Assembly (NCBI GenBank): GCA_025351485.1
Contig: JANXVU010000046.1
Span: forward strand, 1-58,793
Length of the DNA stretch: 58,793 nt
Direction of reading: 5' to 3'
DNA from: Candidatus Eiseniibacteriota bacterium
Lineage (GTDB): Bacteria > Eisenbacteria > RBG-16-71-46 > JACRLI01
Shown here: piece after piece, positions 1 through 58,793 of the stretch
Layout of the letters: each line of letters starts with the position of its first letter
Numbering within the stretch: the first letter of the stretch is position 1
Notes under the pieces: generated by a model
Databases searched by the model: none
Told to the model about the DNA's origin: nothing
What the model saw: only the letters and a program-made list of their open reading frames with translations
Position numbers and translations under genes: made by a program

Positions 1-591
1 CGGCGGGCTGGCGTTCAGATCCAGCGAGTACAGGTCGCCCGGGACCGGGACAGAGCCGGCGCTGTCGAGTCCTCCGTACAGGAACATCCGGGTGCTGCCC
101 GCGTCGTAACACGAGGCGCTTTCGGTGCGCGGCGGCGGCAGGGTCCCCGACTGGGAGATCTTGGTCCAGGTGGGCGTGCCCCCGAGCGTGAGCTGCCACA
201 GGTCGTGGAAGAACACGCCACTCTTCTGGCCGCCCCAGAGGATCAGCCGGTCGTGGTTGTGGTCATAGACCATCGCGTGGCCGTCCCGGATAGCGGGAGG
301 GGTGCCGGTGGTCTTGAGGATGGACCAGGCGCAGGGCGCTCCGTCCAGGCCCAGGACTCGGACATCCGTGGTGGTCAGGTCGCCGCCCCAGGAGATCAGA
401 CGGTGCCGGCTGTCGTCCAGGACTGCGGCCCCCGCGGCGCCGTTTCGGGAGGGACCGTACAGGGCCTGCCAGGTTCCGGGGTCTCCGGCAGCGCGGGCCG
501 TGGATGCGGCCAGAAGCTGGGCGAGTCCCAGGACAAGAAGCGCGACCAGGGCGGGGGCAACCCCTAAGCCTTTGTTGAATAATGAGTTCAC
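1..591 (-). CDS. Secreted Kelch-like beta-propeller protein (3' end outside window)
   Basis: This gene runs off the left edge, so only the first 197 residues are visible. A GTG start at 591 is chosen because GGAGG lies 8 nt upstream and the next residues form a signal peptide: a basic start, a hydrophobic core (ALVALLVLGLAQLLAAS) and an ARAAG cleavage region. After it come repeats of the Kelch/galactose-oxidase type, such as DSRHRLISWGG, NHDRLILWGG and STRMFLYGG, each followed by a DLW/DLY strand. Such propellers are exported or cell-surface proteins with structural or binding roles; the ligand cannot be told. It lies downstream of the LamG gene on the same strand, separated by 324 bp. Confidence 0.8.
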   Translation of the reverse strand, partial: MNSLFNKGLGVAPALVALLVLGLAQLLAASTARAAGDPGTWQALYGPSRNGAAGAAVLDDSRHRLISWGGDLTTTDVRVLGLDGAPCAWSILKTTGTPPAIRDGHAMVYDHNHDRLILWGGQKSGVFFHDLWQLTLGGTPTWTKISQSGTLPPPRTESASCYDAGSTRMFLYGGLDSAGSVPVPGDLYSLDLNASPP

Positions 592-915
592 AGCACAATC
601 CTCCACGCCGAGCCGCGGCTCAGGTTGAAATTACGGGGCGCACCAGGCCGGCGGGGAGGACCGGAGGAGGCCGGTGTTGGCATCCGTTGATTTGGGAGGA
701 GCACCCGGACGTGGGGGAACTACAACGCCCACGGAACCTCTCTTACTATGGAAGGCGTAAAAGAGGCGTGTGGGGGATCAGAGGAAATCGGGGATTCCCG
801 GAGCAGCGGGCCCGGGTGAGATCCCGGGAGCCCGCCAGCTTCGGCTAGAGAATGGAGCGGAGCTTCCTGTTCTACCCGAAGGTGCCGGACTAACACTTCA
901 TCGGCGTGGTCGCGC
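592..915. other. Intergenic region without a gene
   Basis: This stretch separates two minus-strand secreted-protein genes. The short ORFs crossing it lack ribosome sites and protein-like composition. An inverted repeat at about 808-837 (GCGGGC and CCGGG arms paired with CCCGG and GCCCGC) could be a terminator for the LamG gene, but no T-tract follows on either strand. Confidence 0.5.
808..837 (-). terminator. GC hairpin downstream of the LamG gene, possible terminator
   Basis: The arms GCGGGC-CCGGG and CCCGG-GCCCGC flank a short loop about 80 bp after the stop codon of the LamG gene. There is no U-tract on the minus strand, so intrinsic termination is uncertain. Confidence 0.3.
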
Positions 916-2010
916 TCATCGCAGAAGCACCACCGGACTTGCAACGGTTCTGCCTCGTGATTCCAGCCGGACATAGTGCCGACCTGCGCTGGGCCGGATT
1001 CCCCCCAGGTTGCGGAGGTCCCGCGCGACCTCGTGGCGCCCTGCCGAGTAGTACCCCGACGCCAGCGTGCCGACCTTTCGACCCGCCACATCCACCAGGT
1101 CGAGCCGCGCCCAGCCCTCGCGTGCGAGATCGAAGCGCACCGTTACCGGTCCCACGGCGGGCTCGGGGAAAACCATCACATGCATCCCCGAGCCTTGCAG
1201 GCGGGGCGATCCCTCCACCGCCACCGGGGCGCAGACAGAGAGGGCGGTGAGCGGCAGGTAACTCAGCGAGCCGGCGAGGCCGCCGTTCACGCCCCCATGC
1301 CCATGGCCGGTGGCGTCCGAGAGGCTCGAAGAGTCGAAGGGCAAGTACGCCACCAAACCCGATTCTGTGCCGGTCAGGCGGCAGTTCATGGTGGCCGCGA
1401 TCTGTGCCCGGGTCAGCGCGTGGTCCCAGATGCGGACGTCATCAATATAGCCGTCGAAGCGACGCAGGTATCCCGCACCAAAGTTGTCGGCTCCAAGCAG
1501 AACGTCGTCGGCTCCGTAGTACACCGTGCCCAGGCCCCAGGCGGCCTGGCCGCTCAGGGAGCCGTCGACGAACAGGCGAATCGTGTCCCCGTCAAACGTC
1601 GCCGCCAGGTGGTGGCGTGCGAGGGGCGTTGCGACCGGGGTGGAGTTCACATAGACGCCGGAGCTCCCCACGGTGTGGGTGAGGTCAAAATTGATCTGGC
1701 CCGCGTTGGTCCAGTGCAGGTGCCACGAGGCGATGTCCATCCCGACCGTGTTTTCTACGGGCTTGGAAATGATGGAAGCGCCGCCCCCGTCGGTGGTAAA
1801 CCCGTAGCCCGTGCCCACCCGCTGCACCCACGCCTCGAGCGTGAAGCGCTGCAGGGAAAAGGCGGAGCTGTTGGCAATCCGCACATAGGCCGTATTCGAG
1901 GCGGAGGCGTTGCTGAGACGCAGAGCGGTGTCGTTCGCCGCCTGGCCAGTCGTGGCAATCGAGCATGCGAGGAACAGGCCCAGGAGCATGGAACGCGTGG
2001 CACGGGTCAT
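916..2010 (-). CDS. Secreted LamG-domain protein with C-terminal FlgD/sorting-like domain
   Basis: The 364-residue product begins with a signal peptide (MTRATRSMLLGLFLAC, then TGQAA). Residues about 30-215 form a LamG/concanavalin-A-like jelly roll: LEAWVQR, HHLAATFDGDTIRLFVDG and the closing IDDVRIWDHALT are typical of LamG-3 domains that bind glycans or proteins outside the cell. The last 75 residues (RFDLAREGWARLDLVDVAGR, YSAGRHEV, YYVRLES-like end) match FlgD-Ig/type IX sorting-like beta domains common in FCB-group exported proteins. GGAGG lies 4 nt before the ATG. The start faces the ECF sigma gene divergently. The ligand is unknown, and the sorting role is inferred from family resemblance only. 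Confidence 0.85.
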   Translation of the reverse strand: MTRATRSMLLGLFLACSIATTGQAANDTALRLSNASASNTAYVRIANSSAFSLQRFTLEAWVQRVGTGYGFTTDGGGASIISKPVENTVGMDIASWHLHWTNAGQINFDLTHTVGSSGVYVNSTPVATPLARHHLAATFDGDTIRLFVDGSLSGQAAWGLGTVYYGADDVLLGADNFGAGYLRRFDGYIDDVRIWDHALTRAQIAATMNCRLTGTESGLVAYLPFDSSSLSDATGHGHGGVNGGLAGSLSYLPLTALSVCAPVAVEGSPRLQGSGMHVMVFPEPAVGPVTVRFDLAREGWARLDLVDVAGRKVGTLASGYYSAGRHEVARDLRNLGGIRPSAGRHYVRLESRGRTVASPVVLLR

Positions 2011-2104
2011 GGAACCTCCGCAAAAGGTAGGTGAAGGTGCTCAGAAACCTTACGTTTGAGCCGGGCCGGGCGAACAACCCCGAAGAGGGCCCCGAGTTTC
2101 CCCT

Positions 2105-2133
2105 GTGATACCCTCCCCCCACATCCGTATAAC
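2105..2133 (+). promoter_or_regulatory. Predicted promoter giving a leaderless sigma-factor mRNA
   Basis: A -10 box TATAAC at 2128-2133 lies only 5 nt before the ATG at 2139, so transcription should start at or next to the start codon. The hexamer 17 bp upstream (GTGATA) is a poor -35. There is no Shine-Dalgarno sequence. Confidence 0.5.
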
Positions 2134-2138
2134 CCCAC

Positions 2139-2696
2139 ATGACCACCAGCGAGACTCTGATGCCGGCAAGGATCCTTCCCCTGGCGCCCGCCCGCGAAGC
2201 GGACTGGGACGCCCTGTATGCGGAGCAGATGCCTCGGATCTACAACTTCTTTCGCTACCGGGTGGGACCCGGCCCGGAGGCGGAAGACCTGACTTCGGAG
2301 ACCTTCCACCGCGCGTGGGAGGCCCGACACCGGTATCGCCGCGACCTGTCGGCCTTCTCGACCTGGCTCTTCACCATCGCCCAGCGGCTGGCCATCGATC
2401 ACTACCGGGCCCGGCGCGAGCACGCGCCGCTGGAGGCGGCCGAGCACATCCCGGGCGGCCCCACGCCGGAAGATCTGGCCGCCCAGCGCTCCGATGCCGA
2501 TCGGCTCTCGAAACTGATCGCCACGCTGCCCGACCGCGAGCGTGAACTGGTGGCCCTGAAATTCGGCGCAGAAATGACCAACCGCGCCATCGCCCGCGTG
2601 AGCGGGCTCTCGGAGTCCAATGTCGGCACCATCCTGCACCGGGTGATCCAGGACCTTCGCGCGCGGTGGACCGCGGAAGAAAGAGGAACGAAATGA
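2139..2696 (+). CDS. RNA polymerase sigma-70 factor, ECF subfamily
   Basis: The 185-residue protein has the ECF layout. Region 2 covers about residues 22-92 (YAEQMPRIYNFFRYRV, then FSTWLFTIAQRLAIDHYR) and region 4 about 122-176 (LPDRERELVALKFGAEMTN, then SGLSESNVGTILHR). No extra C-terminal domain is present. It should direct core polymerase to a small regulon. The gene overlaps the next ORF by ATGA, and an ABC exporter follows, so it probably controls its own envelope-stress or export operon. The partner would be the membrane protein encoded next. Confidence 0.93.
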   Translation: MTTSETLMPARILPLAPAREADWDALYAEQMPRIYNFFRYRVGPGPEAEDLTSETFHRAWEARHRYRRDLSAFSTWLFTIAQRLAIDHYRARREHAPLEAAEHIPGGPTPEDLAAQRSDADRLSKLIATLPDRERELVALKFGAEMTNRAIARVSGLSESNVGTILHRVIQDLRARWTAEERGTK

Positions 2697-3694
2697 ACGA
2701 CGACTTCATGGGCGGGCTGCGGAAAGATCCGCCCGAGAAATTCACAAAGAATCTGCGCGAACGGCTGGCCGCCGAACACGGCAACGAGGACGACTACGCA
2801 GCACCGGCCGGACTCGCACGCTTCTACCGTCCGGCGATGATCCTGGCCGCGGCCGCAGGGCTCGTGATCGCGCTGACCGTTTCCCCGGCGCTCCGCGCTT
2901 CCGCGCAAGCGTTCCTGGACCTGTTCCGGGTGCGCACGTTCGCGGCGGTCACGGTGGACCCCTCGCGCATGGAGCGACTGAAAGACTCCAAGCTCGACAT
3001 GAAAAGCATCATCGGCGACCAGGTGCAGGAAATGGAGAAGGCCGGGCCGCCGAGGATGTTCATCGACGCCTCGGCCGCCGGGCAGGCCGCCGGCATGACG
3101 ATGCGCCTTCCCGCCTCGATCCCGGCCGGGTTCAAGCAGGACACCATCGCCGTGACCGGCCGCGAATCGGCCCGCTTCATCGCCAACACCCGCAAGCTCC
3201 GCGAAGCGCTGGACGCACTGGGCCTGAGCGATGTTCCATTGCCGGCAGGACTGGACGGCGCGCAGGCCACCGTGCATCTTTCTCCGGGAGTCGCGGTACA
3301 GTACCGCTCCAGCGACCGGCACATCGTGCTGCTCCAGGCGCCCAGCCCGCAGGTGGACCTGCCGCACGGCGTGGACCTCTCGCAGCTCGGGGAAGTGGGG
3401 CTGCGCATCGCGGGCCTTTCGGCCTCCGAAGCGCACCGGTTCGCCACCACCATCGACTGGCGCAGCACCTTGCTGGTTCCGGTGCCGCTCAATGCCAGCT
3501 CGTTCCGGGATGTGGACGTGCAGGGCCATCGGGCGCTGCTGGTGACGACCAACGGCGATTCGGCGCCGCGCTCCGGCGAACATCGGCTCCGCCGTGGATC
3601 CATGGTGATGTGGACCGAGGGCGACAAGGTGTTTGCCCTGTCCGGGAACATCCCGGCGGAAGATCTGCTGCTGATGGCCAATTCGCTCCAGTAG
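2693..3694 (+). CDS. Membrane-anchored DUF4367-type protein, candidate sigma regulator
   Basis: The start overlaps the sigma-factor stop (ATGA). The 333-residue product has a short cytoplasmic N-terminus of about 43 residues, one membrane segment (PAMILAAAAGLVIALTVSPA) and a long periplasmic region. The C-terminus (MVMWTEGDKVFALSGNI, then LLLMANSLQ) resembles DUF4367, a domain often found with ECF sigma factors in membrane sensors. The N-terminus lacks the HxxxCxxC zinc motif of classical ZAS anti-sigma factors, so if it restrains the sigma factor it must do so differently. The anti-sigma role is inferred from position. Confidence 0.7.
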   Translation: MNDDFMGGLRKDPPEKFTKNLRERLAAEHGNEDDYAAPAGLARFYRPAMILAAAAGLVIALTVSPALRASAQAFLDLFRVRTFAAVTVDPSRMERLKDSKLDMKSIIGDQVQEMEKAGPPRMFIDASAAGQAAGMTMRLPASIPAGFKQDTIAVTGRESARFIANTRKLREALDALGLSDVPLPAGLDGAQATVHLSPGVAVQYRSSDRHIVLLQAPSPQVDLPHGVDLSQLGEVGLRIAGLSASEAHRFATTIDWRSTLLVPVPLNASSFRDVDVQGHRALLVTTNGDSAPRSGEHRLRRGSMVMWTEGDKVFALSGNIPAEDLLLMANSLQ

Positions 3695-3726
3695 CAGCCG
3701 GCAATTCTGATGAGCGCGGGAGGCGC

Positions 3727-4644
3727 ATGACGGTTCCAGTGGTCCAGGCGCGCGGGCTCCGCAAGCGCTTCCGGGAAAAACTGGCGGTCGCCGATCTCAC
3801 CCTTGCCGTTGGCGAGGGCGAGATCTTCGGCTTTCTGGGCCCCAACGGCGCGGGCAAGACCACATCCCTCAAGATGCTGCTGGGCCTGATCGAGCCCACC
3901 GGCGGAACGGCCCAGGTGCTGGGCGCCCCGCTGGGGAACCTGCGCACCCGCGCGGGGGTGGGTTTCCTGCCGGAGCATTTCCGGTTCCACGACTGGCTCA
4001 CCGGTCGCGAGATGCTGCGCTACCACGGGCGGCTCTACGGCCTCCGCGGTCGCAAGCTGGAAGACCGCATTGAATTTCTGCTCGCGCGGGTGGATCTGGT
4101 GGACGCCGCGGGCCGCAAGCTGCGCGAATACAGCAAGGGCATGCTGCAGCGGGTGGGCCTGGCGCAGGCGCTGCTCAACGAGCCGCGGCTGGTGTTCCTG
4201 GACGAGCCCACTTCGGGCCTGGATCCCATCGGACGGCTGCTGGTGCGCGACATCATCCGCGACCTCAAGCGCGCCGGCACCGCGGTGTTCCTGAACTCGC
4301 ACCTGCTGGGCGAAGTGGAAGCCACGTGCGACCGGGTGGTATTCGTCAAGCAGGGCCGGGCGGTGGGCGAAATGCACATGGGAGACGCCGGCGCCGGGCT
4401 GGAGGTGGAGTTGCGGGTCGAGCCGATCACCTCGGCGCTGCTGGAAGGCATCGCGCGGTTCGGCTCGGCGCTGGAGCGAGCCGACTCGCTGGTGCGGCTC
4501 CGCGTGGACAGCGAAGAAGCGCTGCCCGCCCTGGCACGCTGGCTGGTGGAGCAGGGCGCGAACCTCTACAACATGCAGGCCCATCGCAAATCACTCGAAG
4601 CCAGGTTCATGGAAGTCATGGGCGAAGACCAGAGGCCGGGCTAA
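3727..4644 (+). CDS. ABC transporter ATP-binding protein
   Basis: This 305-residue ATPase has Walker A GPNGAGKT at about 38-45, the signature variant YSKGMLQRVGLAQALL, Walker B LVFLDEPTSGLDP and the H-loop region FLNSHLL. The YSKGM signature and the extra C-terminal 80 residues are usual for ABC-2 exporters of the CcmA/NatA/gliding type. It should power the permease encoded immediately downstream (stop TAA and next ATG abut). The ATG at 3727 follows a GGGAGG stretch at 3719-3724. The cargo is unknown. Confidence 0.92.
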   Translation: MTVPVVQARGLRKRFREKLAVADLTLAVGEGEIFGFLGPNGAGKTTSLKMLLGLIEPTGGTAQVLGAPLGNLRTRAGVGFLPEHFRFHDWLTGREMLRYHGRLYGLRGRKLEDRIEFLLARVDLVDAAGRKLREYSKGMLQRVGLAQALLNEPRLVFLDEPTSGLDPIGRLLVRDIIRDLKRAGTAVFLNSHLLGEVEATCDRVVFVKQGRAVGEMHMGDAGAGLEVELRVEPITSALLEGIARFGSALERADSLVRLRVDSEEALPALARWLVEQGANLYNMQAHRKSLEARFMEVMGEDQRPG

Positions 4645-5481
4645 ATGAACGGCCTCCTGACCATCTTTCAGCTGACACTCGCGGAGGCGCGCCGCCGCAA
4701 GATCCTGCTGGCGACGTTCGTGTGCGGGGTGGCGTTTCTGGGCATGTTCGCGCTCGGGTTCTATTTCATCCACCGTGAGATGGTCAAGCACGCCGGTATG
4801 GACCAGATCAAGCAGCGCATGATGCTCACCACGTTCGTTCTGGCGGGCCTCTTCGGCGTAAACTTCCTGACGGTGATGACGGCCGTGCTGATGCCGGTGG
4901 ACACGCTCTCCGGCGAGATCGCATCGGGCGTCATGCAGACGCTGGCTTCCAAGCCCATTCGCCGCTCCACCATCGTGCTGGGCAAGTGGGCCGCGCACGG
5001 CCTGGTGCTGGCGGGCTATCTGCTGTTCATGGCCGGCGGGGTGCTCGCGATCGCGCGGGTGATCGGCGGAGTGGCGCCGCCGGGGATCCAGGTGGGGTTG
5101 CCGCTGATGCTTCTCGAGGGCCTGGTTCTGATGACGCTCTCGATCGCGGGCGGCACGCGGTTCAGCACCGTGACCAACGGCATCGCGGTGCTGGGGCTCT
5201 ACGGGCTGGCCTTCGTGGGGAGTTGGACCGAGCAGATCGGCACCATGGCCGGGAACGAGTCGGCGCGCTACGTGGGCACGGCGGCAAGCCTTCTGATCCC
5301 GAGCGAAGCGCTGTGGCAGCTGGCCGCCTGGCACATGCAGCCCTCGGTGGTGCGCGACCTGCACCTGACCCCGTTTTCGCCTGCATCGGTTCCGAACGGG
5401 GCGATGGTCGCCTGGGCGCTGGCCTATGTCGCGATGGTGCTGGTGCTGGCGGTTCGGGGCCTGTCCAGGCGGCCGCTCTGA
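4645..5481 (+). CDS. ABC-2 type transporter permease
   Basis: The 278-residue protein is highly hydrophobic with about six membrane segments: ILLATFVCGVAFLGMFAL, a segment around FVLAGLFGVNFLTVMTAV, GLVLAGYLLFMAGGVLAI, LPLMLLEGLVLMTLSIAG, IAVLGLYGLAFVGS and MVAWALAYVAMVLVLAV. The conserved cytosolic stretch SGEIASGVMQTLASKPI, with SKPI/R, is typical of ABC-2 permeases of the NosY/gliding type. It begins directly after the ATPase stop codon and forms the membrane half of that exporter. Confidence 0.9.
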   Translation: MNGLLTIFQLTLAEARRRKILLATFVCGVAFLGMFALGFYFIHREMVKHAGMDQIKQRMMLTTFVLAGLFGVNFLTVMTAVLMPVDTLSGEIASGVMQTLASKPIRRSTIVLGKWAAHGLVLAGYLLFMAGGVLAIARVIGGVAPPGIQVGLPLMLLEGLVLMTLSIAGGTRFSTVTNGIAVLGLYGLAFVGSWTEQIGTMAGNESARYVGTAASLLIPSEALWQLAAWHMQPSVVRDLHLTPFSPASVPNGAMVAWALAYVAMVLVLAVRGLSRRPL

Positions 5482-5483
5482 GC

Positions 5484-5504
5484 GGCCCCCGGAGCGGGGC
5501 CGAC
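5484..5504 (+). terminator. GC hairpin after the ABC exporter operon, weak terminator
   Basis: GGCCCC pairs with GGGGCC around a CGGAGC-type loop just after the permease stop codon. There is no T-tract, so termination efficiency is doubtful. Confidence 0.35.
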
Positions 5505-5642
5505 CGACTGGGTCCGAAAAGTCGGAAACGCCCCCCTCGTTACGCCGATCTTCGCTCCCAGAACAGGTTTCCGGCCAAAGAGCCTCGAATTGTGGAAAAG
5601 TCGGGCCTTCGGTGGAAAACTCGCTAAAGCACGATTCTGGAG

Positions 5643-5666
5643 CCGGTTTCGATAATCAAAAACCGG
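5643..5666. repeat. Perfect inverted repeat, possible operator
   Basis: CCGGTTT and AAACCGG are exact inverted copies separated by 10 AT-rich bases. The dyad sits in the most AT-rich part of the gap upstream of the NHL gene, as expected for a regulator site. No cognate regulator is identifiable. Confidence 0.4.
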
Positions 5667-5716
5667 AAAATTAAAGACTTTTGCACATACCATGCACCGC
5701 AAGGGATTACGGCGCG

Positions 5717-5731
5717 GTAACGCGCGGTTAC
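5717..5731. repeat. Short dyad GTAAC-N5-GTTAC, possible operator
   Basis: GTAAC and GTTAC form a perfect dyad around GCGCG, about 50 bp downstream of the first inverted repeat and 220 bp before the NHL gene start. Confidence 0.35.
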
Positions 5732-5954
5732 GGGCCCGACGGATGATTAAACCGGGGTCCATGGGCCGAGATGGTGCGATTTGCCCTCCGGGATCCACCG
5801 GAACACTTTCGGGTATATCCGCAGGGGGTTGAACGCGGCTTCCATGGGGTGCCCCGGAAGGAAGCAGCGACCCGGGCCCAGGGCCCGCGGGATGCTCCAA
5901 ACGCGTTGCCACTGCTCGGCTTGCACTACGCCCACATCCTCGGGAGGCCCGGCC

Positions 5955-6935
5955 TTGATCTTCGGAACTCTTCGCAAAGCACTCGCGGCATCAGCCCTGA
6001 TGACCGCGCTCAGCCTGACCCCGGCCCTGGCCGCGGGCCCGCCCGCCTTCATCCAGGAGTGGGGCAGCGTGGGCAGTGGGACGGGGCAGTTCCAGTTTCC
6101 GCACGGCATCGTCGCCACGTCGCTCGGCGGGATCTACATCTCGGACACGGTGAACGACCGAATCCAAAAGTTCGACAAGAACGGCATATTCCAGTCCCAA
6201 TGGGGCGCGCGGGGAACTGCGAACGGCCAGTTTGACGGCACCGCGGGCATGGCCACCGATCCGCAGGGCAACGTCTATGTGGCCAGCGACAACCGGGTCC
6301 AGGAGTTCACCGCGGGGGGCGCCTTCCTGCGTTCGATCGGTGCGTGCGGCGAAGGTCCGGGCCAATTTCACTACCCGCAGGGCATCGCCCTGGACGACTC
6401 CGGAAACATCTTTGTGACCGACTGGCTGAACTTCCGGATCCAGCGGTTCAGCTCCGCGGGAAACTACGTGCGCGCGTGGGGAACACAGGGCACGGCCCCC
6501 GGGCAACTGGGCGGAGCGGCGGGCATCGTCAAGGATCGCGACGGCACTCTGCTCGTGACAGACTCGGGCAACGACCGGATCCAGCGCTTCAGCCGCGCCG
6601 GCGCCTACCTGGGAGGCTGGGGGAGCAGCGGCGCCGCATCGGGCCAGTTCAGCTTTCCGATCGGCATCACCGTGGACGCCAGCGGCTACATCTACGTGAC
6701 CGACAGCGGCAACTCGCGCGTGCAGGTGTTCCGCCACGACGGCTCATTCGTGCTGGCCTGGGGCACTCCGGGCACCGGGCCCGGGCAGTTCTACAACCCC
6801 ACCGACATCACCGTGAACTCCCAGGGCAACATCTTCGTGCTGGACCGGGACAACGCCCGGGTGCAGAAATTCGCGCCGATCACGACCGGAGCGAAGGTGG
6901 AGGGCTGGGGGGAGTTGAAGAAGGCCTACCGGTAG
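5955..6935 (+). CDS. Secreted NHL-repeat six-bladed beta-propeller protein
   Basis: A TTG start at 5955 is chosen because GGGAGG lies 7 nt upstream and a signal peptide follows at once (LRKALAASALMTALSLTPAL, then AAG). The mature part of the 326-residue protein is a series of about six NHL repeats. Each reads roughly W-G-x-x-G-x-x-x-G-Q-F, then GIAVD-like, GNIYVTD and RIQKF (for example SGYIYVTDSGNSRVQVF). NHL propellers are extracytoplasmic binding or scaffold domains, and no catalytic motif is added here. It converges with the rlmD-like gene 10 bp away. Confidence 0.88.
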   Translation: MIFGTLRKALAASALMTALSLTPALAAGPPAFIQEWGSVGSGTGQFQFPHGIVATSLGGIYISDTVNDRIQKFDKNGIFQSQWGARGTANGQFDGTAGMATDPQGNVYVASDNRVQEFTAGGAFLRSIGACGEGPGQFHYPQGIALDDSGNIFVTDWLNFRIQRFSSAGNYVRAWGTQGTAPGQLGGAAGIVKDRDGTLLVTDSGNDRIQRFSRAGAYLGGWGSSGAASGQFSFPIGITVDASGYIYVTDSGNSRVQVFRHDGSFVLAWGTPGTGPGQFYNPTDITVNSQGNIFVLDRDNARVQKFAPITTGAKVEGWGELKKAYR

Positions 6936-6945
6936 CGGGGCGGCC

Positions 6946-8310
6946 CTACGCCGGCACCAGCGCCGTCACGCACTCCACGTGCTCGGTGTGCGGGAACATG
7001 TCCACCGGCTGGATCCATGGCGCCGCATAACTAAGTCGCGAAAAGTGCGCCAGGTCGCGCGCCAGCGTGGTCGGGTTGCACGAAACATACACCACGCGCC
7101 GCGGCTTGAGCTCCACCACCCGGTCGATCACCCGCGGGTGAAGCCCCGCACGCGGCGGATCCACCACCACCACCGTCGGCGCCAGTTCCTGCGCGCCCTT
7201 CATCCGCAGCCACACCCTGGCGTCGGCCTCGAAGAACTTGACCTTGTGCATCTGGTTACGCCGGGCGTTACGCTCGGCGTCCTCGATGGCCTCACCCACG
7301 GTTTCCACGCCCCAGGCGGTCTCGCACTCGCGTGCAAAAGTCATGGTCAGGGTGCCGGTGCCGCAGTACAGATCCAGCACGCGGTCGTTTCCCCGCAACT
7401 CGCCGGCCGCCAGCGCCTCGGTGTACAGTCGCTCCGCCTGCTGCGAGTTGGTCTGGAAGAAGGACCACGGCGAGATCTCGAACTCCAGCCCGTTGAGCTT
7501 TTCCACGATGCGCTCTTCGCCCCACAGCGCCTGCCAGGTCTCGGCCTTCACCGTTTGCGCCGGGTCGCGGTGCAAACTGAAAACGAACCCGTGCAGCGAG
7601 GGCACCGCCGCTGCCAGCTCGCGGCCCCACTTGCCGAACACGTCCATCAGCGCTTCCGCCGCCACCAGGTTCACCAGGAGCTGCCCCGTGGCCCGGCTCT
7701 CGCGCATGGCCACGAAGCGCAGAACCCCGCCGTGGGTGTGCAGATCGTAGGGCGGCACGCCGTCGCGCCGCGCGAACCCGAGGAGCGCGGTGAGCGCGGC
7801 GTTCATGGCCGGCGTGGCCAGGAAGCACTCGTGCAAATCAAAGGTCCGGTCGAAGAATCCGCGGTGGTGCAGTCCCAGCGACAGGCCCCCCGGGCCGTCC
7901 TTGCCGAACGAGAACTCCATCTTGTTGCGGTAGTGGAACGGCTCAGGCGCCGGGATGATGTCGCGCACCGGAACCGACAGCCCGCCGATGTGCTGGAGCG
8001 ACTCGGAGACCAGGGCGGTCTTGTGCCGCAGCTGCGCCTCGTAGGAGTTGTCCTGGAACCGGCAGCCGCCACAGACTTCCAGGTGGGTGCAGGGAGCCTG
8101 GACCCGGTCCGGACCGGGGGAGAGGCGCTCCAGGGTCCGGGCCTCTGCGTACCGGCCCTTGCTCCGGAATATCTGGGCCCGAACCCGGTCGCCGGGCAGG
8201 GCCCCGTCCACGAACACCACAAACCCGTCCAATTTGGCCAGTCCCCGGCCGCCGGTCGCGAGGCCGGAGATTTCGAGTTCCAGGACGTCACCACGTGCAA
8301 CTGGAGGCAT
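6946..8310 (-). CDS. rlmD: 23S rRNA (uracil-5-)-methyltransferase, RlmD/TrmA family
   Basis: This 454-residue SAM-dependent enzyme should make m5U in RNA. An N-terminal TRAM domain spans about residues 1-60. Cys74, Cys80 and Cys83 (CTHLEVCGGC), with a later Cys in LHECFLA, supply the [4Fe-4S] cluster of the RlmCD group. The SAM motif is LDLYCGTGTLTM. VVDPPRAGLHPRV and the nucleophile region YVSCNPTTLARDL are diagnostic. RlmD, RlmCD and related enzymes cannot be separated by eye, so the symbol is approximate. The ATG at 8310 has a weak ribosome site. It is preceded by a 130-nt leader with attenuator-like hairpins. Confidence 0.9.
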   Translation of the reverse strand: MPPVARGDVLELEISGLATGGRGLAKLDGFVVFVDGALPGDRVRAQIFRSKGRYAEARTLERLSPGPDRVQAPCTHLEVCGGCRFQDNSYEAQLRHKTALVSESLQHIGGLSVPVRDIIPAPEPFHYRNKMEFSFGKDGPGGLSLGLHHRGFFDRTFDLHECFLATPAMNAALTALLGFARRDGVPPYDLHTHGGVLRFVAMRESRATGQLLVNLVAAEALMDVFGKWGRELAAAVPSLHGFVFSLHRDPAQTVKAETWQALWGEERIVEKLNGLEFEISPWSFFQTNSQQAERLYTEALAAGELRGNDRVLDLYCGTGTLTMTFARECETAWGVETVGEAIEDAERNARRNQMHKVKFFEADARVWLRMKGAQELAPTVVVVDPPRAGLHPRVIDRVVELKPRRVVYVSCNPTTLARDLAHFSRLSYAAPWIQPVDMFPHTEHVECVTALVPA

Positions 8311-8370
8311 GGTTCAGGGTTCCAATGTTTGGGATAGAAAGGGCTCCGGCCGGGCCGGAGCGGGGGCAAC

Positions 8371-8406
8371 AAAAAGGGCCCGGCGGGGAGTTCCCCGCAG
8401 GCCCTT
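8371..8406 (-). terminator. Intrinsic terminator in the leader of the rlmD-like gene
   Basis: On the minus strand AAGGGCC and GCGGGGA pair with TCCCCGC and GGGCCCTT around a 2-nt loop, followed by five Ts at 8375-8371. It lies upstream of the coding region, so it would end transcription before the gene. A second, weaker hairpin (CTCCGGC/GCCGGAG, then CCCTTTCT) follows at about 8340-8362. Confidence 0.75.
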
Positions 8407-8415
8407 CCGGCCTAC
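8397..8415 (-). promoter_or_regulatory. Candidate antiterminator hairpin of an RNA attenuator
   Basis: On the minus-strand RNA, GUAGGCC (8415-8409) can pair with GGCCUGC (8403-8397), with one G-U pair, around a GGAAG-type loop. The 3' arm is the same segment that forms the base of the terminator at 8371-8406, so the two structures exclude each other. This is the usual attenuator logic; the signal sensed is unknown and no Rfam class was recognised. Confidence 0.5.
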
Positions 8416-8448
8416 CCACTGCTTGGATTCTGAGGCGCGCAGACCAGT

Positions 8449-8477
8449 AGATTACGCCCCCCTGCCGGCGGGGTCAA
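8449..8477 (-). promoter_or_regulatory. Strong sigma-70-type promoter for the rlmD leader
   Basis: TTGACC (8477-8472) and TAATCT (8454-8449) are separated by exactly 17 bp on the minus strand. Transcription should start near 8442, giving a roughly 72-nt RNA if it stops at the leader terminator, or a 132-nt leader if it reads through into the methyltransferase gene. Confidence 0.65.
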
Positions 8478-8649
8478 GAGATGATTTGACAGAATGTTTG
8501 AGGCTCGGGGGGTGCGTGGGGCGGACTGAACCTGCCGGCCCCGCGCCTGCAACCGTAACATATTGCAATAATGTCATTTAAGTGCATTCGGCAGCTTCTC
8601 GGGCCAGGCAGGGCCCGGCCCCTTCCCGGGCCCTTCCCGCGCAAACCTG

Positions 8650-8658
8650 TGATATACT
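8650..8658 (+). promoter_or_regulatory. Extended -10 promoter upstream of DUF1801 gene
   Basis: TGA-TATACT forms an extended -10 element at 8650-8658. The -35 region 17 bp upstream (GCCCTT) is weak. A start near 8665 would give a 186-nt leader, unusually long for this window. Confidence 0.5.
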
Positions 8659-8850
8659 CCGCCCCGGCCTTGGTCCAGGTTTCGGAACGTGAATTTGGAC
8701 AAGGGTTTTCGGGGTCATGGGCGGCGGACGGGTAGCGAGGGTTAACAATAGAGTGGAGTGGACCCCTCCACGCTCTCACGGCGACGGACAGATGCCCGGC
8801 GCCGCTTTCGTGTTTTCGTCCGGAGCCCCCGACCCACCGGAGGATTCGCC

Positions 8851-9330
8851 ATGGCCTCAGCCCCGAAATCCGTGAAGACCGTGAAGGAATACCTGGCGTG
8901 GCTGCCCGAAGACCGCCGCAAGCCCATCGAAGCCGTGCGGAAGGTGATTCTGAAGAACCTGCCCAAGGGGTTCGTGGAGTCGATGGGCTACGGGATGATC
9001 ACCTACGAGGTGCCGCTGGCCGTCTATCCCGACACCTACAATAAGAAGCCGCTGATGTACGCGGCGCTCGGCAGCCAGAAGAACTACATGGCGGCGTACC
9101 TGATGTGCGGATACGGGAACCCAAAGATCGCGGCGGAGCTGAAGGCCGGTTTTGAAAAGGCCGGCAAGAAGCTGGATGCTGGCAAGTCGTGCATCCGATT
9201 CAACAAGTTGGAGGACCTGGCGCTGGATGCGATCGGCAAAGCTGTCGCCTCCTGTAGCCTGGAGAACTACCTGGACGTCGACCGCAAGGTGCATCCTCCG
9301 AAGAAGAAGGCGCTGAAGACGAAGAAGTAG
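8851..9330 (+). CDS. DUF1801 domain protein
   Basis: The 159-residue protein fits the DUF1801 family, small proteins with a YdhG/SufE-like alpha-beta fold. Family signatures are VKEYLAWLPEDRRKPIEAVR at the start, the GYGMITYEVP strand and YAALGSQKNYMAAYLM, followed by a KLDAGKSCIRF stretch and a lysine-rich tail (KKKALKTKK). The function is not established; iron-chaperone or surface-binding roles have been proposed for relatives. The ATG at 8851 has GGAGG 7 nt upstream, and an upstream in-frame extension to 8758 is arginine-rich and unlikely. The MoxR gene follows 92 bp later. Confidence 0.85.
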   Translation: MASAPKSVKTVKEYLAWLPEDRRKPIEAVRKVILKNLPKGFVESMGYGMITYEVPLAVYPDTYNKKPLMYAALGSQKNYMAAYLMCGYGNPKIAAELKAGFEKAGKKLDAGKSCIRFNKLEDLALDAIGKAVASCSLENYLDVDRKVHPPKKKALKTKK

Positions 9331-9422
9331 GGCGGAATGGAACCGACGACATGGAAGCGGGCCGGCCGGAGCGCGCCGCCCCGCCGGGCAGCACCGGACT
9401 AGTCACAAGGGAGCGAATCTTC

Positions 9423-10439
9423 ATGACACCGGCTGGCGACGCAGGTCTGGAATCCCTGGAACGGTTGAGGGCCGGGCACGACAAGATCGTGTCCGAGCTG
9501 CGCAAGGTGATCGTGGGTCAGGATCGGGTGGTGGAGGAACTCCTGACCGCACTGTTCGCCAACGGCCACTGCCTGCTGGTGGGCGTGCCGGGCCTGGCCA
9601 AGACGCTGCTGGTCTCCAGCCTGGCCCGCGTGCTGGATCTCAAGTTCAGCCGTATCCAGTTCACGCCCGACCTGATGCCTTCCGACATCACCGGCACCGA
9701 GATCCTGGAAGAGAACCGTTCCACCGGCCAGCGCGAGTTCCGTTTCATCCAGGGCCCGGTGTTCGCCAACCTGGTCCTGGCCGATGAAATCAACCGCACC
9801 CCGCCCAAGACCCAGGCCGCCCTGCTGCAGGCCATGCAGGAGCGGGAAGTCACCGCCGGCGGGCAGACCATGAAGCTATCGCCTCCGTTCTTCGTGCTGG
9901 CCACGCAGAACCCCATCGAGCTGGAAGGCACGTATCCTCTGCCCGAGGCGCAGCTCGACCGTTTCATGCTCCAGGTGCAGGTGGACTACCCGACCGCGGC
10001 CGAAGAAGAGCGGATCGTGAACGAAACCACCGGCGCTTCGGTGCCCGACCTGAAAGTGGTGTTCGCCGCCCACGACCTGATCGAATACCAGCAGCTGGTG
10101 CGCCGGGTGCCGGTCTCGGACTTCGTGGTGCGCTACGCCGTGGCGTTGGCGCGGGCCACCCGCCCGACCGAGCCGGGCGTGCCCGACTTCGTGAAGCAGT
10201 TCGTGAGCTGGGGCGCGGGGCCGCGCGCCTCGCAGTACCTGGTATTGGCCGCCAAGACCCGCGCCGCTCTCTCGGGCCGCTACGCGCCGTCGCTGGAAGA
10301 CGTGCGGCTCTCCGCGCCGTCCGTGCTGCGTCACCGCCTGGTGCCCAACTTCAACGCCGAAGCCGAAGGCATCAAGTCCACCGAGCTGGTTCGCCGGCTG
10401 CTGGAATGGTTGCCGGAGGATGGGAAGGGCGGGAAGTGA
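9423..10439 (+). CDS. moxR: MoxR-family AAA+ ATPase
   Basis: The 338-residue AAA+ ATPase has Walker A GVPGLAKT at about 54-61, Walker B LVLADEINR and the MoxR signature TPPKTQAALLQAMQE. TQNPIELEGTYPLPEAQLDR is also diagnostic. MoxR proteins act as chaperones that activate or load metal into partner VWA-domain proteins. The two genes directly downstream encode such partners (DUF58 and BatA-like), overlapping in sequence. The ATG at 9423 is preferred over one at 9351 because AGGGAG lies 9 nt upstream and the intervening residues are not conserved-looking. Confidence 0.93.
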   Translation: MTPAGDAGLESLERLRAGHDKIVSELRKVIVGQDRVVEELLTALFANGHCLLVGVPGLAKTLLVSSLARVLDLKFSRIQFTPDLMPSDITGTEILEENRSTGQREFRFIQGPVFANLVLADEINRTPPKTQAALLQAMQEREVTAGGQTMKLSPPFFVLATQNPIELEGTYPLPEAQLDRFMLQVQVDYPTAAEEERIVNETTGASVPDLKVVFAAHDLIEYQQLVRRVPVSDFVVRYAVALARATRPTEPGVPDFVKQFVSWGAGPRASQYLVLAAKTRAALSGRYAPSLEDVRLSAPSVLRHRLVPNFNAEAEGIKSTELVRRLLEWLPEDGKGGK

Positions 10440-11347
10440 CCGCACCCTCCACCGCCGACATCCGGCGCTTTCTCGACCCCCGGCTGGCTTCCCAGATCGA
10501 GCAGCTCGATCTGCGGGCGCGCCTGGTGGTGGAGGGCTTCCTCGCGGGGCTTCACCGCAGCCCGTTCCACGGGTTCAGCGTGGAGTTCGCCGAGCACCGG
10601 CCTTACTCGCCGGGGGACCCCATCCGGCACATCGACTGGAAGGTGCTGGGCAAGGCCGACCGCTATTACATCAAGCGCTACCACGAAGAGACCAACCTTC
10701 GCTCCTACCTGCTGGTGGACCACAGCGCCTCCATGGGATTTTCGCGCGGCGGGCGGGTGTCCAAGCTGGAATACGCGTCCCTGCTGGCGTCCGCGCTGTG
10801 CTACATGATGCTGGGCCAGCAGGACGCCACGGGGCTGATGCTCTTTTCCGACAAGCTGGACAAGTACCTGCCTCCGCGCGCCGTGAAGAGCCAATTGCAC
10901 CAGGTGCTGCTGGAGCTCTCGCGGGTGAAGCCGGAAAGCACCACCCAGGTGGGCGCGTGCCTCACCGCGCTGGCCGAGCGCATCAAGCGCCGCGGCCTGG
11001 TGGTGGTGTTCTCCGATCTGCTGGATGACCCCGAAACGGTGATGGCCGGGCTCAAGTCGTTCCGGCACCGCGGCCACGAGGTGGTGGTGTTCCACATCCT
11101 GGATCCCGACGAGCGCAAGTTTCCGTTCAAGGAGCCCGTCGAGATCGAAGACATGGAAACCGGAGAAAAGCTGGTGACCCACGGATGGGAGATGTCCAAG
11201 GACTACCGCGAGCGCGTGGCGGACTGGTCCGCCACGCTGCAGCGCGAGTGCCGCGAACGGCTGATCGACTACGTGCTGCTGGACACCGCCACGCCCTTTG
11301 ACGTGGCGCTGATCCGTTACCTCGAAAAACGGACCCGCCTGAATTGA
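10436..11347 (+). CDS. DUF58 (VWA-like) protein
   Basis: The GTG start at 10436 overlaps the MoxR stop (GTGA). The 303-residue product has the DUF58 core GDPIRHIDWKVLGKADRYY and a VWA metal-site-like motif VDHSASM (DxSxS) at about residue 98. A Rossmann-type half follows (VVVFSDLLDDPETVMAGL). There are no N-terminal membrane segments, unlike many DUF58 proteins, so it is probably cytosolic. In MoxR operons DUF58 proteins are the usual partner of the ATPase; the client process is unknown, with envelope maintenance a common proposal. Confidence 0.9.
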   Translation: MTAPSTADIRRFLDPRLASQIEQLDLRARLVVEGFLAGLHRSPFHGFSVEFAEHRPYSPGDPIRHIDWKVLGKADRYYIKRYHEETNLRSYLLVDHSASMGFSRGGRVSKLEYASLLASALCYMMLGQQDATGLMLFSDKLDKYLPPRAVKSQLHQVLLELSRVKPESTTQVGACLTALAERIKRRGLVVVFSDLLDDPETVMAGLKSFRHRGHEVVVFHILDPDERKFPFKEPVEIEDMETGEKLVTHGWEMSKDYRERVADWSATLQRECRERLIDYVLLDTATPFDVALIRYLEKRTRLN

Positions 11348-13347
11348 CCTTCCTGAATCCGTTCGCGTGGATCGCCGCGGTGGCCGCGGGCGTCCCGCTC
11401 CTGATCCACCTGCTCAGCCGCCGCAAGGCCCGCCGCGAGTCGTTCCCGGCGGTGCGCTTCCTGCGCCAGGTGCACCGGCAGGAAGTGCGCCGGATAAGGC
11501 TCCGCGAGTGGCTGCTGCTCCTGATCCGCACGCTGGCCGTGGTGTGCCTGGCGCTGGCGTTCGCGCGCCCCGCGCTGGAGGGATCGCACGGCGCCTCGTC
11601 GCACGCCCCGACTTCCATGGTGACCGTGGTGGACCGGAGCCTTTCCATGCGCGCCAACGGGCCGCGCGGCAGCCGCTTTGACGAGGCCCGCGCCAGGCTT
11701 CGGGAACTCGCGGCGCTGCTGGAGGCCGGCAGCGAGGTCCAGTCGCTGGCGTTCGACCGCCACCCGGCGCCGCTCTTTGAAGACTTCACCCACGACCCGG
11801 CGCGCTTTCGCGCCGCGGCGGAAAATCTCAAGCCCGGATATGGAAGCACCGACATCGGCGCGGCGATTCGCGAGGGCGCCCGGTGGCTGCGCGGGCGCCC
11901 CGGGCTCCACCGCGAACTGTTCGTGGTCTCGGACTTCCAGGCCTCGGGCATGGACAGCGCCGGAGCCCGCGGCCTGGCGGACGCCACCAAGGGCATGGAG
12001 GTGTACCTGGTCCCGGTGGGATCCCGCGAGGGGCAGAACGCGGCGTGGGTTTCGGCCGAGGCCAGCCGCGTGGGCGCGGGCGGCCAGGTGAGCGCGGTGA
12101 TCCGCAACGCCTCCGACGAGGCGCGCCGCGGCGCCCTGGTGGAGGCGCTGGCGGACGGCCGACTCCTTGGAGCCTCTCGCGTGGACATGCCGGCGCGCGC
12201 GGAGACCCGCGTGACCGTGGCGGTGCAGGGGCTTTCTTCGAACGACTTGGGCGCGACGCTGCGCTTTCCCCACGACGCGCTGGAAGAGGACGACCAGGTG
12301 GCGGTGGCGTTCCCCTCGTCCCGCCCGATGCGAGTGGCGCTGGTGGGGGCCGACGACCAGAAGCTCTATGTCGCGGCCGCGCTCAGGGCCGCGCCGGGTG
12401 CCTACGAGATCCAGTCCAGCGAGGACGGCTCCGACCTGCAGCCCGCCGAAGTGTGGGTGCTGCTGGAACCCGACCGCGTGAACACTTCTTCGCTTCGGGC
12501 GCACGTGGCGCGCGGCGGTGGAGTACTGGCGGTGATGGGGGAGAACTACACGCGAAGGGTCGTGGAACAGGCCCTGGGCGACGCTTCGCCGGGAAGGGCC
12601 GGCGCCGCGGACGGGGATAGCACCGGCAAGACCTTCGCGCGGCTCCGAGTGCTGGAGGCGGGTTCGCCCGTTTTCCGCGGGCTCGCGGAGCGGCGGGGCG
12701 CCGACCTGTCATCTTCCAGGTTCGTCCGATGGGTACGCCTCACGCCGGCCCCGGGCGCCGTTTCGCTGGCCGAGTTCGGCCCGGACTCTCCGGCGCTGCT
12801 CGAGCGCGGCCACGTGATGCTGCTCGCCACCAGCCTGGACGGCCGCTGGAACAACTTTCCGCTGAGCCCGAGTTTTGTGCCGTGGCTCTACCAGTCGCTG
12901 GACGCGCTAGCTTCTCGCACCCGCCCCACCTCCGTGGAAACGGGCTTGCGCTGGGTGCGCCCGGTGCCCGCCGAATGGAAAGGCCTGCCCCTCACGCTGC
13001 GCGATCCCGCCGGACGCGCCGTGCCGGTGGACCTGACGCAGGGCGGCACGGAGCTGCGCAGCGCCGCGCTGGACCTGCCGGGCCTGTACACGCTGCAAGT
13101 GGCCGGCAAGCCCGTGGAAGCGGTGGCCGCCGCGCTGCCGGCGGACGAGGCCGATCTTCGCGGCATGCCCCTGGATGCGATCTCGCAACTGGTTCCGGGC
13201 GCGCACCTGGTGCAGGCGGGGCTGCGGGAAGAAGTGATGCGCCGCCGCTATGGACGCGAGCTGTGGCGCGAGTTCCTGATTGCCGCACTGGCGCTGCTGG
13301 TGCTGGAGACTTTGGTCTCGCGCCTGACCGTGGCGCGGAGCGCCTGA
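11344..13347 (+). CDS. BatA-like membrane protein with VWA domain
   Basis: A TTG start at 11344 overlaps the previous stop (TTGA). The 667-residue protein begins with the BatA N-terminal module: membrane segment FLNPFAWIAAVAAGVPLLI, then HLLSRRKA and a second segment around LLLLIRTLAVVCLALAF. A VWA domain follows with VVDRSLSM (DxSxS) at about residue 96. A long extracytoplasmic part (about residues 250-640) and a final membrane helix (LIAALALLVLETLV) complete it. This order is typical of aerotolerance/BatA-like proteins encoded after MoxR and DUF58. The three gene products probably form one membrane complex. Confidence 0.85.
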   Translation: MTFLNPFAWIAAVAAGVPLLIHLLSRRKARRESFPAVRFLRQVHRQEVRRIRLREWLLLLIRTLAVVCLALAFARPALEGSHGASSHAPTSMVTVVDRSLSMRANGPRGSRFDEARARLRELAALLEAGSEVQSLAFDRHPAPLFEDFTHDPARFRAAAENLKPGYGSTDIGAAIREGARWLRGRPGLHRELFVVSDFQASGMDSAGARGLADATKGMEVYLVPVGSREGQNAAWVSAEASRVGAGGQVSAVIRNASDEARRGALVEALADGRLLGASRVDMPARAETRVTVAVQGLSSNDLGATLRFPHDALEEDDQVAVAFPSSRPMRVALVGADDQKLYVAAALRAAPGAYEIQSSEDGSDLQPAEVWVLLEPDRVNTSSLRAHVARGGGVLAVMGENYTRRVVEQALGDASPGRAGAADGDSTGKTFARLRVLEAGSPVFRGLAERRGADLSSSRFVRWVRLTPAPGAVSLAEFGPDSPALLERGHVMLLATSLDGRWNNFPLSPSFVPWLYQSLDALASRTRPTSVETGLRWVRPVPAEWKGLPLTLRDPAGRAVPVDLTQGGTELRSAALDLPGLYTLQVAGKPVEAVAAALPADEADLRGMPLDAISQLVPGAHLVQAGLREEVMRRRYGRELWREFLIAALALLVLETLVSRLTVARSA

Positions 13348-13351
13348 AGCC

Positions 13352-16300
13352 ATGGACGCCCGCGATCTGCTGCTTTCAGCGGCCAGGAAGTCCCACGGGT
13401 TCGGGGAAGTCTCCGGCCTGGTGCGGCACGGGCTGGAACAGCCGCTTCGCCTGAAGGGCCTCGCCGGGGGCGCTGCGGCGCTGCTGGCAGGGCATCTCTT
13501 TGAAACCGCGCTCCGCGACAAGGTTCCGCTGGTGTGGATCCTGCCCGACTCGGAAGCCGCCGAGGCCGCCCGCGACGACCTGGAATTCCTGATCGGCGAA
13601 GACCACGTCCTGCACTTTCCCGAGCCTGAAAACCTTCCCTACGACCGCCAGCCGTCCGCTCCGCAGATCGTGAGCCGCCGGCTCGCCACGCTGGACGCGC
13701 TGCTCACCAAGCGCAAGGGCGTGGTGGTGACCAGCTTCCGCGCGCTCGCGGGAAGGCTGCTTCCTCCCGAGCGGCTCATCATGGGCACGATCGAGCTCAA
13801 GGCCGGGCAGACGCTCCCGCCGGCCAAACTTCGCGCCGAGCTCGCCGGCCTGGGCTACAGCCACGAGACGGTGGTTTCCGCGCACGGCGAGATGAGCGCG
13901 CGCGGCGGAATCCTGGACGTGTTCGCCAGCGGCTCCGAAGACCCCATCCGTATCGAGTGGGACGGCGATGAGATCGCCTCCATGCGCACCTTCGACCCGC
14001 AGACCCAGCGATCGGTCAACAAGCTCAAGGCCGCGCGCCTGCTGCCGCGACGCGAGTTCATTCCCGAGCTCGAGGTGGCGCAGAAGATCGCCGACAAGCT
14101 GGAGCAAATCGGGGGATTCGAAGAACTGCGCCACCAGGTGCAGAACGAAGTCATCTACGACGGCATGGAACGCATGCTGGCCCTGTACGAGCCGGGGCTG
14201 GTCCGGTTCTTCGATTACCTGCCGCGCGAGGCGGTGCTGCTGGTGACCGAGTGGTCGCGCCAGCGCTCGCGTGGCGAGGCCTTTGCGGACGAAGTGGAGC
14301 TGATGCACCAGGAAGCGCTGCGCGAGTGCCCGCTGGCCTCCACCACCTCGGAACTTTTCATCGGCGTGGAGGAGATGGAAAAGGAAATCCTCTCCCGCCC
14401 GACGCTGCTGCAAGACCTGGTCACCAGCGGTCCGGCCGACCTGCCTCACGTGGAAATGGAAACCTCCGGCGGCGAAAGCTTCGGCCGCAACGTGGAGCTC
14501 CTGAAAGAACGGCTCCGTTCGCTGCTCAAGGAAGGCCGCGAGATCGCGATCTTCTGCGACAACATCGGCCAGCGCGAACGACTGGAAGAGCTGCTGGAAG
14601 GGATCCCGGTCCGGCTCGACATCGCCCTGTGGAGCAGCGGGGTCACGCTGAGGGAAGCCAACCTCGTGATCATGACCGACCACGAGATCTTCTCCCGCTA
14701 CCGCCGCCGGCAGCGCAGCGGAAAGTTTCGGGGCGGGCTTACCTACGCGGACTTCCTGGCGCTCCAGACCGGCGACTACGTCGTGCACGTGGACCACGGC
14801 GTAGGGGCGTACAAGGGCCTGCAGCGCCTCACCCTGGACGGCCAGGAAACCGACTGCCTGCGCATCGAATACTCCGCCGGCGATTCCTTGTTCGTGCCGG
14901 TCGCGCAGCTCTCGCTGGTGCAAAAGTACCAGTCCGAAGAAGGCGCCAGGCCGCAGGTCCACCGGCTTGGTTCCACGCAATGGCAGCGCACCAAGGCCAA
15001 GGTCAAGAAGGCCGTCAAGGAGATGGCCGATCAGCTCATCAAGACTTACGCCGCGCGCCGCTCCCAGACCGGGCATGCCTACGGCCCCGACGAAGATCTG
15101 CAGCGCCAGCTCGAAGCCTCCTTCATCTACGACGAGACCCCCGACCAGCAGCGCGCGGTGGATGAGACCAAGATCGACATGGAATCTCCCCGCCCCATGG
15201 ATCGGCTGGTGTGTGGAGACGTGGGGTTCGGCAAGACCGAAGTGGCGGTGCGCGCAGCCATGAAGGCCGTGGCGGGGGGCAAGCAGGTGGCGGTGCTGGT
15301 GCCCACGACCATCCTGGCGCAACAGCACTACAACACATTCAGCGAGCGCCTGGCAGGATTCCCGGTGCGGGTGGAAATGATGTCGCGCTTTCGCAGTCCC
15401 AGGGAATTGAAACTGGTCGCGAAGGCCCTGTCCCAAGGGGAAGTGGACATCGTGATCGGCACGCACCGGCTGCTCTCCAAGGATATCGAGATCCGCGATC
15501 TGGGGCTGGTGGTGATCGACGAGGAGCACCGCTTCGGGGTGGGCCACAAGGAAAAGCTCCGCACCATGCGCAAGCTGGTGGACGTGCTCACGCTCACCGC
15601 CACGCCGATCCCGCGCACGCTCAACATGGCGCTCCTGGGCGCTCGCGATCTTTCGCGCATGGAAACCCCGCCGCGCGACCGGTTGCCCATCCAGACCGAG
15701 ATCGTGGAGTTCGACCAGGAAGTGATCGCCGACGCGTTGATGCGCGAGGCGGACCGCGGCGGCCAGAGCTTTTTCGTGCACAACCGGGTGGAGACCATCG
15801 ACGCCACCGCGTCGTTCCTGCGAAAACTGTGCCCGCACTTGAAATTCGGGGTGGCGCACGGGCAGATGCGCGAGCATGCGCTGGAAGAGGTGATGCTCAA
15901 CTTCCTGGACCGGCGCTACGACTGCCTGGTCTCCACCATGATCATCGAGTCGGGCCTGGATATTCCGAGCGTGAACACGCTGATCGTGCACCACGCCGAG
16001 AACTTCGGCCTGGCCCAGCTCTACCAGCTTCGCGGCCGGGTGGGCCGCTCGCACCACCGCGCCTACTGCTACCTGGTGGTCCCCAAGGGCCGCGCCCTGA
16101 CCGAGATCGCCGAGAAGCGCCTGAAAGTGATCCAGGAGTACGACGAACTGGGCGCGGGGCTCAAGATCGCGATGAAGGACCTGGAAATCCGTGGCGCCGG
16201 CAACCTGCTGGGCCCCGAACAGACCGGGTTCATCATCAGCGTCGGATTCGAGATGTACCAGCGCCTGCTGGAAGAGGCCGTCTCGGAGCTCAAGGGCGAA

Positions 16301-16744
16301 CCGGTGGAGCAGTTCGTGGAACCGCGCCTGGTCACCAACCTGCCCGCGTTCCTGCCGGAAGACTACGTGTCCCAGGAAGAAAAGATCTCCCAGTACAAGC
16401 GGCTGGCCGATGCCAAGTCGGTGGAGCAGGTCGACGAACTCGGCAAGGAATGGCGCGACCGCTTTGGAGAACTCCCCGAACAGGCCGTCACCCTGCTGGA
16501 ACTGCGCAGGCTCCGGCTGATAGCAGCCCGAGGAGAGATCGCAAACCTGATCGTGGAATCCGGAAGATTCGAAGTGGAACTGATGCGCCCCAGACCCGCG
16601 AAAGAGTTGCGTCCATTGTTCGAGGTCAAAGAGTTCCCCCTGGAATTCAGCACGGCAAACCCAGAGAAGATGATCCTGCGGGTCAAACAGAAGAACGGCC
16701 TCGCCGCCGCAAAGAAGCTGCTACCCCTGCTGAAGGTGAGCTGA
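13352..16744 (+). CDS. mfd: Transcription-repair coupling factor Mfd
   Basis: The 1130-residue protein is a full-length Mfd, which removes stalled RNA polymerase at DNA lesions and recruits UvrA. The UvrB-like N-terminal region includes LPYDRQPSAPQIVSRR. The RNA-polymerase interaction domain contains YVVHVDHGVGAYKGL and GDSLFVPVAQLSLVQKY. The RecG-like translocase has Walker A GDVGFGKTEVAVRAA at about residue 622, the DEEH box VVIDEEHRFGVGHK near 723 and LTATPIPRTL. The TRCF C-terminal domain follows (AFLPEDYV). It starts 4 bp after the BatA-like gene and is probably cotranscribed with it. Confidence 0.97.
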   Translation: MDARDLLLSAARKSHGFGEVSGLVRHGLEQPLRLKGLAGGAAALLAGHLFETALRDKVPLVWILPDSEAAEAARDDLEFLIGEDHVLHFPEPENLPYDRQPSAPQIVSRRLATLDALLTKRKGVVVTSFRALAGRLLPPERLIMGTIELKAGQTLPPAKLRAELAGLGYSHETVVSAHGEMSARGGILDVFASGSEDPIRIEWDGDEIASMRTFDPQTQRSVNKLKAARLLPRREFIPELEVAQKIADKLEQIGGFEELRHQVQNEVIYDGMERMLALYEPGLVRFFDYLPREAVLLVTEWSRQRSRGEAFADEVELMHQEALRECPLASTTSELFIGVEEMEKEILSRPTLLQDLVTSGPADLPHVEMETSGGESFGRNVELLKERLRSLLKEGREIAIFCDNIGQRERLEELLEGIPVRLDIALWSSGVTLREANLVIMTDHEIFSRYRRRQRSGKFRGGLTYADFLALQTGDYVVHVDHGVGAYKGLQRLTLDGQETDCLRIEYSAGDSLFVPVAQLSLVQKYQSEEGARPQVHRLGSTQWQRTKAKVKKAVKEMADQLIKTYAARRSQTGHAYGPDEDLQRQLEASFIYDETPDQQRAVDETKIDMESPRPMDRLVCGDVGFGKTEVAVRAAMKAVAGGKQVAVLVPTTILAQQHYNTFSERLAGFPVRVEMMSRFRSPRELKLVAKALSQGEVDIVIGTHRLLSKDIEIRDLGLVVIDEEHRFGVGHKEKLRTMRKLVDVLTLTATPIPRTLNMALLGARDLSRMETPPRDRLPIQTEIVEFDQEVIADALMREADRGGQSFFVHNRVETIDATASFLRKLCPHLKFGVAHGQMREHALEEVMLNFLDRRYDCLVSTMIIESGLDIPSVNTLIVHHAENFGLAQLYQLRGRVGRSHHRAYCYLVVPKGRALTEIAEKRLKVIQEYDELGAGLKIAMKDLEIRGAGNLLGPEQTGFIISVGFEMYQRLLEEAVSELKGEPVEQFVEPRLVTNLPAFLPEDYVSQEEKISQYKRLADAKSVEQVDELGKEWRDRFGELPEQAVTLLELRRLRLIAARGEIANLIVESGRFEVELMRPRPAKELRPLFEVKEFPLEFSTANPEKMILRVKQKNGLAAAKKLLPLLKVS

Positions 16745-16746
16745 TC

Positions 16747-18495
16747 ATGTCCTTCCAAGCGCGGAGAGGCGCCTACCCGAGCCCAACGCTGCGGGCGCTT
16801 GGCGCCGCAGGGCGGCGCCTCGGCCCTTCGCGGTGGATCGGGATGGCGCTCGCGGCGCTGGCATTGGCGTGCTGGAGCGCCGCCTCTGCGGCGGCGCAGA
16901 GCGATGTCGCCGGTATATGGACGGGGGGGTTTGACGGCCCTCTCAACCGTGTTCCCATGATGGTCGTCCTGGAGCCACAGCCGGATAGCCTTCGCGGCGC
17001 GATGTTTTTCCTTCTTGAACAGGGCCGGCAATCCAAGGTCACTGGAGAGCTTCCGCGAAACGGCCGCGTGATGTTCGCTTCGGTCCGCGGCGCGGACACG
17101 CTCCGCTTTTTTGGCGTCCAGCACGCCGACACCATCCTGGGCACCATGACCGTTCGCGACCACCACGCCGATTTCCAGTTGGTCCGCTTCTACCAGATGG
17201 GATCGGAGCGCGTGGACAAGATGGTGGGGGACTATCGCGACGCGCACGGCGGCTACCTGGTGATCAAGCGCCTCGGTTCGCTGCTGCGCTACGAAGACTT
17301 CGGCACCGGGCGGTTCGGGCTGCTCTATCCTTCTTCCGACAGCACGGTCTTCGGTGGGCCTTCCTACCTGAGGTTCTATCCGACCGATGTCCGAATCAAT
17401 TTCCATTTCAGCCCATCCGGCGAGGTGAAGGGGTTGCGTGTTTCGGAGGGCTCCGACCCACCGCGCGAAGCCATCCGCGAAAAACACTACATCGAAGAGG
17501 ATGCGACCTTCCTGAACGACAAGCTCAAGCTGGCCGCCTCCCTCTTTACGCCGCTGGGCCCCGGCCCCCACCCGGCGATCGTGCTGGTCCACGGTTCGGG
17601 CCAGGGGGAACGGCGAGGGTTTGATGCCTATCCGAACCTGCTTGCCCTCCAGGGATTCGTGGTGCTGGCGCCGGATAAGCGCGGAACCGGGAAGTCGGCC
17701 AAGGGCGGCATATCACCGTCGTTCGAGGACTTCGCGGACGACGCGATCGCGGCGGTGCGCTATTTGAAATCCTTCCCCGGCGTGGACAGCGCCCGTATCG
17801 GCCTGGCGGGGTTCAGCCAGGGCGGCGGCTATGTGGCGCCCATCGCCGCTTCCAAGTCGAAAGACATCGCTTTCGTCGTGGATATCGGCGGCTCCAACGT
17901 GACTCCGGCCGAGGAAAACCTGTTCCAGAACGAATACTGGATGAAGCGCGCCGGGTTCGGCGACGAAGCGGTTGCCCGGGCCAATCAGCTGCAGATGTGC
18001 CTGCACGCCTACACCCGCCTGGGCGGGACGCACGACGAAGTCGTGGCGGCGCTCGATGCGGCGCGCGGCGAGCCGTGGTATTCCCTGACCAACCTTCCGG
18101 GCGACCCGGCCAACGAGCTGGCGCCCGAGCAGGGCATCAAGACCTCCTGGTGGCACCAGAACCTGGACCTGGACCGCATGCCCTTCTGGGAAAAGGTGAC
18201 CTGTCCGGTGCTGGCGCTCTACGGCGACAACGACGAGGTGAGCCCGGTGCGCGAGGGCATGGCGCGCTTGGAAAAGGCCCTCGCCGGTGGCTCCGGCCCG
18301 CGCCGCCGGATCGAGCTCCTTCCGAATGCGACCCACGCGATGTGGGAGACCAACCCCGAACACCCCGGCGATCCGGCATGGACTCGCCGGTATGCCCCGG
18401 AATTCCTGCCCAGGCTGGAGGAGTTCCTGGGGGGCTTCGTCGCCACCCCCCGCCCGGCCTGGGAGATCACCCGGGGGGAGGATTCCATCCGTTGA
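16747..18495 (+). CDS. Secreted alpha/beta hydrolase with N-terminal beta domain
   Basis: The ATG at 16747, two bases after the mfd stop, starts a 582-residue protein. A signal-like hydrophobic stretch (IGMALAALALACWSAASAAA) follows a longer basic N-terminus of about 30 residues. Residues about 55-240 form a beta-rich domain of unknown role. The alpha/beta hydrolase domain has VLVHGSGQGERRG (oxyanion region), nucleophile GFSQGG at about Ser356, acid YGDNDEV near 492 and His in NATHAMW near 528. Relatives are dienelactone hydrolase- or acyl-peptidase-like esterases; the substrate is not predictable. Confidence 0.85.
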   Translation: MSFQARRGAYPSPTLRALGAAGRRLGPSRWIGMALAALALACWSAASAAAQSDVAGIWTGGFDGPLNRVPMMVVLEPQPDSLRGAMFFLLEQGRQSKVTGELPRNGRVMFASVRGADTLRFFGVQHADTILGTMTVRDHHADFQLVRFYQMGSERVDKMVGDYRDAHGGYLVIKRLGSLLRYEDFGTGRFGLLYPSSDSTVFGGPSYLRFYPTDVRINFHFSPSGEVKGLRVSEGSDPPREAIREKHYIEEDATFLNDKLKLAASLFTPLGPGPHPAIVLVHGSGQGERRGFDAYPNLLALQGFVVLAPDKRGTGKSAKGGISPSFEDFADDAIAAVRYLKSFPGVDSARIGLAGFSQGGGYVAPIAASKSKDIAFVVDIGGSNVTPAEENLFQNEYWMKRAGFGDEAVARANQLQMCLHAYTRLGGTHDEVVAALDAARGEPWYSLTNLPGDPANELAPEQGIKTSWWHQNLDLDRMPFWEKVTCPVLALYGDNDEVSPVREGMARLEKALAGGSGPRRRIELLPNATHAMWETNPEHPGDPAWTRRYAPEFLPRLEEFLGGFVATPRPAWEITRGEDSIR

Positions 18496-18637
18496 CCCGC
18501 AGCCCGGAACGCCGGGCGCGCATTGGACATTCCGGTCCGGAGCGGATAGTCTCCGGCCGATCCACGGGCGCCCGTGAGCCGGCGAACTTCGCCCGGTCGG
18601 GCCGCGCCCACCACCCTAGAGATTGGACTTGCGGCAG

Positions 18638-20374
18638 ATGGCGTCTTATAACCCACAAACCACTATTTCACTTGGACTTAAGGCTTTTGCTCCGGCCCTC
18701 CTTGGCGCCCTGGTCGCGGCCCTGCTGGCCGGGTGCTCGCTGTTGCCCGACCGCCAGGTGGTGGCACGCGTCGGCAGCCGCACCCTGACCCTGAAACAGT
18801 ACGAGCAGCAGTTGGGAAAGATCGGGACCGGGATCACTCCCCCCGACTCCGTGCATCGCCGGCTGGTGGTGGACGACTGGGTGGACCGCTCCGAACTGGT
18901 GCTGGAAGCGCTGGGGAACAAGCTCGACACGCTAAGCACGCTGAAGTTGCGCGTGAATGCCATCTACCAGGAGGCCCTGAGCGAGGAGCTCTACCGGGTG
19001 GACGTGGGCTCCAAGATCAAGGTGACCGACGCGGACACCAAGGCGCTGTACGAGCGCCGCAAGGAGTCCCGCGTGCTGGCCCACATCCTGGTGCACTCTC
19101 CGGAGGATTCCAGGATCGTGGCCGACCTGCTGGCCAAGGGCACCCCTTTCGAGCAGGTCGCGGCGGAACACTCCATGGACCGCGCCACCGCGGTTCGAGG
19201 GGGCATCGTCGGCGAAGTCATGGCCGGCCAGCTTCCGGACGAGGTGGAAGAGCCGGTGTTCCAGGCCAAGGAAGGCGGGGTGACCGCGCCCATCAAGACT
19301 CCCAGCGGCTTCGAAGTCATCAAGGTGATCAAGATCAACAAGCAGACGCCGCCGGCCTACGAGGCGCAGAAGGCCGAACTGCAGCACATGGTGCAGCAGC
19401 GCATGGAGTATAAGCTGACCCGCGCCAAGATCGAAGAGGTCAAGGCCAAGCGCCAGTTCGTGATCCAGGATGCCGACATCCAGTCGTTCGTGCGCCGCTT
19501 CGCCGTGATGGCCCGCGACAGCGGGCACGCCGACCCGCGCTTCACGCCGACCGAGGAGTCCGCCCCGCTGGCGCGCTTCAAGGGCGGGCCGTACACGGTG
19601 GGAGAGCTGCTGCTGGACCTGCGCAGCGCGCCCGCGCAGTACCGCCCGGACCTGACCGACGTGGCGCCGGTGAAACAGTTCGTGGAGGGCCGGTGCACGC
19701 TGCGGCTGTTCGCCCTTGAAGCGAAGGACCGCGGCCTGGAGCGCTCCCCCGAGCTGGCCGCGCGCCTCCAGACCACCAAGGACAACCTGTTGGCGCAAGC
19801 GGCCGTGCAGAAGATCATGACCGCCGTGCCGATGCCGGACGACGGGGCTCTCGCGGCCCAGTACGAGGCGCACAAGGGCGAGTTCGTGAACGGCGGCCAG
19901 GCCGACGTGATGGAGATCGTCACCCCCAGCGCCCAGGACGCCGGCGAAGCCGCACGAGAGGCCCGCGCCAACATGGACTTTGCCGCGCTGCAGCGCCGCT
20001 ACTCCAAGCCCAACGCCGACGAGTCGCGCACCGGCGGCCGCTCGATCATCTATTTCGACGGCACCCACGCCGAGCTCGAGGATTCCCTGCGGATGAAGCA
20101 GCCGGGCGCGGTGGTGGGTCCGGTGTCGACCGGCGACCGCTTCACCGTGTTCCTGGTGCGGCGGGTGTACCCGCCGCTCAACACCTCGCTCGACCAGGCG
20201 CGCGACCAGCTCCGGCAGCGCGCGATGCGCGAAGCGCAGAGCAAGGCGCTCCAGGGGCACCTGGACGAACTGAAGAAGCGCGTCCCCCCGACCATCAACA
20301 ACGGCGTGATGATGAAAGCCAAGCCTGCCCCCCCCTCGAAAGACGGCCAGGCGGAAGGCAACGGCAATGCGTAA
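18638..20374 (+). CDS. Periplasmic parvulin-type peptidyl-prolyl isomerase, predicted lipoprotein
   Basis: The 578-residue protein carries a lipobox LLAGC (Cys33), so it is probably membrane-anchored. A SurA-N-like helical region is followed by a parvulin domain at about 135-235 (SRVLAHILVHS, GGIVGEVMAGQLP, VTAPIKTPSGFEVIKV). A second, weaker parvulin-like half lies at about 410-510 (GGRSIIYFDGTH, VVGPVSTGDRFTVFLV). It should help fold exported outer-membrane proteins. The start is uncertain: TTG at 18623 is in frame, but ATG at 18638 is preferred; neither has a good ribosome site. It is directly followed by a second parvulin gene. Confidence 0.85.
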   Translation: MASYNPQTTISLGLKAFAPALLGALVAALLAGCSLLPDRQVVARVGSRTLTLKQYEQQLGKIGTGITPPDSVHRRLVVDDWVDRSELVLEALGNKLDTLSTLKLRVNAIYQEALSEELYRVDVGSKIKVTDADTKALYERRKESRVLAHILVHSPEDSRIVADLLAKGTPFEQVAAEHSMDRATAVRGGIVGEVMAGQLPDEVEEPVFQAKEGGVTAPIKTPSGFEVIKVIKINKQTPPAYEAQKAELQHMVQQRMEYKLTRAKIEEVKAKRQFVIQDADIQSFVRRFAVMARDSGHADPRFTPTEESAPLARFKGGPYTVGELLLDLRSAPAQYRPDLTDVAPVKQFVEGRCTLRLFALEAKDRGLERSPELAARLQTTKDNLLAQAAVQKIMTAVPMPDDGALAAQYEAHKGEFVNGGQADVMEIVTPSAQDAGEAAREARANMDFAALQRRYSKPNADESRTGGRSIIYFDGTHAELEDSLRMKQPGAVVGPVSTGDRFTVFLVRRVYPPLNTSLDQARDQLRQRAMREAQSKALQGHLDELKKRVPPTINNGVMMKAKPAPPSKDGQAEGNGNA

Positions 20375-20390
20375 CCAGAAAGGAAGAACC

Positions 20391-21716
20391 ATGTCCGGTC
20401 GGATCATTCGCAACCTGGCCCTGCTGCTCCTTCTTGTGCCGGCTCTCGCGGCGGGCGCTCCCAAGCGCCCCGCCAAGCGCCCCGCGCATGTGGACGGCGT
20501 GGCCGCCCTGGTGGACTCGATCGCGGTCCTCAAGTCCGAGGTGAACGACCAGACCCAGATCCTGCTGCAGCAGCCCAACGTGGGCGTGGACGCCAAGAAC
20601 CCGGCGGCCCTGCTCAAGCTCCGCAACGACGTGCTCGACCGGATGGTCGAGGAAAAGGTCATCGCGGCCGAGGCGCACCGAGAGAACGTGCAAGCCGACC
20701 AAGGCGAAGTGGACCAACAGGTGGAGCAGGCGCTCAGCAGCGCCCGCCGCGCGCTGGGCTCGGAGGAAGCGTTCCAGGCGCAGCTCAAGCGCGAGGGGCT
20801 GGACGAGCCCGCCCTGCGCAAGCGCTACGAGAACGACTTCACCACCCAGGTCATGGCCCGCAAGCTGGTGCAGCGCGAGGTGCAATCCAAGGTCAGCGCC
20901 GACTCCAACGACGCGCGCGCCTACTACGAAAAGCACCGCGCCGAGCTGCCCAAGCGCCCGGTCACCTACAAGCTCTCCGCCATCCTGTTCCAGGTCAGGG
21001 CCAGCGAGGTGATGAAGGCCAAGGTGAAGGATAAGGCCCTCGGGGTGCTGGCCCGCATCAAGGCCGGCGAGGACTTCAGTAAGATGGCCACGCTCTTCTC
21101 CGACGACCCCAGCGCGCGCAACGGCGGAGAGCTGCCGTGGTTCACCAAGGGCCAGCTGGACACCAGCTTCGAGAAGGCGGCCTTCGCGCTCAAGCCGGGG
21201 CAGATCAGCGACGTGGTGGAGTCGCGGTTCGGCTTCCACGTGATCCGCCTGGACTCGCTCGCCGGGGACCGCATCAAGACCCGGCATGTGCTGCTCATGG
21301 TGGTGCCGGATTCCTCCGACACCGCCGCCACGGCGGCGCGCGCCGCCGCGGTGCGTTCGCGTTCGGTCGCCGGGGAGGACTTCGCCAAGCTGGCCGCGCA
21401 GTTCTCGGACGACGCGGTGACCGCCAAGAACGGCGGCCAACTGGAGGACACCGATCTTTCGGAAGGCTTCTCTCCGGAGATCGCCCAGATCATCAAGGAC
21501 ATGGTGCCGTCCCAGATCTCCAGCGTGCTCAAATCCAACTCGGGCCTGGTCATCTTCCGGCTCCGGGCCAAGGAAAACGAGCGCGCCTACGATTACCCGG
21601 AGATCGCCACGCAACTGGAGAATCTGGCCAAGGGCGAGAAAACCAAGGTGGAGTACGACAAGTGGGTCGCGGGGCTCAAGAAGAAGCACCGCGTGAAGAT
21701 CACCTACTTCAAGTAG
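20391..21716 (+). CDS. SurA-like periplasmic peptidyl-prolyl isomerase
   Basis: The ATG at 20391 follows AAGGAAG and starts a signal peptide (ALLLLLVPALAAGA) in a 441-residue protein; an ATG at 20367 is also in frame and overlaps the previous stop. The layout matches SurA: N-terminal helical chaperone module (about 30-180), parvulin domain 1 (YKLSAILFQV to FGFHVIRLDS) and parvulin domain 2 (KTRHVLLMVVP to NSGLVIFRLR), then a short C-terminal helix. SurA escorts beta-barrel proteins to the BAM complex. It differs from the neighbouring parvulin in lacking a lipobox, so the pair gives one soluble and one anchored foldase. Confidence 0.9.
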   Translation: MSGRIIRNLALLLLLVPALAAGAPKRPAKRPAHVDGVAALVDSIAVLKSEVNDQTQILLQQPNVGVDAKNPAALLKLRNDVLDRMVEEKVIAAEAHRENVQADQGEVDQQVEQALSSARRALGSEEAFQAQLKREGLDEPALRKRYENDFTTQVMARKLVQREVQSKVSADSNDARAYYEKHRAELPKRPVTYKLSAILFQVRASEVMKAKVKDKALGVLARIKAGEDFSKMATLFSDDPSARNGGELPWFTKGQLDTSFEKAAFALKPGQISDVVESRFGFHVIRLDSLAGDRIKTRHVLLMVVPDSSDTAATAARAAAVRSRSVAGEDFAKLAAQFSDDAVTAKNGGQLEDTDLSEGFSPEIAQIIKDMVPSQISSVLKSNSGLVIFRLRAKENERAYDYPEIATQLENLAKGEKTKVEYDKWVAGLKKKHRVKITYFK

Positions 21717-21718
21717 CC

Positions 21719-21976
21719 ATGTCCGAAGAACCGCGGCTGGATGTCCTGCTGCACTGGCTGTGCGTGAGCAAGTCGCGCTCCCAGGCCGCCCACTGGTGCC
21801 GGGAGGGCAAGGTTTTCGTGGACGGCACGCTGGCAAAACCAAGCGTGATTCTCAAGGCCGGCCAGAAGCTGGAGATCCGTGCCATGGAGCATCCGCTGCG
21901 CCTGGAGATCCTCGAGATCCCCAGGCGGGCGGTGTCCCGGGCGCAGCGCGAGAAGTTCATGAAGCTGCTATCCTGA
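21719..21976 (+). CDS. Small S4-domain RNA-binding protein (Hsp15-like)
   Basis: This 85-residue ORF starts 2 bp after the surA-like stop. Residues 6-60 form an S4 RNA-binding domain (RLDVLLHWLCVSKSRSQAA, EGKVFVDG, KPSVILKAGQKLEI). Hsp15 and YaaA/YlmH-like S4 proteins that rescue 50S subunits or bind rRNA have the same core; this one is shorter than the usual 130-residue Hsp15 and lacks its long basic tail. It ends RAQREKFMKLL. Confidence 0.85.
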   Translation: MSEEPRLDVLLHWLCVSKSRSQAAHWCREGKVFVDGTLAKPSVILKAGQKLEIRAMEHPLRLEILEIPRRAVSRAQREKFMKLLS

Positions 21977-22060
21977 GGAACAAGTAGCGCGCCGCCGGGG
22001 ACCGCCCGGCGCAGCCCCGCGGAACCCGATCGCCACGGAAGGCGGTAGGCCGACTTGAAA

Positions 22061-23077
22061 ATGCCTCGCAGCAAGAAACTTCCGGTCGCGCCGCGCGCCG
22101 CGCTGGCGCTGACCATGGGAGATCCCGCCGGGATCGGCCCGGAGATCGTGCTCAAGGCGCTCGCCGCGCCGGGGGCCCTGCGTGGCCGTTCGCTCGTGGT
22201 GGTGGGCGACCGCGCCTGCCTGGCCGCGGCCGCCCGGCGACTCAAGATCAAATTCCAACTCGCCGACTGGCTTCCCGGTATGTCTCTGCCGCGCTCCGGC
22301 GCGGTCTTCCTGCAGGCGTCCCGCCCGGAGCCGCGCGTGCCGGGTCCCGGAAAGTGCGACGCGCGAAGCGGGCGGTTCGCGATGGACGCCATCCTGGCCG
22401 CCGCCGCGCTGTGCAACGGTGGCGACGTGGCCGGAATGGTTACCGCGCCTGTCCACAAGGACGCCCTGGTGGCCGCCGGCGCCCCCTTCCCCGGCCACAC
22501 CGAATGGCTGGCGGAGCTGGCCGGCGCGCGGAGCCACGCCATGCTGTTCGTGGGAGAAAAGCTCCGCGTGGCCCTGGCCACCATCCATGTTCCGCTCAAG
22601 GACGTCCCCAGGAAGCTTACCGCCCGCGGAATCTGCGAGGTCACTTCCCTGGCCCACGCCGAGCTGCGCGCATCTCTGGGCATTCGAAAGCCACGGATCG
22701 CGGTGGCGGGCCTCAACCCCCATGCGGGTGAAGGCGGACTGCTCGGCAAGGAAGATGCCCGGGTGATCGCGCCGGCCGTGAATCGGCTTCGCGCGGCGGG
22801 CTTCGATGTGACCGGACCGCACCCCGGCGACACCATTTTCCGGCGAGCCCTGGAGGGCCGTTACGATCTGGTGGTGGCCATGTATCACGACCAGGGCCTG
22901 GGGCCCATCAAGACATTGGAAGGCTTTCGCGCGGTGAACGTCACCCTGGGGCTGCCGTGGATCCGCACCTCCGTGGACCACGGCACGGCGGAAGACATTG
23001 CGGGCCGGGGCGTGGCCTCACCCGAAAGCATGCTGTCGGCCCTCCGGCTGGCGGTTCAAATGGCGGAACGGCGATGA
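22061..23077 (+). CDS. pdxA: 4-hydroxythreonine-4-phosphate dehydrogenase PdxA
   Basis: The enzyme oxidises 4-phosphohydroxy-L-threonine in the DXP-dependent pyridoxal phosphate pathway, with NAD and a divalent metal. The 338-residue product has TMGDPAGIGPEI near the start, the metal-ligand His in FPGHTEWLAEL, the GLNPHAGEGGLLG loop and the C-terminal block VAMYHDQGLGPIKTL with SVDHGTAEDIAG. ATG at 22061 is preferred; TTG at 22055 is an in-frame alternative. The stop overlaps the ftsE start (ATGA), tying a vitamin gene to the division genes. Confidence 0.95.
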   Translation: MPRSKKLPVAPRAALALTMGDPAGIGPEIVLKALAAPGALRGRSLVVVGDRACLAAAARRLKIKFQLADWLPGMSLPRSGAVFLQASRPEPRVPGPGKCDARSGRFAMDAILAAAALCNGGDVAGMVTAPVHKDALVAAGAPFPGHTEWLAELAGARSHAMLFVGEKLRVALATIHVPLKDVPRKLTARGICEVTSLAHAELRASLGIRKPRIAVAGLNPHAGEGGLLGKEDARVIAPAVNRLRAAGFDVTGPHPGDTIFRRALEGRYDLVVAMYHDQGLGPIKTLEGFRAVNVTLGLPWIRTSVDHGTAEDIAGRGVASPESMLSALRLAVQMAERR

Positions 23078-23727
23078 TCGAATTTCACCACGTGACCAAG
23101 AAATACGACGACGAAGTGGCGCTCGACGATTGCTCGCTCAAGATCGCCCAGGGCGAGATGCTGGTGTTGCTGGGCGCGAGCGGCACCGGCAAGAGCACCT
23201 TCCTCAAGATGATCTCCTTCGAGGACCGTCCCACCTCCGGCGAAGTGGTGGTGGGCGCCTATCGCAGCGGCACCGCGAAGGACGCCCAGGTGCGGCAGCT
23301 GCGGCGCTCGCTGGGGATCGTCCACCAGGAATTCAAGCTTCTTCAAGACCGCAGCGTGTTCGAAAACGTGGCCTTGCCGCTCCGGGTGGCCGGGTTGAAC
23401 CGCAAGGATATCCACGCGCGGGTCGAGGAGGCGCTGGAGCGCGTGGAGATCCCGCGCATGGGCGCCAAGATGCCCGGCCAGCTCTCCGGCGGCCAGCGGC
23501 AGCGCGTGGCCGTGGCGCGGGCGCTGGTGAACAAGCCCACCGTGCTGCTCGCGGACGAGCCCACCGGCAACCTGGACCATGAAATGTCCGTGCGCATCGT
23601 CCGCATCTTCCGGGAGCTGTGCGCCTCGGGAACCGCCGTGGTGCTGGCCACCTACGACCTGAACCTTATCCAGCCCGAGGACCGCGTGGTCCGGCTGGAA
23701 GGCGGACGCATGAAGGAGGGCCGGTGA
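23074..23727 (+). CDS. ftsE: Cell-division ATP-binding protein FtsE
   Basis: The 217-residue ATPase has Walker [10 protein letters not shown] (about 35-43), Q-loop [10 protein letters not shown], signature [15 protein letters not shown] and Walker [12 protein letters not shown]. The short form without extra domains, followed by ftsX and an envC-like gene in overlapping frames, identifies it as FtsE. FtsEX transmits ATP hydrolysis through the inner membrane to a periplasmic activator of septal murein amidases. It shares ATGA with pdxA and GTGA with ftsX. Confidence 0.95.
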
Positions 23728-24593
23728 GACTGAGCTTCTACATCGCCGAGGCCTGGCGGGGTCTCAAAAGGGCCCCCGGCGTGGCGCTGGCCTCCGCGTT
23801 CTCCCTGTTCGCCGCCTGGGTGGTGCTGGCCGGGACGGCCGATGCGCTCTACAACGGCTGGCGTTTCGTGAACGCCGCCAACGCCCGCAAGGAACTGATC
23901 GTGCTGATGAAGGACCGATCCGGCGCGGAGGAAGATTCCACCCTGGGCGCAAGGTTGAAGGCGCTCGATGAAGTGGGCTCGATCACCTACGTGTCGCGCG
24001 ACTCGTCGTGGGCCCAGCTCACCCGCGAACTCGGCGCCGAGCCCTCCATGCTGGAGGCGGTGGGCGCCAATCCGCTCCCGGCGTCCTGGCGGGTCTCGCT
24101 CAAGCCCGAATTGCGCGACGCCGTGCATCTCAAGCGGCTTGCCGAAACCGTGCGGCAGTATCCCGAGGTGCAGGACGCGCTCACCGGAGGGGAATGGGTG
24201 GACAAGCTGGAAGCCTGGGTCCGCAAGCTGACCTGGGTCGGCTTTGGGTTCGGGGGCGCCGTGGCCCTGGGAGTGGTGGTGCTGGTGATGCTCACCATCC
24301 GGCTTTCCATCATGGTGCGCTCGGACGTGCTCCGGGTGCTGCGGCTGCTGGGCGCGGGGGAGTGGTTCGTGCGCATGCCGTTCGTGTTCGAAGGGCTGAT
24401 CCTGGCATGCGCCACTTCGATCCTCGCGCTGGTCGCGGTGGAAGGCGCCTCGCGCCTGCTGGCCGGCCGGTGGAGCGACTGGGCCGGCATGCCGCTTGGG
24501 CTGGACCTGGCGTTCCTGGCGCTGGCCCTGGTGCTGGGCGCCGTGGGAAGCCTTGCCGGTTCTGCCGCCGTGGGCCGCCGGGAAAGCGCCTGA
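23724..24593 (+). CDS. ftsX: Cell-division protein FtsX (permease-like)
   Basis: The GTG start overlaps the ftsE stop. The 289-residue protein has the FtsX topology: N-terminal membrane helix (VALASAFSLFAAWVVLAGTA), an extracytoplasmic domain of about 130 residues (SIMYVS-like ITYVSRDSSW, then EWVDKLEAWV) and three C-terminal helices (VALGVVVLVMLTIRL, FEGLILACATSILALVAV, LALALVLGAVGSLAG). The loop should contact the EnvC-like protein encoded next; the stop overlaps its start (TGATG). Confidence 0.93.
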   Translation: MRLSFYIAEAWRGLKRAPGVALASAFSLFAAWVVLAGTADALYNGWRFVNAANARKELIVLMKDRSGAEEDSTLGARLKALDEVGSITYVSRDSSWAQLTRELGAEPSMLEAVGANPLPASWRVSLKPELRDAVHLKRLAETVRQYPEVQDALTGGEWVDKLEAWVRKLTWVGFGFGGAVALGVVVLVMLTIRLSIMVRSDVLRVLRLLGAGEWFVRMPFVFEGLILACATSILALVAVEGASRLLAGRWSDWAGMPLGLDLAFLALALVLGAVGSLAGSAAVGRRESA

Positions 24594-25774
24594 TGTTCCG
24601 CGGCATCCTCCCGCGGCGCGCCGCGGTAGCGCTGCTGGTGGCCGGGCTCCTTGCCGCGGCCATGCCCGTGCGGGCCCAGGAGGACCAGAAGAACAAGCTG
24701 CAGAGCATCCAGCAGGAGGCGCAGAAGAAGCGGGACGCCGCCCAGAAGCTCCAGAAGCAGGAGAAGAACGTCCTGCACCAGCTGCGGCAGACGGAAATCA
24801 ATCTCTCAAACGCGCGCCGGCAGGTGCAGCGCTACACCGAGCGCGAGACCAAGCTATCCCGCGAGATCGGCGTGGTGGAGCGGGATCTTTCCCACACCCG
24901 CAGCGCCCGCACCATGACCCAGGGGCAGCTGGCGCGACGCCTGAAGTCGGCCTACCACTTCCGCCGCGACCACGAACTCGAGTTCCTGCTTTCCTCGCGC
25001 TCCTTTGCCGACCTGGACCTGCGCCTTCGGTGGGTCGGGCTGATCGCGGGCCGGGACGAGCACATGGTGGAACGGCTGGGAGTGCAGGCCGACAGCATCA
25101 GCATCGCCAGGACCGTCCTGCAGCAGAAGAAGACCGAGATCGAGCAGGTCCGCGCCCAGAAGCAGACCGAGCAGAAGAAGATGGAAGGGCTGCGCGCCGA
25201 CCGCAAAAACGCGCTGCAGCGCATCCAGACCCAGAAGCTGGCCTACGAGGCCGCGGCCGCCGAGCTGGAGCGCTCCGCCAGGAAGATCCAGGCCATCCTG
25301 GCCGAGCTGGAGCGGCGCCAGAAGGAAGAAGAGCGCCGCCGCGGACCGGCCGGACCGCGGCTACCGGAGGGTCAGTTCGCGCACGGGCGCGGGTCGCTGC
25401 CGTGGCCGGCGCATGGTCCGGTGATCGAAACGTTCGGCGAGCACCGCCATCCTAAGTTCGGCACGCTCACCTACAACAACGGGATCGACATCCAGGCCCC
25501 CGAAGGAACAGAGATCCATTCGGTGGACGCCGGGGAAGCGGTGTTCGTGGATTGGATCGACGGCTACGGCCAGACCATCATGGTCCAGCACGGCAACGGC
25601 TTCGTGACCCTGTACGGGCACTGCAGTTCGGTGGGCGTCACGGTGGGCCAGCGGGTCACTTCGGGCCAGGTCATCGGCCGGGTGGGCGACACCGGTTCGC
25701 TCAACGGGAACGCCCTGCACTTTGAAATCCGCAAGGGCAAGTCGGCGCTGGATCCGATGGACTGGCTGCGCTAG
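24593..25774 (+). CDS. envC: EnvC-like murein hydrolase activator with degenerate LytM domain
   Basis: The 393-residue protein has a signal peptide (VALLVAGLLAAAMPVRAQ), a long coiled-coil region at about 30-255 rich in Gln, Lys and Arg, and a C-terminal LytM/M23 domain (GNGFVTLYGHCSSVGVTVGQ). Of the usual M23 zinc ligands, the first His is Asn (NNGIDIQAP) and the first His of the HxH motif is Ala (NALHFEI). It therefore probably does not cleave peptidoglycan, just like E. coli EnvC, which activates amidases under FtsEX control. It completes the ftsE-ftsX-envC operon. No amidase gene is in the window. Confidence 0.9.
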   Translation: MFRGILPRRAAVALLVAGLLAAAMPVRAQEDQKNKLQSIQQEAQKKRDAAQKLQKQEKNVLHQLRQTEINLSNARRQVQRYTERETKLSREIGVVERDLSHTRSARTMTQGQLARRLKSAYHFRRDHELEFLLSSRSFADLDLRLRWVGLIAGRDEHMVERLGVQADSISIARTVLQQKKTEIEQVRAQKQTEQKKMEGLRADRKNALQRIQTQKLAYEAAAAELERSARKIQAILAELERRQKEEERRRGPAGPRLPEGQFAHGRGSLPWPAHGPVIETFGEHRHPKFGTLTYNNGIDIQAPEGTEIHSVDAGEAVFVDWIDGYGQTIMVQHGNGFVTLYGHCSSVGVTVGQRVTSGQVIGRVGDTGSLNGNALHFEIRKGKSALDPMDWLR

Positions 25775-25784
25775 GGCCGCCGCC

Positions 25785-26741
25785 TCAGGCTCGCGGGGGC
25801 ACCCCCTCCAGCGCACCCTCCGGCAGCAGCGCGTGCACGCCCACCACTCCGTTCACCACCTGGCTGATGCGAAGGCTCACCACCAGGCTCGCCAGCACGG
25901 TGGCCTCGGCGCGGTCGATCGCGTAGATCTCCGTCATCAGGGTGAGCATGCCGTTCAAGGCCATCACCCAGGCCTGGTTCATGTCTTCGTGCATCCCCAG
26001 CGTGACCCAGCCGGCCGGGGTACGGGCGCGCGGCAGATCGATTTGCATATCGGGGCGCACGTGAACCTCCAGTTCCACGTCCTCCATCGGGCACTCCAGC
26101 GCGGGCCCGGACACCTCGCCATCTCCCTGCAGAGCGTGTCCATCTCCCACGGATAGAAGCGCGCCTTTCACCGGGATCGGCAGGAAGAGCACGCTGCCCT
26201 GGACGAGCTCGCGGCAGTCGAGGTTCCCTCCGCAGGACCGCGGCGGCGTAGTGGAGTGCTTGCCCGGCTCCGCGGGCGGCATGCCGATGATTCCGAGGAA
26301 GGGGCTCATGCGCACCCGGTGTCCCTTCTGGTTGACGGCGGTCCCGGCGTCGGGATCGAGCGACCAGAAGTGATGGCAGGTCGCCATCCCGGCGATCCCC
26401 AAGCTCAGGTTGGCGGGACTGGGGTATCCGCCCGCACGGTTCCAGCCCCAGGGAGCTGTCCGGAGTTTCAGCACCCGGACTTCCAGGGTCATGCCCGGTT
26501 CAGCGCCCCGGACGAAGAAGGGCCCGGTGAGCGCATGGCCAGGATCGCGCTCCTGGTCATGCGGCTCGTAGGGCGGCGCCGCCTCGAACGGCCGGTCGTG
26601 GTTGAATCTGCCCCAGGCCACATCCAGCGTTCGAACTCGGAGCCGGTCCCCCGAGTCGATTGCAAGAGTGGGCGGGAGCTCTGCCGAGAAGTGCCCGTGC
26701 AGGGTCTCCGGGGCCAGGCTGCGGACCTCGTGTGTCTTCAA
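25785..26741 (-). CDS. Acetamidase/formamidase family protein
   Basis: The 318-residue protein fits the FmdA/AmdA family, which hydrolyses formamide or acetamide to ammonia and the acid. Seen features: HGHFSAELPPTLAIDSGD at the start, PFFVRGAEPGMTLEVRV, HRVRMSPFLGIIGM, HSTTPPRSCGGNLDCREL with the conserved GGN-D region, and LFLPIPVKGALLSVGDGHALQGDGE. These carry the conserved metal/catalytic residues of the family. TTG at 26741 is the likely start, with GGAGG 9 nt upstream. It is convergent with envC and divergent from a Cys-rich lipoprotein gene. Confidence 0.9.
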   Translation of the reverse strand: MKTHEVRSLAPETLHGHFSAELPPTLAIDSGDRLRVRTLDVAWGRFNHDRPFEAAPPYEPHDQERDPGHALTGPFFVRGAEPGMTLEVRVLKLRTAPWGWNRAGGYPSPANLSLGIAGMATCHHFWSLDPDAGTAVNQKGHRVRMSPFLGIIGMPPAEPGKHSTTPPRSCGGNLDCRELVQGSVLFLPIPVKGALLSVGDGHALQGDGEVSGPALECPMEDVELEVHVRPDMQIDLPRARTPAGWVTLGMHEDMNQAWVMALNGMLTLMTEIYAIDRAEATVLASLVVSLRISQVVNGVVGVHALLPEGALEGVPPRA

Positions 26742-26782
26742 AATGGAACACCTCCGGGTGCCCGGATATGGGCAACCCCGTG

Positions 26783-26811
26783 TTGACGCGTGGAAACGTA
26801 CCTTCTAGCAT
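26783..26811 (+). promoter_or_regulatory. Sigma-70-type promoter before the Cys-rich lipoprotein
   Basis: TTGACG (26783-26788) and TAGCAT (26806-26811) are separated by 17 bp, predicting a start near 26818 and a 70-nt leader. The site lies in the divergent gap shared with the acetamidase gene. Confidence 0.6.
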
Positions 26812-26889
26812 GACCTATCTGCGGGGGCAGGATCCCGCTTTGACCCGGCCCCGGCCCCGGCCGGGCGGCCAACCATTCCAGGAGGCATG

Positions 26890-27441
26890 ATGATCCGCAA
26901 GTTCCCCGCGATCAACATCCCGGCAGCCATGCTGGCCCTGGCCCTGGTGGCCGGGTGCGGCAGCAGCAATAGCAACGGCAACACCGCCCCGGACTGCGCC
27001 AACATCGCCGATTGGTTCGGCAGCTACACCCTGGTCGACAGCAGCTACGATTGTTCCACCCGGCAGGTCACGGTGGAAACATCCCAGGACGTGTTCTGTT
27101 ATCGGAACTCCGTGGTGGATCCGGGCATTCCCGGGGTCAAGTGCACTTCCCAAACCTGCACCTCCACGCGCCTCGCAATCACCTGTACCGGCTCGGTTAC
27201 CGAGGGCAGCTGCAACATCGCCACCAGCATCAGCGCGACGGCGGACCGCGCGGGAAACCAGGCGGTGCTGCGTTCGCACATCGTGGTCACCCCCTCCGGA
27301 AATTGCTTTGGCGCGCCGCCCAGCTGCGAAGACCATGTGATCCATGCCACCCGGACCAGCGCGGACACCGCGGGCTGCGGCTCGGATGCCGCGCCGGGGC
27401 ACCGGCGCTGGTGGGCGTTCGGCACGCGTCGAACGCTGTGA
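26890..27441 (+). CDS. Cys-rich lipoprotein of unknown function
   Basis: The product (183 residues) has a lipobox-type signal sequence, AAMLALALVAGCGSS, followed by a Ser/Asn linker. The mature part has about ten Cys residues (for example DCSTRQ, VKCTSQTCTSTR, ITCTG, SCNIAT, NCFGAPPSC), suggesting several disulfides in the envelope. No family was recognised. AGGAGG lies 4 nt before the second of two ATGs (26887 and 26890), so 26890 is chosen. The stop is 10 bp before holB. Confidence 0.75.
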   Translation: MIRKFPAINIPAAMLALALVAGCGSSNSNGNTAPDCANIADWFGSYTLVDSSYDCSTRQVTVETSQDVFCYRNSVVDPGIPGVKCTSQTCTSTRLAITCTGSVTEGSCNIATSISATADRAGNQAVLRSHIVVTPSGNCFGAPPSCEDHVIHATRTSADTAGCGSDAAPGHRRWWAFGTRRTL

Positions 27442-27451
27442 TCCGGATTTC

Positions 27452-28624
27452 ATGAGTTCCCCGATGCCTCCGGTGGCGCTGCAGCCCTCCGTGTGGGCCA
27501 GCCTTGAGCGCTCCGTGGACATGGGCACCGTGCCGCCGGCGTTGCTCTTTGCGGGCCTCCCGGGCGTGGGCAAGGTGGAGGCGGCCCTGGCCCTGGCGCG
27601 CGCGCTCAACTGCGAGGCCGGGCCGAGCTCGCGCCCATGCGGCGAATGCCGCTCCTGCCGGCGCATGCTCGGGGGCAATCACCCAAACTTGCGCCTGATC
27701 TACCCGGTGCCGTCGCCCTCTTCGGGCAAGTCGGAGGAGAAGCAGCAGGAAGAGGTGGAGGTCGCGCTGGCCGAAGTGCTGGAGGCGCGCCGCATCGAAA
27801 AACTGTTCGCCTTCGAGCCGGAGCGGATCTGGCCGGGCCGGAAGGCCTCCATCCAGATCGACCACGTGAGATCGCTCAAGCGCGAGCTCAGCTATTCGCT
27901 GGGCGAAGGCAACGCGCGGGTGGTGGTGCTGGCCGAGGCCCACACCATGACCACCGAAGCCGCCAACGCGCTGCTCAAGATCCTGGAAGAGCCGGGCCCG
28001 CGCACCCATTGGATCCTGACCACCTCGCGCCCCGGACGGCTGCTTCCAACGATCCGATCGCGCTGCCGGGCCATGGAGTTCGAGCCGGTCGCCCTGGAGC
28101 CGCTCACGGAATTCCTGACGTCCCGCCTGGGCGCTCCCGCCGCCCAGGTGCGAACCGCCGCGGCCATGGCGCAGGGCAGCCCGGCCGCCGCGGTGCGGCT
28201 CCTCGGCGCCGGGGCCGACGTGCTGGCCGAGCGCGACCAGGCGCTGGAGCTCTGGCGTGCGGCGCAGTCCGGGAACTGGAGTGCGGTCGAGCGGGCGGTG
28301 GAGGGGCTGCGATTTCGGTGCTACCGGGACCGGGGCCTGGTGGGGCGGATCCTCAGGCTGTGGCTGCTGTTCGTCCGGGACCTGCTGCTGGCCAAGGCCG
28401 GGCTTCCGGAAGGCCAGATGGCCAACCTGGACCGGATCGAGGCCGTTCGCAAGACCGCCGCGCAGGTGCCCTGGGAAACGCTGAACGCCCGGTTCGCGGT
28501 GCTGGAGGATTGCCTGGCCGCCGAGAACCTGAATGTGGCCCCCGAGGTTTTGCTATACTCGGCCCTTACTCGCCTGACGCAGGCCCCCGGGCCCACCGGA
28601 GCGGCTTCCCGCCAGGTTTCCTGA
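27452..28624 (+). CDS. holB: DNA polymerase III subunit delta' (HolB-type)
   Basis: The 390-residue clamp-loader protein has a P-loop AGLPGVGKVEAAL, a zinc finger (Cys in LNCEAG, then CGECRSC), the sensor block LKILEEPGPRTHWILTTS and PTIRSRC. It belongs to the DnaX/HolB group that opens the beta clamp. It is longer than E. coli HolB (334) and has a C-terminal helical collar. Its last codons contain a promoter for the next gene. It is followed by a ricT-like gene, a pairing also common in Firmicutes (holB-yaaT). Confidence 0.88.
   Translation: MSSPMPPVALQPSVWASLERSVDMGTVPPALLFAGLPGVGKVEAALALARALNCEAGPSSRPCGECRSCRRMLGGNHPNLRLIYPVPSPSSGKSEEKQQEEVEVALAEVLEARRIEKLFAFEPERIWPGRKASIQIDHVRSLKRELSYSLGEGNARVVVLAEAHTMTTEAANALLKILEEPGPRTHWILTTSRPGRLLPTIRSRCRAMEFEPVALEPLTEFLTSRLGAPAAQVRTAAAMAQGSPAAAVRLLGAGADVLAERDQALELWRAAQSGNWSAVERAVEGLRFRCYRDRGLVGRILRLWLLFVRDLLLAKAGLPEGQMANLDRIEAVRKTAAQVPWETLNARFAVLEDCLAAENLNVAPEVLLYSALTRLTQAPGPTGAASRQVS
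28551..28559 (+). promoter_or_regulatory. Extended -10 promoter inside the 3' end of holB
   Basis: TGC-TATACT at 28551-28559 is a near-ideal extended -10. The -35 position (GAATGT) is poor. A start near 28566 would give the ricT-like gene its own 78-nt leader, independent of holB. Confidence 0.5.
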
Positions 28625-28643
28625 TAGATCCTTCGAGGCACGC

Positions 28644-29576
28644 ATGGTCACGGCGCCGTCCTGCGAGCTCGTGGAGGTCACCTTCCGGGGTTTCCGCCGC
28701 GAGATCTACGCCAACACCCGCGAAATCGACCTGCAGCGGATGGATTCCGTGGTGGTGGAGATCGAGCGCGGGGAAGAGATCGCCCGGGTTTCCATGCGCG
28801 GCGAGATCGTGAACCTCAAGGCCGACCGGCTGCACCACACCAACTACCACGAGATCCTGCGCAAGGCCACTTCCGACGACGCCCGCCACCACGTGGACAA
28901 CCGCCAGAAGGAAAACGAGGCCTTCCACTTCTGCCGCGAGCGGATCGAGGCGCGCAAGCTGGAGATGGACCTCTCCGACGTGGAGATGCAGTTCGACGGC
29001 CACCGCATGACCTTCTATTTCACCGCCGAAAAACGGGTCGACTTCCGCGAGCTGGTGAAGGATCTGGCCGCCAGGTTCCACACCCGGATCGAGCTGCGCC
29101 AGATCGGGGTGCGCGACGAGGCCAAGCGCCTGGACGGCTACGGAGTGTGCGGACGCAGGCTGTGCTGCACGTCCTTCCTGAAGGGGTTTTCGCCGGTCAC
29201 GCTGCGCATGGCCAAGGACCAGGACCTGGCCCTTTCGCCCAGCAAGATCTCGGGCGTGTGCGGGCGGCTGATGTGCTGCCTGGCCTACGAAGTGGATTTC
29301 TACCGGGAGGCGACGCGGCTGTATCCGAAGGTGGGCGAGATGGTGAACACCGAAAGCTACGGCCGCGTGGAAGTTCGCAAGTCCGACTTCTTCCAGCTCC
29401 GGATCCACGGCGTGGACGCGGAAGGCAAGACGCACGTGTTTCGCCCCGACGAGATCCCAGGGCTGGTGGAGAAGCTGCAGCCGAAGGACGAGAATGGGAA
29501 CCCCAAGTCGGCCTGCAGCTGCGGCGGTTCGACAGGGCCGGGCGGTGGTTGCGGGGGGTGTGCGACGAAGCACTAG
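28644..29576 (+). CDS. ricT: PSP1-domain protein, RicT/YaaT-like
   Basis: The 310-residue protein has the PSP1 core: RIEARKLEMDLSDVEMQFDG, MTFYFTAEKRVDFRELVKDL, RIELRQIGVRDEAKRLDGYG and the cysteine pairs GVCGRRLCCTSFLKGF and SGVCGRLMCCLAYE. In Bacillus RicT these Cys help bind Fe-S clusters in the Y-complex that guides RNase Y mRNA processing. The C-terminus adds a Gly/Cys tail (ACSCGGSTGPGG, then GCGGC) with further metal-binding potential. GAGG lies about 6 nt before the ATG. RNase Y and the other Ric partners are not in the window. Confidence 0.88.
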   Translation: MVTAPSCELVEVTFRGFRREIYANTREIDLQRMDSVVVEIERGEEIARVSMRGEIVNLKADRLHHTNYHEILRKATSDDARHHVDNRQKENEAFHFCRERIEARKLEMDLSDVEMQFDGHRMTFYFTAEKRVDFRELVKDLAARFHTRIELRQIGVRDEAKRLDGYGVCGRRLCCTSFLKGFSPVTLRMAKDQDLALSPSKISGVCGRLMCCLAYEVDFYREATRLYPKVGEMVNTESYGRVEVRKSDFFQLRIHGVDAEGKTHVFRPDEIPGLVEKLQPKDENGNPKSACSCGGSTGPGGGCGGCATKH

Positions 29577-29595
29577 GCAACTGCGAGAGGCCTTA

Positions 29596-30465
29596 CTATT
29601 CCGGGCGCTTCCCGATCATCACCAGTTCCTGCCCCTTCCCCAGCTGCGCCACGTACCCGATCGCCTTTGCGATATCTTCATCCCGCTCCAGAAATAGCCG
29701 CTCCCGCACCACCCGCACATCGTGCGAGTACTCGTTTTCTCCCACGTGCGTGAAATGGTCCACCACCTGGAAGCCCGCCCGCAGCATGAACAGCGCCAGG
29801 GTCTTGGCGGTGAAGTAGAACAGGTGGTTGGGCCAGGTTTTGTTCTTCCAGTAGATGGTGTCGGCGTGGCTCACCAGGCTGTCGAAGTTGGGCACGGCCA
29901 CGTACAGGAGACCGCCCGGCTGGACCAGCTTGCGCGCGCGCGCCAAGTCGTCGGCGGGATCCAGCACGTGCTCCAGCACGTTGTCCATGGTGATGAAGTC
30001 GAAGTAGCCCTCGGGCAGGTTGGCGGTTTGAAGGCTTGCAGTCTGCACCGGCACGCCCTGCTCGCGCGCGTATCGCGAGGTTTCTTCCGAGAGCTCCACG
30101 CCCTGCACCTGCAGCCCCGCCTCGCGCGCCGTGAGCAGGAAGAACCCGTAGGCGCAACCCACGTCCAGCAGCCGCATGGGCGATCGCTGCGGCCGGTGCG
30201 CGTAGAGCCGCTTGGTGACCATGTCCACGTGGGAGCGCATGGCGTCGGGCCGCTGGCGGAAGTTCTCGATCAGCACTTCGGCGCTCGGCAGGTAGCCATC
30301 CTGCGAAGAGTAGTACTCGCGCAGGTATTCGGGCGTGGGCTGCGGATTGAAGAACACCAGGTCGCACGCGCGGCAGCGCACGATCTTCGAGGGAGACTCG
30401 GGATAAACGTCCGCGAACGCTTCGCTCGAGCATAGCGGACAGGCCACAGCGGTGAGACCGGTCAT
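29596..30465 (-). CDS. SAM-dependent methyltransferase with N-terminal zinc ribbon
   Basis: The 289-residue protein starts with a zinc-ribbon-like segment (ACPLCSSEAF, then VRCRACDLVFFNPQP) and continues as a class I methyltransferase with motif I LLDVGCAYGFFLLTA, a GVELSEE acid loop, FITMDNVLEHVLDP and a PGGLLYVAVPNFDS strand. This architecture is common among sugar and small-molecule methyltransferases (Methyltransf_23-type) in surface polysaccharide loci; the acceptor is unknown. AAGGA lies 6 nt before the ATG at 30465. An upstream in-frame stretch to 30750 overlaps the next gene and is rejected. Confidence 0.85.
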   Translation of the reverse strand: MTGLTAVACPLCSSEAFADVYPESPSKIVRCRACDLVFFNPQPTPEYLREYYSSQDGYLPSAEVLIENFRQRPDAMRSHVDMVTKRLYAHRPQRSPMRLLDVGCAYGFFLLTAREAGLQVQGVELSEETSRYAREQGVPVQTASLQTANLPEGYFDFITMDNVLEHVLDPADDLARARKLVQPGGLLYVAVPNFDSLVSHADTIYWKNKTWPNHLFYFTAKTLALFMLRAGFQVVDHFTHVGENEYSHDVRVVRERLFLERDEDIAKAIGYVAQLGKGQELVMIGKRPE

Positions 30466-30487
30466 GGGATCCTTCCCGGGGTCGGGT

Positions 30488-31069
30488 TCAATGCAGCAGA
30501 TGGTAACCGAACATGGCCGCGCCCGCGATCCCGAGCGCCATCGAGCCGATCCACATGGGGCGGGCCCGGGTGAGCGCGGCCACCGCGCCCAGCGCGATGG
30601 AAACCTGGAACAGCGCCACGGCGTTGGCGAACCCGTGGTGGCGGTGGAGCAGCTCGTCGGCCTCGCGGGACTTGTCGTCGCGCTGGCGCTCGAAATACTC
30701 GGCCTTCTTCCGGATGTCCGCCTGCTCGGCGGCGTAGTGCTTCGCCGCATCCGCGTAGGAGGCGGGCGGCTCCTTGGCGATGGCGATCCATGGGGCCCGG
30801 GCCGCCTCCTGCACCGCGCTTTTGATGCCCTTGGCCTGGTAGTAGGCCCACTGATCCGAGGCCTGCGCCTGGAGGCGGGTGGCCTCGGTCTTCAGCACCA
30901 GCGCCTCGTTCACCGTGGCGCCGGCCTGCAGCGCCGCGATGGCCGCCAGCGCGGCCAGGAGCGCGGTGCTCAGCGCAATCTGCCGCAGAAAGCCGCCGCC
31001 CTCCTTTTCCAGCTCCTCCTGCACCGCTTCGTGCAGCTTTTCGGTTTCGATTTCGGGTCCTTCAGGCAT
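30488..31069 (-). CDS. DUF4337 membrane protein
   Basis: The 193-residue protein matches DUF4337. An acidic N-terminus (PEGPEIETEKLHEAVQEEL) leads to a membrane helix (IALSTALLAALAAIAALQAG), a long charged helical region that looks coiled-coil (ADIRKKAEYFERQRDDKSRE), and two C-terminal helices (FQVSIALGAVAALT and IGSMALGIAGAAMFGY). The function is unknown. GGGAG precedes the ATG at 31069; GTG/ATG at 31093/31090 are in-frame alternatives. Confidence 0.82.
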   Translation of the reverse strand: MPEGPEIETEKLHEAVQEELEKEGGGFLRQIALSTALLAALAAIAALQAGATVNEALVLKTEATRLQAQASDQWAYYQAKGIKSAVQEAARAPWIAIAKEPPASYADAAKHYAAEQADIRKKAEYFERQRDDKSREADELLHRHHGFANAVALFQVSIALGAVAALTRARPMWIGSMALGIAGAAMFGYHLLH

Positions 31070-31150
31070 GTGGCTCCCTGGCGTCTTCATCACGGGTCAC
31101 AGTGGGTCCAAAGGCGGGGCGGTCGGCCCGCGTGAATGGCAGCATAGCAA

Positions 31151-31180
31151 AAGGCCGGCGGGTTGCGCCCCGCCGGCCTT
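31151..31180 (-). terminator. Rho-independent terminator after bioY
   Basis: AAGGCCGGCGGG pairs perfectly with CCCGCCGGCCTT (12 bp) around TTGCGC. On the minus strand TTTT-GC follows the stem, so it ends bioY transcription. Confidence 0.8.
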
Positions 31181-31209
31181 CCCAATTGTTGTGGGCTCCA
31201 TCTTTCCAG

Positions 31210-31788
31210 TTATTCGGATCGCCCCACCCAACGCCACGCGGCAGGAAACGCCAGCGCCGAAAGCGTGGCCTTGATCACATCGCCCGGCAGGAACGGCAGG
31301 AGCCCCGAAGCCAGCAGGGCGGGGGCCGGCACGAAACGCGACAGCCACGCCAGCCCGGAGGCGAAGATCACCGCGCTCCCGAGCAGCATGGCGGCGAACA
31401 TCCCGGGGAAACTACGGTCCCAGCACCGCTCGGCCAGCCACCCGACCAGCGCGGCGGCAAACGGGAAGGAAACCAGGTAGCCCGCCGTGGGTGCCAGGAA
31501 CACGTGCGCGCCCGCCGCACCGCCGGCAAATACCGGCATGCCGCAGGCTCCTTCCAGGAGGTAAAGCGCCTGGGCCAGGAACGCGCGCCGGCCCCCGAGC
31601 ACCGCACCGGTGAGGAGTACCGCGAACGTCTGCCCGGTGATCGGCACCGGGGTCCAGGGAAGCGGAATCGCCACCTGAGCGGCACCGGCGGTCAGGAGGC
31701 TCGCCCCGGCGATCAGCAGCAATTCGCGCCCGGCGAGGGCGCGCGGCAGGGCAACATCCGAAAGGGTCAGCATTCGACTGGAGGCCAT
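31210..31788 (-). CDS. bioY: Biotin transporter BioY (ECF S-component)
   Basis: The 192-residue protein has the BioY pattern: QVAIPLPWTPVPITGQTFAV, the GAVLGGRRAFLAQALYLLEG motif, GMPVFAGG and PTAGYLVSFPFAA, with about six membrane segments. BioY binds biotin and imports it alone or with an ECF module; no EcfA or EcfT gene is near, so a solitary or shared-module mode is inferred. GAGGA lies 4 nt before the ATG at 31788. No biotin-operator (BirA) palindrome was recognised upstream. Confidence 0.92.
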   Translation of the reverse strand: MASSRMLTLSDVALPRALAGRELLLIAGASLLTAGAAQVAIPLPWTPVPITGQTFAVLLTGAVLGGRRAFLAQALYLLEGACGMPVFAGGAAGAHVFLAPTAGYLVSFPFAAALVGWLAERCWDRSFPGMFAAMLLGSAVIFASGLAWLSRFVPAPALLASGLLPFLPGDVIKATLSALAFPAAWRWVGRSE

Positions 31789-31882
31789 GGAGTCCTCGGG
31801 CGCGCGGCATCGAGGCCGCGCTGGGGCTGGGGTCGGTCTTCCGGAGGCTTGGCCGCCGGCCGGTTCTTGCGTATCGCCCCGG

Positions 31883-31911
31883 AAACTAGCACGGCGCCTC
31901 GGCCCGGACAA
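31883..31911 (-). promoter_or_regulatory. Predicted bioY promoter
   Basis: On the minus strand TTGTCC (31911-31906) and TAGTTT (31888-31883) are 17 bp apart, with TGC extending the -10. The start would be near 31876, giving a leader of about 88 nt. It diverges from the plus-strand promoter at 31924-31951. Confidence 0.45.
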
Positions 31912-31923
31912 CCTTGCCGCCGG

Positions 31924-31951
31924 TTGACCGTGAGAGCGCGGCAAGTGTAAC
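31924..31951 (+). promoter_or_regulatory. Predicted promoter giving near-leaderless dsbD-alpha-like mRNA
   Basis: TTGACC (31924-31929) and TGTAAC (31946-31951) have a 16-bp spacer. The ATG at 31960 lies 8 nt after the -10, so the transcript should start at or just before the start codon. No Shine-Dalgarno sequence is present. Confidence 0.5.
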
Positions 31952-31959
31952 CTCAAGAC

Positions 31960-32448
31960 ATGAATACACGAGTTTTTGTGGCCGTCTCGGCCCTCGCGCT
32001 GGTCTTTGCCACTCCGGTTCTTGCCGCGGCCCCGGCCGTGGTCCACGTCTCCGCGCCCGACACCGTGGTGATTTCCCAGAGGGGCAAGGGCGTCGCCCAC
32101 GTGAAGCTCGTGATCGATGCGGGCTACCACGTGCAGGCCAACCCGGCATCCGCCGACTACCTGATCGCCACCACGCTCAAGCTGAAGGCCCTCCGCGGAC
32201 TCAAGGCATCCAAGCCGGTCTACCCGAAAGGCACTCCGTACAGCCTGGAAGGCACCACAGAGAAACTCTCCACCTACGAAGGCGCCGTGGACGTGGGCCT
32301 GCCGCTCCGGGCCACCGACGAGGCCCGCACCGGCATGTACACCCTTCACGGCACCCTGCGCGCCCAGGCCTGTGATGCCAGGGCGTGCTACGCCCCGGCG
32401 GACTTCCCGGTGGACATCGTGGTCCGCGTGGAAAAGCGGAAACGCTAG
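31960..32448 (+). CDS. Secreted DsbD-alpha (DsbD N-terminal) domain protein
   Basis: The 162-residue protein has a signal peptide (VFVAVSALALVFATPVLAAA) and one domain resembling the N-terminal periplasmic domain of DsbD (PF11412 type). It includes the strand GYHVQANPAS and the redox pair ACDARACYAP (CxxxxC) near residue 143. DsbD-alpha passes electrons to periplasmic thiol partners, but here it stands alone without the membrane beta and thioredoxin gamma parts. It could act with a separate CcdA-type protein or be a binding domain only. metG follows 80 bp later. Confidence 0.75.
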   Translation: MNTRVFVAVSALALVFATPVLAAAPAVVHVSAPDTVVISQRGKGVAHVKLVIDAGYHVQANPASADYLIATTLKLKALRGLKASKPVYPKGTPYSLEGTTEKLSTYEGAVDVGLPLRATDEARTGMYTLHGTLRAQACDARACYAPADFPVDIVVRVEKRKR

Positions 32449-32450
32449 AG

Positions 32451-32468
32451 CCGGCAGCGCCGCCGGCG
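32451..32468 (+). terminator. Hairpin after dsbD-alpha-like gene, weak terminator
   Basis: GCCGGC pairs with GCCGGC across AGCGCC, followed by GGGGTTTGG, with only three Ts. It may separate this gene from metG, which has its own promoter. Confidence 0.35.
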
Positions 32469-32493
32469 GGGTTTGGCTAACCAGCGTCCCAGC

Positions 32494-32522
32494 TTCAATT
32501 TCCCGGCGATTTGGGTTATCAT
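32494..32522 (+). promoter_or_regulatory. Predicted promoter giving leaderless metG mRNA
   Basis: The -10 box TATCAT (32517-32522) ends 6 nt before the ATG at 32529; TTCAAT, 17 bp upstream, is a weak -35. There is no Shine-Dalgarno sequence. The same TATCAT-N6-ATG arrangement occurs before the CusF-SCO gene. Confidence 0.5.
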
Positions 32523-32528
32523 CCCGGG

Positions 32529-34130
32529 ATGCCGAAATTCTACATCACCACCGCCATCGACTACGCCAACGGCGCCCCCCACATCGGGCACACCTTTGAA
32601 AAGGTCCTCGCGGATGCCATGGCCCGGTTCCAGCGCCTTCGAGGCGTCGATACCTGGTTCCAAATGGGCATGGACGAGCACGGCCTGAAGGTGGAGCAGA
32701 CGGCCCAGGCCCAGGGTGTGGAGCCGCAGGCCTTCTGCGACGCCATGGCGGAGACCTACCTCAAGGCCTGGCGCGCGATGGACATCTCCTACGACGCCTT
32801 CGTCCGCACCAGCGATCCGCTGCACATGAAGGGGGTCCAGGCCCTGTTCACCCGGTTCCAGGAAAACGGGGACATCTACAAGGGCGAGTACGAGGGTCTC
32901 TACTGTGTGGGCTGCGAGGCCTACTACCAGGAAAAGGATTTGCTGGAAGGGAAGTGCCCGGTGCACCACACCGAGCCGAAGAAGGTGAAGGAGAAGAACT
33001 ACTTTTTCGCCCTTTCCAAGTACGGCGAGCGACTGCTCCGGCACATCGAGGCGCACCCCGAGTTCATCGAGCCCGAGATGCGGCGCAACGAAGTGACCAA
33101 TGTCATCCGCTCCGGGCTCGAGGACATCAGTGTTTCACGCGCCAGCGTGAAGTGGGGCGTGCCGCTGCCCATGGATCCGGAGCAGACGGTGTACGTGTGG
33201 ATCGACGCGCTGCTCAACTACGCGACCTTCGTGGGCCTGAGCCAGCACGACGAGGCCACGCGCGCCATGTGGGCCCGCTGGTGGCCCGCGGATGCCCACG
33301 TGATCGGCAAGGACATCACCCGCTTTCACTGCGTGATCTGGCCGGCCATGCTGATGAGCGCGGGCGTCGAGCTGCCGCGCTCGATCTACGCGCATGGCTG
33401 GATCAAGTCCCCCGACGGCGGCAAGCTGAGCAAGACCGCCGGCAACGTGGTGGACCCGGTGTTCGTGGGCGAGGAGCTGCGCAAGGCCGCCGGGGAAGGA
33501 CTGGCCGAAGCCCTCATGCACGAGCCGCTGCGCTACTTCCTGCTGCGGGAGGTGCCCGCGGGGCGCGACGGCGAGTTCTCGTGGGAGTTGCTGGTGGACC
33601 GCTACAACGCCGACCTGGCCAACGAACTGGGCAATCTCCTGAACCGCGCGCTGTCCATGAGCCACCGCTATTTCGAGGGGAGACTGGACCCGGAGTCGGG
33701 GCCCGCCGAGGCGCTGGACCTGGAGGTGCAGGCCGTGGCGACCGACGTGGTTTCCAAGTACATCCGGGCCATGTCCTCGTGGCAGTTCAGCAACGGCATG
33801 CAGGAAACCTGGCGGCTCATCAAGCGGGCCAATCAGTACGTGCAGGAAACCGAGCCGTGGACGCTGGCCAAGGATCCCTCGAAGCGCGCGCGCCTGGTGC
33901 GGGTGCTGGCCACGCTGCTCGAGTCGCTGCGCATCGCCGCGGCGCTGGTGGCCCCGGCCATGCCGCGGGCGGCCGCCCGCATCGGTTCGGACCTGGGCCT
34001 CGACTGGCCATCGCCCCGGGCGCTGGTCGACCTGGAATGGCCGGCCAAACCTTTCGCACTGGGCCACACCGTCGGCGCGGCGGTGGTGCTGTTTCCGCGC
34101 GTCCAGGCCCCCAAGCCGGCGCAGGCTTGA
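32529..34130 (+). CDS. metG: Methionyl-tRNA synthetase
   Basis: The 533-residue class I synthetase charges tRNA-Met. HIGH is present as APHIGHTFEKVLADA and KMSKS as DGGKLSKTAGNV. The connective peptide has a CVGCEAYYQEKDLLEGKC zinc-knuckle-like set, and the anticodon-binding helices lie at the C-terminus. It is the short form without the C-terminal EMAP/tRNA-binding domain. ATG at 32529 is chosen over an upstream TTG at 32511 because the alignable protein begins MPKFYITTAIDYANG. Confidence 0.96.
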   Translation: MPKFYITTAIDYANGAPHIGHTFEKVLADAMARFQRLRGVDTWFQMGMDEHGLKVEQTAQAQGVEPQAFCDAMAETYLKAWRAMDISYDAFVRTSDPLHMKGVQALFTRFQENGDIYKGEYEGLYCVGCEAYYQEKDLLEGKCPVHHTEPKKVKEKNYFFALSKYGERLLRHIEAHPEFIEPEMRRNEVTNVIRSGLEDISVSRASVKWGVPLPMDPEQTVYVWIDALLNYATFVGLSQHDEATRAMWARWWPADAHVIGKDITRFHCVIWPAMLMSAGVELPRSIYAHGWIKSPDGGKLSKTAGNVVDPVFVGEELRKAAGEGLAEALMHEPLRYFLLREVPAGRDGEFSWELLVDRYNADLANELGNLLNRALSMSHRYFEGRLDPESGPAEALDLEVQAVATDVVSKYIRAMSSWQFSNGMQETWRLIKRANQYVQETEPWTLAKDPSKRARLVRVLATLLESLRIAAALVAPAMPRAAARIGSDLGLDWPSPRALVDLEWPAKPFALGHTVGAAVVLFPRVQAPKPAQA

Positions 34131-34155
34131 TCCCTTCCAACCTCCGGGGCACCTC

Positions 34156-34950
34156 TTGATTGATTCGCACCTGCATCTGCTGGATCCACAGTTCGACGCC
34201 GACCGCGAGGCGGCGATCACGCGCGCGCGGGTGGAGGGCGTGCGAGTGATGGTGGAGATTGGCCTCACGGTGGAGTCCAGCCGCCGCGCGGTGGAATTCG
34301 CCGAGGCCCACGAGGGCGTTTATGCCGTGGTGGGATTTCATCCCAACCACGCCTCCGAGGCTCGCCCGGGCGACGTGGACGAGCTGCTCAAGCTGGCCGC
34401 CCATCCCAAGGTGGTGGCGTGGGGCGAGATCGGCATGGATTTCTTTCGCGAGTACGCCCCGCGCTCGGCGCAGGAGCCGCTGTTTCGCGAACAGATCCGC
34501 GCGGCCAAGCTGGCCGACCTGCCCATCGTGGTCCACCAGCGTTCCGCCGAAGAGGATGTCCTCGACATCCTGGAAGAGGAAGGCGCCTCCGAAAAGCGCC
34601 CGGTGGACCTGCATTGCTTCGGAAGCGGCCCCGAGGTGGCGGCGCGCATGGCGCCGCAGAACTACTACTTCGGATACGGCGGCACGATCACCTACGGGAG
34701 GAAGAACCAGGTGAGTCCCGCCAGCGAAGCGCTGGCGGTGATCCCGCGCGAGCGGATCCTGCTGGAGACGGACTCTCCCTACCTGGCCCCGATCCCGCAC
34801 CGGGGCAGGCGGAACGAACCTGCGCTGCTGCGCCACACGGCGGCAGCGCTGGCCGAGGCGCTGGGGCTGCGGGTGCGGGAACTGGAAGAGCTGACCGACG
34901 CCAACGCCCGCAAGTTCTTCCACCGGTTGCCGGCCCCGGCCGGCGCCTAG
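34156..34950 (+). CDS. tatD: TatD-family metal-dependent hydrolase
   Basis: The 264-residue TIM-barrel hydrolase has the metal-binding set of TatD DNases: DSHLHLLD at the N-terminus, GEIGMDFF (Glu), PIVVHQRSAEED (His), DLHCFGSG (His) and LLETDSPYLAP (Asp). TatD proteins are 3'-5' exonucleases or D-aminoacyl-tRNA-type hydrolases. The gene order metG-tatD-rsmA is widely conserved. The likely start is TTG at 34156; no strong ribosome site was seen, so coupling to metG 25 bp upstream is possible. Confidence 0.93.
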   Translation: MIDSHLHLLDPQFDADREAAITRARVEGVRVMVEIGLTVESSRRAVEFAEAHEGVYAVVGFHPNHASEARPGDVDELLKLAAHPKVVAWGEIGMDFFREYAPRSAQEPLFREQIRAAKLADLPIVVHQRSAEEDVLDILEEEGASEKRPVDLHCFGSGPEVAARMAPQNYYFGYGGTITYGRKNQVSPASEALAVIPRERILLETDSPYLAPIPHRGRRNEPALLRHTAAALAEALGLRVRELEELTDANARKFFHRLPAPAGA

Positions 34951-34963
34951 GCGTCGTCCGTCC

Positions 34964-35794
34964 ATGGCCCTGGAAGAAAGCCCCCTGGCGCGGCTGAAGC
35001 GCTGGGGGGTACGGCCCCGCAAGAGGCTGGGACAGAATTTCCTGGTGGACCGCCACCAGACCGAGCGGATTGCCGAAGCTCTGGAACCGCTCCGGGGGGG
35101 GCGGGTACTGGAGATCGGCGCCGGATCCGGGGAATTGACGGACGCCCTGGTCCGCGGGGGCGCCGAGGTGTGGGCCATTGAAAAGGACCGCGACCTGGCA
35201 GAACGGCTCAAGGCCGAGTCCGCGGCCCGGATCCTGACGGAAGATGCCCTGGAAGTGCGCTTTCGCAACGTGATCCCCGAGGGGCCATTTGCGGTGGCCG
35301 GAAACCTGCCCTACTACTGCACCACCGATCTGCTCTTGCACGTGCTGGACCAGCGCGAAGGGGTGACCCGCGCCGTGTTCCTGGTGCAGCGGGAGTACGC
35401 CGACCGGCTGGTCTCTCCACCGGGGCGCAAGACCTATGGATCCATTGGAGTGTTCGTGCGCTACTTCGCCGAGACCGAAAAGCTCTTCACGGTGCCGCCG
35501 GGGGCGTTCCATCCCCGGCCGGATGTGACTTCGGCGGTGGTGCGGCTCACGCTTCGCCCGGGTTCCCGGCTCGAGCCGGCGCGCGAAAAGGCGCTTTTCA
35601 CGGTGACCCGTCGCGCGTTCCAGCAGCGCCGCAAGCAACTGGGCACGGCGCTCCGCGACCTGGTGAGCGGGGGCCGCGAGGAGATGCTGGAGGCCTTCGC
35701 GCGTGCCGGGGTGGATCCCGCGCGCCGCGGGGAGACCCTTTCGCTCGAGGAGTTCATGGAACTGGCCGGGGCGCTGGAGGGACGGCTCTCGTGA
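34964..35794 (+). CDS. rsmA: 16S rRNA (adenine1518-N6/adenine1519-N6)-dimethyltransferase
   Basis: The 276-residue KsgA/RsmA dimethylates two adjacent adenines in 16S helix 45. RPRKRLGQNFLVD, motif I LEIGAGSGELTDAL, the acid loop WAIEKDRDL and the catalytic NLPYY (VAGNLPYYCTT) are all present, followed by FHPRPDVTSAVVRL and the helical C-terminal domain (RRKQLGTALRDL). It completes the metG-tatD-rsmA cluster. The stop overlaps the next start (GTGA). Confidence 0.96.
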   Translation: MALEESPLARLKRWGVRPRKRLGQNFLVDRHQTERIAEALEPLRGGRVLEIGAGSGELTDALVRGGAEVWAIEKDRDLAERLKAESAARILTEDALEVRFRNVIPEGPFAVAGNLPYYCTTDLLLHVLDQREGVTRAVFLVQREYADRLVSPPGRKTYGSIGVFVRYFAETEKLFTVPPGAFHPRPDVTSAVVRLTLRPGSRLEPAREKALFTVTRRAFQQRRKQLGTALRDLVSGGREEMLEAFARAGVDPARRGETLSLEEFMELAGALEGRLS

Positions 35795-37848
35795 GGCGCA
35801 TTCCGGCGGCCCTGGCGCTCCTGCTCGCGTGTCTCTTCTCCTTGCCCGGAACGGCCCGCGCGGCCGATCCCATCGACGCTTTCAGCGCGGCCCGCGCAGC
35901 CCGGGACTCGCTGAAAGCGGCGGGGGACTCGCTGGGGGCCCGGCCGGACTCGCTCAGGATTCCGCGCGACTCCACCACGGCCGCGGCGCCGGACACCAAT
36001 CCGTTCGCCCCGCCGCCCCGCGACGCCACGGGGGCCGCGTTTCACTACGTGACCAACTACAGCGTCAACCGCAACCTGGCCAACTGGACCCAGAACCTGC
36101 TGGTGGACACCTACTGGCACTCCATCCACATCGACAACAAGACCGACATCAACTTCCGCGAGGACACCGAGCGGCACACCCGCTCGGGCCAGCGGACCAC
36201 CAACCTGAGAATGGACTATCTCGGAGGACACGGCGCCACCGCCGGCTTCAACCTGGAGCTGGAGCGGAACAACGACGGCCCCATCGTGAACGGCAGAGTT
36301 CGGCCCACCGCCACCTTCAACAACACCGCGGCCCGGCTGGCGCTGGGAGACTCGCTCTACCTGCTCTCGCAGCCGCTCATGCTGACCGTGGAGGGGGGAG
36401 GCGTCTCCCACGACGAAAACTCTTCGGAGCGGCGCGTCACCAGTGGCCGGGACTTCAAGCAGAGCCTGACCTGGGCATTCTTGAACATCCGGCACGTCCA
36501 GTTCCAGTTGAACGAGAACAACGCCGCGGCCAGGAACACCGGCGCGCTGAGCGCGGGCGGGCGCGACACGTCCTTTCACAGCCACGACTTCGACATCGGC
36601 GCCCAGACCAAGTTCTCGGTTCCGTGGCAGAGCCTGGTGATGACCGTGAACGCGTCCCATGCGAAGGCCACCCACGAACAGCCCACCGGCGGACAGTTGG
36701 AGCAGGTCGGCCAGCAGACCGAGAGCGCCGACGGCACCGTCAACATGACCCTGCTGGGGTGGGCCACTCTGACCGTCAACGGCAGGGCCAACCGCAACCT
36801 GGTAACCAGCAACCAGGAGTTGACTCGGAACTACGCCGCGCGCAGCAAGGGCGGCACGGGCACGCTGATCTACTCGTTGCCCTACCTGGGCAACTTCACC
36901 AGCAGCCTGGGGGACCAGGTCAGCGAGAACGTGCGCAACCTGACCGTCAGCGCCAGGGACAGCCAGACGGTCGAGGAGCGTAACCTGCTCACCACCTACA
37001 CCCGGCAGCTGGGCCCGGACTTTGACGCGCAGGTGAACATGGCCGCCATCCTGCGACGGACCCGCTACGGGGATCCGCGGCAGGACCAGGACAACCTCAA
37101 CCGGCGCATCGGCGGCACGCTCAACTTCCACCGCGACGGGCTTCCCATCACCATGGCCTTCCAGGCCAGCCAGGTGCTGAACCACACGGTGTTCCTGGAT
37201 GCGACCAAGTCGGGGCAGAGCAGCACCGACCAGCTCTACTCGATCGAATACGACTTGACCTACAAGCGCGGCCAGGACCTCAGCGTGACCCAGAGCTACA
37301 TCGTGAGCGCCGACGCCAACATCTCGGACTTCGAGACCAACCCGTTCGTGACCCCCAACAACGTGTACATCAAATCCACCAACTACCTGACCAGCATCAA
37401 GGAGAACATCACGCGCCGGGCGTCGGTGGAAGTGAATCACAACCTGCGCCTGAGCCGCAGCGGCAGCTACGACCTGGACGAGTCGGGGAACCGGGTGTTC
37501 GGGGAATCGAATGCCGGACAGACCAACGACCTGACCCTGGGGGTGAATTACAGGTTCAACGCGTGGCTCACGGCAGTGGCGTCCAACCATGCGCAGTTCC
37601 TGCAGCAGAACAGCCTGGACGGGAACTCCAACAAGGTGCCGACCAGCCGCCAGCGCATCCTGGAATTCAACGCCGGGGTGACCGTGAACTACGATTTTTC
37701 CAGCACGGCCAGCCTGACCGGCAACTTCTCCCGGTCGGCCCGGTCCGACAAGTTCACGCCTTACACCAGCGGCAACCAGGGCAAGTCCAGGCTCACCAAC
37801 CAGGACTTCTTCCTGATCTCGTCCAAGCTGAACTTGAGGTTCTTCTAG
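35791..37848 (+). CDS. Large secreted beta-rich protein, probable outer-membrane beta-barrel
   Basis: The GTG start overlaps the rsmA stop. The 685-residue protein has a signal peptide (ALALLLACLFSLPGTARA), a Ser/Asp-rich linker with DSL repeats, then about 600 residues of alternating short amphipathic strands rich in Asn, Thr, Ser and aromatic residues (for example LRMDYLGGHGATAGFNLEL). It ends NLRFF, the C-terminal aromatic typical of BAM substrates. No family was recognised; relatives in FCB bacteria are annotated as hypothetical outer-membrane proteins. A role as a porin or surface translocon cannot be separated from a structural one. Confidence 0.7.
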   Translation: MRRIPAALALLLACLFSLPGTARAADPIDAFSAARAARDSLKAAGDSLGARPDSLRIPRDSTTAAAPDTNPFAPPPRDATGAAFHYVTNYSVNRNLANWTQNLLVDTYWHSIHIDNKTDINFREDTERHTRSGQRTTNLRMDYLGGHGATAGFNLELERNNDGPIVNGRVRPTATFNNTAARLALGDSLYLLSQPLMLTVEGGGVSHDENSSERRVTSGRDFKQSLTWAFLNIRHVQFQLNENNAAARNTGALSAGGRDTSFHSHDFDIGAQTKFSVPWQSLVMTVNASHAKATHEQPTGGQLEQVGQQTESADGTVNMTLLGWATLTVNGRANRNLVTSNQELTRNYAARSKGGTGTLIYSLPYLGNFTSSLGDQVSENVRNLTVSARDSQTVEERNLLTTYTRQLGPDFDAQVNMAAILRRTRYGDPRQDQDNLNRRIGGTLNFHRDGLPITMAFQASQVLNHTVFLDATKSGQSSTDQLYSIEYDLTYKRGQDLSVTQSYIVSADANISDFETNPFVTPNNVYIKSTNYLTSIKENITRRASVEVNHNLRLSRSGSYDLDESGNRVFGESNAGQTNDLTLGVNYRFNAWLTAVASNHAQFLQQNSLDGNSNKVPTSRQRILEFNAGVTVNYDFSSTASLTGNFSRSARSDKFTPYTSGNQGKSRLTNQDFFLISSKLNLRFF

Positions 37849-37915
37849 CGCCATGGGCAAGGTCCTGGGAACTTTCGGCCCCCGGCGCGGTACAGTTACG
37901 TGGAAAGGATCGTTC

Positions 37916-38536
37916 ATGCGTCACGTCCTGACGGGCCTGGTCGCCTCGGTGCTTCTTGCCGGCTGCGGCTTCCTTAGCACCTCGCCGCCACAGCCCCCGG
38001 GGACCGTGGAGCTTCCGCGCAACGTTCCGCTCACGCCCCCGGAAAGCACTATCGCCAATCTGCAGGAGGCTTTCCGGGTGGGATCGGCAGCGGCCTACAT
38101 GCGTTCCATCCAGGACTCGACCGCCACCGACCCGGTGCACTTCACTGCGGAGTTCAGCCCGACCGAAGCGCTGGAGCTCGGCAACGGGATCAGCGATCCC
38201 GCGGTGCTGGCCCTGCTGAACGGCGGATGGCACGAGGAGCAGGAACGCAACGCCATGAACTCGGTGATGAGCACCATCGATCCCCAGCACCCGAGCGCGA
38301 ACCGCTTCACTTACACCCTGGTAAAGACCGCCGACCTGGAATACCGGATCTACTACGTGGCCAGCGTTTCCCTGGGCAGCCTGAGCCAGATCAAGGGCAG
38401 CGCCGACCTGAAACTGCACCTGAACGCCACCGGCAACTACAAGATCTCGCTGTGGCGCGATTTCCCCGACAGCACCGTGGGCAGGCCCACGCGCAGCTAT
38501 TTCGGGGCGCTGCGGTTCATCAATCGCACCCAGTAG
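37916..38536 (+). CDS. Lipoprotein, member 1 of a tandem group
   Basis: ATG at 37916 has AAGGA 6 nt upstream; the 206-residue product has a lipobox VLLAGCG. The mature part shares the plan of the next two genes: a proline-rich linker, an STIANLQEAFRVGSAAAY helix and a closing strand with a KISLWRDFPD motif. An NTF2/SnoaL-like fold is suggested by the helix followed by paired W-D strands, but sequence identity is low. It is the most diverged of the three. Function unknown. Confidence 0.75.
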   Translation: MRHVLTGLVASVLLAGCGFLSTSPPQPPGTVELPRNVPLTPPESTIANLQEAFRVGSAAAYMRSIQDSTATDPVHFTAEFSPTEALELGNGISDPAVLALLNGGWHEEQERNAMNSVMSTIDPQHPSANRFTYTLVKTADLEYRIYYVASVSLGSLSQIKGSADLKLHLNATGNYKISLWRDFPDSTVGRPTRSYFGALRFINRTQ

Positions 38537-38622
38537 TGCTCGGATTATCCCCCTAACTCCATGCCGCGCAGCTAACTCGCTGCGGCAGTTGCAATTGGGC
38601 GAAGCTGGCCGGCCGATTGACA

Positions 38623-38652
38623 TTGACCCTGCAGCCAATGGACATCTATACT
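38623..38652 (+). promoter_or_regulatory. Promoter of lipoprotein member 2
   Basis: TTGACC (38623-38628) and TATACT (38647-38652) have an 18-bp spacer; a second TTGACA lies 6 bp further upstream. Transcription should start near 38659. Confidence 0.6.
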
Positions 38653-38670
38653 TGCATATGTAGTGCGACG

Positions 38671-38697
38671 AGGGCGCCGCGCTCCACGTGGCGCCCT
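38671..38697 (+). promoter_or_regulatory. Leader hairpin before lipoprotein member 2
   Basis: AGGGCGCC pairs with GGCGCCCT around an 11-nt loop, starting about 12 nt after the predicted start site. TTCATT follows, so it is at best a weak terminator; RNA stabilisation or attenuation are alternatives. Confidence 0.45.
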
Positions 38698-38727
38698 TCA
38701 TTACTGTCCCCCAGGAGGTAGATGAGC

Positions 38728-39351
38728 ATGAAGTCGCTGAAGTCGGTGTTCGCGTACGGCCTTTCCGCCGTGGCGGCGCTGTCCCTGGTGAGCGGATGCA
38801 TCTTCAGTCCGACCACTGGAGGCCCGCCGCCCCCGGTCACGTACAAGGCTCCGACAAGTCCGTACAACGTGATCCTCAACATCCAGGCGCTCTACCAGAA
38901 CCGGGACTTCCAGAAGTACGACGAAACGCTGTCGCAGGACTATGTGTTCCGTTTCATCCCCGACCCGGTGAGCGGCCGCCAGGACTCGCTGATCCGCGCC
39001 GAAGAGGTCAACTTTGCGGAACATCTCTTCTCCACCGGTTCGACCGACAAGACCGAACCCCCGGCCAGCAGGATCAGCATGGCCATCGACACCGTCAGTT
39101 CCACGCCCGATGCGCGAGTCGGCAAGGAAGGCTGGATTCGCTACATCGTGTCGACTCATCTGCGATTGACCCTTTCGAACGCCAACCAGACCACGGTGGA
39201 CAGCCCTGCCTGGTTCTTCTTCAAGCAGGAGCCTGCGGGAAGCGGAACGTGGAAACTCGCCGAATGGCAGGACCAGCCGACCCCCGGCCAGCCGGCGGCC
39301 CCGGGCATGGGACAGCTTGCCCTGAACGGTACGTCGAAACCCAAGAGATAG
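38728..39351 (+). CDS. Lipoprotein, member 2 of the tandem group
   Basis: ATG at 38728 lies 9 nt after AGGAGG; an ATG at 38722 is in frame but too close to it. The 207-residue protein has a lipobox SLVSGCIF. It is clearly paralogous to member 3: RQDSLIR, EVNFAEHLF, GSTD, DTVSSTPDARVG, EGWIRYIV and a closing TWKLAEWQD. The pattern of an N-terminal helix (VILNIQALYQNRDF) and a final W-D strand suggests an NTF2/SnoaL-like fold. No catalytic residues are evident. Function unknown. Confidence 0.78.
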   Translation: MKSLKSVFAYGLSAVAALSLVSGCIFSPTTGGPPPPVTYKAPTSPYNVILNIQALYQNRDFQKYDETLSQDYVFRFIPDPVSGRQDSLIRAEEVNFAEHLFSTGSTDKTEPPASRISMAIDTVSSTPDARVGKEGWIRYIVSTHLRLTLSNANQTTVDSPAWFFFKQEPAGSGTWKLAEWQDQPTPGQPAAPGMGQLALNGTSKPKR

Positions 39352-39407
39352 AAGGCCGGAACCCGGGAGCCCTGGCGGTGTAACAACTCAGGGATTCGGA
39401 AACGAAG

Positions 39408-39441
39408 AAGGCCGGATTTCCAGATGGAAGTCCGGCCTTTT
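39408..39441 (+). terminator. Intrinsic terminator between lipoprotein members 2 and 3
   Basis: A 14-bp stem (AAGGCCGGATTTCC paired with GGAAGTCCGGCCTT) with loop AGAT is followed by TTTT. It ends only 36 nt before the ATG of member 3, so member 3 needs read-through or an unseen promoter. Confidence 0.8.
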
Positions 39442-39477
39442 GCATGGGACCCCACGTTTCCTCCCGGAGGCACCCAC

Positions 39478-40089
39478 ATGAGTTTCCGCAAGATCCTCTT
39501 CCTCGCCCTCGCGGTGGCGCTGTTCTTCCAGTTCAGCCCCGGGTGCATCCTTGATCCGCCCACCAAGTCGAAGCCGAAGCTGGCCTACCGCGCCCGGACC
39601 TCCCCGGCCAACGTGATCTTCAACGTGGCAGCGGCGTTCCAGAACCGGGAGTCCGCCCGCTACATTGAGCAACTCTGCGAGGGCTATGTGTTTCGGGGGG
39701 TGCCCGATCCACTTACCAGCCGGCAGGATTCGTTGATCCGTACCGAGGAGTTGAACTTCGCCGAGAACCTGTTCGAGCGGGGAAGCACCGACGGCCTCCA
39801 GAAACCCGCCACTTCGATCGTGCTGGTGATCGACACCACCAGTTCCACGCCCGACCCGCGCCTGGGCCACGAGGGCTGGATGCGCTACATCGTGCAGACC
39901 AGCCTGCGCATCACCACCGCGGACGGACAGATCGTGGTGAACAGCCCGGCATGGCTGTATCTGCGCCCGGATCCGGACGGAACGTGGTGCCTGGCGGAAT
40001 GGCAGGACGAGAGTTCGGACGGATCTCCGGTGATGCGGGCGGTATGGGCCTGCGGCGGCCGGACAGCAGGCGCGTTCACGGCTTCTTGA
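39478..40089 (+). CDS. Lipoprotein, member 3 of the tandem group
   Basis: ATG at 39478 has GGAGG 7 nt upstream. The 203-residue product has a lipobox-like FQFSPGCILD and aligns with member 2 over its length: SPANVIFNVAAAFQNRES, DPLTSRQDSLIR, ELNFAENLF, STPDPRLGHEGW and TWCLAEWQDES. The last 25 residues are diverged. Its 3' end overlaps the convergent Cys-rich gene by 14 bp. Function unknown. Confidence 0.75.
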   Translation: MSFRKILFLALAVALFFQFSPGCILDPPTKSKPKLAYRARTSPANVIFNVAAAFQNRESARYIEQLCEGYVFRGVPDPLTSRQDSLIRTEELNFAENLFERGSTDGLQKPATSIVLVIDTTSSTPDPRLGHEGWMRYIVQTSLRITTADGQIVVNSPAWLYLRPDPDGTWCLAEWQDESSDGSPVMRAVWACGGRTAGAFTAS

Positions 40090-40360
40090 ACAGCTTGCCC
40101 CACTTTTCGTTCAGATCCTGCTTGCCGGCCTTTTTCGCCACCGGCCGCTCGGAGACCAGGAAGAAGTCGCAGAAGTTGCGGCGCTCCTTCTCGGACACCC
40201 AGTCCGCCTGGGGCTCCCGGCACTCGTTGTTCAGCGACCGATCGTAGTGCTGGCAGCCCTTGCAGCAGTGGACGTCGCGCTTGCACGCGGGGCATTCCTC
40301 GGTGCGCGGCGCGCGGCCCCGGAAGGGGATGGGGGCCGCGCAGTACCAGCATTGGGCCAT
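40076..40360 (-). CDS. Small Cys-rich zinc-binding-like protein
   Basis: The 94-residue ORF has three CxxC-type pairs (CWYC, CPAC, CCKGC) followed by ECREPQADWVSEKERRNFCDFF. It is a recurrent conserved hypothetical in diverse bacteria, probably a zinc ribbon. No catalytic motif is visible. AGGAGG occurs 8 nt before the ATG on the minus strand. It follows corA by 10 bp and is probably cotranscribed with it. Confidence 0.72.
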   Translation of the reverse strand: MAQCWYCAAPIPFRGRAPRTEECPACKRDVHCCKGCQHYDRSLNNECREPQADWVSEKERRNFCDFFLVSERPVAKKAGKQDLNEKWGKLFKKP

Positions 40361-40370
40361 CGGGGACCTC

Positions 40371-41342
40371 CTAGAGCCAGCGGCGTCGCTTGATGTAGAT
40401 CCAGGCCGCCACGCCCACCACGATCATCAACCCCCAGAAGTACAGCTCGGCGTGCGGTAGGTCATACTCGCGCAGCTTGATGTTCATGCCGTAGATGCCG
40501 GTGATGAGCGTGAGCGGCATGAGCACCGTGGCAAAAACCGTCAGCGTCTTCATCACTTCGTTGAGGCGGTTGGAGACGATCGAAAGGTAGATCTCCAGCA
40601 GGGTCGCGATCTCGTCCCGGTAACTTTCCAGAAGATCGGAAACCCGCGCCAGCCGGTCGTACACGTCGCGCATGTAGGGGCGAACGGCCGGAACGATCAT
40701 GCCGAACTCGTCGCGGGTGAGCGCCAGCAGCGTGTCCCGCTCAGGTCCCACGATGCGCCGGAAACTGAGCAGCCCGCGCTTGAGCGCGAAGATGTGGTTC
40801 AGGACCGCCTTGTCGTTGGACTTGAACACCTGCTCTTCCACGTCGTCGATCTGCTCGTCGATCCGCTCGATCACCGGGTAGAAGTTGTCCACCATGATGT
40901 CCGCGAGGCGGTGCAGCACGAAGCTGGGCCCATGCAGGAGCAAATCGGGCCGCCGGTCGCAAAGTTCGCGGCAGCCGGTGACGGCGCGCATGGGCTCGAC
41001 GTGCGAAGTGATGAGGTAGTCCTGCCCCAGGAAGATATTGATCTCGCGCAGCGTGGGGGTGGGTGCGCCTTCGTCCCAGCGCGCCGAATGCAGCACGATG
41101 AACAGGTTCTCGCCGAAGTCATCCACCCTGGGATGCGAGCACATATCCTCGCCCAGGGCGTCTTCCAGGGCCAGCGGGTGCAGGTGGAACGTGCCGCCCA
41201 GCTCCGGGAGGCGCTTCACGTCCTCGCCCTCCAGGTCGATCCAGAGCGGTCCCCGGCGCTGGCCCACCCAGTCCGCGACTCCGCTCAGCTCCAGCTTCAG
41301 CACGGTCCCCGCGGCGGAATCGGCGCCAAATACGTGAATCAT
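40371..41342 (-). CDS. corA: Magnesium/cobalt transport protein CorA
   Basis: The 323-residue protein has a soluble N-terminal alpha/beta domain (HPLALEDAL, HPRVDDFGENLFIVL) and a long helical stalk. Two C-terminal helices follow, the first leading to the selectivity motif YGMNI and the second before the basic KRRRWL tail. CorA forms homopentameric channels for Mg2+ and sometimes Co2+ or Ni2+. ATG at 41342 is chosen; the longer frame to 41480 overlaps the next gene. It lies 10 bp from that gene's stop, so the genes probably form an operon. Confidence 0.93.
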   Translation of the reverse strand: MIHVFGADSAAGTVLKLELSGVADWVGQRRGPLWIDLEGEDVKRLPELGGTFHLHPLALEDALGEDMCSHPRVDDFGENLFIVLHSARWDEGAPTPTLREINIFLGQDYLITSHVEPMRAVTGCRELCDRRPDLLLHGPSFVLHRLADIMVDNFYPVIERIDEQIDDVEEQVFKSNDKAVLNHIFALKRGLLSFRRIVGPERDTLLALTRDEFGMIVPAVRPYMRDVYDRLARVSDLLESYRDEIATLLEIYLSIVSNRLNEVMKTLTVFATVLMPLTLITGIYGMNIKLREYDLPHAELYFWGLMIVVGVAAWIYIKRRRWL

Positions 41343-41352
41343 CGGCGCCCGC

Positions 41353-42609
41353 CTAGAACGGGGCCAGCGGTGGGCGAACCCGCGGCCGGTCCGACTCCAC
41401 CACGCGCTGGATCCGGAACAGGCGCGGAAGGAATTCGTGGTCGCCGTCCCCGCCGAATTCTTCGGCGTGGCCCACGGCAAACGTGTTGTCAGGGCTATCC
41501 ACGCTCACCGCGAAGATCTCTCCGCCCGTGGTCTCCACATGGGTGCGCGAGGGGCGGGCGGCTCCGGCGGGCTGTATGGGCGCGGCCGGCGGCTTCAGGT
41601 CCAGGTCCACGAAGGATTCCACCCACGCAGCGCCGTCGTAGTTGGCGAAGAACGGGTCGTCCGGCGCGCGGCCACCCACCGCCCAGCCGTTACCGCTGGG
41701 ATCGAAACCGATGGCGTAGACCTGGAAGGCGCCCAGGCTCTTGCGAGTGACCTGGGCCTGGGCGGCCCCACCGGGAGTGACCTTGAAGATCGTGCCCTGG
41801 GTGCTGTCTCCCTGCGGGTGGTTGGAGGCGATCCACAGAGCCCCGGTCGCATCGAACGCCATCCCGGAGATGCTCTCTTCGCGCGAGGAGAGCGGGGCCG
41901 CCGAGTTCCAGCCCGTTCCGTCGTCGGAGAAAATCGCTCCCCCGATGGCATCGGAAAGCGATCCCGCGCAATACCAGGTTCCCGCCGGAGAACGGCCCAC
42001 GCAGGTGAGCGTCCAGCTGGTTCCGCCTCCGGGCGGGATCGGAAGCGGCATCTGGTCCCAGTGGTCGCCCTTGAATCGAATGCAGATGCCCTTGCCGTCG
42101 GCGTTGCCTCCGACGAAACGCATCTCGCCGAGCGGGCCCGCGGCCAGCGCGTAGAATTCCTGGCCCAGCGTGTTTTCCAGGCCTTCGATCGGCACTTCGT
42201 TCCAGGTGTCGCCGGAGAGCCGGTACACCGCCGGCCGCGCGGTGCTGTTTTCATCCGGATTGGCCCGCACGGAGCCGCACGCCCACAGAGTGCCGTCCGG
42301 GGCGCGGGCGCAACCGGTGAGCCGGAACGACTCACCGGTGTGCCCGATCACCGGCAGCTCGTTCCAACGGGTGCCGTCGAATCGGATGGAAAAAGCCCGA
42401 GAAATGCGGTTGCCCGGAAGAGTGAATCCCACCGCCACCGCCTGGCCGCCTGGAAATGCCGTGACTCCGAAGAGGCCCGCCTTGGTGCGCGTGTCCGAAG
42501 GCGGGATGGATTGCCACACCAGTCGGCCGGGGAATTCGCTGCAACCGGCCATCCACAGGAAGGCCAGGGTCAGCACGTGGAGCGGCAGGGCGGAAAAGCG
42601 ACGGCGCAT
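41353..42609 (-). CDS. Lipoprotein with beta-propeller-like repeats
   Basis: The 418-residue protein has a lipobox WMAGCSE. The mature part is a series of about 50-residue beta repeats with G-x-x-W-x-V/A-G and D-G-T-x-W motifs (for example DGTLWACGS, GTWYCAGS, GALWIASN, GNGWAVGG), as in BNR/YCF48-like propellers. No enzymatic residues can be assigned. GGAG precedes the ATG at 42609 by 7 nt; the frame extends to 42663 but without a signal there. Confidence 0.72.
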   Translation of the reverse strand: MRRRFSALPLHVLTLAFLWMAGCSEFPGRLVWQSIPPSDTRTKAGLFGVTAFPGGQAVAVGFTLPGNRISRAFSIRFDGTRWNELPVIGHTGESFRLTGCARAPDGTLWACGSVRANPDENSTARPAVYRLSGDTWNEVPIEGLENTLGQEFYALAAGPLGEMRFVGGNADGKGICIRFKGDHWDQMPLPIPPGGGTSWTLTCVGRSPAGTWYCAGSLSDAIGGAIFSDDGTGWNSAAPLSSREESISGMAFDATGALWIASNHPQGDSTQGTIFKVTPGGAAQAQVTRKSLGAFQVYAIGFDPSGNGWAVGGRAPDDPFFANYDGAAWVESFVDLDLKPPAAPIQPAGAARPSRTHVETTGGEIFAVSVDSPDNTFAVGHAEEFGGDGDHEFLPRLFRIQRVVESDRPRVRPPLAPF

Positions 42610-42763
42610 CGGGATCTCCGGTTGGGGCGAATGGGTCGATTGGGGCCAGGGCCGAGAGGCCAAGTATAGACCAAGGGTGGCGCCGCAAGAAGGGCGCCTC
42701 CGCGCCGGCGCCCGGCGGCGAGTCCGGCCGGCGCATCCCGGATGGGGAGCCGCAAGGCTGCAC

Positions 42764-42792
42764 TTGGCCCGGCGCCCGCGCGCCTGTAGAGT
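42764..42792 (+). promoter_or_regulatory. Promoter giving leaderless addB-like mRNA
   Basis: TTGGCC (42764-42769) and TAGAGT (42787-42792) are exactly 17 bp apart. The ATG at 42799 lies 6 nt after the -10, so the transcript should begin at the start codon. No Shine-Dalgarno sequence is present. Confidence 0.6.
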
Positions 42793-42798
42793 CTCGCC

Positions 42799-45700
42799 AT
42801 GTCTCTAACCCTGCTTCAAGGTCCGGCCGGCAGCGGAAAGACCTTTCACTGCCTGGTGCGGTTGCGCCTGTCGCGATCCGCGGGAGACTGGGAGTCCACC
42901 GTGCTGCTGGCGCCGGCCCAGAACCTGTACTCGCTGCGGGCCGCGCTGCCCACTTCCGCCCTGCCGGTCCTGCTCGGCCGGCCGGTGCTGAGCCTGGACG
43001 CGGGGGATCGCATGACCTCGTTTGGCGGTTGGGTGCTGGGCGAGGGAGTCCCCGAGTGGGACCGCCGGTTGGAGACCGCCAGCCAGATCCTGCTGCTTCG
43101 GCGCGTGCTCCGGGAGGGGCCGCCATCCATGCTGGACACCTCCGCGCGCACCCTGGGGTTTTCGCTGGAACTGGCCCGGCTGATTCGCGAGTGGAAGGAA
43201 GCCATGCTGGAGCCCGCGGACGTGCAGTTGGCCTTTCCCGCGCCGGAGGGCCCCTCGGAGTGGTCCCGTCCCGCCGACCTGGCCAGGCTCTTCGCCCGCT
43301 ACCAGGAGGCCCTGGCCGCGGAGTCCGTGCTGGACACCCAGGACCTCGAGCGGCGGGTGCTGCGCCAGCTCGCCTCCTCCAGGGAGCGCCTGGGCCGCAC
43401 GCACTTCCTGGTGGACGGCTTTTCCAATTTCACGCGCTGGCAGCTGGAAGTGCTGGGGGAGCTCGCCGCGCACGCAGGCTCGCTCGTCGTCACGTTCCTG
43501 TACGAGGAAGGCCGCGACTGGGTGTTCCGCCATCTCGAAGGCGAACGGCAGCTGCTCACCTCCCTCGGCGGACGGGCCGCCGTGATACGGACCCTGGATT
43601 CCCAGAGGCGCCTTGGCGCGGACTCCCTGCGCACCCTGGAGCGCGGGCTCTTCCGGGGGGCGCCGGTCACCGCGGATCCGGGCGAGGCCGTGGAGTGGAT
43701 GGAGGCCCCGGATCCGGTGGCCGAGCTCGAGGAAATCGCGCGCCGGATCCGCCGGATGGTTCGCGACGACGGCTACCGGTTCGACGAGATCGCCGTCCTG
43801 TTCCGCAACCTGGCCCCCGCCCGCCGCAGGGTGGAAGAGATCTTCGCCGCCCACGGAATTCCCGCGTTCGTCGACAGCGCCGAAGAGCAGCTGCATACCG
43901 CGCCGGCCCGCGCCGCGCGCCAGGTGCTGGCCCTGCACTCCGGGCAGTCCCGCGCCGACGTGGCGCTCGCGCTCTTTCGGAGCCCGCTGGTGCCGGCCCT
44001 TCGCGAAGATGCGGACGCCCTGGAGTTGATGGCGGGCCGGCAGGGAATCCGCAGCGCCTCGATGCTGCTGGAGCAGGCGGGCGCATCGCTGGGGCCTGAC
44101 TCGCCGATCGCCCGGGTCTCGGAGTCCCTGCGGGCACGCTTTGCGAACGGCGCTCCCAGGAGCGCCGAAGACTGGGTCAAGACCGTGCGCGAGTGCCTGG
44201 AGGCCCTGGGCGCCGGGGAGGCCCGCAGGCAATCGCCAGAGCTCCACCGGCGCCACCGCGCCGCCTGGGACAAGCTGGACGCGCTGCTGGACGTGCTCGC
44301 CTCGGACCCGGGGAAGAGTCTCAGCCGCCGCGAGTTCGACGACATGCTCACCGAAATGCTCACCGCGGGCGCCACGTCGGACGTGCCGCGCAGCACCGGC
44401 CAGGTGCTGGTGGCGGACATCTTTCGCTCCAGGCTGCCGGAGCTGCGGGCGCTGTTCGTGCCGGGCTTGAACGAGGGCGTGTTTCCGGCCCGCCCGCAGG
44501 AGAACGCGCTGTTCGGGGACTCGGACCGCGAAGAGCTGAATCTGCATTCACACTCCAGGCTGCCGCTCGCGCGCACCCGCGCCGACGAGGAGTACTACCT
44601 GTTCTACGTCGCCGTCACGCGCGCCTCGGAGCGGTTGGTGTTGAGCTCGGCGCGCGCGGACCTCGAGGGAAGCGAGCATCGGCCGTCCATCTTCCTGGCG
44701 GAAGTTCGGCGCGTGCTGCCCGGCCTGGAAATCACGCCGGCCTCGGGCCCCGACCGGGGCCTCCGGGCGCCGCTGGATGAGGGGGAGCTGGACGCTTCCG
44801 TGGCGGCAGCGCTGTGGCGCGAGCCTCACGACGGCCCGCAGGCGGCGGCGCTGCTGCACATCCACAACGCCCGGCTCGAGTCGCGCGGGAGCTCGCCGTG
44901 GGCGACCACCGAGCGCCTCGAACAAGTGGAGGCGCTGCGGCGCGACACGCTGGACTCCAACGCCTCCCGCCTGGAGACCTTCGCCACGTGCCCCTTCCAG
45001 CACTTCGCGCGACACGAACTGCGGCTCGAGGAGGCCCGCGAGCTGGATTTCGGGGCGCTCGAAGACGGCACGTTGCTCGACTCGGTGTCGACTTCGCTGT
45101 TGCGCGAGGTGCGCGACGCGGGCGGATTGGCCGCCTCGGAATCGGCCGACGAGCTCAAGGCCCGGCTCAAGACGATGCTCCGGTCCGAGCTGGAATCCAG
45201 GTACGCCGCGCAGATGGCCCGCCCGGCATGGAAGGCCCGCGTGCCGCGGCTGGAGGCGGCCCTCGGGCGCTTCGCCGACGTGCTGTGGAAGGAGCGCGAG
45301 GAGGGGCGCTGGGAGCCGCGCTACTTCCAGCTTTCCTTTGGAAGCGCGCGTCCGGCGGACGACTCCGCCTCGCGCAAGGAACGCTGGAAATTCACCACCG
45401 GCAAAGTGGAACTCCGCCTGGAGGGCCGCCTGGACCGGGTGGACCTGGGACGGGACGATCCCGGATCGGCGCGCGTCGTGGACTTCAAGCGCAGCTCCGC
45501 CTCGGCGCCCGCGCACAAGCTTCGCGACGGCCGCATGCTGCAGACCGGGCTCTACAGCCTGGCGCTGGAGGAGCTCTGGGGAGTCCGGGTGCTGGAGGCC
45601 GGCAACTTCGCTTTCCGGAATTCGAAGTTTGTAGACCTTCGAAAGGCCCTCGCGCGCGAGCTGGGCGGCAAGGACCCCGCCGAGCCGCCCGACACCGCCG

Positions 45701-45885
45701 CGCACACCCGCGCCCAGATCACGAGGCTCGCGGAGCTTATCGCGTCGGGCGACTCCCGGGTGCGCCCGAGTCCCGGCGCCTGCGCCCACTGCGACTTCGG
45801 CGCCGTGTGCCGGCTGGACCGGTGGGAAAAGCTCCTGACCGCAGAAGCCGAGCGCGAGGAGGACGACGATGACGACTCCGCCTGA
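42799..45885 (+). CDS. addB: AddB-like helicase-nuclease subunit
   Basis: The 1028-residue protein matches AddB, the partner of AddA in double-strand-break processing. It has Walker A GPAGSGKT (8-15), UvrD-like helicase motifs (VAVTRASERLVLSSA) and a C-terminal RecB-family PD-(D/E)XK nuclease (EGRLDRVDL, then VVDFKRSS at about 895). The Fe-S-type cysteines lie at about 731 (TCPFQHFARHE) and in CAHCDFGAVC near 1000; the staple joins the ends of the nuclease domain. It overlaps addA by 17 bp, so translation is probably coupled. Confidence 0.88.
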   Translation: MSLTLLQGPAGSGKTFHCLVRLRLSRSAGDWESTVLLAPAQNLYSLRAALPTSALPVLLGRPVLSLDAGDRMTSFGGWVLGEGVPEWDRRLETASQILLLRRVLREGPPSMLDTSARTLGFSLELARLIREWKEAMLEPADVQLAFPAPEGPSEWSRPADLARLFARYQEALAAESVLDTQDLERRVLRQLASSRERLGRTHFLVDGFSNFTRWQLEVLGELAAHAGSLVVTFLYEEGRDWVFRHLEGERQLLTSLGGRAAVIRTLDSQRRLGADSLRTLERGLFRGAPVTADPGEAVEWMEAPDPVAELEEIARRIRRMVRDDGYRFDEIAVLFRNLAPARRRVEEIFAAHGIPAFVDSAEEQLHTAPARAARQVLALHSGQSRADVALALFRSPLVPALREDADALELMAGRQGIRSASMLLEQAGASLGPDSPIARVSESLRARFANGAPRSAEDWVKTVRECLEALGAGEARRQSPELHRRHRAAWDKLDALLDVLASDPGKSLSRREFDDMLTEMLTAGATSDVPRSTGQVLVADIFRSRLPELRALFVPGLNEGVFPARPQENALFGDSDREELNLHSHSRLPLARTRADEEYYLFYVAVTRASERLVLSSARADLEGSEHRPSIFLAEVRRVLPGLEITPASGPDRGLRAPLDEGELDASVAAALWREPHDGPQAAALLHIHNARLESRGSSPWATTERLEQVEALRRDTLDSNASRLETFATCPFQHFARHELRLEEARELDFGALEDGTLLDSVSTSLLREVRDAGGLAASESADELKARLKTMLRSELESRYAAQMARPAWKARVPRLEAALGRFADVLWKEREEGRWEPRYFQLSFGSARPADDSASRKERWKFTTGKVELRLEGRLDRVDLGRDDPGSARVVDFKRSSASAPAHKLRDGRMLQTGLYSLALEELWGVRVLEAGNFAFRNSKFVDLRKALARELGGKDPAEPPDTAAHTRAQITRLAELIASGDSRVRPSPGACAHCDFGAVCRLDRWEKLLTAEAEREEDDDDDSA

Positions 45886-48800
45886 AACCGCCGCTCCGGG
45901 CGCCGACTTTTCGCCCGCACAGGAGGCGGTGATCGCCGCCACGGAACGGGAAGTCTGGGTCACCGCGGCCGCCGGCTCGGGCAAGACCCGCTGCCTGGTG
46001 GAGCGCCTGGCCCGCGCGCTCCTGGCCGACCCCGAAGCGGCCACGCGCACGGTGGCGTTCACCTTCACCCGCAAGGCCGCCCAGGAAATGCTCGGGCGGC
46101 TGCGGCAGAAGATCTACGAGAAGGACCACCGCGAAGCCGCCCGGTTCATCGACCGGTTCCACATCGGCACCATGGACAGCTACTGCTTCCACGCGCTGCG
46201 CTCCCATGCGGCCGAAGCGGGGCTGGACCCGCAATTCGAGATCCTGGACGAGATCGAGCGGTTCCGGCTCCAACGCCGCGTCTCCGAGGCCGTGGTGGAG
46301 ACGGCCGCCGGGTCCGATGACGCCGCGCTGCGGGCGTGGTTTCTCCGCCACGAACCCGCGGACCTGGAGGAACTGATCCGGAAGACCTCGGACACGCTGC
46401 GCAGCGCGGGGGATGCGCTGCAGTTGCTGGAAGAGTGGGAAAAGGGTGAAGGCCGGGACTTCGGGGCTTACAAGGCTGCCTACGAGGCCCGGCACGTGGC
46501 CCTTCAAGAGCGGATCCTGGCCAGGGTGAAGCCCGTTGCGGACCTGGCGATTGCCCACGCCACTCGGCGCGACCAGGACCGCGAGCTCTACCAGGGAGCC
46601 ATGGCCCGGCTCGCCGGCGGGCGCTGGGACCCCGGCGCCTGGGCCGACCTGCGAAGCTCGTTCCGGGGAGGGATCGGCCCCCGGCCCCTGCACGCGGACT
46701 TCAATGCGGTGCGCGAGCCCGCCATGGCCATCCTGGACAGTTCGATCATCGGGCTGCTCAGGAAGCTGTCGGGTGCGGAAAAGTCCGCCGACGAAGAGCT
46801 CTTCCGGCTGCTCCGGGCCTTCGTGCCGCTCCTGCGCGACTACCTGGCCCGGCTGGAATCGGCCAAGTTGCGCATGGTGCCGCAGCGGCTCGACTACCAG
46901 GACATCCAGCTGCGCGTGGCCCGCCTGGCCTCGGGCTCCGAGGCGTTCCGCGAGCACGCCGCCCGCGAAATCCGGCACCTGCTGGTGGACGAGTTCCAGG
47001 ACACCAGCGGACTGCAGTCGCGCCTGGTGGAGGCGCTCGGGGAGGGCGCGGCCACCTTTGGCGTGGGGGATGCCATGCAGAGCATCTACCGGTTCCGTCA
47101 CGCGGACGTGGAGCTCTTCGCCGAACGGTTGCGGCGCGCTCCCGGTCCCGAACGCTCCGTTCACCACCTGCGCACCAACTACCGGAGTCGGCGCGGCATC
47201 CTGGACTTCGTGAACCTGATCTTTCCCGAACTGGAGCGCGCCGCAGACTCGGTGCTGCCCCTGTTCGAAGCGCTGGATGCCCCGGAGTGGCTTCCCCCCT
47301 CGGATGCGCCCGACGTGGACCTTCTCACCGTGGTCCGGCCCGATCCCGCCCTGCAGATCGACGCCTCCCGCTTGCGGGTGGCCGAGGCGCGGGCGGTGGT
47401 GGCGCGCCTCCGGGAGCTCCGCGAATCAGGGATGAAGGTGGCGGACGGAAAGGGCGGCACGCGGGAACTCCGGTGGAGTGACGTGGCCATCCTGTTCCGC
47501 GCGCGCGCCGCGCTTCCGACCTTCGCCAAAGTGCTGGCCGACCAGGGCGTCCCCTGTGAATCGTCCGACCAGGCGCTGCTGCTGGAGACTCTTGAAGCGT
47601 CGGACCTGCAATCGTTGCTCAAGGTCCTGCACAACCCGCGGAACGACGTCGCGATGGCGGCGGTATTGCGCTCGCCGTTCGTGGATCTTTCGGATCCGGG
47701 GATCCTGGCGGTGGCTTCGATGGACCGGCGCCTGCTTTCGAAGTCCTCGCAGAAGCCTTCGCTGCTCGCTTCGCTCCGCCATCCGGACATGGCCGGGGCG
47801 CTGGACCCGCGGGACGCCGAGCGCGTGCGAGAGTTCCTGGCGCGCATGGAGCCTTCCCGCGATCGGGTACTCACCGAGGGCGCTCCCCGGGTGCTGCGCG
47901 AATGGCTCGACCAGACCGGCTACCTGGCGCGCGAGGGCGCCCGCCGGCCCGCGGAACCGATCCGGGCCAACCTGGAAGCGCTGCTGGAATGGCTGCGTGG
48001 CATCGAGCCCGCGCGAGGCGACCTGCAGGGATTGCTGGAGCGGCTGGAACTGCTGCGGGAAGAGGAGAACGGCCGGGGCGAGGGCGCCGGCTCCGCCGTC
48101 AAAGGCGTCCAACTCCTGACCATTCACCGGGCCAAGGGCCTGGAGTATCCCGTGGTGGTGGTGCCGCACCTGGACCGGGAATTGAATCGAGCCGGCCGGA
48201 GCCCCGCCGGGCTGCGCGTTCGGTTCGACGGACCGGGGCGGGCGCTGCGCCTGGCGGTGCGCATGGGCTCCTCCTTCGGAGATCCGCGCGAACTCCGGGG
48301 GTGGGCGGACGCGTGGATGGACGAAGATTCAAAGCGCGACGACCGGCTGGAGGAAGTCCGCCTGCTCTATGTCGCGTGCACCCGCGCGCGGGATCGCCTG
48401 ATCCTTTCCGGGCTCACCAGGCCCGATGAAGATGCCGCCGCGTCATTCAGGTCCGAGAGCTATGGCGGTTGGATCGCTTCCGCCCTGGAATCCGTGCGCC
48501 GCTCGGGCCGCGATGTGGCGCGGGTCGTCCAGGCCATCGAGCGCCGCTATGAAGACGTGGAAGCGCCCGACGAGAAGGCCGCGGCCGCGCGTCCCCTGGC
48601 GCTCGAGCTGGCCGCGCTGATCCGGGCGGGCCGGCCGGTTCCCGTGGAAGCGGACCCGTCCCTGAAGGCCGCGGCCGAACGGCTGCTGGCCGAGGCCGGG
48701 AAGGCACTCGTCACTCCGCCCGCCGCGCCGCGCGACCTGCCCGCCGGCGGCCTGGCGCGGGCGCTCATTTGCCCGTGGTTCTGGAGGCTTCGCTCGTGGC

Positions 48801-49468
48801 TGGACGAGGTGCGTGGCGAACGCGAACGCGGAGCCTCCGAAGAGGGCGGGGAGGCCAGCGAGCGGGGCGAGCGCGTGCACCGCATGTTCGAAGAATGGAA
48901 CGTGGAGAAGTCGTTCGAGGACGAGTTCGAGCGGCTGGTCCTTCTCGCGGAAATGCCCGCGGAAGAGGCGTCGCAGGTGCGCGGCTGGATATCGAAGCCG
49001 GAAATCCTGCAGGCCACCGCGGAACTCCAATCCGCCACGGCCTGGTGGCGCGAGCTGCCTTTCGAATGGCAGGTGGGCGGGACGCGGATCTCGGGAAGGA
49101 TGGACGCGCTCGTGCGCCTCCCCGACGGCACACTGTGCGTCGTGGACTACAAGACCGACGTGGGGGATGGAGCGGCGGAGCAGTATCTGCATCAAACAGC
49201 CATCTATGCAGCGGCCGTGGAGCGCGCCGGTCTCGGACGGGTCGCCCACCGCCGGTTGATCTATCTTCGGCAGGGAAAGGTGAAGGACCTTCCCTGGGGC
49301 GAGGACGACACCGAGGCACTGGAAGCGCGGATCGCTTCCGTGCTGGGGCAACTGGTCGCCGACCCGGACTCCGTGCCCGCTTGCGGGGCCTGCCGCGCCC
49401 TGAAGGCTGGGGAGAGCCGGACCTGTCCCGAGCGGCTGGCGGTTGGCGCGCACGCGTCGATTCCGTAG
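45869..49468 (+). CDS. addA: AddA-like UvrD-family helicase-nuclease
   Basis: The 1199-residue protein has the superfamily 1A set: Q motif FSPAQEAVIA, Walker A AAAGSGKTRCL (about 34-42), TFTRKAAQEML, HIGTMDSYC, LVDEFQDTSGLQ, GDAMQSIYRFRHA, LTIHRAKGLEYPVVVV and YVACTRARDRLILSG. A C-terminal nuclease carries SGRMDAL and VVDYKTD near residue 1092 and the QTAIYAAAVERA helix. This is the AddA layout. GAGGAGG lies 6 nt before the ATG within addB. The pair processes DNA ends for RecA. Confidence 0.93.
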   Translation: MTTPPETAAPGADFSPAQEAVIAATEREVWVTAAAGSGKTRCLVERLARALLADPEAATRTVAFTFTRKAAQEMLGRLRQKIYEKDHREAARFIDRFHIGTMDSYCFHALRSHAAEAGLDPQFEILDEIERFRLQRRVSEAVVETAAGSDDAALRAWFLRHEPADLEELIRKTSDTLRSAGDALQLLEEWEKGEGRDFGAYKAAYEARHVALQERILARVKPVADLAIAHATRRDQDRELYQGAMARLAGGRWDPGAWADLRSSFRGGIGPRPLHADFNAVREPAMAILDSSIIGLLRKLSGAEKSADEELFRLLRAFVPLLRDYLARLESAKLRMVPQRLDYQDIQLRVARLASGSEAFREHAAREIRHLLVDEFQDTSGLQSRLVEALGEGAATFGVGDAMQSIYRFRHADVELFAERLRRAPGPERSVHHLRTNYRSRRGILDFVNLIFPELERAADSVLPLFEALDAPEWLPPSDAPDVDLLTVVRPDPALQIDASRLRVAEARAVVARLRELRESGMKVADGKGGTRELRWSDVAILFRARAALPTFAKVLADQGVPCESSDQALLLETLEASDLQSLLKVLHNPRNDVAMAAVLRSPFVDLSDPGILAVASMDRRLLSKSSQKPSLLASLRHPDMAGALDPRDAERVREFLARMEPSRDRVLTEGAPRVLREWLDQTGYLAREGARRPAEPIRANLEALLEWLRGIEPARGDLQGLLERLELLREEENGRGEGAGSAVKGVQLLTIHRAKGLEYPVVVVPHLDRELNRAGRSPAGLRVRFDGPGRALRLAVRMGSSFGDPRELRGWADAWMDEDSKRDDRLEEVRLLYVACTRARDRLILSGLTRPDEDAAASFRSESYGGWIASALESVRRSGRDVARVVQAIERRYEDVEAPDEKAAAARPLALELAALIRAGRPVPVEADPSLKAAAERLLAEAGKALVTPPAAPRDLPAGGLARALICPWFWRLRSWLDEVRGERERGASEEGGEASERGERVHRMFEEWNVEKSFEDEFERLVLLAEMPAEEASQVRGWISKPEILQATAELQSATAWWRELPFEWQVGGTRISGRMDALVRLPDGTLCVVDYKTDVGDGAAEQYLHQTAIYAAAVERAGLGRVAHRRLIYLRQGKVKDLPWGEDDTEALEARIASVLGQLVADPDSVPACGACRALKAGESRTCPERLAVGAHASIP

Positions 49469-49517
49469 CAGGCGCGAGTTGGAAATGTCTCCCAATCATC
49501 CAGGAGAGCGAAAACCC

Positions 49518-50702
49518 ATGCCATCCTTTGGCCGCAGCATGCTCCAGCACTGGCTCCTTGATCCTGACAGCGTGTACCTGAACCACGGCACCGTGGGCGC
49601 GCCTCCCCGGCGGGTGCTGGCCGCGCAGCAGGCGATCCGCGATGAAATCGAACGGCAGCCCGCACGGTTCATACTGCGGGAACTGGCCGATGTCCGGCAG
49701 ATCCCGATGCGAATGAAGCCGCGGATGCGGAGGGCCGCGGAGCATATCGCAGCGTTCGTCGGGGTGTGCCCCGAGGACTTCGCGTTCGTGAGCAACGCCA
49801 CCGAGGGGGTGAACGCGGTGCTGCGGTCCTTCCCGCTGCAGCCGGGGGACGAACTGCTTCTCACGGATCATGGCTACGGGGGGGTAACCAACACCGCGAG
49901 GTACGTCGCCGGACGCACCGGCGGCACGGTGCGCGTGCTGGAGCTTCCCGAGGCGCGGTGGGACGGGGCGGAGATCGCCGAGGTCATCGCGCGGGCCATC
50001 GGGCCGAAGACCCGGATCCTGGTGGTGGACCACGTCACGTCGCCCACCGCGCTGATCCTGCCGGTAAAAGAGATCATCCGCCGGGCACACGAAGCGGGCG
50101 TGAAGGTGCTGGTGGACGGCGCGCACGTGCCGGGAGCGCTGCCGCTGGACATTCCGCCCCTGGGGGCGGAATGGTACGTGGCGAACCTGCACAAGTGGGC
50201 CATGTCGCCGCGCAGCGCGGGATTCCTGTGGGCTTCTCCGGAAGCGCAGCAGGACCTGCACCCCACCACCATTTCGTGGGGCCTGGGCAAGGGGATGGAC
50301 GCGGAGTTCGATCTCACCGGGACCCGCGACCCTTCGCCGTGGCTGGCCTCGCCGGCCGGGATCGACTTCATGCGCGGGATCGGCCTGGACGAAATGCGCG
50401 CGCACAACCATTCAATCGCGTGGGGTGCGGCCACCATGCTGAGCGCGCGATGGGGAACCCGCCTGATGACCGACGAAAGCATGGTCGGAACCATGGCCAC
50501 CATCCCGATGCCGGAAAAGTTCGGGACCGGCGCCGATGACGCCCAGCGGCTCAAGGACGCGCTCCTGTACGAGGACCGGATCGAGGCGCAGGTGCACAGT
50601 TTCAAGGGCCGGATGTGGGTGAGAATTTCGGGGCAGGTCTACAATGACGTGAGCGATCTGGAAAAATTCGCCGCCTCGGTGGAGCGGCACGCGAGGAAGT
50701 GA
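49518..50702 (+). CDS. Class V PLP-dependent aminotransferase, isopenicillin-N-epimerase-like
   Basis: The 394-residue fold-type I enzyme has YLNHGTVGAPPRRVL, the cofactor Asp loop VDGAHVPGALPLD and the PLP lysine in ANLHKWAMSP near residue 225. Relatives include CefD-like epimerases, cysteine desulfurase relatives and EgtE, the C-S lyase of ergothioneine synthesis. egtB and egtD lie 3.6 kb downstream, so EgtE is possible but unproven. ATG at 49518 follows AGGAGAG; ATG at 49485 is an in-frame alternative. Confidence 0.85.
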   Translation: MPSFGRSMLQHWLLDPDSVYLNHGTVGAPPRRVLAAQQAIRDEIERQPARFILRELADVRQIPMRMKPRMRRAAEHIAAFVGVCPEDFAFVSNATEGVNAVLRSFPLQPGDELLLTDHGYGGVTNTARYVAGRTGGTVRVLELPEARWDGAEIAEVIARAIGPKTRILVVDHVTSPTALILPVKEIIRRAHEAGVKVLVDGAHVPGALPLDIPPLGAEWYVANLHKWAMSPRSAGFLWASPEAQQDLHPTTISWGLGKGMDAEFDLTGTRDPSPWLASPAGIDFMRGIGLDEMRAHNHSIAWGAATMLSARWGTRLMTDESMVGTMATIPMPEKFGTGADDAQRLKDALLYEDRIEAQVHSFKGRMWVRISGQVYNDVSDLEKFAASVERHARK

Positions 50703-50741
50703 GGGCTCCGCCGGGCCGCGCCAGGACGCGCCGGATCCCCG

Positions 50742-51401
50742 CTAGTGCGGCGTCCAGTGTGGGACGGCGCGAAACAGGCCGTCCACGTAACCCACGTCGT
50801 ACATCACCCACAGGCCGAAGGCTGCGGAAATGAGTCCGGTGCCGAACTGGATTCCCGGCGCTACAGACGGGAATTTCCGCGCGGCTACGCTGGTGGGCAC
50901 GGCGAGTGTCACCGTGATCAGCATCATCCCCAGCATTGTTCCAAGACCGAACACCAGCAGGTAGGCCACGGCCATGCGCGGGTCGCGCACCGTGGAAAGC
51001 ACCAGCAGCGCCACCGCGGCGCTTCCCGCGAGTCCGTGCACCAATCCCACCAAGAACGCGCGCAGCCGCGGCACTCTGCCCTGGTCATCCAGGCCCGCGC
51101 TGATCGGGCCCTTTCTTCCCGCCACGTTCAGGCAACCCACCACGGCCAGGGCGATGCCCACCGCGAACTCCATCGCCAGGCCGATCCGGGGCGGCACCAC
51201 CAGGTTGAACAGGATGATGGCCGCGCCCACCATGAAGATGGTCAAAGTGTGCCCGACGCCCCACAGCATGCCGATCCCGGCCGCGGGAGCCAGCCTGCGG
51301 CTGCGCGAGGCGATGGCGGTGACGGCCACCACGTGGTCCGGGTCGGTCGCGTGCTTCATGCCCAGGAAGAGTCCGAGGCCGATCAGGGCGGGCAGGTTCA
51401 A
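50742..51401 (-). CDS. Nickel/cobalt transporter-like membrane protein (HoxN/UreH type)
   Basis: The 219-residue protein is hydrophobic with about six helices. The signature LGMKHATDPDHVVAV (HxxxxDH) is the metal-binding motif of helix II in NiCoT permeases. GIGMLWGVGHTLTIF is the second conserved block, and the protein is the short form, close to UreH/HupE-type relatives. AAGGAA precedes the ATG at 51401. It diverges from the arsenic fusion gene. The metal is unknown. Confidence 0.85.
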   Translation of the reverse strand: MNLPALIGLGLFLGMKHATDPDHVVAVTAIASRSRRLAPAAGIGMLWGVGHTLTIFMVGAAIILFNLVVPPRIGLAMEFAVGIALAVVGCLNVAGRKGPISAGLDDQGRVPRLRAFLVGLVHGLAGSAAVALLVLSTVRDPRMAVAYLLVFGLGTMLGMMLITVTLAVPTSVAARKFPSVAPGIQFGTGLISAAFGLWVMYDVGYVDGLFRAVPHWTPH

Positions 51402-51515
51402 AAGGGGTTCCTTGGTTAGTCAGGACGATGGGGGAAGCCATGGAGCGCTCCGGCGGGACGCCCGGAGTCGGCCCGAGAGCGGATTGTAGGGATGGGGGCA
51501 GGCAAACAAAAGCTC

Positions 51516-51544
51516 TTGACGAACGACTCTCTAAATCGTATATT
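51516..51544 (+). promoter_or_regulatory. Strong promoter of the arsR-arsM fusion
   Basis: TTGACG (51516-51521) and TATATT (51539-51544) have a 17-bp spacer, predicting a start near 51551. It is the best sigma-70-like match in the window and overlaps a candidate ArsR operator. Confidence 0.75.
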
Positions 51545-51550
51545 GACGAT
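51535..51550. promoter_or_regulatory. Candidate ArsR operator overlapping the -10 box
   Basis: ATCGT and ACGAT are exact inverted halves with a 6-bp centre (ATCGT-ATATTG-ACGAT), covering the TATATT -10. ArsR-family repressors commonly bind such short dyads at their own promoters, so autoregulation is likely. Confidence 0.55.
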
Positions 51551-51585
51551 GAACGATGGTTAAACCCGACGGAGGCCCGATCCCC

Positions 51586-52689
51586 ATGAAATCGAAGAAT
51601 CCCGCCAAGTCCAGGTTACAAAAGCCGGGTCCCCAGGCCCCCACCATCCGGGACCGGGAACTGGCCCTGTTCGCCAAGGCCATCGCCCATCCGGCCCGGG
51701 TGGCGATCCTGCGCGGGCTGTTGGAACGCGGAGGGTGCGTGTGCGGAGAAATCGTGAACACACTGCCGCTGTCGCAGGCCACGGTATCGCAGCACCTCAA
51801 GGTGATGAAGGAGGCGGGCCTCCTGTCCGGGGAGGTGGATGGCCCCCGGGTGTGCTATTGCCCCGAGCCCAGGACGATTGCCCGCCTGAAGTTCCTGGTG
51901 GGAGAACTCCACGTAAAGGAGGAGGACATGAAGAACGAGGGGGATGTGCGAGAGAGCGTTCGAGAGAAGTATGGTTCCCTGGCCGCAGCCGGTGGTGGCT
52001 GCTGCGGCGATGGCACTGGCAGCGGCTGCGGATCCGGAGCGGATGTGCTCACCCGCATCGGCTACAGCGACGAGCAGCGGGCCGCGGTCCCCGAGGGCGC
52101 CAACCTGGGCCTGGGCTGCGGCAACCCGCTCGGCTACGCGGACGTGAAACCGGGTGAGACCGTGCTCGACCTGGGCTCGGGAGCCGGAATCGACGCTTTC
52201 CTCGCGAGCGTGCAGACCGGCCCCGCCGGCCACGTGATCGGCGTGGACATGACCCCGGCCATGATCGACCGGGCCCGGGCCAACGCGCAGAAGGGGAACT
52301 ATTCGAACGTCGAATTCCGGCTGGGCGAGATCGAGCACCTGCCGCTGGCCGACTCCACGGTGGACGTGATCATCAGCAACTGCGTGGTCAATCTTTCCCC
52401 GGACAAGCCGCAGGTGTTTCGCGATGCCCACCGCGCGCTCAAACCGGGCGGCCGCCTGCTGATCAGCGACCTGGTGTGGCTGCGCGAAGTGTCTTCCGAA
52501 ACCAGGAAAAAAGCCGAGTCCGCGGTGGGCTGCGTGGCCGGGGCCTCCCTGCTCGGAGACTATCTGCGCCTGATGCAGGATGCGGGATTCAAGGACGTAG
52601 AAGTCCTCGCGCAGAACAACTACGCAAGCCCGCAGGTGGAGGGTTCCGCGGACATTGGCTCGGTCAAGGTGCGCGCCCGGAAAGCGTGA
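51586..52689 (+). CDS. arsM: ArsR repressor fused to ArsM arsenite methyltransferase
   Basis: The 367-residue ORF joins two arsenic proteins. Residues about 22-105 are an ArsR-type winged helix ([38 protein letters not shown]) with the As(III) site CVC at 51-53 and a second CYC at 90-92. Residues 115-367 are Ars[14 protein letters not shown] motif [15 protein letters not shown] (193-207), and the ligand Cys at 139/140, 178 (LGCGNP), 266 (ISNCVVNL) and 316 (VGCVAG). ArsM methylates As(III) to volatile or oxidised methylarsenicals. At codon 115 an internal ATG (51928) sits 5 nt after AAGGAGG, so separate ArsM may also be made. ATG at 51586 has GGAGG 10 nt upstream; ATG at 51556 is an alternative. 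Confidence 0.9.
51916..51930 (+). promoter_or_regulatory. Internal ribosome-binding site and ATG at the ArsR/ArsM junction
   Basis: AAGGAGG at 51916-51922 lies 5 nt before an in-frame ATG at 51928. A TAA (51914-51916) occurs in the +1 frame just before it, as if the repressor once ended there. Confidence 0.7.
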
Positions 52690-52708
52690 GGCCACGGGGA
52701 CGACCGGC

Positions 52709-53065
52709 TCAGGCCGTTGATGGAACTTCTGCCGGGTGCCCCGGCCAGCGCCGCCGGAACCACACCGCCTTGCTCATCAGGAACGGAACCAGGAACATCA
52801 CCACGAAGTAGATTAGCAGCGGAATGGCAATTCGGACCACGTCCAGCGGCAGCTGCACGATGGCCGCGCCCTTCAGCGAGAACATCACCACGGTGGTGCC
52901 GACGCTGAAGCGGTTCAGGAAGGGGACCACGCCCGGGAATACGAAACCGACTCCCACTCCGACGGCCATGGCGAGGCAGATCCACACGGTCAGGTAGCGA
53001 TCGAGAAATGAAAGTCTCCGGCGGGCTCCGGTCAATTCCCGCCCTGGGGTGGCAGCCTGCTTCAC
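52709..53065 (-). pseudogene. acr3: Arsenite efflux pump ACR3 remnant with two in-frame internal deletions
   Basis: An open frame of 118 codons encodes only parts of an ACR3 permease. [19 protein letters not shown] to [10 protein letters not shown] is the normal ACR3 start. It then jumps straight to VVMFSLKG to [13 protein letters not shown], which belongs to the eighth-to-ninth helix region of ACR3, and again to AVWFRRRW near the C-terminus. About 170 and about 70 residues (family recollection) are missing, including the catalytic Cys of helix 4 and the conserved Glu of helix 9, so it cannot be a working pump. The GTG at 53065 has GGAG 5 nt upstream. An assembly collapse is an alternative explanation. 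Confidence 0.8.
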
Positions 53066-53082
53066 GCCGACTCCAATCCGGC

Positions 53083-54189
53083 CTATACCCCGAAGTCGAT
53101 CACGTTCTTGATGCCGGGAGCTTTTCCGCTCAGCGGATCCGCAAAGTCCTCGATGGCGTAGCGGCCCGTGATCAGCCCGCGCACCGCGACGGGCCACTTC
53201 TCCATGAATATGCCCAGGCTCGCGATGGCAGCCTCGAACGCGTCCCGCCCGGCGTTGACGGTTCCGAGCACCACCTGGTTCTTCAGCACCAGGCTCCGCA
53301 TCAGGCGGTCGGTGTCCACCTGGATGGGCCCCCGGCGCCCCGGCACTCCGGTGAACACGAAGATACCGTTCGTCCCCAGCACCTGCATCACCTCGAAGGC
53401 CAGGCTGGAAGCGCCCACCGCCTCGTACACCAAGTCGATGTTGCCGATCCCGGCGGCCAACTGCTCGACCGATGTCGCCTCCGCGTGCACGAACTTGATC
53501 CCGATGGACTCCGCCAGCGCCACCCGGGAGTCGCCGTCCGCGGCCCGGGAGTACACACAGGTGTCAAAGCCCTCCGCCACCAGCGACATCGCCCCCAGCA
53601 ATCCCACCGGTCCGCCGCCCAGCACCACCGCGCGGTGGCGGGTCTCGCCTTCGCCGTGCCGAACCTGCCATGGGAGCCGCTGCTGGATTTCGTGAACCTG
53701 CCGCAGCGCTTTCTGCGCGATGGTGAGCGGCTCCACCAGCACCGCCACTTCCCGCAGGGCCGGCGGAACGAGGTTGAGATACTGCTGGTCCTCGACCACG
53801 TACTCGGCCATGTATCCGTTCGCCTGCTTGATGCCGCGCTCGGTGAAGTCCCCCGAGACGCAGAAATCCTGGCGGCCCACCCGGCAGGGGTCGCACCAGT
53901 CGTGGGGGCACGGGCGGCGCACCATCGGGACGATCAGGTCGCCGGGCTTGAATCCGGTCACGCCGCTGCCGATTTCCACGATTTCCATCAGCGACTCGTG
54001 GCCGATCACCAGGCCGTCCGAGCCGTCGGGAGGCGTGCCGTAGTCGAACGCGCAGATCTCCTTGTCGGTTCCGCATACGCCCACCTGCAGGGTGCGCATC
54101 CGCACCTGGGTGGGGGTCGTGATCGCGGGCTCGTCCAGTTCGACCAGCTTCACTTCGCGGCGCGACGGGTAGACGGTGATGGCTTTCAC
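53083..54189 (-). CDS. Zinc-dependent alcohol/glucose dehydrogenase-like (MDR) protein
   Basis: The 368-residue medium-chain dehydrogenase has catalytic zinc residues ([15 protein letters not shown]), a structural-zinc cluster ([19 protein letters not shown]) and a Rossmann motif [16 protein letters not shown]. The closest pattern is the archaeal-type glucose 1-dehydrogenase group with the Glu_dehyd_C end, but the substrate is not certain. GTG at 54189 has AGGAG 9 nt upstream. The acr3 remnant begins 17 bp after its stop, so the two are probably one transcript. Confidence 0.82.
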
Positions 54190-54291
54190 GCGTGGTTCTC
54201 CTGGCTCTCCGAGCCGAATGCAGGTTCCGGACGGGTGCGTGGCGCGCTGCGATCCGGATATCTCCAATGCTGCCCTTCCATCCGGCTAGTG

Positions 54292-54297
54292 TACAAT
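54292..54297 (+). promoter_or_regulatory. Possible -10 element of the egt operon
   Basis: TACAAT at 54292-54297 lies in the divergent gap with the dehydrogenase; the -35 is weak. A start near 54304 would give a 45-nt leader with GGAGG at 54340-54344. Confidence 0.4.
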
Positions 54298-54348
54298 GTT
54301 CCCGGGTCCCCGGTGGGGATCCCGAAACGGCCCAAACATGGAGGCCCC

Positions 54349-55665
54349 ATGAGCACCCACGGACTGACCACCCACCACCGCGAAGATCTGCTCGCGCGCC
54401 TCGCGGATTCCCGCCGGAGCACGGACGAGTTGTTCACCATCGTCCGGCCCGAGGCGATCTACGACCGGCCCATCCCGGAGCGCCACCGGATCCTGTTCTA
54501 CATCGGCCATCTGGAAGCCTTCGACTGGAATCTGCTGGGCCGCGGGGCCTTTGGCCTGCCCGCGTTCAACGAGTCGTTCGACAAGCTGTTCGCATTCGGC
54601 ATCGACCCGGTGGGTGGAGGGCTTCCCGACGACCTGCCCACCGCCTGGCCCACGGTCGAGGCCACGCGCGCCTATGGCGACCAGGTGCGCCGGGCGCTCG
54701 ATGAGCGGCTGGTGACGGAAAGAGACATGGACGAGGCGCGCCTGGCCGACTACGTGAACGTGGCCATCGAGCACCGACTGATGCACGCCGAGACCCTGGC
54801 CTACATGCTTCACCAGCTGGGCCACGACCGCAAGCTTCCCCAGCCGCAGGCCGCCGCCCCGGCGGGCCGGCCGGTGCCCGGCCGCCTGATCGAGATCCCG
54901 GCCGGCACGGCCACCCTGGGCCGCAAGCGCGGCAGCGGCTTCGGGTGGGACAACGAGTTCGAGGAGCACGCGGTGCGCGTGCCCGCTTTCGCCGTGGACG
55001 AGTTGCCCGTGACCAACGGCCAATTCCTGAAATTCATGAAGGCCGGGGGCTATGACAACCGCGGCCTGTGGGCCGCCGACGACTGGGAGTGGCGGAGCAA
55101 GCACGACGTGCGGCATCCGGCCTTCTGGGCGCAGCGCGGGCAGGAGTGGATGTACGTCGGCATGTTCGACGAGGTGGCGCTGCCGCCGGATTGGCCCGTG
55201 TACGTGAGCCTGGCCGAGGCTCGCGCCTACACCAACTGGGCGGGGCGCTCGCTCCTGACCGAAGCGCAGTTCCATCGCGCCGCGTTCGGCACGCCCGAGG
55301 GTTCGGAGCGGGTCTATCCGTGGGGTGAAGTTGTTCCCGGGGCGCGGCACGGCAACTTCGACTTCGATCGCTGGGATCCGTCTCCGGTCGGCGCATACGG
55401 CGCAGGGGACAGCGCCTTTGGGGTGGCCGAACTGGTGGGCAACGGGTGGGAGTGGACGCAGAGCCGTTTCGAACCGTTCAAGGGCTTCGAGGCGTTCCCG
55501 TTCTACCCCGGGTACTCCGCCAACTTCTTCGACGGACTGCACTACGTGATGAAGGGCGGATCCGCCCGCACTGCCTCGTGCATGCTACGTGGTTCCTTCC
55601 GCAACTGGTTCCAGGCGCACTACCCCTACGTGTACGCCAAGTTCCGCGGCGTGTGGAACGGCTAG
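54349..55665 (+). CDS. egtB: Ergothioneine biosynthesis protein EgtB
   Basis: EgtB is the iron-dependent sulfoxide synthase that joins hercynine to a thiol (gamma-glutamylcysteine or cysteine). The 438-residue protein has an N-terminal DinB-like four-helix domain with the iron ligands His54 (IGHLEAF), His142 and His146 (EHRLMHAE). A C-terminal formylglycine-generating-enzyme-like domain follows (GFGWDNEFEEH, WAGRSLLTEAQFHRAAFG, VAELVGNGWEWTQS, RGSFRNWF). GGAGG precedes the ATG at 54349. egtD follows 9 bp later, in the usual order. Confidence 0.92.
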   Translation: MSTHGLTTHHREDLLARLADSRRSTDELFTIVRPEAIYDRPIPERHRILFYIGHLEAFDWNLLGRGAFGLPAFNESFDKLFAFGIDPVGGGLPDDLPTAWPTVEATRAYGDQVRRALDERLVTERDMDEARLADYVNVAIEHRLMHAETLAYMLHQLGHDRKLPQPQAAAPAGRPVPGRLIEIPAGTATLGRKRGSGFGWDNEFEEHAVRVPAFAVDELPVTNGQFLKFMKAGGYDNRGLWAADDWEWRSKHDVRHPAFWAQRGQEWMYVGMFDEVALPPDWPVYVSLAEARAYTNWAGRSLLTEAQFHRAAFGTPEGSERVYPWGEVVPGARHGNFDFDRWDPSPVGAYGAGDSAFGVAELVGNGWEWTQSRFEPFKGFEAFPFYPGYSANFFDGLHYVMKGGSARTASCMLRGSFRNWFQAHYPYVYAKFRGVWNG

Positions 55666-55674
55666 GGGATCCGG

Positions 55675-56643
55675 GTGAGCGTCTCTCTTCATCGGCTGAA
55701 GCAGGAAGAAGCCTTTGCGGCCGACGTGCGCGCCGGGCTGGGGCGCGAGGGGCAGAAGACCCTGCCGTCCAAGTATTTCTACGACCCGCGCGGGTCCGAT
55801 CTCTTTGAAGCCATCACGCGGCTGCCCGAGTACGGACTGACCCGCGCCGACGAACGCGTCCTGCTCTCCCACGGCCGCGAGATCGTGGAATCCATCCGCG
55901 GCCCGCTGGTGGTTGCCGAGTTGGGCAGCGGGAGCGCCACCAAGACCAGGCACATCCTGGAAGCCGCCGCGCGCCGCGGCTCGCTGGCCTATCATCCGAT
56001 CGAGATCTCTCCGGCCGCGCTGCGGGAGAGCTCCCAGGGGCTCGGGGACATTCCCGGGCTCAAAATCACGGCCCACCGGGCAGAGTACCTGGAGGGTCTG
56101 CGCGAAGTGGTCGCGAGGGTGCCCGAGGGCCACCGCCTGCTGCTGTTGTTCCTCGGGAGCAGCATCGGCAACTTTGCGCAGGAGGAGGCGGAGATCTTTC
56201 TGGCCGAAGTCCGCGCGCTTCTGCAGATGGGGGACGTGCTGCTGCTGGGCACCGACCTGGTCAAGCCGGTTCATCGCGTGGTTCCCGCTTACGACGATGA
56301 AGCCGGCGTGACGGCGGCCTTCAACCTGAACATTCTGGCCCGCATCAACCGCGAGTTGGGCGCAAACTTCGAGCTGGACGCCTTCGAGCACAAGGTCCGC
56401 TATGACGTGGCGCTGCAGCGGGTGGAAATGCACCTGCGTTCCCGCCGCGACCAACAGGTCTCCATTCCGGGCGCGGGGCTCACGGTGGGAGTCCTTGCCG
56501 GGGAGACCATCTGGACGGAAAGTTCCCACAAGTACCGCATCCAGGACGTGGTGGATATCGCGGCGCGGTCCGGGTTCCTGTGCGAGCAGCAATGGGTGGA
56601 CCAGGAGTGGCCGTTCGCGGAGAGCCTGCTGCGGGCCTGCTAA
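55675..56643 (+). CDS. egtD: L-histidine N(alpha)-methyltransferase EgtD
   Basis: EgtD makes hercynine (trimethylhistidine) from histidine with three SAM. The 322-residue protein matches the usual 321-residue length. Seen: LPSKYFYDPRGSDLFEAIT, the SAM motif VAELGSGSATKTRHIL, LLLFLGSSIGNF and the C-terminal substrate loop WTESSHKYRIQDVVDIA with the conserved Glu and Ser. A GTG start at 55675 follows GGGGAT. With EgtB it supplies the two core steps; EgtC and EgtE are not adjacent. Confidence 0.94.
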   Translation: MSVSLHRLKQEEAFAADVRAGLGREGQKTLPSKYFYDPRGSDLFEAITRLPEYGLTRADERVLLSHGREIVESIRGPLVVAELGSGSATKTRHILEAAARRGSLAYHPIEISPAALRESSQGLGDIPGLKITAHRAEYLEGLREVVARVPEGHRLLLLFLGSSIGNFAQEEAEIFLAEVRALLQMGDVLLLGTDLVKPVHRVVPAYDDEAGVTAAFNLNILARINRELGANFELDAFEHKVRYDVALQRVEMHLRSRRDQQVSIPGAGLTVGVLAGETIWTESSHKYRIQDVVDIAARSGFLCEQQWVDQEWPFAESLLRAC

Positions 56644-56776
56644 GAAGCGAATTCGATTCGGAAAGAAGCAGGTCGGTGCAGTTCACAAAGCCTGCGCCGG
56701 GGCGACAGTTCATCGCGGCCGCCTTCATCGCGGTAGCTCTTCCAACCGCCGCCCGGTCGTGCCGGATTCCGCGGTC
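56644..56776. other. Convergent intergenic gap after egtD
   Basis: The 133 bp between convergent genes contain no ORF of note and no clear terminator hairpin. Confidence 0.4.
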
Positions 56777-57568
56777 TCACGTCAGCACGGATCCGCCGGC
56801 TCCCGGGCAATGCGACTCGCAGCATCTCCGCATCCCGGGCAGGTGTGGATTTCGTGGATCGCGCCCCCGGTCGTTCCGCCTTCGTTCTCGCCCACCCACT
56901 CCACGAATTTCTCCGCATGGTGGTTCATCTCTTGCGCGCAGCGCGGGCAAATGATCGGGCTGCCCGGGTCCCTGCCTGGTCGTTGCCATCGACGCCTCCT
57001 GGCTCAGGGCCACCTTTTCGCGGCCGTGGCGCAGCACTTTGGACATCCAGATCAGCTCCGAGAGAAATTTGGCATACCGCTCGACATAGGCGGGCTCCAG
57101 CAGGTGGCCCTCCGTGTCGAAGACCTTGTGCACGGCCGAAAACTTTACGTCCCAGAATATGGTCACCAGCCCGAGCTCACGCATGACCGGCAGGAGCCCC
57201 TGGATGCCGCGGCTTCCTCCGAACGGCCCCGCCGAAACCCCTACGATACCCCCTGCCTTGTGAATGTATTCCTTCAGGCAGCTGTCCAGCACGTGTTTCA
57301 ACAGCCCCGAATAGGCGTGATTGTACTCCGGCGAGACCACGATCAAGCCATCGGCCCGCTGCATCTTCTCTGAAAAACCAGTGTCCTTGATGGCTTCGCC
57401 GGCGTCGTCCACCGGAATGGGCAGCGCGGCAATGTCGATGAGCTCCGTTTCCACACCGAGACGGGAGCCCGTCTGTTCCGCGACGAATCGCGCGACGTGC
57501 CGGCTCTGGCGGCACTTTCGGACCGTCCCAAGGATGACCGGCAGGAACAATGGTCGTTCCTCGTTCAT
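56777..57568 (-). CDS. NADPH-dependent FMN reductase (frame continues into a shifted zinc-ribbon segment)
   Basis: Residues 1 to about 190 form a flavodoxin-like reductase: VILGTVRKCRQSRHVARFV, IDIAALPIPVDDAGEA, ADGLIVVSPEYNHAYSGLLK and GPFGGSRGIQGLLPVMREL. It reduces FMN or quinone-like substrates with NADPH. The open frame then continues for about 73 residues that look wrong (RRNDRGRDPRNPHLPGM). The adjacent frame over the same bases encodes a convincing zinc ribbon, so the C-terminus is frameshifted. The stop expected near residue 190 is absent. The start overlaps the stop of the CusF-SCO gene (ATGA). Confidence 0.75.
   Translation of the reverse strand: MNEERPLFLPVILGTVRKCRQSRHVARFVAEQTGSRLGVETELIDIAALPIPVDDAGEAIKDTGFSEKMQRADGLIVVSPEYNHAYSGLLKHVLDSCLKEYIHKAGGIVGVSAGPFGGSRGIQGLLPVMRELGLVTIFWDVKFSAVHKVFDTEGHLLEPAYVERYAKFLSELIWMSKVLRHGREKVALSQEASMATTRQGPGQPDHLPALRARDEPPCGEIRGVGGRERRRNDRGRDPRNPHLPGMRRCCESHCPGAGGSVLT
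56782..56989 (-). pseudogene. Zinc-ribbon protein broken by a one-base frameshift (or fused tail of FMN reductase)
   Basis: An ATG at 56989, preceded by AGGAGG 5 nt upstream, opens MATTRQGPG in the FMN reductase frame. Skipping one G of the GGG at 56965-56963 continues as SPIICPRCAQEMNHHAEK and then an HTCPGCGDAAS block, ending at TGA 56784-56782. Two CxxC pairs and the MNHHAEK stretch are typical of a small conserved zinc-ribbon family. So this is either a separate gene with an insertion, a fusion with one frameshift, or a base error. Confidence 0.65.
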
Positions 57569-58494
57569 GGAACTCCCTTCGATCCGTTTTGTTTGGTTTG
57601 GGGGCCCGGGCTTCCCGCCAGGGCCGCCCGCAGCTCGCCCACCAGCTCGTGCGCCGACCAGTGGGTGCCCTCGATGCGGCGCTGGAGCACGCCGTCCGGG
57701 CGGTACACGAACACCGCGTTCTCATGGTTCATGGCCGGTCCTTCGCCCTCCACCCGCACTCCCTGCCGGGAGCGAAACGCCCGGGCCTCGGCGGGGTCGC
57801 CGGTCGCCACCGTCCAGATCGCGGGATCCACGTGATGGGTCTTCTCGTACTCGGCGATGCGGGCAGGCGTGTCGTAGACGGGATCCAGCGAGACCATCAG
57901 GAGATGCACCCGCGCTGCCAGATCCCCGGATGAGGCCAGCTCGCGCTGCGCCTCTCCCAACGTGGTTGCGAGGCGCGGGCATGCCTCGGGCACCGGGCAG
58001 CGGGTATAGAAGAAAGCCACGGCCAGCGCCTTGCCCCGAAAATCAGCAGGAGTGAATCGCCGGCCCCGCGAGTCCAGCAGCGTGGCCTGGGGCAGGGAGT
58101 CCAGCCCCGGCCGGCTTCCGGCTCGACGGGCGCGCGCACCGTGACCCGTCACCCGCACCCGGTCGAGGCGCGAGCGGCCCCGCATCACCTGGAAGGTCGC
58201 CTCCAGGCTGTCGCCCACCTTGATGCCCCGGAACTCCGGCTCGGAACCCACCTCGAAAGGCATGGTCATCGCGGGCATCAAGCCCGGCACGTCCTCGTGG
58301 CGCAGCACCACCATCCGCGGACCGGGGCCCAGCTCCTCCACCACTCCCCGGATCGGGAAGGAGCGCGCGCCGTGCCACGGATCGGACTGGCCGCTGAGGA
58401 ACCACCAGCCCAGCAGCATTTCGGGGACCGAGATCGCGAAGATCAGGAAGATCTTTATCCCGGGAGACAGGTTCTTCAGCGGATTGTCGGCCAT
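57565..58494 (-). CDS. CusF-like copper-binding domain fused to SCO1/SenC domain
   Basis: The 309-residue protein has an N-terminal anchor helix (IKIFLIFAISVPEMLLGWWF), a CusF-like Cu-binding domain at about 50-120 (MVVLRHEDVPGLMPAMTMPF) and a SCO1/SenC thioredoxin-like domain with the Cu ligands CPVPEAC and the later His in MNHENAVFVY. SCO proteins deliver Cu to the CuA site of cytochrome oxidase or act as thiol reductases. The gene starts an operon with the FMN reductase. ATG at 58494 is chosen with TATCAT 6 nt upstream. Confidence 0.88.
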   Translation of the reverse strand: MADNPLKNLSPGIKIFLIFAISVPEMLLGWWFLSGQSDPWHGARSFPIRGVVEELGPGPRMVVLRHEDVPGLMPAMTMPFEVGSEPEFRGIKVGDSLEATFQVMRGRSRLDRVRVTGHGARARRAGSRPGLDSLPQATLLDSRGRRFTPADFRGKALAVAFFYTRCPVPEACPRLATTLGEAQRELASSGDLAARVHLLMVSLDPVYDTPARIAEYEKTHHVDPAIWTVATGDPAEARAFRSRQGVRVEGEGPAMNHENAVFVYRPDGVLQRRIEGTHWSAHELVGELRAALAGSPGPQTKQNGSKGVP

Positions 58495-58500
58495 GGGCGG

Positions 58501-58530
58501 ATGATACGGGATTCGGGGATGGCGCTCCAA
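58501..58530 (-). promoter_or_regulatory. Promoter giving leaderless CusF-SCO mRNA
   Basis: On the minus strand TTGGAG (58530-58525) and TATCAT (58506-58501) are 18 bp apart, and the -10 ends 6 nt before the ATG. There is no Shine-Dalgarno sequence. Confidence 0.6.
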
Positions 58531-58667
58531 CCGGTCCGGAACGGGTCCGGAGCCCGGCCCGGCCGGGCCCCGCGGTCGCGCTTAAAAAATAAGGTTGTGC
58601 TTCGAAGAATGTGTCCGAGACGCGGCAACTGCTTCGCTCCAATCCCCTTACCACCCAACGTCAAGGT

Positions 58668-58793
58668 TCAGCAGGCGTACGAGAGCCGGCTCACCCGGTT
58701 CTCCGGCAAGGCAGCAGTCACCACCTCCCGCCGGTAGTAGCGCGCCAGGGTCTCCGGAAGGTCCACCAGGCTTCCAAAGAGCCTTCGGCTCAG
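58668..58793 (-). CDS. C-terminal end of an unidentified protein (5' part outside window)
   Basis: Reading in from the right edge, 41 codons end at TGA 58670-58668 (LPETLARYYRREVVTAALPE, then VSRLSYAC). Composition and codon use are like the neighbours, so it is probably real, but too short to identify. Confidence 0.5.
   Translation of the reverse strand: MSRRLFGSLVDLPETLARYYRREVVTAALPENRVSRLSYAC

Follow-up and report, generated by a model that had tools for sequence, protein, structure and literature searches.

In Arsenicibacter rosenii SM-1, the ArarsRMC operon (PMC11868830) carries arsR and arsM as separate genes in the order arsR-arsM and continues into arsC. Its regulator ArArsR is an autorepressor that responds to As(III) and MAs(III) and carries the cysteines of a C-x-C and a V-C-Y-C motif; C41, C80 and C82 are required for As(III), while C43 is dispensable (PMC11868830). 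The DNase-footprinted site of ArArsR includes ATCGTAATATTGCGAT, an operator of the form ATCG-N8-CGAT near the core promoter, where it overlaps the -35 box (PMC11868830).

Fusion of an ArsR to a methyltransferase as such is already known, as a preliminary description of the present locus had noted. ArsR^M of Brevundimonas sp. M20 is a single polypeptide in which an ArsR-type winged helix is followed by a SAM methyltransferase, and it is encoded by a 960-bp gene in a met operon; both DNA binding and As(III) methylation have been reported for it, with CTTTATATAAAG as the operator and with As(III) assigned to Q224 and Y228, not to cysteines (PMC10190100). An ArsR-ArsC fusion is known too (PMC6205960), whose partner domain differs from the one described below. 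An ArsSM fusion, which is named in a title cited in PMC12124457, has another partner domain, and in two NCBIfam selenoprotein families, ArsM-AhpD (NF041537) and ArsM-DUF2284 (NF041536), ArsM is joined to still other domains. In the literature that we searched, we found no description of a fusion between ArsR and a canonical ArsM of the cysteine type.

Domains and control elements of the joined frame

The window, i.e. the whole stretch of DNA that was analysed (58,793 nucleotides), belongs to a 'Candidatus Eisenbacteria' MAG of 3.44 Mb in 186 contigs (98.6% complete), the sole representative of its family in our genome sample, and the closest proteins among named relatives are from Candidatus Eisenbacteria MAGs. 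At positions 51586-52689 of the forward strand lies a single stop-free frame of 367 codons (367 aa), with an ArsR domain at residues ~21-107 and a complete ArsM at residues ~116-365 (Table 1). In NCBIfam, residues 28-99 match the metalloregulator ArsR/SmtB (NF033788) at 63.6 bits, against a cut-off of 55, and residues 116-351 match arsenite methyltransferase (PRK11873) at 317.5 bits, against a cut-off of 263; Pfam is concordant (HTH_20/HTH_5 at residues 33-80, Methyltransf_31 at 188-332). Thus, the earlier observation that one ORF unites an intact ArsR with a full ArsM was borne out, with an open frame and both families above their curated cut-offs. The 5′-most ATG of the ORF, at 51556, would give 377 aa; 51586 appears to be the better start, since GGAGG precedes it at 51571-51575 and since 51556 nearly coincides with the expected transcription start.

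Table 1. Features of the arsenic locus, in positions of the window
Feature	Position	Strand	Basis and remarks
Sigma-70-type promoter TTGACG-N17-TATATT	51516..51544	+	10/12 consensus
Predicted ArsR operator ATCGTATATTGACGAT	51535..51550	+	ATCG-N8-CGAT, overlaps the -10 box
arsR ribosome-binding site GGAGG	51571..51575	+	Sequence, 10 nt 5′ of ATG 51586
arsR domain, residues 1-108	51586..51909	+	NF033788; C51, C53, C90, C92
Junction/linker, residues 109-114	51910..51927	+	Out-of-frame TAA at 51914-51916
Retained arsM translation start AAGGAGG-AGGAC-ATG	51916..51930	+	ATG 51928-51930 = M115; relatives begin arsM correspondingly
arsM, 253 codons + stop	51928..52689	+	PRK11873; SAM motif DLGSGAG; C148, C178, C266, C316
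ACR3 arsenite-efflux gene remnant	52709..53197	-	Convergent with arsRM; TIGR00832 positions 1-40 and 225-269 of 327

The four cysteines of the ArsR domain are invariant across 22 aligned ArsR proteins, those of Spirosomaceae included, and correspond with a constant offset of 10 to C41, C43, C80 and C82 of ArArsR; hence counterparts of all three cysteines that ArArsR requires are present. The preliminary description had taken CVC at residues 51-53 as the As(III) site. This motif is there, but its two cysteines do not make up the whole of the likely site: since the equivalent of C53 is dispensable in ArArsR, we prefer C51, C90 and C92 over CVC as the entire site, and by analogy these three are probably the As(III) ligands. 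Likewise, a response of this ArsR to As(III) and MAs(III) is predicted from its likeness to ArArsR.

In the C-terminal part, the four ligand-type cysteines and the SAM motif that had been noted were found again. C178, C266 and C316 align with the ligand cysteines of CrArsM and CmArsM, the closest solved structures both by sequence and by predicted fold, while the alignment of C148, and hence its match to a ligand, is less certain. By family score, cysteines and SAM motif, this part can be assigned to ArsM, the arsenite S-adenosylmethionine methyltransferase. A fusion of the Brevundimonas ArsR^M type was considered and set apart by the published description of that protein: the domain order is alike, but the arsenic site is of the cysteine type here, and the neighbouring genes that we saw are not met genes.

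TTGACG-N17-TATATT is the sole promoter match in the region, where shuffled sequences give 0.1. The predicted operator, ATCGTATATTGACGAT, has the same form and layout as the footprinted ATCGTAATATTGCGAT of ArArsR, although it overlaps the -10 box and not the -35 box as in ArarsRMC; moreover, the operon does not continue into arsC. No other ATCG-N8-CGAT occurs in the window, a size at which about one is expected by chance; what counts is where it lies. Upstream of arsR, this pattern was found at 21 of 34 Bacteroidota loci and at all 20 of those Eisenbacteria loci for which the upstream sequence was long enough, and 67.8 kb of Eisenbacteria background contained 0 sites.

The same pattern is kept across two phyla before arsRM of the ArArsR type (Eisenbacteria loci L010-L031 and many Bacteroidota loci). 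This result is more general than the junction itself: the regulator type and operator described in 2025 from Bacteroidota also appear to govern arsRM throughout Candidatus Eisenbacteria, so that in this uncultured phylum the regulon for arsenic methylation can be predicted from the sequence.

The junction and its possible origins

ArsR homology stops at about residue 108 (VGEL) and ArsM homology picks up after M115. Between the domains, AAGGAGG-AGGAC-ATG provides arsM with a start of its own and a strong ribosome site; two such internal start motifs occur in the window against 0.42 expected, which makes the motif uncommon but not unique. Directly 5′ of AGGAGG, one base out of frame, is a TAA at the place where relatives carry the arsR stop, and the off-frame TAAAGGAG is similar to the arsR stop of the Eisenbacteria locus L031 (CGG TAA AGGAG). 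Taken alone the off-frame TAA is weak evidence, since chance stops in other frames near a junction are common. As a whole, the junction is consistent with a shift by one base in an ancestral layout of two genes, whether this shift be genuine or artefactual. AlphaFold2, with an alignment of read-through rows as input, gave two well-folded domains and a pLDDT below 50 for residues 110-119, so that the linker is predicted to be disordered.

The junction was compared across 73 distinct arsR-arsM pairs on one strand and <600 nt apart, from Eisenbacteria, Bacteroidota and others. Separate genes were found in 72 pairs, and only the window's pair is fused. Among the unfused pairs, 32 have both genes in one frame with at least one stop codon between them, and the remainder have a frame change. 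The arsM start of Eisenbacteria mostly falls in a range from 4 nt upstream to 54 nt downstream of the arsR end, often in ATGA. The two-gene arsRM operons of this phylum (e.g. L010-L031) resemble the window's locus in proteins about 50-65% identical, in the operator and in a tight or overlapping junction; however, in every one of them the genes are divided, either by a stop codon or by a change of frame. Separate arsR and arsM were also found in two plasmid records (Calothrix and Halomarina), and a profile of these ArsRs run against 175 ArsM frames matched the window's frame only.

Genome scans covered about 1,230 genomes with an ArArsR-type regulator as query, so that fusions with very different ArsR types could escape them. 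Among the matches listed for 47 Eisenbacteria genomes there was no second stop-free frame across both domains. Nor was a stop-free ArsR-ArsM among the matches listed for the Spirosoma class (395 genomes), the phylum of an Anaerolineae MAG (400 genomes) and the phylum of a Phycisphaerales MAG (392 genomes), with the best five candidates per genome scored in these three sets. The statement of the preliminary description that no exact match to this junction was known agrees with these data, in which the same two-domain order was sought and no other case was found in the sample. An old conserved ArsR-ArsM fusion family was therefore rejected, since none of the other 72 adjacent pairs is fused and no further case was among the scan matches listed.

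A stop-free junction that is unique among 73 loci, in a MAG of 186 contigs, could also be the product of an error. If one base near 51910-51914 had been gained or lost in assembly or sequencing, the arsR stop (TAA 51914-51916) would be masked and the locus would be an ordinary two-gene arsRM; the end of ArsR homology immediately 5′ of the junction and the TAA followed by AGGAGG, located where relatives terminate arsR, are consistent with this. On the other side, the junction contains no homopolymer, and the long genes for Mfd (1130 aa), AddA (1199 aa), AddB (1028 aa) and RlmD (454 aa) are all unbroken in the same contig, from which we take indel errors to be infrequent there. Both facts make an indel error unlikely a priori, and we consider such an artefact a serious but clearly minor possibility, while the fused frame is, with good probability, genuine.

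We favour, with somewhat better than even confidence, an arsR-arsM operon of the ArArsR type in which the arsR stop has come out of frame and from which both a fusion and free ArsM are produced. From the sequence of the locus we infer the following course of events. Without arsenite, the ArsR part would sit as a dimer on ATCGTATATTGACGAT over the -10 box and repress its own operon; upon binding of As(III) or MAs(III) at C51/C90/C92, the repressor would leave the DNA. Two products would then be translated from the transcript, the ArsR-ArsM fusion beginning at ATG 51586 and free ArsM beginning at 51928, where the start has been retained. ArsM would methylate As(III) with SAM, and with falling As(III) repression would return, as in an ordinary operon. 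The two genes were probably joined recently in this lineage, by a change that is nearly neutral. If real, the joining means that a tightly packed regulator-enzyme operon easily becomes one protein while the start of the second gene is kept.

It is rather unlikely, in our estimate, that an expressed ArsR-ArsM, in which both parental cysteine sites are complete, uses its repressor part to bring the enzyme to its own promoter, with free ArsM supplied from the internal start. The preliminary description had gone further, proposing that fusion ties As(III) release to methylation and makes the enzyme its own feedback regulator. Key residues are indeed kept in both domains of such a selected bifunctional sensor-enzyme, and there are precedents for ArsR fused to ArsC (PMC6205960) or to a different methyltransferase (PMC10190100). 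However, the junction is a singleton among the loci compared, the predicted disordered linker is unconserved and the internal arsM start has been kept. Moreover, an operon of separate genes yields the identical feedback loop: methylation by one protein lowers As(III) and ArsR re-binds, so that a feedback mechanism by fusion is not needed. The claim of built-in feedback was thus not upheld, and we regard a selected sensor-enzyme as very improbable.

The arsenic locus and its neighbours

The convergent ACR3 remnant next to arsRM lacks profile positions 41-224 by an internal deletion and 270-327 by loss of the C-terminus, and is still one open frame. That arsRM shares in this erosion, the joined frame being an early step to a pseudogene, is suggested by the adjoining remnant but must be called extremely improbable, with the operator, promoter, ribosome sites, four ArsR cysteines and ArsM motifs all intact and with an identity to relatives (about 60%) similar to that among the relatives themselves. 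The remnant is the only ACR3 match in the MAG and lies below the cut-off, and searches of the MAG for ArsB and ArsP found none; hence, insofar as the bin is complete, this organism may rely mainly on ArsM for its defence against arsenite.

Several other features of the window were observed. Homologues of AddB and AddA lie in tandem at 42799-49468 (+) with an overlap of 17 nt. Near the arsenic locus, at ~54300-56643 (+), are ergothioneine genes, in which egtD (TIGR03438, 305.9 bits) is located directly 3′ of an ORF that, from our reading of its translation, we take to be egtB-like. At 57565-58530 (-), a SCO1/SenC domain is joined to a CusF-like copper-binding domain.
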